From Ferrimonas sp. YFM (GTDB lineage: Bacteria > Pseudomonadota > Gammaproteobacteria > Enterobacterales > Shewanellaceae): 64,000 bases of DNA. Numbering within the stretch: the first letter of the stretch is position 1; every line of letters starts with the position of its first letter. Under the pieces are notes generated by a model. The model made no database searches and was not told the DNA's origin. It saw only the letters and a program-made list of their open reading frames with translations. The DNA lies in the NCBI RefSeq assembly GCF_030296015.1, contig NZ_AP027368.1:3768839-3832838 (forward strand), given 5' to 3'. The position numbers and the translations under genes were made by a program. Shown in pieces: positions 1 through 64,000 of this stretch.

Positions 1-2
1 CC

Positions 3-617
3 CAGGGGGGCACCCTGTTCCTGGATGAGATTGGCGAACTGCCACTGAATCTGCAGACCCGGCTGCTGCGGGTGCTGCAGGAGGGCAAGGTGACCCGCAT
101 CGGCAGTCACAAGGAGATCGATCTGGATATCCGGGTGGTGGCGGCCACCAACCGAGACTTGCTGCAGGAGGTGGAAGCGGGCAACTTCCGCCAGGACCTG
201 TATTACCGCCTCAATGTGATTCCGGTGTCCACCCCGCCACTGAAGCAGCGCAGTGAGGACATCCCCGCCCTGGCGGAACACTTCCTGCGTCACTTCAGCC
301 AGAAATACCAGCTGACCGCCCCCAGGCTGGGGGTCGCCGAAATGAATGCCCTGCGCAGTCACGGCTGGCCGGGTAACGTCAGGGAGTTGTCCAACTGCAT
401 GGAGCGCTTTGTGTTGCTGCAGGAGCTGGATCTCCAGCCCATTCGCTGTCAGGGCAAGATCACCCTGCCGGACGCAGGCCTGAACTGAGAGCAGGTGGAG
501 AAGGAGTATCTTCAGGCGGCCCTGGAGCGCACCGGCGGCAACCGCACCGAGGCGGCCAAACTGCTGGGGCTGGGTTACAAGGCGTTCCTCTACCGCTCAG
601 AGAAGCACGGGCTCTAG
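3..617 (+). pseudogene. Sigma-54-dependent activator, 3' end, interrupted by in-frame TGA
   Basis: The left window edge cuts the gene. The visible part starts at the Walker B region of a sigma-54 AAA+ domain ([13 protein letters not shown]), followed by the arginine-finger region (FRQDLYYRLNVIPV) and the C-terminal lid (HGWPGNVREL). An in-frame TGA stands at 486-488. The same frame then continues without a shift through a typical Fis-type DNA-binding helix-turn-helix (GGNRTEAAKLLGLGYKAFLY) to a TAG at 615-617. As written, the main product would therefore lack its DNA-binding domain. The family binds upstream enhancers and remodels sigma-54 RNA polymerase. The break could be a true nonsense mutation, a base-call error or readthrough. 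The N-terminal sensor domain, and hence the signal, is outside the window. Confidence 0.8.
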
Positions 618-627
618 CCCACTGGGC

Positions 628-870
628 TCACAACCCTTTGTGAGAGAAAAGCATCGCCTGGTCGGCGGCGAACCCCACCTTGATCTGGGTGTCGTCGCTA
701 CCCCAGATGCAGGTTTGGGTGCCCAAAGAGCCGCTGCAGCTGTCCGCCCTGCCCAGCAGGGCCTCCACCTCGGCACGGGACATTCCCAGTTCCAGTTTGT
801 CGTAATTCGCCTGATTCACCTTGCTGCACCCTGCCAGCAACAGCAGCGCCACCCACAGCAGTCCCCTCAT
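628..870 (-). CDS. Small SmpA/OmlA-like lipoprotein
   Basis: An 80-residue protein with a lipoprotein signal (WVALLLLAGC), so probably lipidated and membrane anchored. The mature part contains YDKLELGMSRAEVEALLG, the helix-turn-helix-like start of the SmpA/OmlA (BLIP-like) fold. Two further cysteines (DSCSGS, QTCIWG) could form a disulfide. An ATG at 870 is preferred over the overlapping GTG at 873, although neither has a strong ribosome binding site. It converges on the broken activator at 617, with 10 bases between the stops. The family often helps outer-membrane assembly; the specific role here is unknown. Confidence 0.7.
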   Translation of the reverse strand: MRGLLWVALLLLAGCSKVNQANYDKLELGMSRAEVEALLGRADSCSGSLGTQTCIWGSDDTQIKVGFAADQAMLFSHKGL

Positions 871-1073
871 CACTCAGCCCCCGAACCAGTTGTTACAGAA
901 AGTAAACCAGAAGTTACCGGGCGATTTCAATTCGAGATTTGGCTAACGAATCACCTTTTAAGCCCCACTGTTCGTGATGGAGTTCAACTATTTTAACGAG
1001 AGTTTTGTATAACCTTGCCGACTAGCCGATAGAGCTTAAACAAACCTAATAAAAACTCTTTACAGGGGAACGC

Positions 1074-3083
1074 ATGGACTTCCGCAACTGGACCCTAGGC
1101 CGCCAGATAGGCGTATCCGCCCTGCTTCTTAGCATCCTCACCTACTCCATCACCGGCTTCTTCGGTTACCGTGTAGCCGCCGACAGCCTCACCGAAACCC
1201 TGCAGGAGTCCGAGTCGGTCATGGCCGACACCCTGGCAGACACCCTCGACCTGCAGTACCAACTGCTGATTAAGCAGGTGCGTACCAACGCCGAACTGTT
1301 CAACAAGATGTTCTCCACCGACTTCTCCCTGCTGGAGAAGCGGATCAACATCGCCGGTGCCAACGCCCCGGGCCTGAAGAACGGCCGCCGCCTGCTCAAC
1401 AGCGCCGTGGCCCAGGTGGACAGATTCGCCAACATGACCGGCGGCACCGCCACGGTATTTGTGAAGGATGGGGATGACTTCACCCGCATCTCCTCCTCCC
1501 TGCGTAAAGAGAACGGTGACCGGGCTACCGGCACCCAGCTGGGCCAGGGTCACCCCGCCTACCCCATCATCATGGCGGGCCAGACCTATGAGGGCTATGC
1601 CAACCTGTTCGGCAAGCGCTACATCACCAGCTACCGCCCCATCAAGGACAAGCAGAACCGGGTGATCGGCATCCTCTACATTGGCCAGGATGTTAGCGAG
1701 ATGATGCAGGAGATGGGCAAGGCCCTGGCCAACATCCAGCTCGGTGAAACCGGCTACGTCTCCCTGCTGCGCTATGAAGACGGCGTGTTCCTCTATCACC
1801 CGCAGCTGACCGGCAGCAAGGCCAGCAGCTTCAGCGACGACGATGGCCAGGCCATCTACCAGAGCGCCCTGTCCGACCGGGTCAAGCACCAGTTCGAATT
1901 CATGCTAGATGGCAAGCTGTGGGTTGCCATGACCCAGCCCGTGCCCGCCGCAGGCTGGATGGTGGCCCTGCAAGTGCCTGAAGAGGAGCTGAGCCACGCC
2001 CTGCAGCCTCTGGCCCGCACCAACATCGGCCTCTCCATTCTGGGGATTCTGGTGATCACCGTGCTGCTGTGGCTGATGCTCAACCGTCGCCTCAAGCCCC
2101 TGACCGCCCTGTGCACCCAGGTGGAAGCCATTGGCCACGGCGACTTGACCGCCCAGCTGACCACCAGTGGTGGCAACAGCCAGAACGAGGTGCATCGCAT
2201 CACCGACAGCGTCGCCGAGATGACCCACAGCCTCAAGGAGCTGATCGCCACCCTGCAAGGGTCCACCTCCCAGTTGGAGCAGGCCGCCAGCGAGATGCAG
2301 ACCGTCGCCCAGGTGAACGGCAGCGGCGCCGCCCAGATGATGCAGCAGACCGACCAGATCGCCGCCGCGGTCGAAGAGCTCACCACCTCGGTACAGGAGG
2401 TAGCCCAGCACGCCACAGGATCCGCCGAACAGGCGGAGGCGGTGGACACCGCCGCCAAGGATGGGGATCGTCAGGTCGACGATGTGATTGACCAGATGCG
2501 CGCCCTGGGCGATGCCCTGGAGAACGGCAACCAGGCGATTCACCGGGTGGAAGAGGGCAGCCACGCCATCACCCGGGTGATCCAGGTGATCAATGAGATC
2601 GCCGAGCAGACCAACCTGCTGGCCCTCAACGCCGCCATCGAAGCCGCCCGGGCCGGGGAGCAGGGTCGCGGTTTTGCCGTGGTGGCCGATGAGGTGCGCA
2701 CCCTGGCACAACGTACCCAGAACTCCATCAGTGAGATCACCGGTACCATCGAGCAGTTGCAGCAGCGCACCCAGGAAGCGGTCAACCAGATGCAGGAGAG
2801 CAAGAAGCTCGGCGTGGCCTCCTCTGAGCTGAGCGTTCAGGCCGGCGACGCCCTGACCGACATCTCCCACAGCGTCACCGACCTGTCCCAGAATGCCACC
2901 TCCATCGCCACCGCGACGGAGCAGCAGGGCTCAGTCGCCTCGGAGATCGCCCGCAACATCAGCGGCATCACCGAACTGGCCCGGGAGTCTGAGCAGACCG
3001 CAGGCCAGACCGTGGACGCCGCCGAGCAGCTGACGGCCCTGGCCGGAGACATCCGCGGCCACCTGGCCCACTTCAAGTCTTAA
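1074..3083 (+). CDS. Methyl-accepting chemotaxis protein with Cache-type sensor
   Basis: A 669-residue transmembrane chemoreceptor. TM1 lies around residues 13-33, a periplasmic sensor around 40-310, TM2 around 316-336, a HAMP linker follows, and the cytoplasmic signalling coiled coil fills the C-terminal 270 residues. The hairpin tip is intact ([20 protein letters not shown], then [18 protein letters not shown]), so it should couple to CheA/CheW. The sensor resembles a Cache_3-Cache_2 fusion ([29 protein letters not shown]), a class that often binds small organic acids. The ligand cannot be read from sequence. There is no C-terminal CheR-tethering pentapeptide. It is a single-gene unit with AGGGGA upstream of the ATG and a terminator just downstream. 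Confidence 0.93.
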
Positions 3084-3100
3084 GGGACCGACCAAGCAGA

Positions 3101-3128
3101 AAGGGCGCCAAAGGCGCCCTTTTCTTTT
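3101..3128 (+). terminator. Terminator of the chemoreceptor gene
   Basis: A perfect 8-bp stem AGGGCGCC / GGCGCCCT with an AAA loop is followed by TTTTCTTTT. From here to the cyd terminator at 3367 I see no supportable gene or motif. Confidence 0.85.
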
Positions 3129-3366
3129 GCCCGGCGTCAGCGAACCGGCTCCCAGACCACACTGACCGGCTCCGAACCCCGTCACCGTATCCCCTGCTCT
3201 CCTTACCCGCAGCCGTCCCTGCCAGGGCCTGCAGTGCCAGCCCAGAGTCACACACCAATGACCCACGGGCCCTCAAGAGTAGCCCGGCAGCCCTCCCCCC
3301 TTGCTCGCCGACTGGCGCTGTCCAGATGCTTGAGAGGTGACCCTGAAGGAGCTAAGAGGCGCCCAT

Positions 3367-3395
3367 AAAAAAAGAGGCGCTGATGCGCCTCTTTT
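3367..3395 (-). terminator. Terminator of cydABX
   Basis: Read on the minus strand, the stem GAGGCGC / GCGCCTC with a 4-base loop is followed by a seven-base T run. It lies 36 bases past the cydX stop. The flanks are symmetric enough that it could also work on the plus strand. Confidence 0.85.
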
Positions 3396-3430
3396 CTCAA
3401 TGGGCTTCCCCAGGGAAGCAGGGAGCAGCT

Positions 3431-3550
3431 TTACTTCTGCTCGCGTTCGGCCTTGGCGGCCATCTCTTCAGAGTGCTCGTACCACAGGGCATTGATGATG
3501 CCGAATGCACAGGCCAGCAGCACTCCGAGAATCCAGGTGAAATACCACAT
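3431..3550 (-). CDS. cydX: CydX, small subunit of cytochrome bd oxidase
   Basis: A 39-residue single-TM protein directly after cydB, beginning MWYFTWILGVLLACAFGI and continuing INALWYEHSEEMA. This matches the CydX/YbgT family, which starts MWYF(A/T)W and has a hydrophobic helix, a conserved WYE motif and a charged tail. CydX binds the CydAB complex and is needed for heme stability and oxidase activity in enterobacteria. A GGAGC-type ribosome binding site sits just upstream, the gap from the cydB stop is 12 bases, and a terminator follows. The gene is easily missed because of its size. Confidence 0.93.
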   Translation of the reverse strand: MWYFTWILGVLLACAFGIINALWYEHSEEMAAKAEREQK

Positions 3551-3562
3551 ATTGTCGGCTCC

Positions 3563-4702
3563 TTAGTACAGAGAGTGCTTGTTGTTCTCGATGAATTCGC
3601 TGTTCAGGCGACCAAACATCTTGATGTAGCTCCAGGTGGTGTAACCCAGAATCAGCGGCACAAAGATGCAGGCCACGGCGAACATGATGGTCAGGGTCAT
3701 CTCAGAACTAGTGGCATCCCACATGGTCAGTGAGTGGCTTGGGTTCAGAGAGGACGGCATCACGAACGGGAACAGAGACACTGCCGCGGTGGCAATGATC
3801 GCCACCTGGTTCAGTGAGCTGGTCACAAACGCCAGACCGTTACGGTTTGCCATGGTCAGCACTGCGGTCGCCAGGGGCATCAGCACCGCCAGCAGGGGCA
3901 GCACGTACAACACAGGCATGGCGTTGTAGTTGTTGAACCAGGCACCGGAGGCAATCTCAACGGTCTTCAGGGTCGGGTTGGAGGGGCCGTTGTGGTCCAG
4001 AGCGGAGGTCACCACGAAGCCGTCGATACCCGCGTACAGCCAGGCACCGGCCACCACGAACAGGGCCGCACACAGCACGCCGACCCACTGAGTGATCTTA
4101 CGTACACGCTGGTAGAGTTCGGCATCGGTCTTCATGCCCAGCCAGGTGCAACCCTGGAGGATGAAGGCGGTCACACACAGCAGACCCACCACCAAAGCGA
4201 AGGGGTTGAGCAGACCGAAGAAGCTGCCACGGTAGAACACACGCAGGTACTCGTCGTATTCGAAGGGCACACCCTGCAGCAGGTTACCGAAGGCGACACC
4301 GATGATCAGCGGCGGCACCACACCACCGATGAACAGACACCAGTCCCAGGTGTTGCGCCAGCGTGGATCTTCAATCTTAGAGCGGTAGTCAAACCCGATA
4401 GGACGGAAGAACAGGGCGAACAGCACCAGCACCATGGCGATGTAGAAGCCGGAGAAGGCTGCCGCATACACCAGGGGCCAGGCGGCGAACAGGGCACCGC
4501 CGGCGGTCAGCAGCCATACCTGGTTGCCGTCCCAGTGAGGGGCGATGGAGTTGATCATCACCCGACGTTCGTTGTCGTTTTTGCCCACGAAGGGCAGCAG
4601 GGCACCCACACCCATGTCAAAACCATCGGTGACCGCGAAACCGATCATCAGTACGACGACCAGCAGCCACCAGATAGCGCGTAGAGTTTCGTAATCAAGC
4701 AT
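3563..4702 (-). CDS. cydB: Cytochrome bd ubiquinol oxidase subunit II
   Basis: A 379-residue polytopic membrane protein matching E. coli-type CydB over its full length. It has the N-terminal signature [27 protein letters not shown] and conserved segments [23 protein letters not shown] and [16 protein letters not shown]. CydB is the structural partner of CydA in the quinol:O2 oxidoreductase, a high-affinity, proton-motive but non-pumping terminal oxidase. Its ATG overlaps the cydA stop by 8 bases (ATGCTTGA), indicating translational coupling. Confidence 0.97.
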
Positions 4703-6335
4703 GGCTAGCAGCCTCCTTGGCTTCTTCGCGGGCCTTGCGGGCCTTGGACAGTTTCGTCAGCAGACGGGCGTCTTCGGCAGCGTTTTCAGCAGACTCGAAG
4801 TGGTAGCGGCCAGTCTTCATGCTGCTGGGACCCAACCGGGCGAAGCGGAACATCAGGAACATCTCCACCACCAGGGCCACGGTGTAGAAACCACAGATGG
4901 CAACAATGGAGAAGATCAGGTCACCGGCACTCAGGCTGGAGGTGGACATGGCGGTAGGCAGAATCTCCGCGATGGTCCAGGGTTGACGGCCGTACTCGGC
5001 CACAAACCAGCCACACTGAATGGCGATCCAGGGGAAAGGCAGGATGAAGATCGCCGCCTTCAGCAACCAGGGCTTATCCATCACCTGCTGCTTGGCGCTC
5101 TGGAGGAAGGAGAGACCGATAACGATCAGCATCACCACACCCAGGCCCACCATCACGCGGAAGGTCCAGAACAGAGGGCCGACATTGGGGATGGAGTCCT
5201 CAACCGCCGCCTTAATCTGGGCCTCACTGGCCTGGTCGACATCTTCCAGGTAACGCTTCAGCAGGAAGCCATAGCCCAGGTCCACCTTGCGCTCCTGGAA
5301 CTCGGCGATCTCGGCCTCGGTAGCAGAACCGTCTCGCACCTTCTGCAGCAGGGTGTAGGCCACCATGCCGTTGCGGATGCGGGCTTCATGCTCCACCTTG
5401 ATGTCCTTGATGCCCATCACCTGCTCATCCAGGGAGCGGGTGGCGATGATGCCCATCACATAGGGGATCTTCACCGCAAAATTGGTTTCCATGTTTTCAC
5501 TGTCTGGAATACCGAAGGCGGTAAAGGAAGCCGGTGCCGGATGGGTATCCCATTCCGCTTCTACGGCAGCCAGTTTCACCTTCTGCACGTCACCCATCTC
5601 GTAGCCGGACTCGTCACCCAGGACGATAACGGACAGGATAGAGGCCATACCGAAGGCGGAGGCGATGTAGAAAGAGCGCTTGGCAAAGGCGATGTCCCGG
5701 CCCTTCAGCAGGTAGTAGGCGCTGATGGCCAACACGAACACGGAACCAGTGACGTAGCCTGAAGCCACGGTGTGGACAAACTTAACCTGAGCAACCGGGT
5801 TGAACAGCACGTCGGCGAAGCTGGCCATCTCCATGCGCATGGTGACGTAGTTGAACTCGGCGCCCACAGGGTGCTGCATCCAGCCGTTGGCCACCAGAAT
5901 CCACAGGGCAGACATGTTGGAGCCCAGGGCCACCAGCCAGGTTACCGCCAGGTGCTGACGCTTGGACAGACGATCCCAGCCGAAGAAGAACAGGCCAATC
6001 AGAGTCGATTCAAGGAAGAAAGCCATCAGGGCTTCGATGGCCAATGGGGCCCCGAAGATGTCCCCGACGTAGTGGGAGTAGTAGGCCCAGTTGGTTCCGA
6101 ATTGGAACTCCATGGTGATACCAGTGGTAACACCCAGGGCGAAGTTAATGGCAAAGAGTTTACCCCAGAACTTGGTCATGTCCTTGTAAACCTGCTTATC
6201 GGTCATCACATAGAGTGACTCCATGATCGCAAGCAGGAACGCCATGCCCAGGGTGAGGGGTACAAACAGGAAGTGATACATCGCGGTCAGTGCAAACTGC
6301 AATCGCGATAGATCCACTACTTCATCGACAATCAT
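4695..6335 (-). CDS. cydA: Cytochrome bd ubiquinol oxidase subunit I
   Basis: A 546-residue protein. The start [20 protein letters not shown] follows AAGGAGACACC; an upstream in-frame extension has no such site. Family heme ligands are visible: the N-terminal His in [16 protein letters not shown] (His21, heme b595), plus the later conserved His and Met for heme b558. The quinol-binding Q loop carries the long insert of E. coli-type enzymes, and the [14 protein letters not shown] motif is present. CydA holds all three hemes and oxidises quinol while reducing O2 to water. It is the first gene of cydABX and is likely controlled by oxygen regulators, although no clean FNR or ArcA site was found. 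Confidence 0.97.
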
Positions 6336-7099
6336 TGGTGTCTCCTTACGCCTGCCGTGCCGCCATTGCTGGCAACGTGATTCAGGAAAAATTATTGGGA
6401 GCAATACAACAAATAAAGTGCTGAGTTCGGCTTACCCTGGGGACACGGCTGCCCAGGGACATTGTGGGCCTCCCGCAACAGGCGCTTACTCTCATTCGCC
6501 CCTGCCGGTTCGTCGGCCGTTCCGGCTCCGCCGGACACTCACAACATTTCGTTAACTCAACACTTTCGATTAGCGAACCTCTGTTTGTTCCCCCGCACCG
6601 GAGAACAAAGAGAGATTGCGCTGCTATTTCCGCTAATTTTATATCATTCCCCCAGTGGCACCCTCAATCCCTGCCAGAATCCCCTGATCACTTTTGAGAG
6701 GTGACTCACAAATATTAAGACTTAATAAAAAAGGCTTGCAGAACAGTTAAATGTTAAGAATTTTGATCTGATTTATATTCGGCTTTAACCATCCTCGAAT
6801 TATTGGCTAACACGGTTCGAAATTTTGATAAAAATTGTATTGCAACAATCAGGACAATGAAAACAATTCAATTGTTAAAACCCTTTGCATTCAGCATATA
6901 GAGCGCACACCTCTCGAGATAAAGACTGAACAAAGGCTGAATAATAAATTAGAAAAACTAATGTGAAAAAAGAGTTTTTCTCGTTTGTCGAATATCCAAA
7001 TTCCAGCCTAATATATCCACGAAAACGGCATTCCAAATATCGGAAATATGACGTTTTAAATATGAAATTGTCCCAACTCTCAGTTTTTCGGAGGTACTC
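6336..7099. other. Long AT-rich intergenic region upstream of cydA
   Basis: About 760 bases without a supportable gene. The cydA-proximal part (6336-6700) is ordinary in composition; 6700-7080 is strikingly AT-rich for this genome. It should hold the cydABX promoter. Two GTTAA motifs seven bases apart (6746, 6753) recall ArcA half-sites but lack the usual 11-base spacing. TTGAT at 6763 is only an FNR half-site. TTGTCG (6985) and TAATAT (7009) with an 18-base spacer could be a weak plus-strand promoter for the small ORF at 7100. Open frames here look like chance. Confidence 0.6.
6713..6727. promoter_or_regulatory. Perfect AT-rich palindrome, candidate operator
   Basis: TATTAAG-A-CTTAATA is an exact 7-1-7 inverted repeat about 380 bases upstream of the cydA ATG, at the start of the AT-rich stretch. 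No T run makes it a terminator. I do not recognise it as a known operator; a dimeric repressor site is possible. Confidence 0.3.
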
Positions 7100-7177
7100 A
7101 TGAGTCTGTTTCTCAAGCGCGTGTCCAAGCTCTACCAACGTAGCTTCGTTGAGCTTTATCAGCTTCGGGTCATGTGA
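7100..7177 (+). CDS. Candidate 25-residue small protein
   Basis: An ATG preceded by CGGAGGTACTC (near-ideal ribosome binding site and spacing) opens a 25-codon frame, MSLFLKRVSKLYQRSFVELY then QLRVM, ending in TGA. It is basic and amphipathic, with no signal peptide and no family I recognise. A strong terminator lies 72 bases downstream on the same strand, so a discrete short transcript of roughly 200-270 bases is plausible. It could instead be a small RNA with an incidental frame. The supports are the ribosome binding site, the terminator and isolation in an otherwise AT-rich gap. Confidence 0.4.
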   Translation: MSLFLKRVSKLYQRSFVELYQLRVM

Positions 7178-7248
7178 ACACCCTGGCTGCCGTCCCCGCG
7201 GCGGCCCAAGCGTCACCCTTCTTTGCATTAGCTTGATTGCATAGCTTT

Positions 7249-7277
7249 GGCCGCCCTCCCAGGGCGGCCCTTTTTTT
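7249..7277 (+). terminator. Strong plus-strand terminator
   Basis: GGCCGCCCT / AGGGCGGCC (9 bp, CCC loop) is followed by C and seven T. It has no annotated plus-strand gene upstream other than the 25-codon frame at 7100, which is evidence for a short transcript there. Confidence 0.85.
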
Positions 7278-7367
7278 GCCTGAACGCCGACTCCCCCAGA
7301 GTGACCCTCTGCTTACGCCCCCTCCTTGATCCCAGACAACAAAGCCAGATAAGCCGATTCAGCCCAC

Positions 7368-7394
7368 AAAAAAGCCCGGCACCGGGCCGGGCTT
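7368..7394 (-). terminator. Terminator of purL
   Basis: On the minus strand, AGCCCGGC / GCCGGGCT with a 5-base loop is followed by a run of six T. It lies 18 bases beyond the purL stop. Confidence 0.85.
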
Positions 7395-7411
7395 GATGAG
7401 GTCAGCAGGGT

Positions 7412-10400
7412 TTAACCCAGGGCAACCCTGGCGTTGCGGAACATCCGCATCCAAGGGCTGTCCTCACCCCACTCGTCAGGGTGCCAGGAGTTGGCCACGG
7501 TGCGGAACACCCGCTCAGGGTGAGGCATCATGATGGTCACCCGGCCGTCGGTGGTGGTCAGGCCGGTGATCCCCGCGGGGGAGCCGTTGGGGTTGGCCGG
7601 ATAGGCGGTGGCGATCTGCCCCTGATGGTTCAGGTAACGCAGTGCCACTGTGCCCGAGGCATCGGCGGCATGGAACGCCTGCTGGCTGGCGAACTCCGCC
7701 CGGCCTTCGCCGTGGGAGACGGCAATGGGCATACGCGACCCAGCCATGCCCTGGAAGAACAGACTGGGGCTCTGCTGCACCTCCACCAGGGAGAAACGGG
7801 CTTCGAAACGCTCAGAGCGGTTACGCACGAAATGCGGCCAGTGCTCCGAACCTGGGATGATGCTCTTGAGATTGGAGAGCATCTGGCAGCCGTTACACAC
7901 CCCCAGAGCCAGGCTGTCGCTGCGCTCGAAGAAGCGCTGGAACTGTTCCCGGGCACGGGCGTTAAACAGGATGGACTTGGCCCAGCCCTCTCCGGCGCCT
8001 AGCACGTCGCCATAGGAGAAGCCGCCACAGGCCACCAGCCCCTGGAACTGCTCCAGAGTCAGGCGACCCTCGAGGATGTCGCTCATGTGCACATCCACGG
8101 CGTCAAAACCGGCACGGTCGAAGGCGGCCGCCATCTCCACGTGGGAGTTGACCCCCTGTTCACGCAAGATGGCCATCTTGGGGGCATTGCCCTTGAGGAT
8201 AAAGGGCGCAGCCACATCCTCGGCAGGGTCGAAACTGAGATCCACCGACAGGCCGGGATCCTCGGCATTGAGCTTGGCCTGATGCTCCTCTTCGGCGCAC
8301 TGAGGGTTGTCTCGCAGGGACTGCATGCGGAAGGTGGTCTCTGCCCAGACACCGCGCAGCTCGGTGCGGCTCTCATCCAGCAGAGTATCTCCTGCGCGAC
8401 GCACAATCAGGCGCTCGCCGTCGTTGACCGAACCGATCACCTGGCTGCAGCCAGCCAGGCCATGGTCCGCCAGCACCGCCTCGACCTGAGCCAGGCGATC
8501 GTCGGCCACCTGAACCACGGCACCCAGCTCTTCGTTGAACAGCACCGCCAGATCGTCACCGGCCAGAGCACTCAGGTCCACGTCCAGACCCGCCTTACCG
8601 GCGAAGGCCATCTCTGCCAGGGTGACAAACAGACCGCCATCGCCCTTATCGTGATAGGCGAGCAGCGCCTTGTCGGCGATCAGCCCCTGAATGGCATTGA
8701 AGAACCCCTTGAGCAGCTCAGGCTGGTCCACATCCGGTGCCTGGTTGCCCAGCTGGTTGTACACCTGCGCCAGGGCAGAACCGCCCAGTCGCTGCTTGCC
8801 GTTGCCCAGGTCGATGTAGAGCAGCTTGCTGTCGCCCTTGTCCAGGCGCAGTTGAGGGGTCAGGGTGTCACGCACGTCCTCGACCCGGCCAAAGGCGGTG
8901 ATCACCAGAGACAGCGGCGAGGTGACGCTCTTGCGCTCCCCCTGATCTTCCCAGGCGGTCTTCATGGACATGGAGTCCTTGCCCACAGGGATGGTCAGTC
9001 CCAGGGCCGGACACAGCTCCTCACCCACCGCCTTCACCGCCTCGTAGAGGCCAGCGTCTTCCCCTGGGTGACCGGCAGCGGCCATCCAGTTGGCAGAGAG
9101 CTTGATGTGGGCCAGGGAGCCGATGTGGGCACTGGCGATGTTGGTCAGGGACTCACCCACCGCCATGCGGGCAGAAGCGCCATAGTTGATCAGCGCCAGG
9201 GGAGTACGCTCGCCCATGGACATCGCTTCACCGTGGTAGCTGTCCAGGGCGGCAGCGGTGACCGCACAGTTGGCCACGGGCACCTGCCAGGGGCCTACCA
9301 TCTGATCCCGGGCCACCAGACCGGTCACCGAGCGGTCACCGATGGTGATCAGGAAGGTCTTCTCCGCCACGGCGGGCAGACGCAGCACCCGGCGTACCGC
9401 TTCCTTGAGCTCCATGGCACCGGTGTCCAGATCCGCAGAGGCGCACTGGGCGGAACTGACATCACGGTGCATCTTGGGCGCCTTGCCCAGCAGCACCTCC
9501 ATGGGCATGTCGATGGGGGTGTTGTCGAAGTGGCTGTCTTCCAGCACCAGCTGCAGCTCTTCGGTGGCTTCACCGATCACCGCATAGGGGGCGCGCTCAC
9601 GGCGACAGATGGCGTCGAACCTGTCCAGGTCCTCGACAGCCACCGCCATCACATAACGCTCCTGAGATTCGTTACACCAGATCTCCAGGGGCGACATGCC
9701 GGGCTCGTCATTGGGCACATCCCGAAGGCGGAAACGGCCGCCGCGACCACCGTCGTCCACCAGCTCAGGCATGGCGTTGGAGAGACCACCGGCGCCCACG
9801 TCGTGGATGAAAGCGATGGGGTTGTCGTCCCCAAGCTGCCAACAGCGATCGATCACCTCCTGGCAGCGGCGCTCGATCTCCGGGTTCTCCCGCTGAACCG
9901 AGGCAAAGTCCAGGTCTTCGGAGGACTGGCCGGAGGCCATGGAGGAGGCGGCACCGCCCCCCAGGCCGATGTTCATCGCCGGTCCGCCGAGGACGATCAG
10001 CTTGGCGCCGACGGGGATCTCCCCCTTCTGCACGTGATCCTCGCGGATGTTCCCCAGACCACCCGCCAGCATGATTGGCTTGTGGTAGCCACGCACCTCG
10101 GTGCCGTTGAAGCTGGTCACCTCCTGCTCATAGGTGCGGAAGTACCCCAGCAGGGCAGGACGGCCAAATTCGTTGTTGAAGGCGGCGCCCCCCAGCGGCC
10201 CCTCGGTCATGATCTCCAGAGGGGTCACGATGCGATCCGGCTTGCCATAGGGCTTCTCCCAGGGCTGTTCGAAGCCGGGGATGTTCAGGTTGGACACGGT
10301 AAAGCCGGTGAGGCCCGCCTTGGGCTTGGAGCCCCGGCCGGTGGCACCTTCGTCACGGATCTCACCGCCGGAGCCGGTGGCCGCCCCAGGATAGGGACTG

Positions 10401-11305
10401 ATGGCGGTGGGGTGGTTGTGGGTCTCCACCTTCATCAGGATGTGCACCGGCTCCTGGTGGTAGCGGTAGCTGCCGGCGTCATCGGGGAAGAAGCGGCCCG
10501 CTTCCGACCCCACCATCACCGCGGCGTTGTCCTTATAGGCGGAGAGGACGTTTTCCGGGTTCTGTTCGAAGGTGTTCTTGATCATCTTGAACAGAGACTT
10601 GGGCTGAACCTCACCGTCGATGGTCCAGTCCGCATTGAAAATCTTGTGACGACAGTGCTCTGAGTTTGCCTGGGCAAACATGTAGAGCTCGATGTCGTTG
10701 GGGTTACGTCCCAGGCGGGTGAAATTCTCCACCAGATAATCGATCTCATCCTCCGCCAGGGCCAGGCCCATGCTGACGTTGGCCTGGGCCAGGGCGTCGC
10801 GGCCACCACCGAGCACGTCCACAGACGTCAGCTGCGCCGGTTCGGCGCTGACAAACAGGGCATCCGCCGCGTCGAAGCTGTCCAGCACCGCTTCCACCAT
10901 GCGGTCATGAATCAGGTTGAGCAGCTGCTTCTGCTGCTCAGCATCGAGCTCACCCTCGAGGGTCAGATACCAGGCAACGCCGCGCTCCAGTCGCTTAACC
11001 GCACCCAGGCCACAGTTGTGGGCGATGTCGGTAGCCTTGGAGGACCAGGGAGAGATGGTGCCAGGTCTGGGAACCACCAGGAACAATTTGCCCTGGGGCT
11101 CATGCTGTTCCAGCCGAGGTCCATAGGTTAATATCTGTTCAAGGTGTTGAGTTTGCTCAGGATTGAGCGGCGAGGCGAGGTGGGCAAAGTGGCAGTATTC
11201 CGCATAGAGATCGGACACGGGAAGTTTCGCGTTCTGGCAAGCCGATAGCAGCTTGTGGACCCGAAACGCGGACAGCGCCGGCGCGCCGCGGAGGATCTTA
11301 ATCAC
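7412..11305 (-). CDS. purL: Phosphoribosylformylglycinamidine synthase (large, fused type)
   Basis: A 1297-residue single-chain FGAM synthase, the size typical of Gammaproteobacteria. It performs the ATP- and glutamine-dependent fourth step of purine synthesis (FGAR to FGAM). The N-terminal PurS-like part ([20 protein letters not shown]) is followed by two AIRS-like ATP-grasp halves ([30 protein letters not shown]). A class I glutamine amidotransferase closes the protein, with nucleophile Cys in GVCNGCQML and the His in MMPHPERVF. The start is GTG at 11305 after AAGGTA. It is divergent from mltF, and the purL-mltF-tadA neighbourhood is conserved in gammaproteobacteria. No clear PurR box was found in the 140-base gap. 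Confidence 0.98.
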
Positions 11306-11444
11306 GGTATTTTTTACCTTATATAGTTTTGTGTAGGGCTCAATACCGGGAGCGAAATCCGAACCGGATCACAATTCCCGGCATCAAAGGTGGCGACATT
11401 ATAGTGGAAAGGTCGGTCGCAAAACAGTCTACAATGAGCGGAAG

Positions 11445-12860
11445 ATGACGAAGATTTCAGATGGATGCATAACCATGAGGGGTTTACTGGCTGTCACGCT
11501 GCTGACCCTGGCCGGATGCCTTCCGCTGGAGTATCAGCAGCCTCAGCGAGCCGAGCCCGAACCTGAGCGCCCCCTGAGGGTCGGTACCCTGTATGGGCCG
11601 ACCACCTATGTGGTGGGCGCCGCAGGGGCCCAGGGACTGGATTACGAACTGGCCCAGGGCTTTGCCCTGCACCTGGGCCAGGAGCTCGAGGTCACCCCCT
11701 ACTCGTCACTGCCGGAGATGTTTAACGACATGAGCCTGGGGAAGCTGGATCTCATCGCCTCCAGCCTCACCGACACCCATCTCAATCGCAGTTTCTGGCG
11801 CTTCGGTCCTCCCATCTATCGCACCCAGGTGCAACTGGTCTATCGCCGGGGTCACCCCAAGCCCGACTCACTGGCCGAGCTCACCGACCCGCTGATGGTG
11901 ATGGCCGGCTCCAACCACGCCGAAATCCTGGCCGCCGAACAGCAGCGGGGCCAGACGGGTCTGCAATGGCAGGAAACCACAGAGTATGCCGCCCATGAAC
12001 TGCTCTCCATGGTTGCCTCCGGCGAGTTGGCCTACACCCTGTCAGACACCAAGACCCTGGCTGCCAGCCGGCGATTGCACCCGGAGCTGGCCTCCGCCTT
12101 CAGCCTGGGCGGCGAACAGGAGGTTGGTTGGGCCCTGCCGGAGGAGCACAGCCATAAGCTGTTGTCCGAGCTGCTGGACTACTGGGATAAGCTGAAACAG
12201 GCGGGCACCCTCAAGCAGCTGGAGGAGAAGTATTTCGGCCACATGGAACGGTTCGATTATGTGGATACCCGTGCCTTCATTCGGGCGGTAGAGACCAAAC
12301 TGCCCCAGTATGAACCCTGGTTCAAGGAATACTCAGGCATCCTCGACTGGCGACAACTGGCCGCCGTGGCCTACCAGGAATCCCACTGGAACCCCAAGGC
12401 GCGCTCTCCCACAGGGGTGCGCGGGCTGATGATGCTGACCCAGTCCACCGCCAAGCGGGTCGGTGTTAAGGACAGGCTTAACCCGGAGCAGAGCATCCGG
12501 GGGGGCAGCGACTACCTGCACGATCTGCTCAAGCGGCTGCCCGCCTCCATTCCCGACCCGGAGCGGCTGTGGTTCGCCCTGGCTGCCTACAACATCGGCC
12601 TGGGGCACGTGGAGGATGCCCGGGTGATCGCCCAGCGCCATGGCCTCAACCCCAGCAGCTGGGCAGACGTTAAATCCGTCCTGCCCAAACTGACCCAGAA
12701 ACGCCACTACCAGCGCACCCGCTACGGTTTTGCACAGGGTGGGGTCGCCGCCCACTATGTGGACAACATCAAGCGCTATTACGACACCCTGGTCCTGCTG
12801 GAGACCCATATGCCCCCCTCAACAGGCAACGCCCTGGATCTGGCCAAGAACCGCGAGTGA
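11445..12860 (+). CDS. mltF: Membrane-bound lytic murein transglycosylase F
   Basis: A 471-residue lipoprotein (signal ending LLTLAGC) with two modules. An SBP_bac_3-like periplasmic binding domain spans about residues 40-270. A C-terminal SLT domain spans about 290-450, with the catalytic Glu in AVAYQESHWNP and the SPTGVRGLMMLTQ motif. It cleaves peptidoglycan glycan strands to 1,6-anhydromuropeptides at the outer membrane. ATG 11445 has AGCGGAAG upstream. ATG 11475 (MRGLLAVTLL) would give a shorter, more typical signal peptide but has a weaker ribosome binding site, so the start is uncertain by 10 codons. The usual divergent partner purL is adjacent. Confidence 0.94.
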   Translation: MTKISDGCITMRGLLAVTLLTLAGCLPLEYQQPQRAEPEPERPLRVGTLYGPTTYVVGAAGAQGLDYELAQGFALHLGQELEVTPYSSLPEMFNDMSLGKLDLIASSLTDTHLNRSFWRFGPPIYRTQVQLVYRRGHPKPDSLAELTDPLMVMAGSNHAEILAAEQQRGQTGLQWQETTEYAAHELLSMVASGELAYTLSDTKTLAASRRLHPELASAFSLGGEQEVGWALPEEHSHKLLSELLDYWDKLKQAGTLKQLEEKYFGHMERFDYVDTRAFIRAVETKLPQYEPWFKEYSGILDWRQLAAVAYQESHWNPKARSPTGVRGLMMLTQSTAKRVGVKDRLNPEQSIRGGSDYLHDLLKRLPASIPDPERLWFALAAYNIGLGHVEDARVIAQRHGLNPSSWADVKSVLPKLTQKRHYQRTRYGFAQGGVAAHYVDNIKRYYDTLVLLETHMPPSTGNALDLAKNRE

Positions 12861-13161
12861 TCTGGCTCAGATTTCCCCACCTTTCTCAAATGATTTCTGT
12901 TATCAACTCAACTTTTACATGCGTCAGGGGTTGAATTTCCCAAGAGTCGTAGCTATCTCTTATAACAAGGGGCAAATCAAAGGTTTGTCCCTTGGTTTTT
13001 AGGGGCAATCATGCAGCCATCCCAGTTTTAGTTTAAACAGTGACCGAGATCGGACGCCTTTGGGAACCAAAGCCGCAACAAAAGCTCAAAACCGATGTCA
13101 TCGAACTGCAAACAGATGAGGATAGGGTCCAAATAGAGAGAATAAAGAGGAGGAGAGAGAA
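12861..13161. other. Intergenic region after mltF
   Basis: About 300 bases with no supportable coding sequence and no clear T-run terminator for mltF. It contains the likely promoter and a purine-rich leader ending in AGAGGAGGAGAGAGAA for the small frame at 13162. Confidence 0.4.
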
Positions 13162-13805
<644 letters not shown>

Positions 13806-13842
13806 CTATTGTAATCAGCGCGCCCGATTTGTGCCAGCAGGT

Positions 13843-14208
13843 TCAGGCGGGCTGCCACAGCTCCACCTTGTTGCCTTCGGGGTCGACGAACCAACCGAAC
13901 TGGCCATAGGACTCCTTGACGATCTCGCCCACCAGGGTAGCGCCTCCCGCCTCCACCTGAGCCAGGGCTGCAGGCAGATCATCCACCACCAGATTGAACA
14001 TAAAAGGCCGGTCCGATGGCTGGAAATACTCGGTGTCTTCACCAAAGGGACACCATACCGTCAGGCCATTCTGTGGCATGGCAGAGGGCGAGAAATCGGC
14101 GCCATACTCGCCCACCTCCATTCCTAGGTGGTCCCGGTACCACTGTCCCAATAACTTGGGGTTCTGACTCTTGAAAAAGATCCCCCCGACGCCCATTACC
14201 TTCGCCAT
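13843..14208 (-). CDS. VOC-superfamily (glyoxalase-like) protein
   Basis: A 121-residue single-domain vicinal-oxygen-chelate fold protein. It shows VGGIFFKSQNPKLLGQWYRDHLGM near the N-terminus and FGWFVDPEGNKVELWQP at the C-terminus, the classic beta-alpha-beta-beta-beta ends. Members include glyoxalases, dioxygenases and antibiotic-binding proteins. Metal ligands are not conserved enough here to assign a reaction. The start MAKVMGVGG follows TAGGAGAG. The upstream ABC permease gene stops 9 bases before this ATG on the same strand, so it probably ends a three-gene operon with the exporter. Confidence 0.85.
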   Translation of the reverse strand: MAKVMGVGGIFFKSQNPKLLGQWYRDHLGMEVGEYGADFSPSAMPQNGLTVWCPFGEDTEYFQPSDRPFMFNLVVDDLPAALAQVEAGGATLVGEIVKESYGQFGWFVDPEGNKVELWQPA

Positions 14209-14216
14209 AAACTCTC

Positions 14217-15200
14217 CTAGTTCCAACGAAACCACCTGGCGCCGACAAATATCGCCACAGCGGATATGGTGATCAGCGCCAGCCAGTGCGGCAGCAAGCC
14301 ACTGACCCCGACGCCGTCAATAATAATGGCACGACTGGCGGCATTGAGGTGGGAGAGTGGCAACAAATTGGCCAGGGCCTGAATCCAGGGGGCAGTCCCC
14401 TCCAGGGAGAACCACACCCCAGACAGAAACATCATCGGCCAGGCGATCAGGTTCAGCACCCCATTGCCAAACTCCTCGGAACGGGTCCGGCAAGCCACCA
14501 GCAGGCCGATGCTGACCAGGGACAGCGCCCCCAGCAGGGCGGTCACAAACAGCAGAGCCAGGCTGCCGCTGATGGGGATGGAGAACATCAGGGTGCAGGC
14601 CACAAACACCAGGGTGGCGGTGGCCATCATCAGCAGAAGCCGGCTGCAGATCTGCGACAAAATGAAGATCCAGGGCTTCATGGGCGTCGCCTGGTAGCGT
14701 TTGAGCACCCCATTCTTTCGATAGCGGACGATGACATAGCCCACCCCATACAAACCGGAAAACATCATGTTCATGCCGATGACGCCCGGCATCAGCCAGT
14801 CGATGTAACGCACCGCCTCTCCCTGGACCTGGGTGGCAGGCAACTCCCCCACCTCGGCCTTGAGGATCCGTTCAGCCAGGTAGCCCTTCATGGAGTCCGG
14901 ATTCACCACATACCCCTGCTCGGTCAGCAGCAGATCCAGCTGATGGCGCCCCACCTTGGTCAGGGCCAGTTGCGGATCTTCATAGGGGATCAACTGCAGG
15001 TAGCGGGTCTGCTTCAGGGTGTCCAGATAGGCGGGCTGCCCCACCACCCCCAGCTTGTACTCCGGCTTATCGGTGTCGGAAAAAGCGATGCCAAAGCCGA
15101 CGATCAACATCAGCGGAAACATCAGGCTCCACCCCAGGGCGGACCTGTCCCGGACAAACTCCAGGTTTCGGGCATGGATCAATGCCAACAGACTGCGCAT
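14217..15200 (-). CDS. ABC-2 type transporter permease
   Basis: A 327-residue membrane subunit. An N-terminal TM helix (WSLMFPLMLIVGFGIAFSD) is followed by a periplasmic domain of about 130 residues. Five or so TM helices follow, with the ABC-2 signature region (YRKNGVLKRYQATPM, then LPLSHLNAASRAIII). This is the DrrB/NodJ/YadH-like export architecture. The substrate is unknown and could be a drug, lipid or polysaccharide. It starts 2 bases after the ATPase gene stop, so the two should form one exporter. Confidence 0.9.
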   Translation of the reverse strand: MRSLLALIHARNLEFVRDRSALGWSLMFPLMLIVGFGIAFSDTDKPEYKLGVVGQPAYLDTLKQTRYLQLIPYEDPQLALTKVGRHQLDLLLTEQGYVVNPDSMKGYLAERILKAEVGELPATQVQGEAVRYIDWLMPGVIGMNMMFSGLYGVGYVIVRYRKNGVLKRYQATPMKPWIFILSQICSRLLLMMATATLVFVACTLMFSIPISGSLALLFVTALLGALSLVSIGLLVACRTRSEEFGNGVLNLIAWPMMFLSGVWFSLEGTAPWIQALANLLPLSHLNAASRAIIIDGVGVSGLLPHWLALITISAVAIFVGARWFRWN

Positions 15201-15202
15201 CC

Positions 15203-16129
15203 TCAGCTCCTCAGTTGATGTCCGGTGAGTTTCAGGAAGAGATCTTCCAGGTTGGGGCGACGGATGTTCAGGCCGGTGATGTCGATGTTGCGCTGCTGCA
15301 ACTCACCGAGCACCTGATTGACGTCATCGGTGTGATACTCCTGACGACCATTGCGCTTGAGCCAGGGTTTGGCCCAACTCTCTCCCAGTGACAGCTCGGC
15401 CGGCAGGCTCACCAGGCGGGCACAAAACTCCTGCTCAATCAGCCTCAGGGGGGTGTCTTCACGCAGTATCCGGCCATGATCCATGATGGCGATGCGATCG
15501 CACAGCTGCTCCGCCTCATCCATGTAGTGAGTGGTCAGCAATATGGTGGTGCCTGTGTCCCTGACGGCGCGGATCAGCGACCAGAAATTGTGCCTGGCCT
15601 GGGGATCCAGACCCGTGGTGGGTTCATCAAGAAACAGCAATCTGGGTTTGTTGATCAGGGCCAGGGCCAGCAACAATCGTTGCCTTTGCCCTCCGGACAG
15701 GGTCTGATGGCGCTGCTCCAACAGCTCTTCGAGGCGGCAGATCCGAATCAGATCCTGGCGCTCCCAGGTGGTGTGATAGAGGCTGGCAAACAGGGTCAGG
15801 CAGTCGCTGACCGACAGGTGTTCCGGCAAGGCGGTGGCCTGGAACTGGATGCCAATCTGCTGACGGTAATCCCCTTTGAGGGGCTCCCCATCGAACAGGA
15901 TATCGCCGGAGGTGGGTGGCAAAATCCCCTCAAGCATCTCCAGAGTGGTGGACTTTCCGGCACCGTTTGGCCCCAGAAGGCCAAAACACTCCCCCTCGCG
16001 GAGCACCAGATTCAGTTGGTCAACGGCGGTGAGATCGCCAAATCGTTTGACCAAATTTCGAGCTTGCAGCAAATTTGGTGGGTTTTGTGCCCTGGTTCTC
16101 TCCTGCACAAGCCACTCCTTGACTTCCAT
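15203..16129 (-). CDS. ABC transporter ATP-binding protein (DrrA/CcmA-like)
   Basis: The ATPase of the exporter. Walker A is GLLGPNGAGKSTT, the signature is LSGGQRQRLLLALALINKP, and Walker B is LLFLDEPTTGLDPQ, followed by the H-loop His in ILLTTHYMDEAEQL. The C-terminal extension of about 80 residues (RLIEQEFCARLVSL; NIRRPNLEDLFLKLTGHQL) is typical of DrrA-like ATPases. ATG 16129 follows AGGGA. GTG 16108 with AAGGAG at 6 bases is an equally good start. First gene of the three-gene unit. Confidence 0.92.
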   Translation of the reverse strand: MEVKEWLVQERTRAQNPPNLLQARNLVKRFGDLTAVDQLNLVLREGECFGLLGPNGAGKSTTLEMLEGILPPTSGDILFDGEPLKGDYRQQIGIQFQATALPEHLSVSDCLTLFASLYHTTWERQDLIRICRLEELLEQRHQTLSGGQRQRLLLALALINKPRLLFLDEPTTGLDPQARHNFWSLIRAVRDTGTTILLTTHYMDEAEQLCDRIAIMDHGRILREDTPLRLIEQEFCARLVSLPAELSLGESWAKPWLKRNGRQEYHTDDVNQVLGELQQRNIDITGLNIRRPNLEDLFLKLTGHQLRS

Positions 16130-16228
16130 TTTCCCTAAAGCATTAAATGCAGAAAAACGGCCGGCTTGCAATGGACCAAAAGAGTCTGGGTGAGTCTTCA
16201 GAAAGACAACAGGCCGTATCGCTCCAGG

Positions 16229-16310
16229 ATGAGCCAAACCTGTGTGCTAGCCCGGCCTTGCCGGGGAGAGAGAAAAAAGGCTCATCGAAATGAGCCAAAC
16301 GTGTGTGCTA
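16229..16310. repeat. Direct repeat of 21 bases, two copies 61 bases apart
   Basis: ATGAGCCAAAC(C/G)TGTGTGCTA occurs at 16229-16249 and 16290-16310 with a single mismatch. Both copies begin with ATG and would encode the same heptapeptide start, MSQTCVL, in frames of 30 and 13 codons. Neither has a good ribosome binding site. The second copy forms half of the minus-strand terminator at 16273-16296, so this may be a duplicated terminator fragment rather than coding DNA. Confidence 0.7.
16273..16296 (-). terminator. Terminator of the lutABC operon
   Basis: On the minus strand, GGCTCAT-TTCG-ATGAGCC (7-bp stem, tetraloop) is followed by six T. It lies 180 bases past the lutC stop and before the ABC transporter genes, separating the two transcription units. 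Confidence 0.75.
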
Positions 16311-16333
16311 ACTACACGTGAAGATGGATGACC

Positions 16334-16446
16334 GGGAATCGTTCCCCCTTGTGTGCGGGGGAGTCGTCCCACAGAGCCAGGGATGGAGACTCTGCATCGG
16401 GAGGCGGGGGCTGTGGCCCCCGCCCCGGTGCGTCTTTTCGCACCGG
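16334..16446 (-). other. Highly structured 3' region of lutABC
   Basis: The 165 bases between the lutC stop and the operon terminator contain several near-perfect stem-loops. GGGAA-TCG-TTCCC lies at 16334-16346. A 9-bp GGCGGGGGC-TGTG-GCCCCCGCC hairpin spans 16403-16424. An 8-bp CCGGTGCG-TCTTTT-CGCACCGG hairpin follows directly at 16425-16446. None has a T run. Such GC-rich 3' structures can block 3' exonuclease, act as REP-like elements or be part of a small RNA. Confidence 0.55.
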
Positions 16447-16476
16447 CGCGTCCTGTCGATTCCGGTCAACGACCCC

Positions 16477-17049
16477 TTAGTCCAGCATGTATACGGTCAT
16501 GGAGCAGGCGCCGTGGGCACCAATAACCAGGGCCTGTTCGATGTCGGCGGTCTTGGAAGGACCGGCGATAAAGGCACCATGCTGACCGGACTCCAGCTTC
16601 ACGTTCTTAACCACTTCGTGCATGTTGGCAACCAGGGTGTCCGCCTTCACCACGACCGCCAGGTTCTCGGTAATGTAGGGCAGTACCCGGTGACCGCTGG
16701 CGGTTTCGCGAACGAACACCGCGCCATTTTCAGCAACCGCAGCCTCGGCATCGATCAGAGCCAGATCCAGATCCTGCAGGGTGTGAGGCTTGGCATCCAG
16801 TTCACGGTTACCATTCAGACCTTCAACACGGCAGACTACGGACTGACCGTCGGCCATCGCCTTGTCCAGGTGCGCCTGTACTTCACTCAGCTCCTTAACG
16901 CGAACCAGAGTGCCACCCACCTTGGTCAGGTTGGCTTCGTACTGACCCATCAGGTCTTCGTTGTTGGGCTCGATGGTGATCGAAGGCATGGGTGCATCGG
17001 GCAGGTTGCACTTATCCAATGCGGCAAAAATTGCGTCACGGCTAGACAT
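16477..17049 (-). CDS. lutC: Lactate utilization protein C (LUD domain)
   Basis: A 190-residue LUD-domain protein, the third subunit of the LutABC/LldEFG L-lactate dehydrogenase system that oxidises lactate to pyruvate at the membrane. It shows the family motif VFVRETASGHRVLPYITENL and a C-terminal GAHGACSMTVYML. The start MSSRDAIFAALDK overlaps the lutB stop by one base (TAATG), with GGGAGA upstream. A longer frame starting 10 codons earlier would overlap lutB more and is less likely. Confidence 0.92.
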   Translation of the reverse strand: MSSRDAIFAALDKCNLPDAPMPSITIEPNNEDLMGQYEANLTKVGGTLVRVKELSEVQAHLDKAMADGQSVVCRVEGLNGNRELDAKPHTLQDLDLALIDAEAAVAENGAVFVRETASGHRVLPYITENLAVVVKADTLVANMHEVVKNVKLESGQHGAFIAGPSKTADIEQALVIGAHGACSMTVYMLD

Positions 17050-18434
17050 TATTTGTTCTCCCGGTTTTTCTTGAACCACGCTTCGAAGGAGCCGGTCTTA
17101 GGTGCTTTAGGCAGTTCACGGTGTTTGGTCCAATCCATGCCGAAAGGCTTCATCAGAGCATCAGGCAGGATACGCAGGGCGGTACGGGCGCTGGCCATAC
17201 CCAGGTTCAGCATGGTCTCATTGGCCATGAACTTACCAACCCAAGGCATGTAGCCATTCTTGCCATAAGGCAGTTTGCCCTGCTCGGAGTGGATGCGACG
17301 CCACTTGAAGATGATCTTGTCCAGAGGCACCTTGGTGGGGCACACCTGAGTACAGGAACCACACAGGGAGCAGGCCCAGGCCAGGGAGTGAGTTTCGTCA
17401 TCGCCGGCGCTTACGGCAATACCGATGGGGCCAGGGATCAGCGCGTTGTAGCTGAAGCCGCTGGAACGACGGTATACCGGGCAGGTGTTCAGACAGCCAC
17501 CACAGCGGATACACTTGTAGGCTTCCGCCAGCAGCTCGTCCTGGAACAGTTTGGTACGACCGTTGTCCACCAGTACCACGTGCATCTCACCGCCCTCTTT
17601 AGGGCCCTTGTAGAAGGTGGTGTAGGAGGTGATGGGCTGGCCGGTGGCGTTACGGGCCAGGGTACGGGACAGCACGCTGGCCGCATCCATGTTAGGCACG
17701 ATTTTGTCGATACCCATGCAGTGGATCTGAACCTTAGGCAGGTTCACACCCATGTCGGCGTTACCTTCGTTGGTGGCGATGGCAACGGCGCCTTCGCTGG
17801 CTACCGCCATGTTCACACCAGTCAGGCCGGCATCGGCTTCCAGGAACTTCTGACGCAGGTGAGCACGGGCTTGCTTGGTCAGGTAGGTCGGGCAGGATGC
17901 ACCCTTCTCGGAACCGATCTTGCGGTGGAACAGCTCGCCAACCTCCTCTTTCTTCAGGTGGATGGCCGGTACCACGATGTGGCTGGGTGGCTGCTCGTTC
18001 AGCTGGATGATGCGCTCACCCAGGTCGGTATCGATAACGTCGATGCCGCGCTCGATCAGGTAAGGGTTCAGGTGACATTCCTCAGTCAGCATGGACTTGG
18101 ACTTCACCAGGTTCTTCACGTTGTGCTTGGCCAGGATGCTGTGCACGATTTCATTGTGCTCTTTGCCATCCTTCGCCCAGTGCACGACGATGCCGTTCTT
18201 CTTACAGTTGGCCTCAAACTCGGTCAGGTAGTGCTTGAGGTTGGCCAGAGTGTGCAGCTTGTACTCAGAACCCAATTGCTTGAGGTCTTCCCACTCGGGC
18301 TGGGATTCTGCAGCCAGGTCACGCTTGTGACGCAGGTTCCACAGAGCCTTGTCGTGCCAGTTAACGCGGTCTACGTCGCGGTTAAACTTCTCAGCCGCAC
18401 TGGCATGAGACTCGATTCCACCTATCAGTGCCAT
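17049..18434 (-). CDS. lutB: Lactate utilization iron-sulfur protein B
   Basis: A 461-residue protein with an N-terminal LUD domain and a C-terminal ferredoxin-like domain holding two [4Fe-4S] motifs, CIRCGGCLNTCPVY and CSLCGSCTQVCPTKVPL. It carries electrons from lactate oxidation toward the quinone pool in the LutABC complex. A good ribosome binding site (AGGAGCGACGATC) precedes MALIGGIESHAS. It lies between lutA (12-base gap) and lutC (1-base overlap), so the three subunits are clearly cotranscribed. No lactate permease is adjacent. Confidence 0.95.
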   Translation of the reverse strand: MALIGGIESHASAAEKFNRDVDRVNWHDKALWNLRHKRDLAAESQPEWEDLKQLGSEYKLHTLANLKHYLTEFEANCKKNGIVVHWAKDGKEHNEIVHSILAKHNVKNLVKSKSMLTEECHLNPYLIERGIDVIDTDLGERIIQLNEQPPSHIVVPAIHLKKEEVGELFHRKIGSEKGASCPTYLTKQARAHLRQKFLEADAGLTGVNMAVASEGAVAIATNEGNADMGVNLPKVQIHCMGIDKIVPNMDAASVLSRTLARNATGQPITSYTTFYKGPKEGGEMHVVLVDNGRTKLFQDELLAEAYKCIRCGGCLNTCPVYRRSSGFSYNALIPGPIGIAVSAGDDETHSLAWACSLCGSCTQVCPTKVPLDKIIFKWRRIHSEQGKLPYGKNGYMPWVGKFMANETMLNLGMASARTALRILPDALMKPFGMDWTKHRELPKAPKTGSFEAWFKKNRENK

Positions 18435-18446
18435 GATCGTCGCTCC

Positions 18447-19193
18447 TTACAGTGCTTGGTTGAGCAGTTCTGCGATGTGCAGAGTTTCCACGGGGTGCCC
18501 CTCGCGACGGATAACGCCGTCCAGGTGCAAAAGACAGGATGGGTCGAAGCCCACCACGTAGCGGGCGCCGGTGTTGGCGTGCGCTTGAGCCTTGTCTTTA
18601 CCCATTTTGCCGGACACTGCGCCTTCATCCAGGGCGAAGGTGCCACCGAAGCCACAACATTCGTCGCGGCGCTCAGGGTAGGCGATGTCGATGCCTTCGA
18701 TGCGGGACAGCAGGGCTTCCACCTTGTTGTAACCGCCGCTGCCTTTGATTTCAGAGGGCGTGGCCAGATCCAGCATACGGATGCCGTGACAGGACATCTG
18801 CAGGCTAACTTTGTGGTTGAAGGGCTTGTTGAAGCGCTCCAGGCCGTGGATGTCGTGCAGGAACTCGGTCAGTTCCTTCAGCTTGCCGATCACAGCGGTA
18901 GCTTCTGGGCTGCAGTCGAACTCGTGGAAGTTTTCCTTGGCGGCGATCATGCAGGAGGCTGCTGGACATACGATGTAATCGCAGTCGATGCCTTTGAAGG
19001 CGTTCAGCAGTTTCAGCGTGGTTTTTTTCGCATCCTCGAAGCAACCGGAGTTGGTCATAGGTTGACCGCAGCAGGTCTGACCCTCGGGGAGGATGACCTG
19101 GTGCCCCAGCTTCTCAAGAAGCTCTACCGTGGCGATGCCCACATTAGGTTGCATGTGGTTCACCAGGCAAGGGATGAACAAGGCGATTTTCAT
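18447..19193 (-). CDS. lutA: Lactate utilization protein A (CCG-domain)
   Basis: A 248-residue protein of the (Fe-S)-binding CCG family. The first cysteine-rich motif is GQTCCGQPMTNSGC and the second is RDECCGFGGTFAL, the pattern shared with GlpC and heterodisulfide reductase HdrB. MKIALFIPCLVNHMQPNVG is a typical LldE start. First gene of the operon, with GCGGAGA before the ATG; the long upstream region carries LldR-like and CRP-like sites. Confidence 0.95.
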   Translation of the reverse strand: MKIALFIPCLVNHMQPNVGIATVELLEKLGHQVILPEGQTCCGQPMTNSGCFEDAKKTTLKLLNAFKGIDCDYIVCPAASCMIAAKENFHEFDCSPEATAVIGKLKELTEFLHDIHGLERFNKPFNHKVSLQMSCHGIRMLDLATPSEIKGSGGYNKVEALLSRIEGIDIAYPERRDECCGFGGTFALDEGAVSGKMGKDKAQAHANTGARYVVGFDPSCLLHLDGVIRREGHPVETLHIAELLNQAL

Positions 19194-19404
19194 TATATTC
19201 TCCGCTGTGTGTGTGTCGGCAGTTTTGGCGGAGTCTAAAGGTGGCCCCCTGGACAGACTGTGACCCAGGTATCACTTATTGCCGGGCTGAATTTAGTTAA
19301 ATTTATGTAAAATCAGGTTCACAATTATGAAAGAAACCACAAAATGCAACATTTGACGATCATTTAAAGTCACATTCAGTCACACAGATTTAACCAGGGG
19401 AAAA

Positions 19405-19417
19405 TTGGTTTGACCAA
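19405..19417. promoter_or_regulatory. LldR/PdhR-type operator candidate
   Basis: TTGGT-TTG-ACCAA within AAAATTGGTTTGACCAAGC is a 5-3-5 palindrome. It matches the GntR/FadR-subfamily operator pattern ATTGGTnnnACCAAT used by PdhR and LldR. It lies 212 bases upstream of lutA, which fits control by lactate or pyruvate. The regulator gene is not in the window. Confidence 0.55.
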
Positions 19418-19496
19418 GCGCCCGACTCATTTCACCTCAACCCAACCACTCATTAACAATCACGCAACCTGGCATCGACCATTTTTCGTTCGATAG

Positions 19497-19512
19497 TGAG
19501 ATCGCGATCACA
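19497..19512. promoter_or_regulatory. CRP-like site upstream of lutABC
   Basis: TGAGA-TCGCGA-TCACA differs from the CRP consensus TGTGA-N6-TCACA at one conserved position and is otherwise palindromic. It lies about 300 bases before lutA. The rest of the 598-base gap between lutA and hcr (19194-19791) shows no supportable gene; the frame at about 19525-19767 runs through the hcr terminator and has no ribosome binding site. Confidence 0.45.
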
Positions 19513-19694
19513 CAATAATAGCAGATGAACGACTGGATTTACCGAAGCTCATTTGACGCCGATTCTCGTCGGGTCATTTTGTCCCAACGGCAATTCGAGA
19601 GAGGCTCTTCGGTCACCTTGAGATGGCCAGTCAGGGTGTCAGGATCGAGCCATTTTGAGTCAGGGTTTGCTGAAAACCCGCCCTTTCGGAGCAC

Positions 19695-19719
19695 AAAAAA
19701 GCCTCCAAAAAGGAGGCTT
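19695..19719 (-). terminator. Terminator of hcp-hcr
   Basis: On the minus strand, AAGCCTCC / GGAGGCTT with a five-base T loop is followed by a T run. It lies about 75 bases past the hcr stop. Confidence 0.85.
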
Positions 19720-19791
19720 GATGATTGGACTTGGGAGGTCAAAATTACCCACTTTGGCTGCCCCTAAGAACAGCCATGGCGATCACTGATA

Positions 19792-20781
19792 CTAAGGCAG
19801 GGTCACCTGCATGTCCCCGGTCACCTTGGAGGCGCAGGCCAGGAAGTAGCCCTCCTCCAGCTCCTGGGGCGTCAGCGGACCGACGGCACTGCGCTCCAGC
19901 TTCGTCCCCTCCCCTTTGCACTTGCAGCTGCCACAGACACCGGCACGACAGGCGGCGAAGATCGGCAAACCACCCGCCTCCAGCGCCTCCAGAACCGTCT
20001 GAGAGCCGTCAATGGCGACAGACTTGTCACCTACGGCCAGGGTATAGCCGGCGCTGTCTGAGGCCGATTCAGGGCCATTGTCGCCGGATATCGGAGCAAA
20101 GGCTTCATGAAAGACCCGGCTGGCGTCCACGCCCAGGGCATCAAACCACTGGTGTGCCGCTTCCATATAGCCCTGGGGTCCGCACATCAGGATGGTGCGA
20201 TCCCGAATGTCGGTGGCCAGAGACAGCAACATACGCGCATCGAGGATGCCGTCGTGCTGACCGGATTCCGCCCCCTTGGACACCACCCAGCATAGTTTGA
20301 GGTTGGCGTGATCCCGGGCCAGCTGTTCCAGCTGTTCAGGGAAGATGCGGTCCGCCGGTGTACGGGCACTGTGAACGAAGATGATGTCCGCCTCGGGATC
20401 CGCCAGCAGGCGGGCCCTGAGCATGGAGTAGACCGGGGTAATGCCACAGCCGGCACTGAGCATCAGCAGCTTGCCCTCTTGAGCAAACTGGTAGTGAAAC
20501 TCGCCGCCCGCCGCCAGGGTATCAAACCGGTCACCTACCTTGGCGTTGTCCGCCAGGTGATTGGACACCAGCCCACCGCTGACCCGCTTGATGGTCAGGG
20601 CATAGCGGTTGTCACCTGGAATGGAAGCCAGGCTGTAGCAACGGCTGTGGCTCTGGCCGTCGATCTCCACCTGCAGAGGCAGAAACTGGCCAGGAATGAA
20701 GTCGATGGGCTGGTCCGACTCGAACAGATAGGTGTTCACGTCGTGGGTTTCCGCCCGAATCTCTGTGCAGGTCAGCTGCAT
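19792..20781 (-). CDS. hcr: NADH oxidoreductase Hcr
   Basis: A 329-residue reductase that delivers electrons from NADH to Hcp. It has an FAD-binding ferredoxin-reductase domain (SRCYSLASIPGD, RXYS-type motif) and an NAD-binding domain (LMLSAGCGITPVYSMLRA; ILMCGPQGYMEAA). The C-terminal [2Fe-2S] domain has CRAGVCGSCKCKGEGTKLER and a distal Cys (GYFLACASK). ATG 20781 follows AGGAGAGGTATTG. It lies 62 bases downstream of hcp in the same operon. Confidence 0.95.
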   Translation of the reverse strand: MQLTCTEIRAETHDVNTYLFESDQPIDFIPGQFLPLQVEIDGQSHSRCYSLASIPGDNRYALTIKRVSGGLVSNHLADNAKVGDRFDTLAAGGEFHYQFAQEGKLLMLSAGCGITPVYSMLRARLLADPEADIIFVHSARTPADRIFPEQLEQLARDHANLKLCWVVSKGAESGQHDGILDARMLLSLATDIRDRTILMCGPQGYMEAAHQWFDALGVDASRVFHEAFAPISGDNGPESASDSAGYTLAVGDKSVAIDGSQTVLEALEAGGLPIFAACRAGVCGSCKCKGEGTKLERSAVGPLTPQELEEGYFLACASKVTGDMQVTLP

Positions 20782-20843
20782 CAATACCTCTCCTGTAGGA
20801 AGAAAAGGGGAGCCATGCTCCCCTTTGCCTTAGGTCTTGGGTC

Positions 20844-22505
20844 TTAACCCAGGATGTCGGCCATATCCTGCTCCACAGTGGTGGTCAGGCGCAAGCCGGT
20901 CTGCTCATGCAGGTGATTGATCAGGTTGGGGGTCAGGAAGCCGGGTACGGTAGGACCGACGCGGATATCCTTGATGCCCAGAGCCAGCAGGGTCAACAGG
21001 ATGGCGATCGCCTTCTGCTCGAACCAGGACAGAATCAGGGACAGAGGCAGGTCGTTCACGCCGCACTCGAAGGTCTCGGCCAGAGCCAGAGCCAGCTGAA
21101 TGGCGGAGTAGGCATCGTTGCACTGACCCACGTCCAGCAGACGGGGGATGCCGTTGATGTCACCGAACTCCAGGTCGTTAAACTTGAACTTACCGCAGGC
21201 CAGGGTCAGCAGCAGGGTGTCCTGAGGCGCCGCCTTGGTGAATTCGGTGAAGTAGTTACGCTCCTGCTTGTCGCCGTCACAGCCGCCAACCAGGAAGAAG
21301 TGACGGATGTTGCCGGCCTTCACCTGTTCTACCACGGCCGGGGCCGCCGCCATCAGGGCGTTACGGGCGAAGCCGGTCATGGTGTAGTGAGGGATCTCGT
21401 CGTACTTGAAGCCTTCACATTCCAGAGCCTTGGCGATCACCTCGGCGTAGTCCTGACCGGTGTGGTGAGTCACCCCAGGCCAGCCCACGATGTTGCGGGT
21501 GAACAGACGGTCAGCGTAAGAACCTGGGTTGGGATCGATCAGACAGTTGGAGGTCATCACGATAGCACCGGGGAAGTTGGCGAACTCCTTCTGCTGGTTC
21601 TGCCAGGCGGAGCCGTAGTTGCCGACCAGGTGAGGGTATTTGCCACCCAGTTCAGGGTAGGCGTGGGCAGGCAGCATCTCACCATGGGTGTAGACGTTGA
21701 TGCCCTTGTCCTTGGTCTGCTCCAGGATGTGCTGCAGGTCGATGAGATCGTGACCGGACACCAGGATCGCCTTGCCAGCCACAGGCTTCATGTTCACCTT
21801 GGTGGGCACCGGATGACCGAAGGCTTCGGTTTCGCCGGCGTCCAGCATCTCCATCACCTTGAAGTTCAGGTGGCCACAGGCCATGGCCAGTTCCAGCAGT
21901 TCGTTCAGATCGCTTGGGTCTTCACCCAGACGGGCCATAATGCGGTGGAACTCGGCGTAAACCGCTTCATCCTGCTTCTTCAGAATGCGGGCATGTTCCA
22001 TGTAAGCGGCCACACCTTTGAGGCCATAGAGCACCAGCAGGCGCAGACCTACGATGTCTTCACCGACGTCATTCAGGCCACGGTTTACCACGGTGGCAGG
22101 CGCCTGGCTCAGCATGGCGGCCTTTTCGGCGGTGATCTCGAACTGACCGGCACCGGCCAGAACCTTAGGCTCAACACCCTTAACGGTGCAGGCAGCCTCA
22201 TAAGCGGCCTTCAGGCGGGCCTTGGTGTCGATCGCCTTGGCGGTGTACTCGATCAGACGGTTCTCATCGAAGTTCACGTTGGTCAGGGTAGAGAAGAATG
22301 CCTGGGGAATGTATGCATCTGCATCGGCGTCCACCACACCCACTTCGCGGGCGGCGTGGGCATAGGCGCTTACGCCTTGCAGCATGTAGACCAGTACGTC
22401 CTGGAGATCGGAAATCTCAGCGGTCTTGCCGCACATGCCCATGGCATACTGACAGCCATTTCCCACTGGGGTTTGCATGGTTTGCTCACATTGAATACAA
22501 AACAC
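20844..22505 (-). CDS. hcp: Hydroxylamine reductase / hybrid-cluster protein
   Basis: A 553-residue Hcp. The N-terminal cysteine cluster [18 protein letters not shown] then GMCGK is the [2Fe-2S]-type spacing of facultative anaerobes (class II). The hybrid Fe-S-O cluster ligands are spread through the C-terminal half ([39 protein letters not shown]). Hcp reduces NO to N2O under anaerobic conditions and hydroxylamine in vitro. The start is GTG behind AAAGGAGCGCCACC. An FNR-like site lies upstream. Confidence 0.97.
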
Positions 22506-22611
22506 GGTGGCGCTCCTTTAAAGTTATATCTGTTATACATGTTTTAGTGGGGCAAGCTTAAAATATCCCCGAACCTCAATAAAGGCATTTTTGATGCAAC
22601 TTTGCATTGCC

Positions 22612-22625
22612 TTGACTGGGATCAA
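22612..22625. promoter_or_regulatory. FNR-like box upstream of hcp
   Basis: TTGAC-TGGG-ATCAA matches the FNR consensus TTGAT-N4-ATCAA at 9 of 10 positions and lies about 107 bases before the hcp start codon. An overlapping inverted pattern at 22583-22613 (AAGGCA...TGCCTT, with GATGCAA/TTGCAT inside) is reminiscent of NsrR-type sites but is not a clean match. Both would suit anaerobic and nitrosative-stress induction. Confidence 0.6.
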
Positions 22626-22753
22626 ATTTATTCCCCTCTATGAGAATTCGAATTTCAGTTTTTTCAGTAATTTCGAATCAGTTGACTTAGAGCAGGTGAA
22701 TACCGATCCTCCCTCTTTAAGTTGAATCCCTGATCCGTTGCCCAAGGAAAACC

Positions 22754-24547
22754 ATGAAGCACCTGCTCGTCGCCGCCCTGCTGCCCATGACGGCATTTGG
22801 CCACTATCTCAATGATCCCATCCTGCCCCCCCAGCATCCCTGGCAAGGGGCCAGTGAACAGCTGCAGCTGCCCGCCTCCGATCCCCTCGCCACCCCGGGA
22901 GAGCGCGGCGGCCTGACCCTGAGTCCGGATTACCAGGACAGCTTCGCCTGGCTCGATGCTCTGATTGAGCGCTCCCCCATGCTCAGCAAGGTCAGTCTGG
23001 GCAGCTCTCCCCAGGGGCGGGAGATCTGGATGGTGGTGGCGTCGAAGGAGGGTGCCGCCACGCCAGAGGCACTGGCGGCGAACGGCAACCCCACCTTGCT
23101 GGTGCAGGCGGGCATTCACGCCGGCGAGATCGACGGCAAGGAGGCGGGCATGATGCTGCTGCGGGATATGGCCCTGGGAGAGAAAGGGACCTTGCTTAAC
23201 GGCGTCAATCTGCTGTTTGTGCCCATCTTCAATGTGGATGGCCATGAGCGCCGCGACGCCTACAACAGGGTCAACCAGAGGGGACCCGAGGTGATGGGCT
23301 GGCGCACCACTGCCACCAACCTCAACCTCAACCGGGACTACGCCAAGGCGGATGCCCCGGAGATGCAGGCGATGATCCGTGCCCTCAATCTTTGGAAGCC
23401 TCTTCTATATATAGATGTGCACGTCACCGACGGCATCGACTACCAGTACGACGTCACCTATGGCTACAACCTGGCGGTGGGGCACAGCCCGGCCACCTAC
23501 CACTGGCTGGATAACATCTACCGGCCCTCGGTCGATGGAGCCCTTAGCCGGGCCGGCCACATACCCGGCCCCCTGGTGTTTGCCATGGACAACACCGACC
23601 TGAGTCAGGGGCTCAGTCTGTGGAACCCCTCCCCCCGCTACTCCAATGGCTATGGCGACGCCCGCCATCTGCCCACCATCCTGATTGAGAACCACAGCCT
23701 CAAACCCTTCCGTCAGCGGGTGCTGGGGACCTATGTGATGCTGGAACAGACACTGGCGCTGCTGGCAGATAAGGGCGCAGAGCTGCGTCAGGCGGTAAAA
23801 CAGGATCAGGCCCGCCGGCCGGACCCGCTGATCCTCACCTGGGAGAGCGAACGTCAGCCCAAGGGGTGGGATTTTAAGGGGATCGGTTACACCAAGGAGA
23901 TCAGCGAAGTAAGCGGTGCCCAGGTGATCCGCTGGAACGGTGAGCCCAAGCTCTACCCCAATCTGCCGGTCACCGGGCGCACCAAGCCCGGAATTCACCG
24001 TGCCCGGCCAGCGGCCTACTATATTCCCCCCCAATGGCAGCAGGTGGTGGAGAGGCTGAAACTGCACGGCATCCAGATGACTCAGTTGTCAGAGCCGGTG
24101 ACTCAGGCCCTGAGTTCCTACCGCCTGGAGCACCAGTTTGCCGACAAGGACTATGAGGGACGCCAGCGGGTGTCGGTCACCGCCACCGAGCACTTTGGCC
24201 AGCACACCCTGCCCGAGGGCACCTGGCAGGTCAGCACCGACCAGCCCCTGGCACAACTGGCGATCCAGCTGCTGGAACCCGAAGCCCCAGACTCCCTGCT
24301 TCAGTGGGGATTCTTCAACCCTATCTTCACCCGCACCGAATATATTGAGCAGTACGCCGTAGAACCGCTGGCCCGGAAGATGCTGAACAGTGATCCGGCA
24401 CTGAAAAAAGCCTTTGCTGAAAAACTGGCGGAAGATCCCAGTTTTGCAAATAACCCTCAGGCCCGGCTCCGCTGGTTTTATGAGAATAGTTCCTATTACG
24501 ACAGCAAATATCAGCAATATCCAGTATTACGAAAAATGGATCCGTAA
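22754..24547 (+). CDS. Secreted M14-family zinc carboxypeptidase
   Basis: A 597-residue exported peptidase. The signal peptide is MKHLLVAALLPMTAFG. The M14 zinc ligands are visible as HAGEIDGKE (His, Glu) and the second His in LLYIDVHVTDG. The substrate-binding Asn-Arg motif appears as LNLNRDYAKAD. A C-terminal half of about 250 residues without a recognisable domain follows. It probably trims peptides in the periplasm or outside the cell. It stands alone between hcp (divergent) and the hydrogenase operon, with AAGGAAAACC as ribosome binding site and its own terminator. Confidence 0.9.
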   Translation: MKHLLVAALLPMTAFGHYLNDPILPPQHPWQGASEQLQLPASDPLATPGERGGLTLSPDYQDSFAWLDALIERSPMLSKVSLGSSPQGREIWMVVASKEGAATPEALAANGNPTLLVQAGIHAGEIDGKEAGMMLLRDMALGEKGTLLNGVNLLFVPIFNVDGHERRDAYNRVNQRGPEVMGWRTTATNLNLNRDYAKADAPEMQAMIRALNLWKPLLYIDVHVTDGIDYQYDVTYGYNLAVGHSPATYHWLDNIYRPSVDGALSRAGHIPGPLVFAMDNTDLSQGLSLWNPSPRYSNGYGDARHLPTILIENHSLKPFRQRVLGTYVMLEQTLALLADKGAELRQAVKQDQARRPDPLILTWESERQPKGWDFKGIGYTKEISEVSGAQVIRWNGEPKLYPNLPVTGRTKPGIHRARPAAYYIPPQWQQVVERLKLHGIQMTQLSEPVTQALSSYRLEHQFADKDYEGRQRVSVTATEHFGQHTLPEGTWQVSTDQPLAQLAIQLLEPEAPDSLLQWGFFNPIFTRTEYIEQYAVEPLARKMLNSDPALKKAFAEKLAEDPSFANNPQARLRWFYENSSYYDSKYQQYPVLRKMDP

Positions 24548-24568
24548 TACTTAGTGATAAACTTTTTC

Positions 24569-24603
24569 AAGAGCCGATGATTTATTTTAATTGGCTCTTT
24601 TTT
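24569..24603 (+). terminator. Terminator of the carboxypeptidase gene
   Basis: AAGAGCC / GGCTCTT with a 17-base, partly paired AT-rich loop, followed by T run. The remaining roughly 300 bases to the FNR-like site at 24916 are AT-rich and hold no supportable gene. Confidence 0.75.
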
Positions 24604-24915
24604 CCAAAATTCAAAGAAATAAAAAACGTGAGACTTAAAAAGATTGAGGAATATCAAAAAAGGATAAAAGTCTCCAAAAGTGACCCATAGTGACAGGCGT
24701 CACAGACAAAATGTCCCACATATTGATCCGCGAAACAGCCAATTTCAGATGTGGAAAGATACAGGTTGCCCATGGTCTGCTAACAAATTTCTTTCACTTT
24801 CAACCCCAAAAATAAGACAAAAAATATGGTTCAAGCCTAAATTACCAAAAAACCATGATTCAGATCACGACAACAGGTCGTTAACAGCAAGGGTTGTGGA
24901 TATATGTCACCAATA

Positions 24916-24929
24916 TTGATCTCGGTCAT
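24916..24929 (+). promoter_or_regulatory. FNR-like site upstream of hyaA
   Basis: TTGAT-CTCG-GTCAT has a perfect left half and a 3-of-5 right half compared with TTGAT-N4-ATCAA. It is 70-83 bases upstream of the hyaA ATG, a workable activator position for anaerobic induction of an uptake hydrogenase. Confidence 0.4.
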
Positions 24930-24998
24930 TATGTCCAACATCGAATTCCATACACTTTCCTTGGCAATCCCGTGTACCCAATGCAAGGATTAAAAAAT

Positions 24999-26138
24999 AT
25001 GGGACAGTACGACGCTTTATTCTCGCGGGGAAAAAAGCGACTTTCCGAGTTGAAGAAACTCAACGCGGTTAAGTCCACCCCGCTGATGCAACGCCTCGAG
25101 AGCCAGGGCATCTCCCGTCGGGAGTTCATGACCTGGTCCGCACAGGTAACCGCTATGCTTTCTCTGCCACTCTCCTTCAGCCCACTGGTGGCCGAAGCGG
25201 CAGAGGTCGCCGATCGTGTGCCGCTGATCTGGCTGCACATGGCCGAATGTACCGGTTGTTCCGAATCCCTGATTCGCTGTGACACCCCCTCCATCGACAG
25301 TGTCCTCTTCGACCACATCTCTGTGGAATACCATGAGACCCTGATGGCCGCCGCCGGCTGGCAGGCTGAAGAGAACCTGGAGCACGCACTGGAAGCCTAC
25401 AAAGGCGGCTATGTGCTGGCTGTAGAGGGCGCCATCCCCACCGCCGACAATGGTCACTACCTGACCGTAGGCTGTAAGGGCCACACCGGTACTGAAATCA
25501 TTCACCACGCAGCCGAAGGCGCCGCCGCCATCGTTTCCGTGGGTACCTGTGCCGCCTTCGGTGGTGTTCAGGCCGCTGCGCCAAACCCAACTGAAGCCAA
25601 GGGCGTTGACCAGGTTGTTCACAAGCCCGTTGTGAACCTGGGCGGCTGTCCCCCAAGTGAGAAGAACATCGTGGGCACCCTGATGTACTTCGTCATGTTC
25701 GGCAAGCTGCCTCCAATGGACATGTACGGCCGTCCCAAGTGGGCCTACGGCGCACGTGTTCACGACAACTGTGAGCGCCGCGGTCGTTTCGACGCCGGTG
25801 AGTTCGTCGAGAAATTTGGTGATAAAGGCGCCAAAGAGGGTTACTGCCTGTACAAGGTAGGTTGTAAGGGTCCTTATACCTACAACAACTGCCCCACCGA
25901 GCGCTTCAACCACCACACCAGCTGGCCCGTGCTGGCCGGTCACGGCTGTATCGGTTGTTCCGAGCCCAACTTCTGGGACGCCATGGCCGATTTCGAAAAA
26001 CCCCTGGGTCGCCGCGATATCCACAGCCTGGATAAGACCGCTGACTTTATCGGCACCGCCATTCTTGGCCTGTCGGTAGTAGGTCTCGGTGCCCACGCCG
26101 TAGCCGGTGTGTTTGCCAAAGATGTGGAGGATAAGTGA
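24999..26138 (+). CDS. hyaA: [NiFe]-hydrogenase small subunit
   Basis: A 379-residue electron-transfer subunit with three Fe-S clusters. A twin-arginine signal (SRREFM at residues 39-44) places it in the periplasm, and a C-terminal helix (AILGLSVVGLGAHAVAGV) anchors it to the membrane. The proximal-cluster motif is ECTGCSE and the later one is VGTCAAFGGVQAA. Glycines stand where O2-tolerant enzymes have two extra cysteines, so a standard [4Fe-4S] proximal cluster is expected. ATG 24999 with AAGGATT upstream is chosen; earlier in-frame starts would put useless residues before the Tat signal. First gene of hyaABCD. Confidence 0.96.
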   Translation: MGQYDALFSRGKKRLSELKKLNAVKSTPLMQRLESQGISRREFMTWSAQVTAMLSLPLSFSPLVAEAAEVADRVPLIWLHMAECTGCSESLIRCDTPSIDSVLFDHISVEYHETLMAAAGWQAEENLEHALEAYKGGYVLAVEGAIPTADNGHYLTVGCKGHTGTEIIHHAAEGAAAIVSVGTCAAFGGVQAAAPNPTEAKGVDQVVHKPVVNLGGCPPSEKNIVGTLMYFVMFGKLPPMDMYGRPKWAYGARVHDNCERRGRFDAGEFVEKFGDKGAKEGYCLYKVGCKGPYTYNNCPTERFNHHTSWPVLAGHGCIGCSEPNFWDAMADFEKPLGRRDIHSLDKTADFIGTAILGLSVVGLGAHAVAGVFAKDVEDK

Positions 26139-27841
26139 TGAGCAAACGTGTTGTAGTCGATCCAATCACCCGGATTGAAGGTCACCTTCGTGTCGAGGTT
26201 GAGGTCGATGAAAATAATGTCATCACCAAAGCCTGGTCCGGCTCCACCCTGTGGCGCGGCATCGAAACCATCCTGAAGGGTCGTAGCCCCATGGATGCTG
26301 GTCTGCTGGTTCAGCGTATCTGTGGTGTATGTACCTACTCCCACTACCGCTGCAGTATCGAAGCGGTAGAAGACGCTCTGGATCTGAAGATTCCTGAGAA
26401 CGCCAAGCTGCTGCGCAGCCTGATGCAGTCCTCCCTGTACATGCATGACCACGTGGTGCACTTCTACCACCTGCATGCCCTGGACTGGGTAGACATCGTC
26501 TCCGCTCTGAGCGCCGATCCTGCCAAGGCAGCCCAGGTTGCCATGAAGTACAGCGCCACCCCAATCGCCGCCGGCGAAGGTGAACTGCGCGCCGTACAGG
26601 AGCGGGTACAGGGTCTGGTTAACACCGGTAAGCTGGGTCCATTCGCTAACGCCTACTGGGGCAACGGCACCTACAAGTTCTCTCCCGAGCAGAACCTGAT
26701 CGCCGTATCCCACTACCTGAAGGCCCTGGAAGTTCAGCGTAAAGCTGCCGAGATGCTGGCCATCTTCGGTGGTAAGCAGCCTCACCCACAATCCCTGGTT
26801 GTTGGTGGCGTAAGCTGTGTTCGCGACATGCTGTCCCCAGCCCGTCTGCAAGAGTGGAAGCAGAAGCACGCCGAAGTGAACGACTTCATCAACCGTGCCT
26901 ACCTGCCTGACGTTCTGATGGCTGCCGAAGCGTACAAAGAAGAGCCTTCCGTACTGGGTGGCGTGGGCGTGAAGAACTTCATGGCCGCCGAAGACTTCTA
27001 CCTGGGCAACGGCGAGTACCTGTTCCAGCCGGGCGTGATCATGAATGGCGACCTGAGCGATGTTCAGGACGTTGATCTGACCCTGATCGAAGAAGACGTG
27101 ACTCACTCCTGGTACCAGGACGGTGCGGCCCGTCACCCCTATGATGGTGTGACCGAGCCTAACTACACCGGCCTGATCGAGCGTGACACCGTGTACGGTA
27201 AGCTGCCTACCTTCGACAACGACGGTAAGTACTCCTGGGTTAAGTCTCCTCGCTACGCCGGTGAGCCCGTCGAGGTTGGCCCTCTGTCCAGCCTGCTGGT
27301 GGCCTACGCCCGTGGTAACAAGCAAGTGGTTGGCGCCGTTAACGGTCTGCTGGAAGCCACTGGCCTGCCAGTTGAAGCTCTGTTCACCACCCTGGGCCGT
27401 ACCGCGTCCCGTCTGGTTCAGACCATGCTGGTTGCCGAGAACAGCCTGAAGACCTTCGATGCCCTGGTGAGCAACATCCTTGTTGATGAGTCCACCTACA
27501 TCGAGCCGGTTATCGATCCCAACAAAGAGTACAAGGGTGTGGGTGTGATTGAAGCACCTCGCGGCCTGCTCAGCCACTGGATCCGCATCAAGGGTGGCAA
27601 GATCGAGAACTACCAGGCTGTGGTACCCACCACCTGGAACTCCGGTCCTGTGGATGCCAACGGCAAGGTTGGTCCTTTCGAGCAGTCCCTGGTTGGCATG
27701 AAGCTGGAAGATCCTACCAAGCCTCTGGAGATCATCCGCGTCATCCACTCCTTCGACCCATGTATGGCCTGTGCCGTACACGTGATGGATTACAAAGGCC
27801 AGGATCTGGGGCAGTTCCAAGTAGCACCCAACGCCTGCTAA
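26138..27841 (+). CDS. hyaB: [NiFe]-hydrogenase large subunit
   Basis: A 567-residue catalytic subunit carrying the Ni-Fe(CN)2CO site. Ligand motifs are L1 RICGVCTYSH and L2 DPCMACAVH. The 19 residues after that His (VMDYKGQDLGQFQVAPNAC) are the C-terminal peptide removed by HyaD after nickel insertion. The subunit crosses the membrane with HyaA by the Tat route. The ATG overlaps the hyaA stop by one base (TGATG), with GGAGG upstream; a GTG one codon earlier is not preferred. Together with HyaA/HyaC it oxidises H2 and reduces the quinone pool. Confidence 0.98.
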   Translation: MSKRVVVDPITRIEGHLRVEVEVDENNVITKAWSGSTLWRGIETILKGRSPMDAGLLVQRICGVCTYSHYRCSIEAVEDALDLKIPENAKLLRSLMQSSLYMHDHVVHFYHLHALDWVDIVSALSADPAKAAQVAMKYSATPIAAGEGELRAVQERVQGLVNTGKLGPFANAYWGNGTYKFSPEQNLIAVSHYLKALEVQRKAAEMLAIFGGKQPHPQSLVVGGVSCVRDMLSPARLQEWKQKHAEVNDFINRAYLPDVLMAAEAYKEEPSVLGGVGVKNFMAAEDFYLGNGEYLFQPGVIMNGDLSDVQDVDLTLIEEDVTHSWYQDGAARHPYDGVTEPNYTGLIERDTVYGKLPTFDNDGKYSWVKSPRYAGEPVEVGPLSSLLVAYARGNKQVVGAVNGLLEATGLPVEALFTTLGRTASRLVQTMLVAENSLKTFDALVSNILVDESTYIEPVIDPNKEYKGVGVIEAPRGLLSHWIRIKGGKIENYQAVVPTTWNSGPVDANGKVGPFEQSLVGMKLEDPTKPLEIIRVIHSFDPCMACAVHVMDYKGQDLGQFQVAPNAC

Positions 27842-27850
27842 GGAGGAGCT

Positions 27851-28522
27851 ATGTCTAACAAGGTTCCACATTCAAGAGATTACATCTTCACGCCGGTGAT
27901 CCGTATCTGCCATTGGCTGCGTGCGCTCTCCATCGTGTTGCTGGTAATCTCCGGGTTCTACATCTCCTGGCCCTTTTTGGTCCAGTACGGTGGACCCGAC
28001 AACCTGATGCAAGGCTGGGTGCGCTTCGGCCACCTGGTTGCAGGTTTCATCCTTGTGGCGATCACCATCATTCGCGCCTATCTTTACTTCTTCAGCAAGA
28101 GTGATATTGAGCGGCGTTCATTTCGTGATGTGATCAGTCCCAAGAAGTGGATTGAGAACCTGATGGCCTACGGTTACATGGGCAACATGCACAAGTCCGG
28201 TGTATACGGACCCCTGCAGTACATGACCTACTTCGCACTGACCATGGTTATCGTGGTGATGTGTGTGACCGGTCTTATCCTGCACGCCCATGTGTATCAC
28301 GAAGGACTGGGTGGTGCCTTTATGCCCATCGCCGAAGCCCTGATTCCGATGTTCGGAACCCTGGCCTTTGTGCGTGAGCTGCACCACTTCCTGACCTGGG
28401 TATTTGTCATCTTCATGGTTATCCATGTATACATGGCTGTATTCAGTGGCATCCGCTTCAAGCACAACTCTGTGGATTCCATTGTGTCCGGTTATGACTA
28501 CCACCCAATGAAGCACAAGTAA
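27851..28522 (+). CDS. hyaC: Hydrogenase b-type cytochrome subunit
   Basis: A 223-residue integral membrane diheme cytochrome b. It has four to five TM helices with heme-ligand histidines in VIRICHWLRALSIVLLVISG, WVRFGHLVAG and VRELHHFLTWVFVIFMVIHVY. It passes electrons from HyaA to quinone. GGAGGAGCT precedes the ATG. Downstream of hyaB by 9 bases. Confidence 0.95.
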   Translation: MSNKVPHSRDYIFTPVIRICHWLRALSIVLLVISGFYISWPFLVQYGGPDNLMQGWVRFGHLVAGFILVAITIIRAYLYFFSKSDIERRSFRDVISPKKWIENLMAYGYMGNMHKSGVYGPLQYMTYFALTMVIVVMCVTGLILHAHVYHEGLGGAFMPIAEALIPMFGTLAFVRELHHFLTWVFVIFMVIHVYMAVFSGIRFKHNSVDSIVSGYDYHPMKHK

Positions 28523-28527
28523 TCGAT

Positions 28528-29064
28528 ATGCCAGAAAAAATCCTCATTCTGGGGATTGGCAATGTACTGTACGCCGATGAAGGCATCGGCGTACATTTTG
28601 CCAACTACTTCCAGAAAGCTTACAAATTCGAGGGGCAACCTCAGTTGGAATTCATGGACGGCGGCACTCTGGCCAACGCACTGATTCCTCTGATTGCCCC
28701 TTATGACCATCTAGTGGTGGTCGACACCATCAACTCAGCGAACGCCAACTACGGCGACGTCTTCTTCTTCGACTTTGACCGGGCCCCCGCCGAGGTGGAC
28801 TGGCAAGGCAGCGCCCACGAAGTGGAGATGCTGCAAACCCTGAACATGATGGACATGGTGGGCGACAGGCCCAAGACCTATGTCCTGGGTGTGGTGCCCA
28901 CCGTCCTGGAGTCCATGAGCTTCGAGCTTACCGACCAGGTCAAAGGCGCTGTACCTACCATGGAGAAAGCCCTGGTTGGTCATCTGGAGACCCTGGGGAT
29001 CCGCGCCACCAAGGTGAAGGATCTCGACATCCAGGCCCTGGCCCACCAATCCTGCGACACCTAA
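28528..29064 (+). CDS. hyaD: Hydrogenase maturation protease HyaD
   Basis: A 178-residue nickel-dependent endopeptidase of the HupD/HybD family. It has the start LILGIGNVLYADEGIGVH, whose Glu binds the nickel probe, and VVVDTINSANANYGDVF with the conserved Asp. It removes the C-terminal peptide of HyaB once nickel is in place. It lies 5 bases after hyaC and 11 before the next gene, so it is part of the operon. Confidence 0.95.
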   Translation: MPEKILILGIGNVLYADEGIGVHFANYFQKAYKFEGQPQLEFMDGGTLANALIPLIAPYDHLVVVDTINSANANYGDVFFFDFDRAPAEVDWQGSAHEVEMLQTLNMMDMVGDRPKTYVLGVVPTVLESMSFELTDQVKGAVPTMEKALVGHLETLGIRATKVKDLDIQALAHQSCDT

Positions 29065-29075
29065 GGACCCCAGCC

Positions 29076-30752
29076 ATGAAGCTGAAGTTTAACTTCCATT
29101 GCGACCGTCCGGTCCCCTACTACGCTCATCGCTGCAACCAGCTGCTGACCCACCCCCAGGTACTCACCACAGGCAAAGCCGACAACACCTACTTCTTCAT
29201 CGCCGAGGGCGATCAGGAACAGTTGTCGGAGCTGGCCGAACAGGTGGGCCAGGAGTGGTCTCTCTCCTGCTGGCTGGAGCGCAGTGAACTGCTTCCGGTT
29301 GAGGAGCTCGAGGGCGACGACCACGCCCTGGCTCATGGCCCGGTTCACAACCCCTACTGTGGCTACTGCCGTGACCACCTGCAGCCCTGCCAACACTGCG
29401 GCAGTGAGGCTCAGCCCAGCCTGGACAGCGACCAGTTGCAGCAGGCCGTGGACACCTTCCTGGCCAAGGGCCAGTGCACCCTGGCCACCGGCAGCGGCCT
29501 GCGCCGCTTCCGTCGCCTCGGCGACATTCAGCCCAGTCAGCTGATGTTCTGCCGCGCCGAAGCCCTGAACTCTGCCCTGCACCTATCCAACCAGGGGGTG
29601 CGCCTGCTGAGCAGCCTGGAGAAACCCATGCTGCAACTGCTGCCCAAGGCGGAGTTTGCCAAGGCCAACAAGCTGGCGCACATCACCTATCTGTGCCACC
29701 TGGCCGACGACAGGATCTCTCTGCGCCTGGCCCAGAAACTGGCCGATGCCGGTGTGGAGCTGGTGGCCGTCGAAGAGGTGGAGCCTACGCCTAAGCTGGT
29801 GCTCACCTTCCTCGAAGAGAAGCCCCTGGCCCTGAGCCACCGCCGCCAGCCGGCCGACCTGCCCTGCCCCGAAGCGCCCCTGTGGGATGACGCGGTGATC
29901 GGCGGCTATCGCGCCGAAGTGGACGACGGCAAGCTGACCCTGAGCGAAGATGGTCGTCAGAACATCAACAACCGCTGGGCCGCCGCCTGTGCCCATCACG
30001 GTGCCAAGCTGTTCGCTCCCAAGGGCACCACCACCGCCACCCTCTACCTGAGTGGCAGCCGCCCCTCGGGCCTGATCCATCAGGACGACAAGGGTGAGTA
30101 TCAGTGGCTGGTGAAGCTGCCGGAGCAGTGGATCGCGCCAAACCAGATCCTCAGCACCATCGCCGAAGGCGCCGAGACCGGTGAACGCCTGGTGGCCCGC
30201 TTCCGCGAGCTGCATCCTGAGCGTGCCGCCACCCTGGACGCCATGAGCGACGCCCCCATCAGTGGCAACCTGTCCAGCCTGATGGCCCTGGTGGCCTGGT
30301 TGCTGCAAGTGGCCGAGCCCGGGGACGACCGCCTCACCGCCGCCCGCAAGTTCACCGCCCTGGCCCTGGGCCATGACGGTAAGAACAGCCCCCGCATCGA
30401 CTTCAAGCTCAAGCGTGACGACGATGAGGTGCTGACGGTGCAGGCCCACAAGGCGCTGCAGGCAGCGCTCAGCTACGCCATGGCCGATGAGAATAGCATC
30501 CAGGCCACCTGCTACGGCCTGGTGGACTCCTTCGCCGACTTCGTCGCCAACTGGGTGGAGCAACTGGATGCGGACGTGGGCATCGATCAGCTGGCCCTGG
30601 CCGGGGATGAGTTTGCCTCTCCGGCGCTGATGGATCGCATCCATCGTCGCCTGGGCAACAACTTCCACCTGATGTGGCCCGAGGCGCTGGACTTTGACGG
30701 CTCCAACCTGGCCGCCGGTGGTCTGTTCCTCAAGCGCAGGAAGCGTGCATGA
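29076..30752 (+). CDS. Probable degenerate HypF paralogue, hydrogenase-associated
   Basis: A 558-residue protein that I do not recognise as a named family but that appears collinear with its neighbour HypF. The C-terminus LALAGDEFASPALMDRIHRR, then HLMWPEALDFDGSNLAAGGLF, lines up with HypF's MVLSGGVMMNRCLLERLQ, then WLWPERTAVNDGSIAQGQLW. SGNLSSLMALVAWLLQVAEP parallels SSSMGRLFDAMACFLQLCRE. Residues 1-75 look like a shortened acylphosphatase fold. One CX2C-X6-CX2C knuckle (Cys 95, 98, 105, 108) replaces HypF's zinc-finger pair. Residues about 115-235 resemble the YrdC part. The acylphosphatase Arg, the HHHAH metal motif and the DGTG motif of HypF are absent. It overlaps hypF by 4 bases (ATGA). 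Suggested role: non-catalytic partner of HypF or a HyaB-specific assembly factor. The homology was judged by eye. Confidence 0.7.
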   Translation: MKLKFNFHCDRPVPYYAHRCNQLLTHPQVLTTGKADNTYFFIAEGDQEQLSELAEQVGQEWSLSCWLERSELLPVEELEGDDHALAHGPVHNPYCGYCRDHLQPCQHCGSEAQPSLDSDQLQQAVDTFLAKGQCTLATGSGLRRFRRLGDIQPSQLMFCRAEALNSALHLSNQGVRLLSSLEKPMLQLLPKAEFAKANKLAHITYLCHLADDRISLRLAQKLADAGVELVAVEEVEPTPKLVLTFLEEKPLALSHRRQPADLPCPEAPLWDDAVIGGYRAEVDDGKLTLSEDGRQNINNRWAAACAHHGAKLFAPKGTTTATLYLSGSRPSGLIHQDDKGEYQWLVKLPEQWIAPNQILSTIAEGAETGERLVARFRELHPERAATLDAMSDAPISGNLSSLMALVAWLLQVAEPGDDRLTAARKFTALALGHDGKNSPRIDFKLKRDDDEVLTVQAHKALQAALSYAMADENSIQATCYGLVDSFADFVANWVEQLDADVGIDQLALAGDEFASPALMDRIHRRLGNNFHLMWPEALDFDGSNLAAGGLFLKRRKRA

Positions 30753-33025
30753 GTCTGAGGCGCCAGCACTACCAGATCCTTGGTACGGTACAAGGGGTCG
30801 GCTTCCGACCCTTTGTCTACCGCCACGCCACGGACAACGCCCTGACCGGAAATGTCCTCAATGACGCCAACGGCGTCGCCATCGAGGTGCAGGGCACCAC
30901 GGCACAGCTGGCCGCGTTTGAAGACGCCATGCGCAACCAACTCCCGCCTCTGGCCAAGGTCGATCACCTGTCCATCGAGGATCACCCCATCGATCTGGAT
31001 GAGGCGGAGTTCATAATTCTGGAAAGCAGCGGCAAGCAGGATGCCCAGGTGGCCCTGGCCACCGACAAAGCCAGTTGCGACGACTGTCTCAACGACATCC
31101 GCAACCCTGACAGCCGCTACTTCAACTACCCCTTTACCAACTGCACCAATTGCGGCCCCAGGTACACCATCATCCGCGACCTGCCCTACGACAGGCCCAA
31201 TACGGCCATGGCAGGCTTCAAGATGTGCCCCGAGTGTGCCAAGGAGTACAAGGATCCCCTCAACCGGCGCTACCACGCCCAGCCAGTCAGTTGTCCCCAC
31301 TGCGGACCCCAACTGACCTGGCGCAAGGCCAATGGTCAGCCGCTGACGGTCACCGATCCCCTGGCCCACTGCTGCAGCCAGTTGGCCAAAGGCAAGATCA
31401 TCGCCATCAAGGGGCTGGGGGGCTATCACCTGATGTGTGACGCCACCAGTGACCTGGCGGTGGACACCCTGAGGCGGCGCAAACGCCGCCCCGCCAAACC
31501 CCTGGCGGTGATGGTCAAAGACCGTGCCACCGCCGAGACTCTGGTCAGGGGCGATACCGAGGAGTGGGACACCCTCTGCTCCCAGGAGCGTCCCATAACC
31601 CTGATGCGCACCCTGGGCAGCGACACGCTGGCCCCGTCTGTGGCACCGGGGATCGATCGCCTGGGACTGTTTCTGCCCTACACCCCCATCCATCAGCTGC
31701 TGCTGGAACGGCTGGACCGGCCGCTGGTGGCCACCAGTGCCAACCTCTCCGGCGAGCCGGTGATCACCGAGCTCAGCCAACTGGTGGACAAACTGGGTCA
31801 TGTGGTGGACGGCATCCTGGATCACGACAGGCCCATACTCAACGCCTGCGACGACTCCGTGGTGCAGGTGGTCGGCGGCCAGACCCAGTGGTGGCGTCTG
31901 GCCCGTGGGGTTGCCCCTCAGACCGAGCGCCTGGACAACGAAGCCCAGCTCACCACCCTGGCGGTGGGGGCCCAGCAGAAGAACCGCCTGGCCCTGGCCT
32001 TTGGCCAGAGGGCGATCACCAGTCCCCACATCGGCGATCTGGATAACCTGGCCACCGAGGGCTACTTCGAGCACACCCTGGCCCAGCTGCAGCGGATCTA
32101 CGACCTCAAGGTGGAGCGGCTGGTGACCGACCTGCACCCAGGCTATGGCTCCAGTCAGTGGGCCCAGAACCTGGCTCAGCGACGGGAACTGCCCCTGCTG
32201 CAGGTGCAACATCATCACGCCCACATCCTGGCGGTGATGGCGGAGCACAAACGCACCGACAAGGTGCTGGGATTTGCCTTCGACGGAACCGGCCTGGGCG
32301 ACGACGGTCAGATGTGGGGTGGCGAAGTGATGCTGGCCGACACCCAGGGCTACACCCGGCTGCACTACGTCAAACCCTTCCGCCTGATTGGCGGGGAACA
32401 GGCGATCAAGCACCCGGTACGGGTGGCCCTCTCCCTGATGTTCCAGCACTACTCCCTAGAGGAGGTGCAGGCCAGTGGCTGGCCTCAGAAGTTCGGCATC
32501 AAGGATATGGCCCTGAAGAACATGCACCTGATGTGGCAGCGGGGGATCAACGCCCCCTACTCCAGCTCCATGGGCCGCCTGTTCGACGCCATGGCTTGCT
32601 TCCTGCAATTGTGCCGGGAGACCGACTTCGACGGTCAGGCCGGGATGCTGCTAGAAGCCGCCGCCGAGCAGTGCCAGGACAGCGAGGTCAACCTGCTGAG
32701 CCTGCCCGCCAGCATCGGCCCCATTATCGATACCGCCCCCCTGGTGCATCAGATGATGACCCTGGGGCACAGCAAGCTGGACACCGCCACCTGGGCCCGG
32801 GCCTTCATCAACGCCGTTGCCCAGATGATGGTCAGCCTGATGGAACGCTACCCGGACTACCCCATGGTGCTCAGTGGCGGCGTCATGATGAACCGTTGCC
32901 TGCTGGAGCGCCTGCAGGCCACCATGGGCGATCACCAGGCCCGCTGGCTCTGGCCCGAGCGCACCGCCGTCAATGACGGCAGCATCGCCCAGGGGCAGCT
33001 CTGGTATGCCCTAAACCAGGAGTAA
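30749..33025 (+). CDS. hypF: Carbamoyltransferase HypF
   Basis: A 758-residue enzyme that turns carbamoyl phosphate into the thiocarboxamide on HypE, the source of the cyanide ligands of [NiFe] sites. Domains in order: acylphosphatase (VQGVGFRPFVYRHA, about 10-90); paired zinc fingers (CDDCLND, CTNCGPRYT, CPECAKEY, CPHCGP); a YrdC-like adenylation domain (KGLGGYHLMCDA, RRRKRRPAKPLAVM); and a Kae1-like carbamoyltransferase domain (QHHHAHILAVMAEH, AFDGTGLGDDG, LSGGVMMNRCLL). All hallmark residues are present, unlike in the paralogue upstream. Last gene of the hya operon; a GC-rich hairpin without T run follows at about 33032-33055. Confidence 0.97.
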   Translation: MSLRRQHYQILGTVQGVGFRPFVYRHATDNALTGNVLNDANGVAIEVQGTTAQLAAFEDAMRNQLPPLAKVDHLSIEDHPIDLDEAEFIILESSGKQDAQVALATDKASCDDCLNDIRNPDSRYFNYPFTNCTNCGPRYTIIRDLPYDRPNTAMAGFKMCPECAKEYKDPLNRRYHAQPVSCPHCGPQLTWRKANGQPLTVTDPLAHCCSQLAKGKIIAIKGLGGYHLMCDATSDLAVDTLRRRKRRPAKPLAVMVKDRATAETLVRGDTEEWDTLCSQERPITLMRTLGSDTLAPSVAPGIDRLGLFLPYTPIHQLLLERLDRPLVATSANLSGEPVITELSQLVDKLGHVVDGILDHDRPILNACDDSVVQVVGGQTQWWRLARGVAPQTERLDNEAQLTTLAVGAQQKNRLALAFGQRAITSPHIGDLDNLATEGYFEHTLAQLQRIYDLKVERLVTDLHPGYGSSQWAQNLAQRRELPLLQVQHHHAHILAVMAEHKRTDKVLGFAFDGTGLGDDGQMWGGEVMLADTQGYTRLHYVKPFRLIGGEQAIKHPVRVALSLMFQHYSLEEVQASGWPQKFGIKDMALKNMHLMWQRGINAPYSSSMGRLFDAMACFLQLCRETDFDGQAGMLLEAAAEQCQDSEVNLLSLPASIGPIIDTAPLVHQMMTLGHSKLDTATWARAFINAVAQMMVSLMERYPDYPMVLSGGVMMNRCLLERLQATMGDHQARWLWPERTAVNDGSIAQGQLWYALNQE

Positions 33026-33133
33026 CTCCCCCGAGGGGCCGGTTTCGGCCCCTCGAGTACCCAAAACTACGACACCCACCACAGAGTAAATGCCACTAAC
33101 ATGACCCAGGTCACGAAAGTCATGGGGGTGTTG

Positions 33134-33148
33134 TCGAATAATGTTCGA
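33134..33148. promoter_or_regulatory. Inverted repeat in the hypC promoter region
   Basis: TCGAA-TAATG-TTCGA is a 5-5-5 inverted repeat 27 bases upstream of hypC. A second one, TGACC-CA-GGTCA, lies just before it in ATGACCCAGGTCACG. Either could be an operator. The 149-base gap from hypF suggests hypCDE has its own promoter. Confidence 0.3.
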
Positions 33149-33174
33149 AATGTAAACAAGGGACCATTCAGACC

Positions 33175-33417
33175 ATGTGTTTATCCATTCCCTCTCAGGT
33201 GGTAGAACTGCACCCTGAAGACACCACCGCCACCGTCGACACCATGGGCGTAACCCGCAGGGTGAGTACTCACCTGATCAGCGAGCCCCTGAACGTGGGC
33301 GATTATGTGCTGATCCACGTCGGCTTCGCCATGAACAAGATCGATGAGGAAGCGGCCAAGGAGAGCCTCGAGCTCTACAAAGAGATTGTCGAAAAGATGG
33401 AGGCGGAAGATGTCTGA
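33175..33417 (+). CDS. hypC: Hydrogenase assembly chaperone HypC
   Basis: An 80-residue HypC with the essential N-terminal Cys2 (MCLSIPSQVVEL) and the family core GDYVLIHVGFAMNKIDEEAA. It partners HypD to assemble Fe(CN)2CO and hands it to the large subunit. Its stop overlaps the hypD start by 8 bases (ATGTCTGA). Confidence 0.96.
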   Translation: MCLSIPSQVVELHPEDTTATVDTMGVTRRVSTHLISEPLNVGDYVLIHVGFAMNKIDEEAAKESLELYKEIVEKMEAEDV

Positions 33418-34537
33418 TCTGGCCCTGAAGGATCTCTATCAGGGATTTCGGGACCCGGAGACCATCAAGGCGCTGCTGAAGCAGATTGCCGACAAGGCCC
33501 CCGGCCTGAAGGAACCCCTGAAGATCATGGAGGTGTGCGGCGGCCACACCCACAGCATCATGAAATACGGCATCCACCAGGCACTGCCGGACAACATCGA
33601 ATTTATCCACGGCCCTGGCTGCCCCGTGTGCGTCATGCCCAAAGAGCGCATCGACCAGGCGATCGCCCTGGCCCAGCAGCCTGACGTGATTCTGACTACC
33701 CTGGGTGACATGATCCGGGTGCCCGGCTCCAAATCCAGCCTGGCCCAGGCCCGTGCCCAGGGCGCCGACGTGCGCCCCCTGTACGACCCCATGGACGCGG
33801 TGAAGCTGGCCCAGGAAAACCCGGACAAGACGGTGATCTATTTCGCCATCGGCTTCGAAACCACCACCCCGATGACTGCGGTACTGGTGCAGATGGCAGA
33901 CCAGCTGGGGCTGACCAACCTGCTGCTGCACGTCAACCATGTTCTGGTACCACCTGCGGTGCACGCGGTGATGGCGGACGGCCAGGCCAAGGTCAACGCC
34001 TTCATCGGCCCCTCCCACGTCAGCGTGATCACCGGCGCCAAGGTGTACCAGCCCATCGTCGACGCCTACCAGACGCCGGTTGTGGTCTCAGGCTTCGAGC
34101 CTGTGGACGTGCTGGAAGCGGTGCTGATGCTGGTGGAGCAGAAACTGGCGGACAAGGCGGAGCTGGAGATCCAGTACACCCGTGCCGTGACCATCGATGG
34201 CAACACAGGTGCCCAGGCGATGGTGGACAAGTACCTGGCGGTGCGCCCCGAGTTCCGCTGGCGCGGCCTGGGCAATATCCCCAACTCCGCCCTGGGGCTC
34301 TCCCCGGACTACCCGCACCTCAATGCCGAGATCAAGTTCAAGGATATCCTGCCCAGCGAAGAGCTGGACGACCACAAGGCCTGCATGTGCGGCGATATCC
34401 TCAAGGGTCTGGCCAAGCCCACCGACTGTAAGGTGTTCGGCCGCGGCTGCACCCCGCAAACCCCGATGGGCAGCTGCATGGTCAGCTCAGAGGGCGCCTG
34501 TCACGCCCACTTTAAGTACGGAGAAGTGATTCTATGA
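33410..34537 (+). CDS. hypD: Hydrogenase maturation protein HypD
   Basis: A 375-residue [4Fe-4S] scaffold on which the Fe(CN)2CO unit is built with HypC. Motifs: MEVCGGHTHSIMKYG, HGPGCPVCVMPKERID, and the C-terminal cluster cysteines in KACMCGDILKGLAKP, GRGCTPQTPMGSCMVSSEGAC. The start MSDLALKDLYQGF at 33410 is chosen for overlap with hypC and AGGCGGAAG upstream; a longer frame starting inside hypC is not credible. Confidence 0.97.
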   Translation: MSDLALKDLYQGFRDPETIKALLKQIADKAPGLKEPLKIMEVCGGHTHSIMKYGIHQALPDNIEFIHGPGCPVCVMPKERIDQAIALAQQPDVILTTLGDMIRVPGSKSSLAQARAQGADVRPLYDPMDAVKLAQENPDKTVIYFAIGFETTTPMTAVLVQMADQLGLTNLLLHVNHVLVPPAVHAVMADGQAKVNAFIGPSHVSVITGAKVYQPIVDAYQTPVVVSGFEPVDVLEAVLMLVEQKLADKAELEIQYTRAVTIDGNTGAQAMVDKYLAVRPEFRWRGLGNIPNSALGLSPDYPHLNAEIKFKDILPSEELDDHKACMCGDILKGLAKPTDCKVFGRGCTPQTPMGSCMVSSEGACHAHFKYGEVIL

Positions 34538-35541
34538 CCGCCACCGACAACAAACGCCGCATTCAACTGAGCCACGGTGGCGGTGGTGTCGAGATGAACC
34601 AGCTGATTCGTAAGCTGTTCTTCAAGTACTTCAGCAACGAGATCCTGATCCGGGACGAAGACGCCGCCCGGCTGGATATCCAGGGCCCCCTGGCGTTTAC
34701 CACCGACAGCTTCACCGTCAGCCCCCGCCAGTTCAAGGGAGGCGATCTGGGTAAGATCGCCGTGGCCGGCACGGTCAATGACCTGGCCATGGCCGGCGCC
34801 ATCCCCCAGTATCTGAGCTGCGGCTTCATCATCGAAGAGGGTCTTACCTTCGCCGAGCTGGAGACCCTGGTGAAATCCATGGCTGAGGAGCTGGAGAAGA
34901 GCGGAGCCCGCATCGTCTGCGGCGACACCAAGGTGGTGCCCAAGGGCGCCGCCGACGGCATCTTCATCAACACCTCGGGTGTGGGCCAGTGCATCGCCAA
35001 CCCCTCCTGGAAGAAACTGGAGGTGGGCGACGCCATCCTGGTCTCCCGGGACGTCGGCCGCCACGGCGCCTGCATCCTGGCCAGTCGTGAAGGGATGGCC
35101 CTGGAGGGGGATCTCGCCTCCGACTGCGCCACCCTGTGGGACGACGTCAAGCGCCTGCTGGACGCCGGCATCGAGGTGCGCGCCATGCGCGACGCCACCC
35201 GGGGCGGTCTGGCCGCGGTACTCAACGAGTGGGCCGCCAGCCGCGAGCTGGGGATCAAGGTCGAACAGGATCAGGTGCCCATCGCCGACGAGGTGCAGGG
35301 GCTGTGTGAACTGTTTGGCTTCGAACCCATGGAGCTGGCCAACGAGGGCACCTTTGTCCTCGGCGTCCCCGCGGATCAGGCGGAACAGGCCCTGGCCCTG
35401 CTGAAACAGGGGCAGGAGAGCGCCGCCATCATTGGCACCGTGGTGGAGCAGCACGTGGGTAAGGTGGTCCTCACCTCTCCCTGGGGCAGCCAGCGTTACC
35501 TGGAGCTGCCCAAAGGGGAACTGCTGCCGCGGATCTGCTAA
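34534..35541 (+). CDS. hypE: Hydrogenase maturation protein HypE
   Basis: A 335-residue AIR-synthase-like enzyme that dehydrates the carbamoylated C-terminal cysteine to thiocyanate. It has the glycine-rich start LSHGGGGVEMNQLI, FTTDSFTVSPRQFKGGDLGKIAV, and the required C-terminal PRIC ending in Cys. It overlaps hypD by 4 bases (ATGA). The neighbouring hypAB genes normally found in such clusters are missing here and lie at 58-59.5 kb. Confidence 0.97.
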   Translation: MTATDNKRRIQLSHGGGGVEMNQLIRKLFFKYFSNEILIRDEDAARLDIQGPLAFTTDSFTVSPRQFKGGDLGKIAVAGTVNDLAMAGAIPQYLSCGFIIEEGLTFAELETLVKSMAEELEKSGARIVCGDTKVVPKGAADGIFINTSGVGQCIANPSWKKLEVGDAILVSRDVGRHGACILASREGMALEGDLASDCATLWDDVKRLLDAGIEVRAMRDATRGGLAAVLNEWAASRELGIKVEQDQVPIADEVQGLCELFGFEPMELANEGTFVLGVPADQAEQALALLKQGQESAAIIGTVVEQHVGKVVLTSPWGSQRYLELPKGELLPRIC

Positions 35542-35560
35542 GACCCGTTATCCGGATTTA

Positions 35561-35583
35561 AAGGGCGCCTCGGCGCCCTTTTT
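35561..35583 (+). terminator. Terminator of hypCDE
   Basis: AAGGGCGCC-TC-GGCGCCCTT followed by a T run, 20 bases past hypE. Confidence 0.85.
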
Positions 35584-35658
35584 GCTGCCTGAGTCCCTGA
35601 CAGAACCACTTTTGCGCTGATATAATTCCGCCTTAACTCTCCTGAAGGACATATCTGA

Positions 35659-36252
35659 ATGAGCATTGAAAACACTCTGATGCAGCGTGGCGACTCCAAG
35701 TGCGAGTTGTGTGGTAGTAACGATCAGCTGAGCGTGTATGACGTGCCACCGGTAGAGAAGAGCACCGAAGAGAAAGCGGTGCTGGCCTGCGTCAAATGCC
35801 AGGGCGAGCTGCCCGACGACGCCCAGCTGGACGCCAACCACTGGCGCTGCCTGAACGACGCCATGTGGAGCCAGGTGCCCGCGGTACAGGTGGTGGCTTA
35901 CCGCATGCTGCACCGCCTGACCAAACAGGGTGAGACCTGGGCTCAGGATCTGCTGGACATGATCTACATGGAAGAGGATGTCAAAGCCTGGGCCGACGCC
36001 GGCCTGCCTGAGGAAGCGGACCCCGACGCCATTGTCCACAAGGACAGCAACGGCGACGTGCTGCTGGCCGGTGACACCGTCCACCTGATCAAAGATCTGG
36101 TGGTCAAGGGCGGCAACTTTACCGCCAAGCGTGGCACCCCGGTACGCAACATCGGCCTGACCAACAACCCCGAGCACATCGAGGGCCGGGTCAACGGTCA
36201 GCGTATCGTGATCCTCACCCAGTATGTGAAAAAGTCCAAGCAGGGCGAATAA
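35659..36252 (+). CDS. PhnA/YjdM-family zinc-ribbon protein
   Basis: A 197-residue protein. An N-terminal zinc-ribbon half has CELCGSND and CVKCQGEL. A C-terminal PhnA domain has GDTVHLIKDLVVKGGNFTAKRGT and NIGLTNNPEHIEGRVNGQRI. The short E. coli PhnA (YjdM) is about 110 residues; the longer form with a central insert occurs widely in marine gammaproteobacteria. The name comes from proximity to phosphonate genes; the function is not established and phosphonoacetate hydrolase is a different protein. Single gene with its own promoter (CTGAAGGAC ribosome binding site) and terminator. Confidence 0.85.
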   Translation: MSIENTLMQRGDSKCELCGSNDQLSVYDVPPVEKSTEEKAVLACVKCQGELPDDAQLDANHWRCLNDAMWSQVPAVQVVAYRMLHRLTKQGETWAQDLLDMIYMEEDVKAWADAGLPEEADPDAIVHKDSNGDVLLAGDTVHLIKDLVVKGGNFTAKRGTPVRNIGLTNNPEHIEGRVNGQRIVILTQYVKKSKQGE

Positions 36253-36267
36253 GCCTGCATGGAGCAG

Positions 36268-36295
36268 AAAAGGCGGCCCGATGGCCGCCTTTTTT
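36268..36295 (+). terminator. Terminator of the phnA-like gene
   Basis: AGGCGGCC-CGAT-GGCCGCCT followed by six T. Confidence 0.85.
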
Positions 36296-36377
36296 ATTTA
36301 TAACAATGATTTAAAACAGTTTAATCCCGTCGACAATCTGAGAGACTCAGCCTTTCCCCACCGAGAATGGAGCTCTC

Positions 36378-37145
36378 ATGATTCGACCCGCACTGCTGCT
36401 GTCCCTGCTGACCCTCCCGGCCATCGCCTGCCCCACGCTGCCGGACCCTGTGGTGTCGCTGCTGGACAGTCAGCACCATGACACCCTGCTGTTAGGGGAG
36501 ATGCATGGCACCAACGAAGCCCCGCAAGCGGCCTACGCCACCATCTGCCACCAGGCCAGCAAGCTCGACCAGCCGCTTATCGTCGGCCTGGAGCTCAACG
36601 CCGAGGATCTGGACTTCGGCGGCGACCTCAACCGACTCAAAGCCCAGATCCAGGCCTCCACAGACTGGCAGACGGTGTTTGACGGGCGCAGCAGCCGCGC
36701 CCTGTATCAGCTGCTGGAGCGGCTCCACCCCCTGGTAAAATCGGGCGAGATTCAGGTGGTGGGCTTTAACTACAAGCACGATCCCAGGGATCTGCGCATG
36801 GCCGAGAACCTGCGCCCCTACCTTGGCCAGCCCATAGTGATCTACAGTGGCAACTGGCACACCCAAACAGTACATGGTAATCGCTGGGCCCCGGACGCCA
36901 AAATGATGGGTGCCTATCTAAAAGGGTGGGGCGCAAACACCCTGAGCATTAGGCTCTATAGCGGCAATGGCACTGCCTGGTTTTGGGAAGAGGATGGTCA
37001 GAAGGTCTACACCCTCACAAACAGACAAAGTGCCCCCGCAGGCACCCTCAAGCCGGCATCACAAGAGCGCGGCTATCACTATATCTGGCACCTGGGGCCG
37101 GTGACCGCCTCCCTGCCCCAGCTCAAGCCCGCAGAGGGCAACTAA
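36378..37145 (+). CDS. Exported ChaN/Tiki-like protein
   Basis: A 255-residue protein with a signal peptide (ALLLSLLTLPAIAC; the Cys might be lipidated, but the lipobox is weak). The core TLLLGEMHGTNEAPQAAY with LIVGLELNAEDLD and VIYSGNWHTQT matches the EreA/ChaN/TraB-Tiki superfamily, where conserved Glu and His residues sit in a pocket for metal or heme. The substrate is not known. A GGAG ribosome binding site lies 6 bases before the ATG. Convergent with guaA across a shared terminator. Confidence 0.65.
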   Translation: MIRPALLLSLLTLPAIACPTLPDPVVSLLDSQHHDTLLLGEMHGTNEAPQAAYATICHQASKLDQPLIVGLELNAEDLDFGGDLNRLKAQIQASTDWQTVFDGRSSRALYQLLERLHPLVKSGEIQVVGFNYKHDPRDLRMAENLRPYLGQPIVIYSGNWHTQTVHGNRWAPDAKMMGAYLKGWGANTLSIRLYSGNGTAWFWEEDGQKVYTLTNRQSAPAGTLKPASQERGYHYIWHLGPVTASLPQLKPAEGN

Positions 37146-37168
37146 AAAAGGCGCCCGGTGGGCGCCTT
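37144..37168 (-). terminator. Terminator between guaA and the ChaN-like gene
   Basis: GGCGCCC-GGT-GGGCGCC with an A run on the left, so the minus strand reads stem then six T (guaA). Confidence 0.85.
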
Positions 37169-37184
37169 ATTCAGCTCGAGGAGA

Positions 37185-38759
37185 TTACTCCCACTCGATG
37201 GTCGCCGGCGGCTTACCGGAGATGTCGTACACCACCCGGGAGATGCCGTCGATCTCGTTGATGATGCGGTTGGACACCTTGCCCAGGAAGTCATATGGCA
37301 GGTGGGCCCAGTGGGCGGTCATGAAGTCGATGGTCTCCACCGCACGCAGGGACACCACCCAGTCGTACTTGCGGCCATCGCCCATCACCCCAACGGAGCG
37401 GACCGGCAGGAACACGGTGAACGCCTGGGACACCTTGTTGTACAGATCCGCCTTGTGCAGCTCCTCGATGAAGATGGCATCGGCGCGGCGCAGCAGGTCA
37501 CAATACTCCTTCTTCACCTCGCCCAGCACCCGCACACCCAGGCCTGGACCGGGGAAGGGATGACGGTAGAGCATGTTGTAGGGCAGACCCAGTTCCAGGC
37601 CAATCTTGCGCACCTCATCCTTGAACAGCTCGGTCAGCGGCTCCACCAGGCCCAGCTCCATATCTTCGGGCAGGCCGCCCACGTTGTGGTGGGACTTGAT
37701 CACATGGGCCTTGCCGGTGGCGGCACCGGCAGATTCGATGACGTCGGGGTAGATGGTGCCCTGGGCCAGCCATTTCACGTCCTGGATCTTGGCCGCTTCC
37801 TCGTCGAACAGCTCCACGAAGGTGTGGCCGATGATCTTACGCTTGGCTTCAGGATCCGCTTCACCCTCCAGGGCGTCCAGGAAGCGCTGCTCGGCGTCGA
37901 CGCGGACGATGTTCAGGCCGAAGTGGTCGCCGAACATCTCCATCACCTGATCGCCTTCATCCAGGCGCAGCAGGCCGTTGTCGACAAACACACAGGTCAG
38001 CTGGTCACCGATGGCACGGTGCAGCAGCATGGCCACCACGGAGGAGTCCACACCACCGGACAGGCCCAGGATCACCTTATCGCCGCCCACCTTCTCCTTA
38101 ATGCGCTCGATGGCGTCATCGATGATGGCGGCGGAGGTCCACTTGGCCTCGCAACCACAGATGTTCAGAACGAAGTGCTCCAGCATCCGCTTACCCTGCT
38201 TGGAGTGGGTCACCTCGGGGTGGAACTGCACGCCGTAGAAGTGACGGGACTCGTCGGCCATGGCCGCATAGGGGCAGGTCTCGGTCTCGGCCACCTTGGT
38301 GAAACCTTCGGGGATGGCGGTCACCTTGTCACCGTGGCTCATCCACACATCCAGCAGCGCCTTGCCGTCGTGGTCGATAGCGTCTTCGATGTTCTCAAAC
38401 AGCTGGGTGGCTTCCAGGACCTTCACCTGGGCGTAGCCAAACTCGCGCTTGTCGGAGCAGGACACCTTGCCGCCCAGCTGCTCGGCCATGGTCTGCATGC
38501 CGTAGCACACGCCCAGCACCGGCACACCGGCGCTGAACACATACTCGGGGGCACGGGGGGAGTTGTCTGCGGCCACAGACTCGGGGCCGCCGGAGAGGAC
38601 GATGCCGGTGGGGGCAAATTCGCGAATCTTCTCTTCGGGCACATCCCAGCCCCACAGCTCGCAGTAGACGCCGATCTCACGGATGCGGCGGGCGATCAGC
38701 TGGGTGTACTGGGAACCAAAATCCAGGATAAGGATACGATGGTCGTGGATGTTGCTCAT
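37185..38759 (-). CDS. guaA: GMP synthase (glutamine-hydrolysing)
   Basis: A 524-residue bifunctional enzyme converting XMP to GMP. The N-terminal glutamine amidotransferase has nucleophile Cys in [14 protein letters not shown] and His/Glu in [11 protein letters not shown]. The ATP-pyrophosphatase P-loop is [14 protein letters not shown]. The C-terminal dimerisation domain ends [11 protein letters not shown]. Downstream of guaB by 124 bases in the same direction, the standard guaBA operon. Confidence 0.98.
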
Positions 38760-38853
38760 CTTATTCGGGTCTCATTATTGTGATGGTTGGGTACGAGGGC
38801 GAACTCTTGCCCTGCGGCCTATGGCCTGTCGTTATTCTTTACCTGGCTAGAAG

Positions 38854-38878
38854 AAAGGGGGCAGACCTGCCCCCTTTT
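38854..38878 (-). terminator. Hairpin between guaB and guaA
   Basis: An 11-bp stem AAAGGGGGCAG / CTGCCCCCTTT lies just past the guaB stop. The following minus-strand bases TTCTTC are a poor T run, so it is more likely an attenuator or processing site than a full stop. Confidence 0.45.
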
Positions 38879-38883
38879 CAGCC

Positions 38884-40356
<1,473 letters not shown>

Positions 40357-40477
40357 TCACCGGTAGGGTTTATGGGTGTAGTAAAATATTGCCGGGGAAT
40401 TATAGGGATCCGGGCTTGCCACTTCAATCATTTCTTGTTACTAATTTCAGATCATTTCATGAACCCCGGTTCTCCCC

Positions 40478-41818
40478 TTGTCAAATCAGATCCTTACCGT
40501 CTCTGCCCTCAACCGTCAGCTCAAGGCCACATTGGAGCAACAGTGGGGACGGGTTTGGCTCACTGGCGAGATCTCCAACCTGGCCACCCCCTCCTCCGGA
40601 CACTGGTATTTCACCCTGAAAGATGAGCGCAGTCAGCTGCGTTGTGCCATGTTCCGTGGACGCAACAACAGGGTGACCTTCCGCCCCAGAGATGGCATGC
40701 AGGTGCTGGTTCGGGCCCAGGTGACCCTGTATGAACCCAGGGGCGACATGCAGCTGCTGGTGGACAGCATGCAACCGGCGGGAGACGGGTTGCTGAAACA
40801 GCAGTTTGAAGAGCTGAAAATGCGCCTGGCCGCCGAAGGGTTGTTTGCCTCCGGTGCCAAGCAGCCCCTGCCGGATCCCATCCAGACCCTGGGGATCATC
40901 ACCAGCCCCACCGGCGCCGCCATCCACGATGTGCTGTCGGTGCTTAAGCGGCGCAACCCGGCGCTCAAGGTGATCCTCTATCCCACCCAGGTTCAGGGCC
41001 GTGAAGCGATTCCCAGCCTGTGCCGGGCCATCGAGGTGGCCAATGAGCGGGACGAGGTGGACTGCCTGCTGCTGACCCGGGGCGGAGGCTCTTTGGAGGA
41101 TCTCTGGTGCTTCAATGAGGAGGCGGTGGCCCGGGCGGTGTTCGCCTCACGTCTGCCCATCGTCTCCGCCGTGGGCCACGAAGTGGACGTCACCATCGCC
41201 GATTTTGTGGCGGATCTGCGCGCCCCCACCCCCTCGGCGGCGGCAGAGATGCTCTCCGGGGATCAGCGCCATCAGCGCCAGGCGATCGCCAACCTTCAGC
41301 ATCGCCTGAATCACGCCATAGGCCGGACCCTGCAACAGCAGCACAGCCGCCTCTCCCTGCTGGACTCCCGCCTGGCAGCGGCCCACCCCAGCCGGCAACT
41401 GGCCACCCTCAGCCAACGGCTGGATGAGCAGCAACTCAGGCTGCACCACGCCATGAGCCAGAAGTTGGCCCAGGAAAACCGGCGTCTGGATAATCTGACC
41501 ACCCGGCTGCAGGCCTGGCAGCCACAACGCCAGGTTCGCCAGCGCCAAGAGCTACTGACCAGCCTGTCACAACGGCTGCAGCGCGGCATGAGTTCCCTGA
41601 CCGAGCGCAAGAACCAGCAGCTGGCCGCCCAGGCTCAGGCCCTCAATGCCATCAGTCCCCTGGCAGTACTGGGACGCGGCTACGCCATCTTGCAGGATGA
41701 GTCGGGCAAGGCGCTCACCGACGCCAGTCAGGTGCAGGTTGGCGACAGCCTTAACGCCCGGCTGCACCGGGGAGAACTCAGCCTCAAGGTCGAGGGCACC
41801 ACTCCTGCTGCAGACTGA
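40478..41818 (+). CDS. xseA: Exodeoxyribonuclease VII large subunit
   Basis: A 446-residue nuclease subunit. An N-terminal OB fold (VWLTGEISNLATPSSGHWYFTL) is followed by the catalytic domain (GIITSPTGAAIHDVL; LLLTRGGGSLEDLWCFNEE; PIVSAVGHEVDVTIADFVAD). A long coiled coil of about 150 residues then runs to the C-terminal ALLGRGYAI-like end (AVLGRGYAILQDESG). The only start in the right place is TTG at 40478 (SNQILTVSALN), without a good ribosome binding site; the nearby ATG at 40459 is out of frame. The small subunit xseB is elsewhere, as usual. Confidence 0.95.
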   Translation: MSNQILTVSALNRQLKATLEQQWGRVWLTGEISNLATPSSGHWYFTLKDERSQLRCAMFRGRNNRVTFRPRDGMQVLVRAQVTLYEPRGDMQLLVDSMQPAGDGLLKQQFEELKMRLAAEGLFASGAKQPLPDPIQTLGIITSPTGAAIHDVLSVLKRRNPALKVILYPTQVQGREAIPSLCRAIEVANERDEVDCLLLTRGGGSLEDLWCFNEEAVARAVFASRLPIVSAVGHEVDVTIADFVADLRAPTPSAAAEMLSGDQRHQRQAIANLQHRLNHAIGRTLQQQHSRLSLLDSRLAAAHPSRQLATLSQRLDEQQLRLHHAMSQKLAQENRRLDNLTTRLQAWQPQRQVRQRQELLTSLSQRLQRGMSSLTERKNQQLAAQAQALNAISPLAVLGRGYAILQDESGKALTDASQVQVGDSLNARLHRGELSLKVEGTTPAAD

Positions 41819-41824
41819 CGGGCG

Positions 41825-42295
41825 CTACCTGTCGGTCACCTCCAGCCAGAAGGCAGGCAGCTTCAGTCCGGGCTTGGCCCGTTTTCCCGCCTTGATGGTG
41901 GCCCCGATCCAGATCTCCGCCCCCTCTCTCCCCGGATTCTCCAGGTTGGTTACCGGAAAACGCTTATAGGTGCGGTTGCGATAACGCACCTTGAAGCCAC
42001 GCAGATTGACCTTGGCCTCATTGCCCAGGTTGGCGATGTCTATGCTGATGGGCCTTTTGCTGTTTGAGGTGATGCGATACTTGGCCTGATGGTAGTAGCT
42101 GTCCAGCAACTCCACATTGGTGGATCCCCCCAGTCCTCCCTTCCAGGTCAACACCACCCGGCTGGCCTTATCGCTGTTCTTGATGGCCGTGGGATAGGTC
42201 AGGCTCTGCAGCTCAGTCAACCACACCTTGGCATGCACCTGAAAGGGGAGCAACACCAACAGTGGTGCCAGCAATGATTTACATAAGGGTCTCAT
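41825..42295 (-). CDS. Exported protein beside the pilus cluster
   Basis: A 156-residue protein with a signal peptide (LLAPLLVLLPFQVHA). The mature part is beta-rich and basic (KVWLTELQSLTYPTAIKNSD; WKGGLGGSTNVELLDSYY; WIGATIKAGKRAKPGLKLPA). I do not recognise the family. It is transcribed away from the pilin gene and converges on xseA with 6 bases between stops. Its position suggests a minor structural or accessory part of the chaperone-usher system, but sequence alone does not show this. Confidence 0.7.
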   Translation of the reverse strand: MRPLCKSLLAPLLVLLPFQVHAKVWLTELQSLTYPTAIKNSDKASRVVLTWKGGLGGSTNVELLDSYYHQAKYRITSNSKRPISIDIANLGNEAKVNLRGFKVRYRNRTYKRFPVTNLENPGREGAEIWIGATIKAGKRAKPGLKLPAFWLEVTDR

Positions 42296-42487
42296 TTTAT
42301 TTCTATTATCCGACCAAATTGCTATGGAATTCGAATCTTAATTTTGTTATCAATTTGATTCAAGATGTTTCAATTTGTTAAACATCTGCCTTCCACAGGG
42401 AGGTGGAGGATAATTATAAGCTCGAGGTCGGGCCCGAAACGGAGGGGCTCAGGGGCAATACTCAAAGCACTTTGGGAAATACAATAA

Positions 42488-42946
42488 ATGAAAAAAATTG
42501 CCATTATCTCTGTACTGGCTGCAGGCGTCTCTACCCTGGCCGTGGCCCAGGAGTTCACCGCCACCTTCAATCTGATCCAACCCGTGGACATCGCCGAAAC
42601 CACTCAGCTGGACTTCGGTAACGTCAAACTAGGCAACAACATCACCTGTACCCTGGCTCCGGCCGACGGCGCCGCCAGCGGCGATGCCTGCCTGAGCAGC
42701 AGCGGTACCGCCGGCGTCTTCACCATCTCAGGAGACGCCAATCGCAACGTGGCCGTTACCCTCAACGACGGCAGCGGCAGCGGCGTGACCTTCGCCCCCG
42801 CGGCCAGCCAGAGCTTCGATTCTGCCGTTGCCCTCGATGGCGATGGGAAGCTGGTCTTCAATCTTGGCGGCACCCTGACCGTCAGCGATACCGCCAGCGC
42901 CGGTGCCGGCAGCGTCACCTACACCATCGACGTGGCTTACCAGTAA
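42488..42946 (+). CDS. DUF4402-like pilin subunit
   Basis: A 152-residue exported protein: signal peptide MKKIAIISVLAAGVSTLAVA, then a low-complexity Ala/Gly/Ser/Asp-rich beta domain. LDFGNVKLGNN is the start motif seen in DUF4402 and spore-coat-U-like pilins, and VSYTIDVAYQ-type C-terminal strands (SVTYTIDVAYQ) are present. It is followed by a chaperone and an usher, so it is the likely major fimbrial subunit. Two Cys (NITCTLA, GDACLSS) could form the usual disulfide. Nearly all strongly acidic, as expected for a secreted fibre subunit. Confidence 0.8.
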   Translation: MKKIAIISVLAAGVSTLAVAQEFTATFNLIQPVDIAETTQLDFGNVKLGNNITCTLAPADGAASGDACLSSSGTAGVFTISGDANRNVAVTLNDGSGSGVTFAPAASQSFDSAVALDGDGKLVFNLGGTLTVSDTASAGAGSVTYTIDVAYQ

Positions 42947-43058
42947 GCCTTTTCCCACACCATAACCATAACCGCCGGCGCCCCATGTGACGCACGGCAG
43001 ACCCGCTGCGGGCAGAAGCCGGACTTCTGCCCCGTTTTCGGGTCCTAGGGAGAACGCC

Positions 43059-43823
43059 ATGAAGTTACTGGCCACACTGATTCTGGGTCTGTGCCCCCTA
43101 TTGGCCCAGGCCAACCTGCTGATATCCCCCCAACGCCTCTATTTTGAGCCGGGTCAACGCAGCGACGCGCTGATCCTGAAGAACATCTCCGGCAGTTTGC
43201 AGAAGTTTGATATTCGCTTCCAGGAGATGGCCATGAACCCAGATGGCAAACTGGTGCCCCAAGCTGATAACCCCTACAGCCTGGCCAAGATGGTTCGCTA
43301 CTCCCCCAGACGGGTCACCCTGGAGCCCGGTGCCACCCAAACCATCAGGATGGCCCTGAGGATGAGGCCGGAGATGGCGGACGGTGAGTACCGCAGCCAT
43401 CTGGTGATTCGCCAGATCCCCACCCAGGGGGAGCCTCGCCACACTCAGGGGGGCGACAACCTGGCGCTGCAGATTCGCCCCATGCTGTCCATGTCGATCC
43501 CGGTGATCGCCCGCAAGGGGGCCACCCACTCCTCACTGGCCATCGACGCTGCCGAGCTTCACCCCCATCACGCCCAGATCAGCATCACCGCCTCGGGAAA
43601 CCGTTCTGTGTATGGGGATCTGGAGCTGGTGCAGCAGCAATCCGGTGAGCAGACGACCCTGGGGTTTCTCCGGGGCGCCGCCCTCTACCCTGAAATTGAC
43701 CGGTTGGAGTTTAAGGTTCCTCTGAGTCGTTCCCCCAGGGGAGAGGCCCCCATCGAGATCCGGTACCGGGAGGATCCCCGCTACGGCAGTGAACGTGAGG
43801 TGCAGTTGCAGCTTCAGCCCTGA
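43059..43823 (+). CDS. Periplasmic fimbrial chaperone
   Basis: A 254-residue PapD-like chaperone: signal peptide LLATLILGLCPLLAQA, then an immunoglobulin-like first domain (LLISPQRLYFEPGQRSDALI, then MVRYSPRRVTLEPGATQTIR) and a second domain. The G1-strand donor-strand region precedes RPMLSMSIPVIARKG. It holds the pilin subunits before hand-over to the usher. ATG 43059 has AGGGAGA upstream and gives a correct signal peptide; the frame extends 24 codons further up but without a signal. It overlaps the usher start by one base. Confidence 0.85.
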   Translation: MKLLATLILGLCPLLAQANLLISPQRLYFEPGQRSDALILKNISGSLQKFDIRFQEMAMNPDGKLVPQADNPYSLAKMVRYSPRRVTLEPGATQTIRMALRMRPEMADGEYRSHLVIRQIPTQGEPRHTQGGDNLALQIRPMLSMSIPVIARKGATHSSLAIDAAELHPHHAQISITASGNRSVYGDLELVQQQSGEQTTLGFLRGAALYPEIDRLEFKVPLSRSPRGEAPIEIRYREDPRYGSEREVQLQLQP

Positions 43824-46327
43824 TGCGTTTTCTCCTGCTGCTGACGCTGCTGGCTGCCCTGCCCTACCAAACGGCTTATGGGGACGTTGAGGAGGCCACA
43901 CCTCTGGTGTTGCAACTGGTCTATCGGGGCGAGCTGCTCTCAGAAGATCTGCTGGCCTACGAATCAGAGGGCCGCCTCCATCTGCCGCTGCAGCAACTGG
44001 CCGATCTGCTGCTGATGCCGCTGCTGGTGGACGTGGAGCATGGCCGGGCCGAGGGCAGCCTGAGCAGCCCTGCGGACCGGTTTCGTCTGGAGGGCCGGCG
44101 GATGGTCCGCTCAGGCTATCCGGACATCAGCCTGACCAGCCTGATCAACGATGGCTGGGATCTGTTCGTGCCCGCAGACCAGTTGGGGCCGATGTGGCAA
44201 CTGACCCTGAACTTCTCCCCCCAGAACCAGACCCTGCACCTCTCTGCCGCCGACCTGCTGCCCCTGGACAAGGTCTGGCAGCGGCAGCAACGTCTGACCC
44301 TTTTGCAACAGCAGCAGGATCGCAACACCTCCGGACAGCCTGTGTATACCAGCCCCTACGCCCGAATCGGTGACCCCGCCCTGCACAATCAGCTGAGTCT
44401 TATACGCAGTAAGGGTGACGCCCAGGCCAGCCTGCTGCTCGATGGTGTCAGCGATCTGGCCCATCATCAGGCCCAGTTCAACCTGCAACTGGATGACCAG
44501 ACCCAGAGGTTGAGAGCCTCGATTCAGCGCCGCTGGGATCTGCCCTGGCTGAGCCAGTATCGGCTGGGCTCGATCACCGGGCCCAATACCCCATTAGTAG
44601 GCCGGGGCGAGCTGGGGTGGGGCATGGACCTTCGCCAGGGGGAAAGCCTGCAATCGGATCAATTCATCACTACGGTGCTGGAAGGGCCTGCACCGCCCGG
44701 CTGGGATGCAGAGCTCTATCGGGACGGGGACCTTATCGATGCCCAGCGCATCGGATCCCAAGGTCGCTACCGGTTCGACAATGTGGCCCTCTACCTGGGG
44801 CAGAACCGGTTTCGGATCCTGCTCTACGGCCCCAACGGTGAGGAGCGTCAGTTAAGCCTTACTCACCCCCTGGACGGCAGCCAGCTGGCTCCTGGAAAGA
44901 GTGGCAGCCGGCTGACTGCCCTGACCTGGGAGCACGGTGGTGGCAGCGAGGCGCAACTGGAGTGGGGCTATGGCCTGTCTGAAGCATTGAGCCTGCAGCT
45001 GGGCCACCACTATCTGCAGGCACCGAACCTGGTCACAGACCATTACTCCAGCCTGGCCCTGGTCGGCCAGTTGGGCGGTGTGCTTGCTCAGGTTCGCGGC
45101 ATCAAGCAGTGGCAGGGTGGCGAGGCCCTGGCTCTGGCCCTGCAGGGTGACACAGGAAACTGGCAGTGGCAGCTCAGTGGTGCCCACTACCAGGACTACC
45201 TCAGCGCCGTCCACCGTCAGCGACAGCTGCGTCATGAATGGCTGCTGAGAGCCAATGGCCGCCTGGAGGATCTCAGCTGGCGACTCGAGGTGGGCACCGA
45301 TGCCTATAGCAACGGCGATCAGCACCGGGCGGCCCTGACCCTCAATGGCCAGTGGCGCCAGAGCAGCTGGAGTCATGCCCTCACCTGGCGCGATTTTCAG
45401 GAGCACAGCCTGCAGCAGCAACTGGCCCTCTCCGGACGGCTGGAACAATGGCGGGTCCGCGGTTACGCCGATCTTCAGTGGCAGCCCAGCGCCCGTCTTC
45501 AACGGCTGGGGGTCAACCTCAACTACCCGCTGGAGCAGCGCCTCGCCGGCCAGAGTGAGCTGATTCTGCTGCCCAGGCAGCCCCAGCAGTGGCAGTTCAA
45601 TCAGACCCTCAACCTGTCGCTGGATTCACTGCTCCTCAGCCTAGGCGTCAGCGTCTCCGGGGATCAGGACTATCAGGCTCGGTTGGAGTTGTCCCACGGC
45701 CTGCTGTGGGACAGGCAGCAGGACAACTGGCATTGGTACGCCGACGACCCCACCCGGGAGGGAGACCTTGCCCTCAGCGTCTTCTGGGACCGCAACGGCA
45801 ATGGTCAGCGGGAACCGGACGAACCGCCGGTGGACGGCGTGCGGTTTCGCTGCACCGGACGCAGCGAAGGGGGTCGCACCGACAGAGAGGGGCGGCTGCT
45901 GCTGCAAGGCCTGCCCGCAGACAGCGATCTGATGCTGCAACTGGACGAATCCAGCCTGGCGGATCCCTTTATGATCTCCCCTTTCACTCAGAGGCAGCTG
46001 CGCCTGCACGCCGGCCACATCGAACGGCTGAATGTCCCCATGGTGATGGGCAGTGAGGTGGAGGGTGAGGTGATGCTGAGTGTGCCGGATCAGGACAGTC
46101 GCCCCGCCGCCGGGCTGGCCATCAGCCTGGAGGAGGGGGACGGCACCAGGGTGGCCCAGACCCGGGTGGATTATGACGGCTTGTTCCTGCTTCAGGGGAT
46201 ACGACCGGGCCGGTACCAATTGAGGATTCAGCAGCGCCTCTACCCCATCGACCTGTCGCCCGAGGGGGAGATCCTCAATCTGGGTCGCCTCTACCTGCCA
46301 CAGACATCACAGATTCAGCCCGAGTAA
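43823..46327 (+). CDS. Outer-membrane fimbrial usher (CS1/alpha-type)
   Basis: An 834-residue protein with a signal peptide (FLLLLTLLAALPYQTAYG). An N-terminal domain of about 130 residues is followed by a beta-barrel rich in alternating hydrophobic strands, a middle plug region (GPAPPGWDAELYRDGDLIDAQ; RYRFDNVALYLGQNRFRI) and C-terminal CarboxypepD_reg-like modules (VFWDRNGNGQREPDEPPVDG; LFLLQGIRPGRYQLRIQQR). The plug motif is the fimbrial-usher signature. The pilus fibre is threaded through this pore. Together with the chaperone and DUF4402-like pilin it forms a minimal pilus operon; no separate tip adhesin is visible. Confidence 0.88.
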   Translation: MRFLLLLTLLAALPYQTAYGDVEEATPLVLQLVYRGELLSEDLLAYESEGRLHLPLQQLADLLLMPLLVDVEHGRAEGSLSSPADRFRLEGRRMVRSGYPDISLTSLINDGWDLFVPADQLGPMWQLTLNFSPQNQTLHLSAADLLPLDKVWQRQQRLTLLQQQQDRNTSGQPVYTSPYARIGDPALHNQLSLIRSKGDAQASLLLDGVSDLAHHQAQFNLQLDDQTQRLRASIQRRWDLPWLSQYRLGSITGPNTPLVGRGELGWGMDLRQGESLQSDQFITTVLEGPAPPGWDAELYRDGDLIDAQRIGSQGRYRFDNVALYLGQNRFRILLYGPNGEERQLSLTHPLDGSQLAPGKSGSRLTALTWEHGGGSEAQLEWGYGLSEALSLQLGHHYLQAPNLVTDHYSSLALVGQLGGVLAQVRGIKQWQGGEALALALQGDTGNWQWQLSGAHYQDYLSAVHRQRQLRHEWLLRANGRLEDLSWRLEVGTDAYSNGDQHRAALTLNGQWRQSSWSHALTWRDFQEHSLQQQLALSGRLEQWRVRGYADLQWQPSARLQRLGVNLNYPLEQRLAGQSELILLPRQPQQWQFNQTLNLSLDSLLLSLGVSVSGDQDYQARLELSHGLLWDRQQDNWHWYADDPTREGDLALSVFWDRNGNGQREPDEPPVDGVRFRCTGRSEGGRTDREGRLLLQGLPADSDLMLQLDESSLADPFMISPFTQRQLRLHAGHIERLNVPMVMGSEVEGEVMLSVPDQDSRPAAGLAISLEEGDGTRVAQTRVDYDGLFLLQGIRPGRYQLRIQQRLYPIDLSPEGEILNLGRLYLPQTSQIQPE

Positions 46328-46386
46328 AAGCGCAGCAATTCAAAGGGATCTACACTGAAGTTGAGGATATTGACCGCGGAGGTCGC

Positions 46387-46599
46387 ATGCTCAGCTTCAT
46401 TCTCATCACCTCATTGACCTTCTCGGCCCAGTTCCACCTGGTGCCCGCCGAAGCGGTGCCCGACGTACTGGAGCAGTTGTCCGCCCCCCAGTGCAACCGT
46501 GCCGATGTCCAGCTTCAATGGCAACCGGCCTTTACCCCAGAGCAATCCTCGCCATCTCAGACTGATCCGGCCCCCAGGCTGGTGCTGCACTACCTCTGA
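46387..46599 (+). CDS. Small exported protein after the usher
   Basis: A 70-residue frame with a GCGGAGGTCGC ribosome binding site. It has a hydrophobic N-terminus (LSFILITSLTFSAQF) that could be a signal peptide, and a single Cys. The rest is Pro/Gln-rich and shows no known family. It lies 59 bases after the usher on the same strand, so it may be the last gene of the pilus operon. Moderate support only. Confidence 0.45.
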   Translation: MLSFILITSLTFSAQFHLVPAEAVPDVLEQLSAPQCNRADVQLQWQPAFTPEQSSPSQTDPAPRLVLHYL

Positions 46600-46609
46600 T
46601 ACCGGACAC

Positions 46610-46635
46610 AAAAAAGGCCCCCGATTGGGAGCCTC
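46610..46635 (-). terminator. Terminator of der
   Basis: On the minus strand GGCTCCC-AATC-GGGGGCC (one mismatch) is followed by six T; it sits just past the der stop. Confidence 0.75.
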
Positions 46636-46643
46636 TTGTGTCA

Positions 46644-48134
46644 TCAGCGACGGTTCTTCAGGTGACCCAGCACCCGTCTGCGCTGCTTGAGATCTTCACC
46701 ACTCAAACGTTTGCGACGGTTGTCGAAGGGGTTCTCCCCCTCCTGGAACTGAATGCGGATGGGGCTGCCCATGATCTTCAGCGACTTACGGTAGTAGTTC
46801 ATCAGGTAGCGCTTGTAGGAATCCGGCAGGTTCTTCACCTGGTTGCCGTGCACCACCACGATGGGCGGGTTGTAGCCGCCCGGATGGGCGTACTTCAGCT
46901 TGATGCGGCGACCGTGGGACATGGGCGGCTGGTGATCGTCCACCGCCATCTTCATGACCTTGGTCAGCAGAGAAGTGCTGTGACGCTGGGTGGCGCTGGC
47001 ATAGGCTTCCTGCACCGACTCAAACAGGTGACCCACACCTGTGCCATGCAAGGCGGAGATGAAGTGCACCCGGGCAAAGTCGATGAAGCCCAGACGGCGA
47101 TCCAGCTCCCGCTTGATATCCTCTTTGACGTCGTTGGAGAGGCCATCCCACTTGTTCACCGCCAGTACCAGGGCCCGGCCGGCGTTGAGCACGAAGCCCA
47201 GCAGGGAGAGATCCTGATCGGAGATCCCCTCTCGGGCGTCGATGGTCAGCAATACCACGTTGGCCTCTTCGATGGCCTTCAGGGTCTTGATGACGGAGAA
47301 CTTCTCTACGGTCTCATGAACCTTGCCACGACGGCGCACCCCGGCGGTGTCGATCAACACGTACTCCCGGTCGTCGCGCTCCATGGGAATGAACACCGAA
47401 TCACGGGTGGTGCCGGGCATGTCGTACACCACCACCCGCTCCTCGCCGAGGATGCGGTTGGTCAGGGTGGACTTGCCCACGTTGGGACGGCCGACGATGG
47501 CCAGCTTGATGGGCTGATCCTGCAGACGCTTGGCCTGGGCCTCGGCGTCCTCTTCGGTCAGGTTCTGCTCTTCCGCAGCCTCGTCGAAGAACGCCTCTTC
47601 ACCGTCCTCTTCATCGGCCTCACCGTGTTCACCGGCGAACTGCTCCACAAAAGGCTCCAGGGCGCGGTAAATCAGGGCACTGATGCCGCGGTTCTGGGCG
47701 GCGGCGATCTGATGGATCTCCCCCAGTCCCAGGGAGTAGAACTCACCACAGGCGGAGTCGGCGTCGATGCCGTCGGTCTTGTTGGCCACCAGGAACACCG
47801 GCTTCTCATTGCTGCGCAGGTGCTGGGCGATCGCCTCGTCGGCCACGGTCAGTCCGGCCCGGGCATCCACCAGGAACAGCACCACATCCGCTTCCTCGAT
47901 GGCCGCCAGGGACTGCTCGGCCATCTTGGTCTCGATCCCCTCTTCGGTGCCATCGATACCACCGGTATCCACAACGATGAATTCATGCTCGCCCACATTG
48001 GAGCGGCCATACTTGCGGTCCCGGGTGAGACCGGGGAAGTCCGCCACCAGGGCATCCCGGGTACGGGTAAGGCGGTTAAACAGGGTCGATTTGCCCACAT
48101 TCGGACGCCCAACCAGGGCTACCACTGGCATCAT
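46644..48134 (-). CDS. der: Ribosome assembly GTPase Der (EngA)
   Basis: A 496-residue tandem GTPase for 50S subunit maturation. The first G domain has P-loop [14 protein letters not shown] and DTGGIDG. The second has [24 protein letters not shown] and NKWDG. A KH-like domain ([15 protein letters not shown]) ends the protein. An acidic linker of about 40 residues ([20 protein letters not shown]) separates the G domains. ATG 48134 with GAGAGG upstream is chosen; the frame extends 7 codons further. Confidence 0.97.
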
Positions 48135-48197
48135 GGAGAACAACCTCTCAAACAAAAAACGCCCCCAGGATTGGGGGCGCAGTATTTTAGCAGTGCC

Positions 48198-49394
48198 TTA
48201 GCCTATTGTCACCACGGCGATGCGACCACTTCGTGTCTGCAGGAACACCTTGTTCCCTTCGACCCTCGGCTGGCTGTAGAGGCCGGAGCCGTCGATCTGA
48301 CGACGCCCCACCAATTTACCGGTTTCCCGGTCAAGGATATGCAGGTAGCCTTCGAAGTCGCCCACCAGCAGATAGTCTCCCAGCACCGCGGGGCCGGTCA
48401 CCAGTCGACCGGTCAGTTCGGAGTTGGCCCAGGTCTCCAGACCATTGAGGCGGTTCACCGAGTAGATGGTGCCGTCACTGGCGGTCAGGTAGAGGTCGTT
48501 GCCCTCCAGATCCATGGGAGTATAGCTGGAGTACTGACGCTTCCACTTGATCTGACCGGAGCGCACCTCGACCGCCGCCAGGTTGCCGTTAAAGGCGCTG
48601 GCGTACAGGGTGGTCCCCAGCACCAGAGGCTTGGCATCGGAGTCCACCATGCGATCCAATTCATTGGAGCCAGAGGCTTCCGCCAGCTTGGCTTCCCAGA
48701 TGGGCGCCCCCTGCTGGGCGAAGATCGCCGCCAGCTTACCGTCGGCGGTGCCCACGAAGGCCGCACCCTGAGTGGTGGCGGCGGCACTGGTGCCGCGCAG
48801 CACCAGGGAGGGCAGGGTCAGTTCGTAGGTCCACAGCTCTTCGCCGGACTCCACATCAAACGCCTGCACCTTACCGGCACCGGTATTCACAACCACCTTG
48901 GCATCCACCACAGTGGGGTCGGACAGCAGCTCACCCCGGGTCTGGGCCTGCCACAGTACCTCGCCACTGTTCTGGTCCAGAGCAAACAGCACGCCGTTTT
49001 CGCTGCCGACAAACACCTTGTCGAAGCCACTGCTCAGGCCGGCGGAGAGACGGGCACCGTTGTTCTTCTTCAGAGCACCGGTGGCGAAGACGCGACGCAG
49101 ATTCTGCTGCCACAGCTCCTTGCCGTTCTCCTGGTCAAAGGCGGTGATCAGGCCGAAACGCTCTGCCACGAATACCTTGCCATAGGCCACTTCGGGGGAC
49201 AGGCTGGACCAATACTCACCAATGCCGTCGCCGGCACCTGTGTCCCAAACCACGGTGGTGGCCACGCTGGAGTCGAGCTCCGGCAGCGGCGAGATCTCTA
49301 TCTTGACGTCGTCATCACTGGAGGCACAGCCCATCAGAGCCAGGACCATCAGTCCGGCCAGCCATCCTTTTCCTGCCTTCACCATCCGCGTCAT
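48198..49394 (-). CDS. bamB: Outer membrane assembly lipoprotein BamB
   Basis: A 398-residue lipoprotein (LAGLMVLALMGCASS) with an eight-bladed PQQ-type beta-propeller. Repeated motifs such as GKELWQQNL, GEVLWQAQT and GEELWTYEL mark the blades. It belongs to the BAM complex that inserts outer-membrane proteins. It follows yfgM by 2 bases. ATG 49385 (MVKAGKG) has better ribosome-binding-site spacing than ATG 49394; either yields the same mature protein. Confidence 0.96.
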   Translation of the reverse strand: MTRMVKAGKGWLAGLMVLALMGCASSDDDVKIEISPLPELDSSVATTVVWDTGAGDGIGEYWSSLSPEVAYGKVFVAERFGLITAFDQENGKELWQQNLRRVFATGALKKNNGARLSAGLSSGFDKVFVGSENGVLFALDQNSGEVLWQAQTRGELLSDPTVVDAKVVVNTGAGKVQAFDVESGEELWTYELTLPSLVLRGTSAAATTQGAAFVGTADGKLAAIFAQQGAPIWEAKLAEASGSNELDRMVDSDAKPLVLGTTLYASAFNGNLAAVEVRSGQIKWKRQYSSYTPMDLEGNDLYLTASDGTIYSVNRLNGLETWANSELTGRLVTGPAVLGDYLLVGDFEGYLHILDRETGKLVGRRQIDGSGLYSQPRVEGNKVFLQTRSGRIAVVTIG

Positions 49395-49396
49395 CC

Positions 49397-50005
49397 TCAG
49401 TTTGCCAGGTCGTCGAGCTTCATCTGCAGCGCAGGGCTGCGGCTGCCAGCGGTCAGGGCCGCCTGGTAAGCGTCACGGGCTCCCTGCAGGTCACCTTTCT
49501 GCTTCAGCAGATCGCCCTTGAGCTCATCACGCTGGCCGGCAAACGCCTCACCTGTGATGGTGTTCAGGGTCGCCAGGGCCTCATCGCTCTTGCCCAGAGC
49601 CAGCTGCACCCGGGCCAGACGCAGGTCCACCAGGGGCTTGATGTCGGCATCGATGCCGGCGGCCACATCACTCAGGCGCTGCTCGGCCTGAGTCAGGTCA
49701 CCGGCGTCGGCGGCGGCTTTGGCCAGCATCAGCGAGGCCAGGTCCGCATAGGCGGAATCGCCGTGGCTCAGCTTCAGTTCATCCACGGCGGCAGCCAGGG
49801 TGTCTCGGGCACCGGCTTTTTCCACGGTGGCATCGAATGCGGCAGAAGCGGCCTCCTCCTGGCCTACCTGGTACTCCTGGTAGGTGTTCCAGCCGAACAG
49901 GGCGGCCAGACCAATGGCGGCGCCGCCGATGATGGAGTTACCATACTCCTTCCAAAACGACTTAATCGCTTCTACCTGTTGTTCTTCGGTGCTGTAGATT
50001 TCCAC
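49397..50005 (-). CDS. yfgM: YfgM, ancillary SecYEG translocon subunit
   Basis: A 202-residue inner-membrane protein: a short cytoplasmic tail, one TM helix (SIIGGAAIGLAALFGWNTY) and a periplasmic TPR region (SAYADLASLMLAKAAADAGD; RDAYQAALTAGSRSPALQ). It works with PpiD at the Sec translocon. GTG start behind AAGGGGA. Between hisS and bamB, the usual order. Confidence 0.93.
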   Translation of the reverse strand: MEIYSTEEQQVEAIKSFWKEYGNSIIGGAAIGLAALFGWNTYQEYQVGQEEAASAAFDATVEKAGARDTLAAAVDELKLSHGDSAYADLASLMLAKAAADAGDLTQAEQRLSDVAAGIDADIKPLVDLRLARVQLALGKSDEALATLNTITGEAFAGQRDELKGDLLKQKGDLQGARDAYQAALTAGSRSPALQMKLDDLAN

Positions 50006-50018
50006 TTGGTCAGTCCCC

Positions 50019-51296
50019 TTAAGCGTTCACCAAAGAGGGCAACAGACTGGCCAGCTCTTCCCGGCTGACCTGACGCTGTTCGCCCCCGGCGCGAAGCGGT
50101 TTTACCGTCACCACGCCCTGTTGTAATTCGTCTTCGCCGATGATCAGTGCCACGGTGGCACCACTCTTGTCGGCGCGTTTCATCTGTTTCTTAAAGTTGC
50201 CGCCACCGCAGTGCATCATCACTGCCAGGTCGGTGTCCCGGCGCAGATCATCCGCCAGGGCCATGGCGCTGCCCAGGGTGCCGGCGCCCATGGCGCACAC
50301 ATAGAGGTCCACCGGGGCAGGCAGGGCATCAAACTTGCCCAGGGTGTCCAGCAACAGTACCAGGCGTTCGATGCCTGACGCGAAGCCCACGGCCGGGGTG
50401 TCTTTGCCACCGAGCTGGCCCACCAGGCCGTCGTAGCGGCCACCGGCCAGTACGGTACCCTGGGCGCCCAGGCTGTCGGTGATCCACTCGAACACGGTGT
50501 GGTTGTAGTAGTCCAGACCACGCACCAGTCGAGGGTTTACCGTGTATTGGATGCCGGCGCCGTCCAGCAGTTCACACAAAAGTGAAAAATGTGCCTTGGA
50601 CTCTTCACCCAGGTGATCCATCAGGGCCGGAGCGTCCGCCAGCAGCGCTTGTACTTGCTGGTTCTTGCTGTCCAACACCCGCAGCGGGTTGGTGTACATG
50701 CGACGCTGGCTGTCTTCGTCCAGGGTCTCTTTGTGCTGCTCCAGGAAGGCCACCAGGGCATCGCGATAGGCGGCGCGCTCCTCGCTGGTGCCCAGGGTGT
50801 TGATCTCCAGACGCACGGTCTCGGCAATGCCCAGACGCTCCCACAGGCGGGCGGACATCATCAGCACTTCCGCGTCGGCGTCGGCGCTGCCGATGCCATA
50901 GACCTCCACACCAAACTGGTGGAATTGACGATAGCGCCCCTTCTGAGGACGCTCATGACGGAACATGGGACCCATGTACCACAGGCGCTGCTCCTGGTTG
51001 TACAGCAGGCCATGCTCGTTACCCGCACGCACGGTGGAGGCGGTGCCTTCGGGGCGCAGAGTCAGGGAGTCGCCATTGCGATCTTCGAAGGTGTACATCT
51101 CCTTCTCGACAATGTCGGTCACCTCACCAATGGCGCGCTTGAACAGGCCGGTCATCTCTACGATGGGGGTGCGGATCTCCTGATAACCGTAGCTGGCCAC
51201 GGTGTCACGCAGGGCCGCTTCCACCCACTGCCACTTAGCGCTCTCGCCTGGGAGGCAATCGTTCATGCCGCGAATGGCTTGAATCTGTTTACTCAC
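50019..51296 (-). CDS. hisS: Histidyl-tRNA synthetase
   Basis: A 425-residue class II synthetase. Motif 1 is in [19 protein letters not shown], motif 2 is [23 protein letters not shown], the His-specific loop is [13 protein letters not shown], and motif 3 is [13 protein letters not shown]. The C-terminal anticodon-binding domain follows. GTG start. Confidence 0.98.
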
Positions 51297-51382
51297 GTTT
51301 CTCTCTTTCTGGATATAAAAAGACCCCGCGTCCCAACGGGCGCGCCCGATCCCGGGGCGCCTCGTGGATCACGCAGGGGTGA

Positions 51383-52498
51383 TTACTCTTTGACTTCCTT
51401 GACCGCGATCTGCTGCTCCTTGATGGCAGCCTGCTTGCGAATCCGCTCTTCCAGCAGTTCCACCAGCTGATCGTTGTCCAGACGCTCTTTCTGGCGTTCA
51501 CCGCCGAGATAGAAGCCGCTCTTTCTGTTGCTGCCCGCCAGGCCCAGGTCCGACACCAGGGCTTCACCGGGTCCGTTGACCACGCAGCCGATGATGGACA
51601 CATCCAGGGCGGTGGTCACATCTTCCAGGCGCTGCTCTAGGGCATTGACGGTGCCGATGACATCGAACTCCTGTCTGGAGCAGGAGGGGCAGGCGATAAA
51701 GTTGATGCCGCGGGAGCGGATGCGCAGGCTCTTGAGGATATCAAAGCCCACCTTCACCTCCTCCACGGGGTCCGCCGCCAGGGATACCCTCAGGGTATCG
51801 CCGATCCCTTCGTTAAGCAGCAGTCCCAGACCGATGGCGGACTTCACCGCGCCGGCGCGTTGGCCTCCGGCCTCGGTGATCCCCAGGTGGATGGGCTGCT
51901 CAATGGCGTCGGACAGCAGGCGGTAGGCGTCCACCGCCAGGAAGACATCGGAGGCCTTCACACTGACCTTGAAGTTGTGGAAGTCCAGATCCTGCAAAAT
52001 CTTGACGTGACGCATGGCCGACTCCACCAGGGCAGCTGGGGTAGGCTCACCATACTTCTCCTGGATGTCACGCTCCAGGGACCCGGCATTCACGCCGATG
52101 CGGATGGGGATGTTGCGCTCACGGGCAGCGTCCACCACCGCCCGGATCCGCTCTTCGTTACCGATGTTGCCCGGATTGATCCTCAGGCAGTCGGCACCGT
52201 ACTCCGCCACCTTGAGGGCGATGCGGTAATCGAAATGGATGTCTGCCACCAGAGGAATGGTGGTCTGCGCCTTGATCAACTTGAACGCCTCGGCCGCCTC
52301 CATAGTGGGTACGGAGACCCGGACGATGTCGGCACCGGCGCGCTCAATGGCTTGAATCTGTGCCACAGTGGCATCCACATCTGTGGTGCGGGTGTTGGTC
52401 ATCGACTGCACCGAGATGGGGGCTCCGCCACCCACGGGCACATTACCCACCATGACCTGGCGAGTGGGGCGACGCTTAATGGGAGATTCGTGTTGCAT
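51383..52498 (-). CDS. ispG: 4-hydroxy-3-methylbut-2-enyl diphosphate synthase
   Basis: A 371-residue [4Fe-4S] enzyme of the MEP isoprenoid pathway, converting MEcPP to HMBPP. The TIM-barrel start [19 protein letters not shown] is followed by cluster cysteines in [13 protein letters not shown] and [18 protein letters not shown]. It lies between rodZ and hisS as in most gammaproteobacteria. Confidence 0.97.
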
Positions 52499-52506
52499 GG
52501 GACACC

Positions 52507-53481
52507 TTAATTGGCCAGGGTGATTACCGCCACCCGTCCTGGGCGGTAACCGGACATATCAACGGGGTTGCCGTTAAAGCTCAGGGACACCACTTCAGGT
52601 GCGCCGACACGCAGCTTCAGGGGGGCCTTGCCCTCCAGGGCGGTCTGGTAACCGCTGCGCTTAAGCCCCTCCATCAGGGTATTGCCGTCCGCATCCTTGA
52701 GCAGCATCCAGCAATCACCGGTCAGGGTCAGGCTGACCTGATCCAATGCCACCACAGGCGCTGCGACGTCAGCCTCTGCCACTGCCGTCACTTCATCCGC
52801 ATCGGCAGCTTGAGTCGCGTCTGACTGTTGAGAAGGTTCACTGCCGGTCAGCTCAGGCTGCGCCTCGATGGTGCTCTCCTGGGCATCCCCCTGTACGTCC
52901 GCCTCGGTCACCTCGGGAGAGGCGTCCAGAGTCTGTGCCACAGTCTGCTGCTCTACCGGCACCTGTGGCCTGGGCTGGGGCACCAGCTCGGCGGCACTGC
53001 GACGCTCAGGCTCGCTGCTGACAATGGAGGGAAGGGAGATCTCGCTGCTGGTCTCCAACAGGGACTGGGGCTTGGACACCCACCACCACACCAACAAACC
53101 GACCAGGGCCAGGACAATGGCCCAGGTCAGCAGCATCCAGCGGCTGTCGCGCTGCTGCTTGGAGGTGCGACGGGAGAAACTCTGCATATTGGTTTCGGCC
53201 TGGGAGTGAGGCAACGCCGACAGGGCCAGGGCGATCTGCTTTTCGCTGACGCCCACCAGACGGGCATAGTTACGCACATAACCGCGAAGATAGGTGGTGG
53301 TGGTACCGGACTCGTAGTCGTCGTTCTCGATCCCCTCAACCACAGAGCGGCGCAGGCTGAGACGCTGAGCCACCTGTTGGGTGGTCAGGCCGCTGGCCTC
53401 CCTGGCGGCCCGCAACAGGGGCCCTGGGGTGATCACCGTACTTTCTTCTTGTTGTTCTTGGTGTTGTTGATTGTCATTCAT
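52507..53481 (-). CDS. rodZ: Cytoskeleton protein RodZ
   Basis: A 324-residue cell-shape protein linking MreB to the membrane. An N-terminal Xre-like HTH ([20 protein letters not shown], residues about 15-80) is followed by a basic stretch and one TM helix ([17 protein letters not shown]). A low-complexity acidic/Gln/Ala periplasmic linker and a C-terminal DUF4115 domain ([27 protein letters not shown]) complete it. Overlaps the 3' end of pilW by 4 bases. Confidence 0.95.
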
Positions 53482-54251
53482 TGATAATTCTTTGCCCGGT
53501 ATGCCTTAGCTTGTTCCGAATCTGGATATTTCACCAGCAGCTGGGCGCCAAATTGTCTGGCTGCCTGCCACTGCTGCGCCCGGCGCTCAATCTCCACTCC
53601 CAGCCATAGGGAGGGTGCCGTGGCGACCGCTGTCCCATGAAATTGGGACAGAGCACTCCTGGCTTGGGGATAATCCTGCAGGCGAAACGCCAATTCTGCC
53701 AGTTCCAGCCATAAGCCGATACGACCAGGATCATACTTTAATGCCGAATGAAAGTATTGAACCGCAAGGGGTTCACGACCCACTTTCAGGGCACACCGCG
53801 CCAGGTTTTCAAAGCTGCTTCCCTGTTTCGCGTACCCGGGCGAAGCGATGGCAGCCAGCAACTGCTCTTCGGAGGCGTCGAACTCCAGCCGTCGACAGAG
53901 AAACACCCCGTAGTTGTTATGCACATCGGCACTGTCGGGGTGCAGCTTGAGCAGGTGCTCATAGGTCTCCCTGGCCGCAGGGAGATCCTCCACCTGTTCA
54001 TAGTAATAAGCCAGGGTCAGATGAGCCTGCATCGAACCACTGTCGTGCTCGAGTGCCCGCTCCAGGTTTCGCCTGGCCGCTTCCATTTCGCCTCGTTCCA
54101 GGTAGCCCACCGCCAGCGCAACCCGTTCCCGAGCTGCGGATGCTGCGTCCAGACTGCGGTCACCGTCGGCGACCTCTCTGCCGTCCAGAGTGGTCTGGGT
54201 GACGCAGGCGGTTAACAGGGCAACACATCCCAGGGCGATCCATGCCTTCAT
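53478..54251 (-). CDS. pilW: Type IV pilus biogenesis lipoprotein PilW/PilF
   Basis: A 257-residue TPR lipoprotein (ALGCVALLTACVTQ). At least four TPR units are readable, for example YLERGEMEAARRNLERALEH, LAYYYEQVEDLPAARETYEH and NNYGVFLCRRLEFDASEEQ. It acts as pilotin for the PilQ secretin in Pseudomonas-type systems. Conserved position between rlmN and rodZ. Confidence 0.92.
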   Translation of the reverse strand: MKAWIALGCVALLTACVTQTTLDGREVADGDRSLDAASAARERVALAVGYLERGEMEAARRNLERALEHDSGSMQAHLTLAYYYEQVEDLPAARETYEHLLKLHPDSADVHNNYGVFLCRRLEFDASEEQLLAAIASPGYAKQGSSFENLARCALKVGREPLAVQYFHSALKYDPGRIGLWLELAELAFRLQDYPQARSALSQFHGTAVATAPSLWLGVEIERRAQQWQAARQFGAQLLVKYPDSEQAKAYRAKNYQ

Positions 54252-54280
54252 GCCAACACCTTGTCAGCTTGAGTAGTGTA

Positions 54281-55399
54281 TTAGCTCATTTTTACCGAAA
54301 TTTGTTCACCATGCATGCGTTTTTTCAGCATACGCTTGGTGCGGTCCCGAACATCGCCCACCAACTGGCCGCAGGCCGCGTCGATGTCGTCGCCTCGGGT
54401 CTTACGTACAATAACGGTATACCCCTTCTCCATCAACACCTTGGAGAAACGGTCGATGCGGGAGTTGGAGCTCTTGCCATAGGGGCTGCCAGGGAAGGGA
54501 TTGAAGGGGATCAGATTGATCTTACAAGGGGTATCCTTCAGCAGCTCCGCCAGTTCGCGGGCCTGGTCCATGGAATCGTTGATGTGGTCCAGCATCACGT
54601 ATTCGATGGTCACCCGCCCTTTATTGGCAAAAGATTTACCCAGGTAGCCGCGCACGGACTCCAGGAAGGTGGCGATGTTGTACTTCTTGTTCACCGGCAC
54701 CAGCTCATCCCGCAGCTCATCGTTGGGGGCGTGCAGACTGATGGCCAGGGCCACATCGATCTGGTCACCCAGCTTGTCCAGGGCAGGCACCACGCCCGAA
54801 GTGGAGATGGTCACCCGACGCTTGGAGAGGCCGAATCCGTAATCATCCAGCATGATGTCCATGGCGGGCACCACATTGGTCATGTTCAGCAACGGCTCAC
54901 CCATGCCCATCATCACCACGTTGGAGATGGGGCGCTCCTGGCTTTTCCCGGAGAGACCCAGGTAGGTCGCCACGCGCCACACCTGGCCGATGATCTCGGA
55001 CACGGTCAGGTTACGGTTGAACCCCTGTTGGGCGGTAGAGCAGAAGCTGCACTCCAGGGCACAGCCCACCTGAGAGGAGACACACAGGGTCGCCCGGTCA
55101 TCTTCAGGGATGTACACGGTCTCCACCTCCTGGCCGTTACCCACATCGATGGCAAACTTGATGGTGCCATCTGAGGAGTGCTGGCTGTCGGCGATCTCAG
55201 GTGCCTCGATGACCGCCACCTGGCTCAACTTGGCACGCAGGGCCTTGTTGAAGTTGGTCATCTCTTCAAAGTTGTCCTGGCCGAAGTGATAGATCCACTT
55301 CATCATCTGATCGGCACGAAACGGCTTTTCGCCCAACTCGGCAAAAAACTCACGCATCGCTTTGCGATTCAGGTTTAAAAGGTTGACCTTGTCAGTCAT
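54281..55399 (-). CDS. rlmN: 23S rRNA (A2503-C2) / tRNA A37 methyltransferase
   Basis: A 372-residue radical SAM methylase. The cluster motif is [19 protein letters not shown] (CX3CX2C). [19 protein letters not shown] and [17 protein letters not shown] are family motifs, and the catalytic C-terminal Cys is in [15 protein letters not shown]. Start ATG at 55399. Confidence 0.97.
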
Positions 55400-55555
55400 C
55401 TCAGTGCTCCTCGACTCCAGCCCGGAAAATGGCGCGCAATTGTACAGGCTAATCCCCCCGAAAGTCCACCATGACGGGGTTTCGCGGAGTTCAGCCGGTA
55501 TCCAGCCATATCATGATACACTGGAGCTCATTACGACTGTTTCTAACCTGACTCA

Positions 55556-56611
55556 ATGATACTGTTAGTTAGCTATATTCTTGCCGCCATTGGCGTTTCC
55601 TTTGTGTGCAGCGTCTTCGAAGCGGCCCTGCTCAGTGTGACACCCAGCTACATTGCCAACCTGAAAAAGAGCAATCCCAAGGCGGCCGCCCGTCTGGAAA
55701 AACAGAAAGAGGACGTAGAAGCGCCGCTGGTGGCGATCCTTACTCTCAATACCATAGCCCATACAGCGGGCGCTGCCGGGGCCGGCGCCCAGGCGGCCAA
55801 GGTGTTCGGTGACGATCTCCTGGGCCTGTTCTCTGCGGTGCTGACTCTGGCGATCCTGTTCTTCTCCGAGATCATTCCTAAAACCCTGGGGGCCAACTAC
55901 TGGCGCTCCCTGGCTCCCTCGGTGTCCCTGGCACTGAACTGGATGGTGACCCTGACCAAGCCCCTGGTGTGGCTCTCCCTCAAGGTGACCCGGCTGATGG
56001 GCAAGGGAGAGCAGGGGCAGTACATCCGTGCTGAGATGTCTGCCATGGCGGACATCGGCCACCAGTCCGGTGAACTGGAAGAGAAGGAATCCAACATCCT
56101 CAAGCAGCTGCTCAGTGCCAGAGAGGTGCCGGTGACCGCCGTGATGACCCCCAGAACGGTGATCCATGCGGTCAGCCAGCACATGAGCCTGGCCGATTTC
56201 GTCCGCGAGCAGTCCGAGGCGCGCTTTACCCGGATTCCGGTGCACGACGAGGAGCGGGACGACATTGTGGGTTACGTGCACCGCAATGAGGTGATGCTGG
56301 CCGAACGCAGCAATCCGGATAAGGCTCTGCGCACCCTCAAGCGCCCCATCCTGGCCCTGCCCGAAGGGACCAAACTGATGGCGGTGTTTGAACAGCTGCT
56401 CAAGCGCCGGGTTCAGATCGCCATCGTGGTGGATGAGTACGGCAGTGTGTTGGGGCTGGTGACCATGGAGGACATCATCGAATCCCTGCTGGGCCTGGAG
56501 ATCGTCGAGTTCAGCGACCCTGCGGCGGACATGCAGGATGTGGCCCGTAAGTTGTGGGAACAGCGCAAGAAGCAGCGCGGCATCACCCTCAGCGACAACG
56601 ACTCGGCCTGA
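55556..56611 (+). CDS. CNNM/CBS-domain membrane protein (CorB/YfjD-like)
   Basis: A 351-residue protein: DUF21/CNNM transmembrane part (SYILAAIGVSFVCSVFEAAL; ILFFSEIIPKTLGANYWRSL, residues 1-150), then a CBS pair (VMTPRTVIHAVSQHMSLADF; VDEYGSVLGLVTMEDIIESL). The CorC_HlyC C-terminal domain is missing, making it the short form. Relatives export or sense Mg2+; hemolysin in old names is not meaningful. The usual Shine-Dalgarno is not evident before the ATG. Transcribed divergently from rlmN and convergently with ndk, so it sits as a single gene inside the otherwise minus-strand block. Confidence 0.9.
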   Translation: MILLVSYILAAIGVSFVCSVFEAALLSVTPSYIANLKKSNPKAAARLEKQKEDVEAPLVAILTLNTIAHTAGAAGAGAQAAKVFGDDLLGLFSAVLTLAILFFSEIIPKTLGANYWRSLAPSVSLALNWMVTLTKPLVWLSLKVTRLMGKGEQGQYIRAEMSAMADIGHQSGELEEKESNILKQLLSAREVPVTAVMTPRTVIHAVSQHMSLADFVREQSEARFTRIPVHDEERDDIVGYVHRNEVMLAERSNPDKALRTLKRPILALPEGTKLMAVFEQLLKRRVQIAIVVDEYGSVLGLVTMEDIIESLLGLEIVEFSDPAADMQDVARKLWEQRKKQRGITLSDNDSA

Positions 56612-56636
56612 TCCGCGTCAGGCAAAGGCAACGCAC

Positions 56637-56665
56637 AAAAAAAGCGCCCCTAGGGCGCTTTTTTT
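56637..56665. terminator. Bidirectional terminator between the CNNM gene and ndk
   Basis: AAAGCGCCC-CTA-GGGCGCTTT with A run on the left and T run on the right, serving both convergent genes. Confidence 0.9.
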
Positions 56666-56679
56666 ATCTCTGCTGACGC

Positions 56680-57111
56680 TTAGCGAGTGCGTGGGCAGAT
56701 CTCTTCCTGAGTGAAGAAGTAGGCAATTTCGCGCTCGGCGGAAGCCAGGGCATCGGAGCCGTGTACGGCGTTCTCATCGATGGAGTTGGCGAAATCGCTG
56801 CGCAGAGTACCGCGAGCGGCATCGGCAGGGTTGGTGGCACCCATGATTTCACGGTTGGCCAGGACGGCGTTCTCACCTTCCAGAACCTGAACCATGATAG
56901 GACCGGAAGTCATGAAGTCTACCAGGGCACCGAAGAAGGGACGTTCCTTGTGCTCAGCGTAGAAACCTTCGGCCTGTTCGCGGCTCAGGTGAACCATCTT
57001 GGAAGCCACAATCTTCAGGCCAGCATTTTCGAAACGGCCATAGATGGCGCCGATCAGGTTCTTGGCAACAGCGTCAGGCTTAACGATGGAAAAAGTGCGT
57101 TCAATCGCCAT
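56680..57111 (-). CDS. ndk: Nucleoside diphosphate kinase
   Basis: A 143-residue kinase that exchanges gamma-phosphates among NTPs and dNTPs. [15 protein letters not shown] starts the fold, and the catalytic His is in [23 protein letters not shown] 57111 follows GAGAGAAAA; a frame extension of 4 codons is not preferred. Confidence 0.98.
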
Positions 57112-57228
57112 TTTTCTCTCCATATTTAGGGTCGGTGTGTTGTTTGGCGCGGATTATAAGGCAAAACCACCCAAAGATCCCTACTTAAATCACGTTCAGG
57201 ATCATTACGGGCGGTTCAGAGATCACGA

Positions 57229-57783
57229 TTAGCGCAAATATTTGACACCGATCCACATGCAGTGCTCATCACAGCGACGCTTCATGCGGCTGACGAATCC
57301 CAGGCCATTGCCAATCTCGATGGCTTCGTCCAGGGAGGCGTTGGAGTCCGGATGGGATTGAGGAAGAGCAAGGAGGAGGCGACCGCACTTGTCCAGCAGG
57401 CGCCAGGAGAACTGAATCTCCCTGGCCAGATCGCTGCCCGATTCGGTCATCGCCCCCAGCCAGATCACCGCCTGATAGGCGACATGCTTGACTGCTGGGC
57501 CTCGAACTTGAATAGAAACACTAGGAAGATCAGAATATTGCTGCTTTAGCATGGCGGAGTTCATGACGTGATCCGTCAGTATGTCGATGGCCCCGGCATC
57601 ACCAACCTGCTTTGCCAGTACCCGGACAAACCCCTCTTCACAGGGGGAGATCACCAGCACACGCTCACCGCGCTTCAGTGCCAACTTCCTTAGGATAAAT
57701 TTGTACTTCCACTCAGGAAACGCGTCATTCGAACCGTCTGAATGACAAACAAAAGAGTGAGTTTTGCGGACTTCTTGTTGCAT
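57229..57783 (-). CDS. Methyltransferase-like protein, function unknown
   Basis: A 184-residue protein with an apparent Rossmann pattern: an N-terminal strand and glycine-poor loop (ERVLVISPCEEGFVRVLAKQ), then AGAIDILTD, PSVSIQVRG, AYQAVIWLGAM and LLDKCGRLLLALP. This spacing is like class I SAM-dependent methyltransferases, but the GxGxG loop is replaced by SPCEEG, so cofactor binding is doubtful. ATG 57783 is chosen; the longer frame uses TTG. Single gene next to ndk; a stress or regulatory role cannot be read. Confidence 0.65.
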   Translation of the reverse strand: MQQEVRKTHSFVCHSDGSNDAFPEWKYKFILRKLALKRGERVLVISPCEEGFVRVLAKQVGDAGAIDILTDHVMNSAMLKQQYSDLPSVSIQVRGPAVKHVAYQAVIWLGAMTESGSDLAREIQFSWRLLDKCGRLLLALPQSHPDSNASLDEAIEIGNGLGFVSRMKRRCDEHCMWIGVKYLR

Positions 57784-57982
57784 TGTTATTTCCGCCCCAA
57801 TTATTTTTGGTTTGAGCAATTTATCGCCACACAGCCCCGACAGCCTGGTCAGCGATTACACAACATACTTCCTTGCTGGCTAAAAAAACAACCTTTTTTT
57901 GCCCTCAATGAGACATAGCGGCAGTTTTGATTAGCTTATTAAATGAACTGGCGCAGATTTTGTCACCAAGCAGCTAAAAAAC

Positions 57983-58009
57983 AAAAAGCCGGCTCAATCG
58001 AGCCGGCTT
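57983..58009 (-). terminator. Terminator of hypAB
   Basis: On the minus strand AAGCCGGCTC-GATT-GAGCCGGCTT is followed by a T run; it sits 13 bases past the hypB stop. Confidence 0.9.
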
Positions 58010-58021
58010 AACCTCATGGGT

Positions 58022-59200
58022 TTAACGCTGCTTCTGCAGCCAGTCTATCCACTCATCCATCCCCTCGCCGGTGGTGGCTGAGGTGCAAATCACCTGGATG
58101 TCCGGATTCACCTTGCGGGCGTTGTCGATGCAGGCCTGAACATCGAAGTTCAGGTGAGGCAGCAGATCCACCTTGTTCACCAGCATCAGGTTGGAGGCGG
58201 CAAACATATCGGGGTACTTGAGGGGTTTATCCTCCCCTTCAGTGACGGACAGAATGGCCACCTTATGGCGCTCACCCAGATCGAAGCCCGCCGGGCACAC
58301 CAGGTTACCCACGTTCTCGATGATCACCAGCTCGCCCTGGTCCAGATCCAGTCTGTCACAGGCAGAGCCGATCATCGCCGCGTCCAGGTGACACCCCTTG
58401 CCGGTATTGACCTGAATGGCACGAACACCGGTCTCGCGGATGCGGTCTGCATCGTTGGCGGTCTCCTGATCCCCTTCGATCACCACCACCTTGTCATCGG
58501 CCAGGCGACGACAGGTCTCGGTCAGCAGGGTCGTTTTGCCTGAGCCTGGGCTGGAGACCAGGTTCACCACCAGTTGGTTCGCCTGATGAAAGCGCTTGCG
58601 GTTTTCGGCGGCGATGGCGTCGTTTTTGCCCAGGATATCCTGCTCAATCTGCACCATACGCGCCTGGGACATGCCAGGCGCATGGGCATGGGCCGGGCCC
58701 TGACCGTAATGGAGGTTGTCGCCCTGATGTTCCGGGGCAAAGGCCTCGGCCTTATCTTCATGATGATGGTGATGACCATGGTCATGAGAATGGCCATGAT
58801 CATGGCTATGGCCGTGCTCATGGCTGTGGCTATGTCCATGGCTATGACTGTGGCCGTGACCATGACTCTGCTGTCGAGTCGCTTCACCCTGGATATGGTA
58901 GTGGTAGTGGTGCTCTACATTACCCTGATGGTGATAATGGTGGTGGATGATGGTCGGCTCAGGCGTGGCATGATGAGCATGGCCGTGGTGATGATCATGA
59001 GCATGGCTGTGATCATGACTATGGCCATGGCTGTGGTCATGGCTGTGGTCATGGCTGTGGGCGTGGCTGTGGCCATGCTCATGAGTATGACCGTGGTCAT
59101 GGCTGTGGCCATGCCCGTGGTGATGGTGGTGACCGTGGTCATGGCTATGACCCTGTTCGATCTTTACATTGCCTTCGGCACAGCCGCATACGGTACACAT
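58022..59200 (-). CDS. hypB: Hydrogenase nickel incorporation GTPase HypB, His-rich
   Basis: A 392-residue GTPase that inserts nickel into hydrogenase; E. coli HypB has 290. The N-terminal metal site MCTVCGC (Cys 2, 5, 7) is present. Residues 18-147 contain 63 histidines in HSHDHGH-type repeats, a nickel storage/delivery tail. The G domain follows: P-loop [11 protein letters not shown] (about 216), metal-site GCHLDA and CPAGFDLGE, and [11 protein letters not shown] 59200 is preferred because it gives the Cys-rich start; the frame runs 56 codons further into hypA. Two bases after the hypA stop. It is far from the other hyp genes of the window. Confidence 0.95.
58760..59152. repeat. Imperfect CATGGC-type microsatellite tract in hypB
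   Basis: About 390 bases of degenerate hexamer-like repeats (GGCCATG/GTCATGG variants on the plus strand) encoding the His-rich insert. The tract has two blocks separated by a less regular stretch ([19 protein letters not shown]). Such DNA is prone to slippage, so length may vary between strains. Confidence 0.8.
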
Positions 59201-59202
59201 GG

Positions 59203-59544
59203 TTACTCTACCTCTAATGATTTGACTCGCATCTGGGTGCCGCCCACTACCTGCAGGGAGTATCCGCTGCATTTGGGGCAGGGCTGCCCACGCCGTGACA
59301 GGGGAACCTCCACGGCACAATCGAAACAGTAGGCGGTGCCGGGCACCGACTCGATGGAAAGGCTGCACCCTTCAGCCAGGGTGTCTCGGGTGATCACATC
59401 AAAGCTGAATTCCAGGGCTTCCAGTTCAACCCCGGCCAGTTCCCCAACCTCGAGGCACACCTCTTTCACCTTGGTGAACTGCTGTTTCTGGGCCTCACTT
59501 TCCAGGATCTGTACTATCCCTTCGGCCAGTGACATTTCGTGCAT
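59203..59544 (-). CDS. hypA: Hydrogenase nickel incorporation protein HypA
   Basis: A 113-residue metallochaperone. [15 protein letters not shown] has the nickel-binding His2, and the zinc site is [20 protein letters not shown]. It docks HypB and transfers nickel to the large subunit. First gene of the hypAB operon; the 172 bases upstream to the iscX terminator should hold its promoter, but I see no clear FNR site. Confidence 0.97.
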
Positions 59545-59716
59545 CTTGCCTTCCCGCTCTAGGCCATGCAGGCCTGTTACTGGTTAATGGCTGCCCCAGG
59601 CAACCCTATCAGCCCATGTTACTCAGGGAACCCGGGTCGAAACATTGTCCTTTGTCATAAAAATTGAAAAAAGGTCATAACATCGCTGTTACCCGCCAGT
59701 ACTGAGTTTTACCCAT

Positions 59717-59743
59717 AAAAAAAGCGGAGCCAATGCTCCGCCT
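59717..59743 (-). terminator. Terminator of the isc operon
   Basis: On the minus strand GCGGAGC-ATTG-GCTCCGC is followed by seven T. It lies 18 bases past the iscX stop. Confidence 0.9.
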
Positions 59744-59760
59744 TATCTGTTCAGTCTGGC

Positions 59761-59961
59761 CTATTCGGCCTCGTCTATCCAGGCCTGCTGAATCGCTTCC
59801 AGAATACGCTCGTTGCAGTGATCAGGGTCGTCATTAAACCCCTCCAGATCCATCACCCACTGGCGCAGCTCAGTGAAGCGCAGCTGCGTAGGATCCACAT
59901 CGGGCTTCTGCTCGCTCAGCTCGATGGCAATATCCTGCACGTCTACCCACTTCAGTTCCAT
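59761..59961 (-). CDS. iscX: IscX (YfhJ)
   Basis: A 66-residue acidic protein matching IscX (MELKWVDVQDIAIELSEQKP; RFTELRQWVMDLEGFNDDP; CNERILEAIQQAWIDE). It binds IscS and modulates cluster assembly, possibly as an iron adaptor. AAGGAGATAAGC precedes the ATG at 59961; the frame runs 11 codons further upstream into fdx. Confidence 0.95.
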   Translation of the reverse strand: MELKWVDVQDIAIELSEQKPDVDPTQLRFTELRQWVMDLEGFNDDPDHCNERILEAIQQAWIDEAE

Positions 59962-59980
59962 GCTTATCTCCTTGGCGTGA

Positions 59981-60319
59981 TTAGTGGTTTTCACTTACCT
60001 GATTGATGGTGTACCTGGGGATATCCACCACCAGATCCTCATCTTCGACCTTGGCCTGACAGGAAAGGCGGGACTCCGGCTCCAGACCCCAGGCCTTATC
60101 CAGCATGTCGTCTTCCAGCTCGTCACTCTCCTCCAGGGAGTCGAAGCCCTCGCGAACCACCACATGACAGGTGGTACAGGCGCAGGACTTCTCGCAGGCA
60201 TGTTCGATGATGATGCCATTGCGCAGGGCCACGTCCAGAATGGTCTCTCCCTGATCGGCCTGGGCTTCCAGGCCTTCAGGGCAGTGCTCTTCACTGGGCA
60301 GAAAAATAATCTTTGGCAT
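59981..60319 (-). CDS. fdx: ISC-type [2Fe-2S] ferredoxin
   Basis: A 112-residue adrenodoxin-type ferredoxin. Cluster cysteines appear in CEKSCACTTCHVVVREGF and at LSCQAKVEDEDLVVDIP, spacing CX5CX2C then a distal Cys. It supplies electrons for Fe-S assembly. Confidence 0.96.
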   Translation of the reverse strand: MPKIIFLPSEEHCPEGLEAQADQGETILDVALRNGIIIEHACEKSCACTTCHVVVREGFDSLEESDELEDDMLDKAWGLEPESRLSCQAKVEDEDLVVDIPRYTINQVSENH

Positions 60320-60327
60320 AACTAACC

Positions 60328-62178
60328 TTATACGTTATCAACCGATTGTCCCGACAGCGCCCGACGAATGGACAGATCCATCCGGCGTGCGGCAAATTCG
60401 GCACTGGCCTTATCCAGGGCCTCGATGGCGTCCTTGATGACCTGACCATCGTTGCCTTCACACAACTGTTTCAGCGCCACCATCTGGTCACGCAATACCT
60501 GCTGCTGCTCGGGGCGCAGCAGTTCGTCGCCGTCGGCATCCAGGGCGGAGCTGAGGCTTTCGATCACCCGCTGGGCCTCGATACGCTGCTCGGTGAGCAT
60601 CCGCTTGGCGATATCCTCTTTGGCGTGCGTCATCGACTCGGTGAGCATCCGGGTGATCTCCCCTTCACTCAGGCCGAAGGAGGGCTTCACCTGGATGGAG
60701 GTCTGTACCCCGGAGGTCTTCTCCTGGGCCGTCACCGACAGCAGGCCATCGGCGTCCACCTGGAACGTCACCCGGATCACCGCGGTGCCCGCAGCCATGG
60801 GTGGAATCTCCTTGAGGACGAAGCGAGCCAGGGAGCGGCAGTCCGCCACCATTTCACGCTCGCCCTGCACCACATGGATGGCCATGGCAGTCTGACCGTC
60901 TTTGAAGGTGGTGAACTCCTGGGCCCGGGCGACAGGGATGGTGGTGTTGCGGGGAATCACCTTCTCGGTGAGTCCACCCATGGTCTCCAGACCCAGGGAC
61001 AGCGGCGCCACATCCAGCAGCAGCATGTCCGAGTCCGGCTTGTTGCCCACCAGGATGTCCGCCTGAATGGCGGCGCCTATGGCCACCACCCGATCCGGGT
61101 CGATGCTGGTCAGCGGAGTGCGTCCGAAGAACTCACCCACCTGCTCCCGTACCTGGGGAACCCGGGTGGAGCCGCCCACCATCACCACCTCCAGCACCTC
61201 CTCCTTGTCCAGGCCGGCATCACGCAGGCTGCGGCGGCAAGCCATCAGGGTGCGCTTGACCAGAGGGGCGATCAACGCATCAAACTGGCTGCGGGTGATC
61301 TCCCCCTGCCAATCGCCAATGGCGGCGGTGACGCTGTCGGCGCCGGTGAGCGCCTCTTTCACCCGGCAGGCCTCGCTCTGCAGCTGTCGGCGCAGGCTGG
61401 CGTCCGGGTCGGACAGTCCAGCCAGATCAGCCAGGTGATCCGCCAGAAGGTGGTCGAAGTCGTCGCCCCCAAGGGCGGAATCGCCGCCGGTGGCCAACAC
61501 CTCGAACACCCCCTGATTGAGGCGAAGGATGGAGATGTCGAAGGTACCGCCACCGAGATCGTAGACGGCGATCACCCCCTCCTGGCCGGAGTCCAGGCCA
61601 TAGGCGATGGCGGCAGCAGTGGGTTCATTCAGCAGGCGCAGCACCTTGATGCCCACCAGTTCGGCGGCATCTTTGGTGCCCTGACGCTGGGCATCATCGA
61701 AGTAGGCGGGCACGGTGATCACCGCCCCGGACAGCTCCCCGCCCAGAGTCTCTTCGGCCCGGGCAATCAGTGGCTTGAGCACTTCGGAGGAGACCTGAAC
61801 CGGATTGACCCGACCGGCGCGGGTCAGAAACAGCGGCAGGCCGTTGTCTGAAGCTTCCAGGTCGTAGGGCAGTTTGGGGTAACGGCTCTGGATATCGTCC
61901 AGGGAGCGCCCCATGAAGCGTTTCACCGAGATGATGGTGTTCTGTGGATCCTCACTGGCCAGGGCCTTGGCAGACTCACCGGTCTCCACCCCCTGCTCCA
62001 GGTAACGCACCACCGAGGGCATGCGATGACGCCCCTGGGGGTCGGGCAGAGTTTCAGCCTGACCGCTGCGCACCGCAGCCACCAGAGAGTTTGTGGTTCC
62101 GAGATCGATTCCCACCGCCAGCTTGTGCTGGTGAGGGGCGGCCATCTGGCCGGGTTCAGCAATTTGCAGTAACGCCAT
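60328..62178 (-). CDS. hscA: Fe-S assembly Hsp70 chaperone HscA
   Basis: A 616-residue Hsp70 specialised for IscU. Motifs: [66 protein letters not shown]. The C-terminal substrate-binding domain is present. It works with HscB to release clusters from IscU. Confidence 0.97.
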
Positions 62179-62196
62179 AATCAGTGATGTGAAGCA

Positions 62197-62712
62197 TCAG
62201 GCCAGCAACCGGTCTTCCAGCTGCGCCAGCTCCTCCTCCAGCTTCTTCATAAATTTTAGTTTGCGCACCGAGTCTGCGGCTTCCGGCCACTGCTGATCGC
62301 CCAGCTGAGACTCCAGCTGCTGCATCAGGGCACGGGTGCGTTGACCGAGATCGTCGGCGAAATCCATCGCCGCACTCTCGACGTCGGAGGACTCCTCCAC
62401 CTCTTCCAGGGTCTCCCTGAGCATCATCTGCTCCATCAGGAAGCCGGTGTCACGGATGGTCTGGGTCTCACCCTGCAGCTCAATACCGCCGAGTTTCAGC
62501 ATATACTGGGCACGGGCCACGGGCTCTTTCAGGGTTTGGAAAGCGTCGTTGATCTCTGCCGCTTTCTGCACCGCCATCAGGCGATCCCGCTCGGAGGCGT
62601 CGGCAAAGTTATCCGGATGGACGGCACGCTGAAGCTCGCGATAGCGGCCGCTTAGCAGTGTGGCGTCCACCTGGAACGCCACCGGAAGGTCGAACAACTC
62701 GAAGTAGTTCAT
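62197..62712 (-). CDS. hscB: Co-chaperone HscB
   Basis: A 171-residue J-domain protein. The HPDNF loop is in YRELQRAVHPDNFADASERD, and the C-terminal three-helix IscU-binding domain is present. ATG 62712 (MNYFELFDLPVAF) is chosen; the frame extends 27 codons upstream without support. Confidence 0.96.
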   Translation of the reverse strand: MNYFELFDLPVAFQVDATLLSGRYRELQRAVHPDNFADASERDRLMAVQKAAEINDAFQTLKEPVARAQYMLKLGGIELQGETQTIRDTGFLMEQMMLRETLEEVEESSDVESAAMDFADDLGQRTRALMQQLESQLGDQQWPEAADSVRKLKFMKKLEEELAQLEDRLLA

Positions 62713-62758
62713 CAATATCCCCTGCACCTGACAAATGGGCCCGATCGGGCCCCAGGCA

Positions 62759-63082
62759 TCAAACAGTAAAGCTCTCTCCGCAGCCACACTCACCCTGGGC
62801 GTTGGGGTTATTGAACTTAAAGCCTTCGTTCAGGCCCTCCTTGACGAAATCCAGCTCCACACCCTCAAGATAGATCAGGCTCTTGGCATCGATGATCACG
62901 TTGACTCCCTTGTCTTCGAACACTTCATCGTCTGGATTGAGTTCATCAACGAACTCGATAACGTAGGCCAGTCCGGAGCAGCCGGAGGTCTTCAGGCCCA
63001 GGCGCAGGCCGATGCCCCGCCCGCGGTTGGCCAGAAACTGCTTCACCCGGTCGGCGGCGGCGTCGGTCATGGAGATGGCCAT
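62759..63082 (-). CDS. iscA: Fe-S assembly protein IscA
   Basis: A 107-residue A-type carrier with the three invariant cysteines, in [15 protein letters not shown] and [10 protein letters not shown]. Confidence 0.97.
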
Positions 63083-63093
63083 AGAAACTCCCG

Positions 63094-63480
63094 TTACTCT
63101 TTGCCTTGCTTGCTGTTGTAATCGGCGATGGCCGCCTTGATGGCGTCCTCAGCCAGAATAGAACAGTGGATCTTCACGGGAGGCAGGGCCAACTCTTCGG
63201 CGATCTCGGTGTTCTTGATAGACGCCGCTTCCTCCAGGGTCTTACCCTTCACCCATTCGGTGACCAGGGAGGAGGAGGCGATGGCGCTGCCGCAGCCGTA
63301 GGTTTTGAACTTGGCATCTTCGATAACGCCTTCGTCGTCCACCTTCAGTTGCAGCTTCATCACGTCACCGCAAGCCGGTGCGCCAACCATGCCGGTGGCG
63401 ACATTGGGGTCGTTCTTGTCGAAAGAACCCACGTTGCGGGGGTTTTCGTAGTGGTCAATGACCTTTTCACTGTATGCCAT
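63094..63480 (-). CDS. iscU: Fe-S scaffold IscU
   Basis: A 128-residue scaffold. Cluster ligands Cys in [28 protein letters not shown] and the [16 protein letters not shown] region, the last including the HscA-binding LPPVK motif. Confidence 0.98.
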
Positions 63481-63546
63481 GATTACGCTCCAAATTCCTA
63501 ACTCTCGTCGGGAACCGGTCGCGGCCGGTCCCTCGTTGTGTCTCTA

Positions 63547-64000
63547 TCAGTGAGCCGCCCACTCGACGGTGGACAGGTCGATACCGTCTTTGTGCATCTC
63601 CCACAGGGGAGACATCTCACGCAGTTTGCCGATGGCGCCACGGATCTTGTCGATGGCGTAGTCGATCTCCTCCTCGGTGGTAAAGCGGCCGATGGAGAAA
63701 CGGATGGAACTGTGGGCCAGCTCGTCAGTCATGCCCAGGGCACGCAGCACATAGCTGGGTTCCAGGCTGGCAGAGGTACAGGCGGAACCGGAAGACACCG
63801 CCAGATCGCTCAGGGCCATCATCAGAGACTCACCCTCAACGAAGTTAAAGCTGATGTTGAGGTTGGAGACCAGACGCTGTTCCAGATCGCCGTTGATGTA
63901 CACCTCTTCAATGTCCTTGATGCCGTTCAGCAGACGATCACGCAGCACGCGCATACGCTCAGCCTCGGCACCCATCTCCTCTTTGGCGAGGCGGCAGGCT
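63547..64000 (-). CDS. iscS: Cysteine desulfurase IscS (C-terminal part)
   Basis: The window edge cuts the gene. The visible 150 codons run from [20 protein letters not shown] to SVEWAAH. The mobile catalytic Cys loop [20 protein letters not shown] is present. IscS takes sulfur from cysteine for Fe-S and thio-modification pathways. First visible gene of iscSUA-hscBA-fdx-iscX; iscR would be beyond the edge. Confidence 0.97.

Follow-up and report, generated by a model that had tools for sequence, protein, structure and literature searches.

A HypF-fold protein without the HypF catalytic motifs, encoded between hyaD and hypF in a Ferrimonas [NiFe]-hydrogenase cluster

The cluster and its 558-residue open reading frame

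The window, by which we mean the whole 64,000-nucleotide stretch of Ferrimonas sp. YFM DNA that was analysed, contains a [NiFe]-hydrogenase cluster in the order hyaABCD-X-hypF-hypC-hypD-hypE, all on the forward strand. X is our shorthand for a 558-residue open reading frame (29076–30752) and for its family. The hydrogenase itself is encoded by hyaA, for the small subunit (24894–26138; Pfam NiFe_hyd_SSU_C, E = 2e-32, and Oxidored_q6, 1.1e-27; start codon uncertain), hyaB, for the large subunit (26135–27841; NiFeSe_Hases, 1.9e-212), and hyaC, for the cytochrome b subunit (27851–28522; Ni_hydr_CYTB, 1.2e-24), and is followed by the maturation protease gene hyaD (28528–29064; HycI, 1.6e-26). HyaB is about 51% identical to large subunits encoded on plasmids of Sulfurovum and Sulfurimonas. 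X begins 11 bases behind hyaD and is a complete gene without an internal stop; the closest named match, from Ferrimonas futtsuensis, is 95% identical over X. X, described earlier as translationally coupled to an intact hypF, shares the four bases ATGA (30749–30752) at its end with the hypF start.

The neighbouring hypF (30749–33025) encodes an intact carbamoyltransferase that scores 765.8 bits with TIGR00143 (cut-off 466.1), and the catalytic motifs are conserved in the 20 HypF proteins that we aligned (alignment A2), the one from the window included. Behind it lie hypC (33175–33417; HupF_HypC, 5.2e-27), hypD (33410–34537; HypD, 4.7e-150) and hypE (34534–35541; AIRS, 8.7e-19, and AIRS_C, 7.6e-27). 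HypF synthesises carbamoyl-AMP and donates its carbamoyl group to HypE; the cyanide ligands from HypE are assembled on HypC–HypD and delivered to the large subunit. Scans for promoters and terminators returned sites no more numerous than in shuffled sequence. A hypB-like open reading frame with a very long histidine-rich region ahead of its GTPase part lies some 22 kb away from the hyp genes on the reverse strand (58022–59368; TIGR00073, 297 bits), and elsewhere the same genome has another hypB match that exceeds the cut-off.

Fold, domains and conserved residues of X

Pairwise, the likeness between X and HypF is slight. BLASTP against the neighbouring HypF gave 19 identities in 96 positions (E = 0.025), Pfam HypF_C_2 matched residues 406–548 at E = 2.2e-4 (21.5 bits, below the Pfam cut-off of 27), and the HypF family model TIGR00143 reached 11.2 bits (E = 0.073) against its curated cut-off of 466.1. 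As a single query X had no sequence match in the PDB up to E = 10, and among plasmids its three matches were all at chance level (E = 6). No relative was found in the viral contigs searched. We therefore worked with three alignments: A1, with 25 rows of X, one for each genome with X among 60 related genomes; A2; and A3, in which 22 X proteins, sharing rows with A1, were combined with two relatives from Campylobacterota described below (24 rows). All 25 members of A1 matched HypF_C_2 at E of 1 or less (best 1.3e-9), so the C-terminal similarity to HypF proposed in the preliminary description is real, if weak in pairwise comparison. Aligned by hhalign, the A1 profile was collinear with that of HypF (E = 2.2e-9, score 84.4, profile columns 115–574), and the A3 profile matched over nearly the whole length (E = 3.1e-15, score 131.4, columns 40–588). 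Column-shuffled controls, 20 per profile, scored at most 24.2, and control comparisons with a HyaB profile only 16.2 and 16.9. Searched against the PDB, the A3 profile had HypF sequences as its four best matches (3vth at 1.5e-15). The A1 profile alone reached only 0.053, so part of the A3 signal is owed to the two Campylobacterota rows, whose HypF fingers are clear.

An AlphaFold model of X, made without templates, was obtained with a pLDDT of 91.6 and a pTM of 0.88. In a Foldseek search with this model the nine top PDB matches were all HypF chains (E = 1.1e-18 to 1.3e-14), with TM scores by query of 0.52–0.68 over 569–787 alignment columns; the tenth was a chain of the TsaBDE complex (4.6e-7), and TsaD/Kae1 proteins followed from there on. 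The rmsd to HypF was large (6.1–10.5), which may reflect shifts between domains. Taken together, profiles and model show that X has the fold of HypF over its whole length and, one finger apart, appears to keep its domain order, and the earlier proposal of a whole-length degenerate HypF relative between hyaD and hypF is borne out both by structure prediction and by profile comparison. X shares with HypF one zinc site and the HypF_C_2-like C-terminus; it differs in being 200 residues shorter than its neighbour (558 against 758) and in lacking HHxAH, the QGVGF loop and one finger. With the TsaD/Kae1 proteins it has in common the Kae1-like fold of its C-terminal half, but no histidine column of X is conserved at 90% and its context is a hydrogenase, not tRNA modification.

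The domain borders within X are approximate. Residues 1–75 (29076–29300) form an acylphosphatase-like alpha/beta domain, with the order strand-helix-strand-strand-helix-strand in the model and without the QGVGF loop. A single four-cysteine site follows (C95, C98, C105 and C108; 29358–29399), corresponding to one of the two HypF fingers and kept in 25/25 rows of A1 and 24/24 of A3, in agreement with the reported loss of one zinc finger. At about residues 118–235 (29427–29780) hhalign places a YrdC-like remnant against the YrdC region of HypF. It carries an E182-K183-P184 motif, in which E182 and P184 are present in all 24 rows of A3 and K183 in 22. The Kae1-like C-terminal region, whose start is approximate, spans about residues 270–558 (29883–30749) and contains the HypF_C_2 match.

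Since the MAFFT alignment was poor in the YrdC and HHxAH regions, motifs were also counted without alignment. GVGFR was found in none of the 49 rows of A1 and A3, which overlap, as against 19 of 20 HypF proteins, and HHxAH likewise in 0/49 as against 20/20, in keeping with the loss of HHHAH noted before. Histidine columns conserved at 90% or more number eight in A2 and none in X. Two further losses had been claimed, and each holds in part. The glycines of DGTG are gone but the aligned aspartate, D337, is kept in 23/25 rows; the QGVGF loop is gone but an arginine near the position of the acylphosphatase arginine, R11, is kept in 20/25. As R11 and D337 remain, ligand binding by X is still conceivable.

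Other residues are invariant in the 24 rows of A3, among them E182, P184, D442, S485, D488, G510 and G548. As judged from sequence, these point to a kept function of X's own. In three pairs compared, dN/dS was 0.091, 0.14 and 0.067 for X and 0.046, 0.089 and 0.079 for hypF, showing that X is under purifying selection.

Occurrence with HyaB and order of the genes

Among the 60 related genomes X occurs in 25, in each case without a stop within the match. The same 25 genomes, and no others, have a HyaB of at least 75% identity, and X is absent from the other 35. Five of these 35 have weaker HyaB matches only (at most 49% identity across the greater part of HyaB, or short fragments); one of them, G044, has two such matches and no X. 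Across 394 genomes of the order, X was matched at E = 1.4e-106 or better in 30, two of them outside the family, and 29 of the 30 matches contain no internal stop. A TAG lies within the match of G332 (L064 and L093), and next to this match we found no hyp genes. Matches of this strength among the 369 genomes of the class sample and the 398 of the phylum sample were X members already known. Weaker matches in these samples were set aside: those of G466, G479, G812 and G822 are HypF or stand-alone HypF C-terminal parts, and the remainder are frames of 750–859 residues judged to be HypF by length only. Two more distant genomes of the phylum carry a HypF C-terminal part on the reverse strand (L129, 7832–9532; L128, 7735–8967), where it either stands alone (410 residues) or is fused behind an N-terminus that by eye resembles a hydrogenase protease (566 residues).

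HyaE and HyaF (HupG and HupH) are, like X, accessory proteins encoded with hydrogenase structural genes. X belongs to other families; PF07449 and PF04809 are absent among its Pfam matches up to E = 10. The preliminary description took both proteins to be missing. For HyaF this stands, as the 25 X-bearing genomes gave no HupH_C match and just two of the 60 did (G044 and G051), both of which lack X and carry other hydrogenases. For HyaE the claim needs qualifying. The sole strong match is in G044 (101.6 bits), but matches over the cut-off of 22 bits occur in 21/60 genomes, with and without X, including that of the window (24.9 bits, far from the X cluster). None except G044 exceeds 26.6 bits, most lie in frames of about 300 residues, and we read these weak matches as thioredoxin-like proteins. 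As the two genomes with HupH_C have other hydrogenases, the earlier suggestion that X takes the place of HyaE/HyaF is no more than a possibility.

We examined gene order at 42 loci (the window, 24 and 17 others). hyaD lies directly before X in all 42. Downstream of X the arrangement varies: hypF follows directly in 29 loci and hypC then hypF in eight; two have hypC without an adjacent hypF (L047 and L085), and in three neither was found behind X (L045, L084 and L093). Three loci of a genus denoted g2, which is probably Shewanella, have a tandem hyaABC-hyaABCD arrangement in which two hyaABC sets share one hyaD-X (L086, L089 and L090). In two Ferrimonas genomes there is another hyaABC set with neither hyaD nor X beside it, X being located elsewhere in the genome (L107 and L108).

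Protein identities were compared for 38 of the 42 loci, the hypF of the other four lying outside the stretch. These comprise the window's group (six loci), a second Ferrimonas-side group (nine) and genus g2 (23). HypF of the window's group has a mean identity of 37.8% to that of the other Ferrimonas-side group and 48.3% to that of g2. In the same comparison the values were 39.9 and 27.9 for X, 79.7 and 77.0 for HyaB, and 62.1 and 58.9 for HyaD. Thus HypF, but not X, HyaB or HyaD, looks to have been exchanged between the Ferrimonas-side groups, a reading taken from mean identities. The two HypF types on the Ferrimonas side, about 38% identical, are found in L044 and L046–L053 on the one hand and in the window, L031–L034 and L054 on the other, beside hydrogenase genes that are alike. 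Distance correlations showed no preference for HyaB over HypF as the co-evolving partner of X (partial r of 0.53 and 0.54).

Probable relationship to HydE and possible roles of X

A Sulfurovum mangrovi plasmid encodes a hydrogenase whose HyaB is about 51% identical to that of the window, with a 641-residue 'hypothetical protein' encoded behind hyaD and two small open reading frames ahead of hypF. This protein matches zf-HYPF over the cut-off (8.8e-14) and TIGR00143 at 1.5e-24, far below the equivalog cut-off, and hhalign aligns it with the X profile at E = 3.1e-17. The hypF of the same plasmid (L106, 20027–22268) is annotated as two open reading frames, one with the acylphosphatase and one finger and the other with the remainder. 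On a Sulfurimonas paralvinellae plasmid we found a further 641-residue relative, 41% identical to that of Sulfurovum (zf-HYPF, 6.7e-15). It sits between hyaC and hypF, following hyaC rather than hyaD and overlapping hypF. Both relatives keep the Pfam HypF fingers and so link X to HypF. X therefore belongs to a HypF-derived family that accompanies this type of hydrogenase in two phyla. The earlier suggestion of gene duplication followed by conversion to a pseudo-enzyme is thereby divided: a HypF-derived pseudo-enzyme is the best reading, whereas a recent origin by duplication of the adjacent hypF is ruled out by the Campylobacterota relatives.

The position of X is that of hydE in the hydABCDE operons of the Helicobacter pylori and Wolinella type, after the gene for the D protease, as seen in 42/42 loci and in Sulfurovum, and the Sulfurovum protein at the hydE place matches the X family profile. 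The HydE meant here is not the radical-SAM HydE of [FeFe]-hydrogenases. From the operon place and the two Campylobacterota relatives, X and H. pylori hydE (HP0635) are probably the same gene, even though the two relatives keep zf-HYPF fingers and the Ferrimonas-side proteins keep a single, altered four-cysteine site. Excerpts of two papers describe H. pylori hydE as needed for hydrogenase activity (PMC7695850, PMC3120642). In those of PMC7695850 the phenotype is confined to hydrogenase and is not repaired by nickel, and mutants in hydE and in hypF do not behave alike in biofilm tests; a table gives HydE a part in localizing the complex at the membrane, and the discussion calls the function of hydE unknown. 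If X and hydE are the same gene, a described phenotype therefore exists for a protein to which the preliminary description could attach no described function. Searches of an open-access library, in which most subscription papers are missing, turned up no statement on a relationship between HydE and HypF, and excerpts of a survey of gene neighbourhoods around [NiFe]-hydrogenases (PMC12727194) made no mention of one. For S. oneidensis, part of PMC7784907 identifies SO_2096 as hyaD, and in excerpts of PMC2262068 one table writes the operon as so2099-5 and a second as so2099-7; going by the numbering and the order of the genes, X would be SO_2095. As a Sulfurimonas hydrogenase is called group 1b in part of PMC10066037, X may go with group 1b hydrogenases.

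Overall, we favour, at a probability of roughly 0.55, the reading that X is a dead HypF relative serving as a HydE-type maturation factor, which docks HypE (or HypC–HypD) and directs delivery of Fe(CN)2CO to its hydrogenase. Lacking the catalytic parts, X would be unable to make or transfer carbamoyl-AMP. Because it keeps the HypF body, it would still hold HypE or the HypC–HypD scaffold, so that X may serve as a docking scaffold, either in the HypF step or beyond it, and bring Fe(CN)2CO to HyaB, the large subunit in its apo form. Such a role would account for a phenotype that affects hydrogenase only and that nickel does not repair. It fits the association of X with hyaABCD, as opposed to any single type of HypF, and the absence of X from relatives with other hydrogenases. 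Several observations count against it: the biofilm difference between H. pylori hydE and hypF mutants, in the excerpts of PMC7695850, lends no support to a shared step; hypF directly downstream in 29/42 loci would equally suit a partner of HypF; the distance correlations give HyaB no preference over HypF; the Sulfurimonas gene sits behind hyaC, which departs from the hydE position; R11 and D337 leave ligand binding conceivable; and there are hyaABC sets with no X adjacent (L107 and L108).

The main rival, which we regard as unlikely by comparison, is that X and intact HypF form a mixed complex in which X, as a pseudo-enzyme subunit, tunes or speeds carbamoyl transfer to HypE. The shared HypF body would suit such a complex, as would the overlap of X with hypF and the position of hypF directly downstream, both in those 29 loci and in the Sulfurimonas cluster. 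However, hypF is not adjacent in 13/42 loci, in five of which it is not behind hypC either, and X is paired with HypF types that are only about 38% identical. G044, with its two weaker HyaB matches, has no copy of X, and the dissimilar biofilm behaviour of H. pylori hydE and hypF mutants (excerpts of PMC7695850) weighs against a mixed complex as well.

It is improbable that X acts as a later-stage chaperone, on the small subunit, subunit joining or membrane placement, with the HypF fold as scaffold only. Its place after hyaABCD in all 42 loci would agree with this, and so would the tabulated part of HydE in membrane localization, but the same paper's discussion calls the function unknown (excerpts of PMC7695850) and the fold, as modelled, is that of the Fe-ligand enzyme. 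Still less probable is recruitment of the fold to catalyse a different reaction at a new active site, which might lie around the invariant aspartates and serine of the C-terminal region; invariant non-cysteine residues in 24/24 rows favour such an enzyme, but there is no conserved histidine and none of the HypF motifs searched for is kept in the X family. A decaying hypF copy without function, for which the lost catalytic motifs and the TAG in G332 might be cited, is refuted by the low dN/dS (0.067–0.14), by residue conservation with matches free of stops in 25/25 and 29/30 genomes, and by co-occurrence with HyaB in 25/25.

If the docking reading is extended to the family, a class of dead HypF relatives in two phyla may act as specificity factors that decide which hydrogenase receives Fe(CN)2CO, the HypF body being reused as an adaptor between HypE or HypC–HypD and one type of large subunit; this would supply the missing function of HydE, and we advance it tentatively. 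Seeing HydE as a HypF-fold protein that lacks the catalytic parts yields a specific proposal for the step that it serves, one that can be tested in laboratory bacteria such as Shewanella. X would also be a pseudo-enzyme of metal-cofactor assembly that has remained beside its client in different phyla, while HypF, the active enzyme, has apparently been exchanged.
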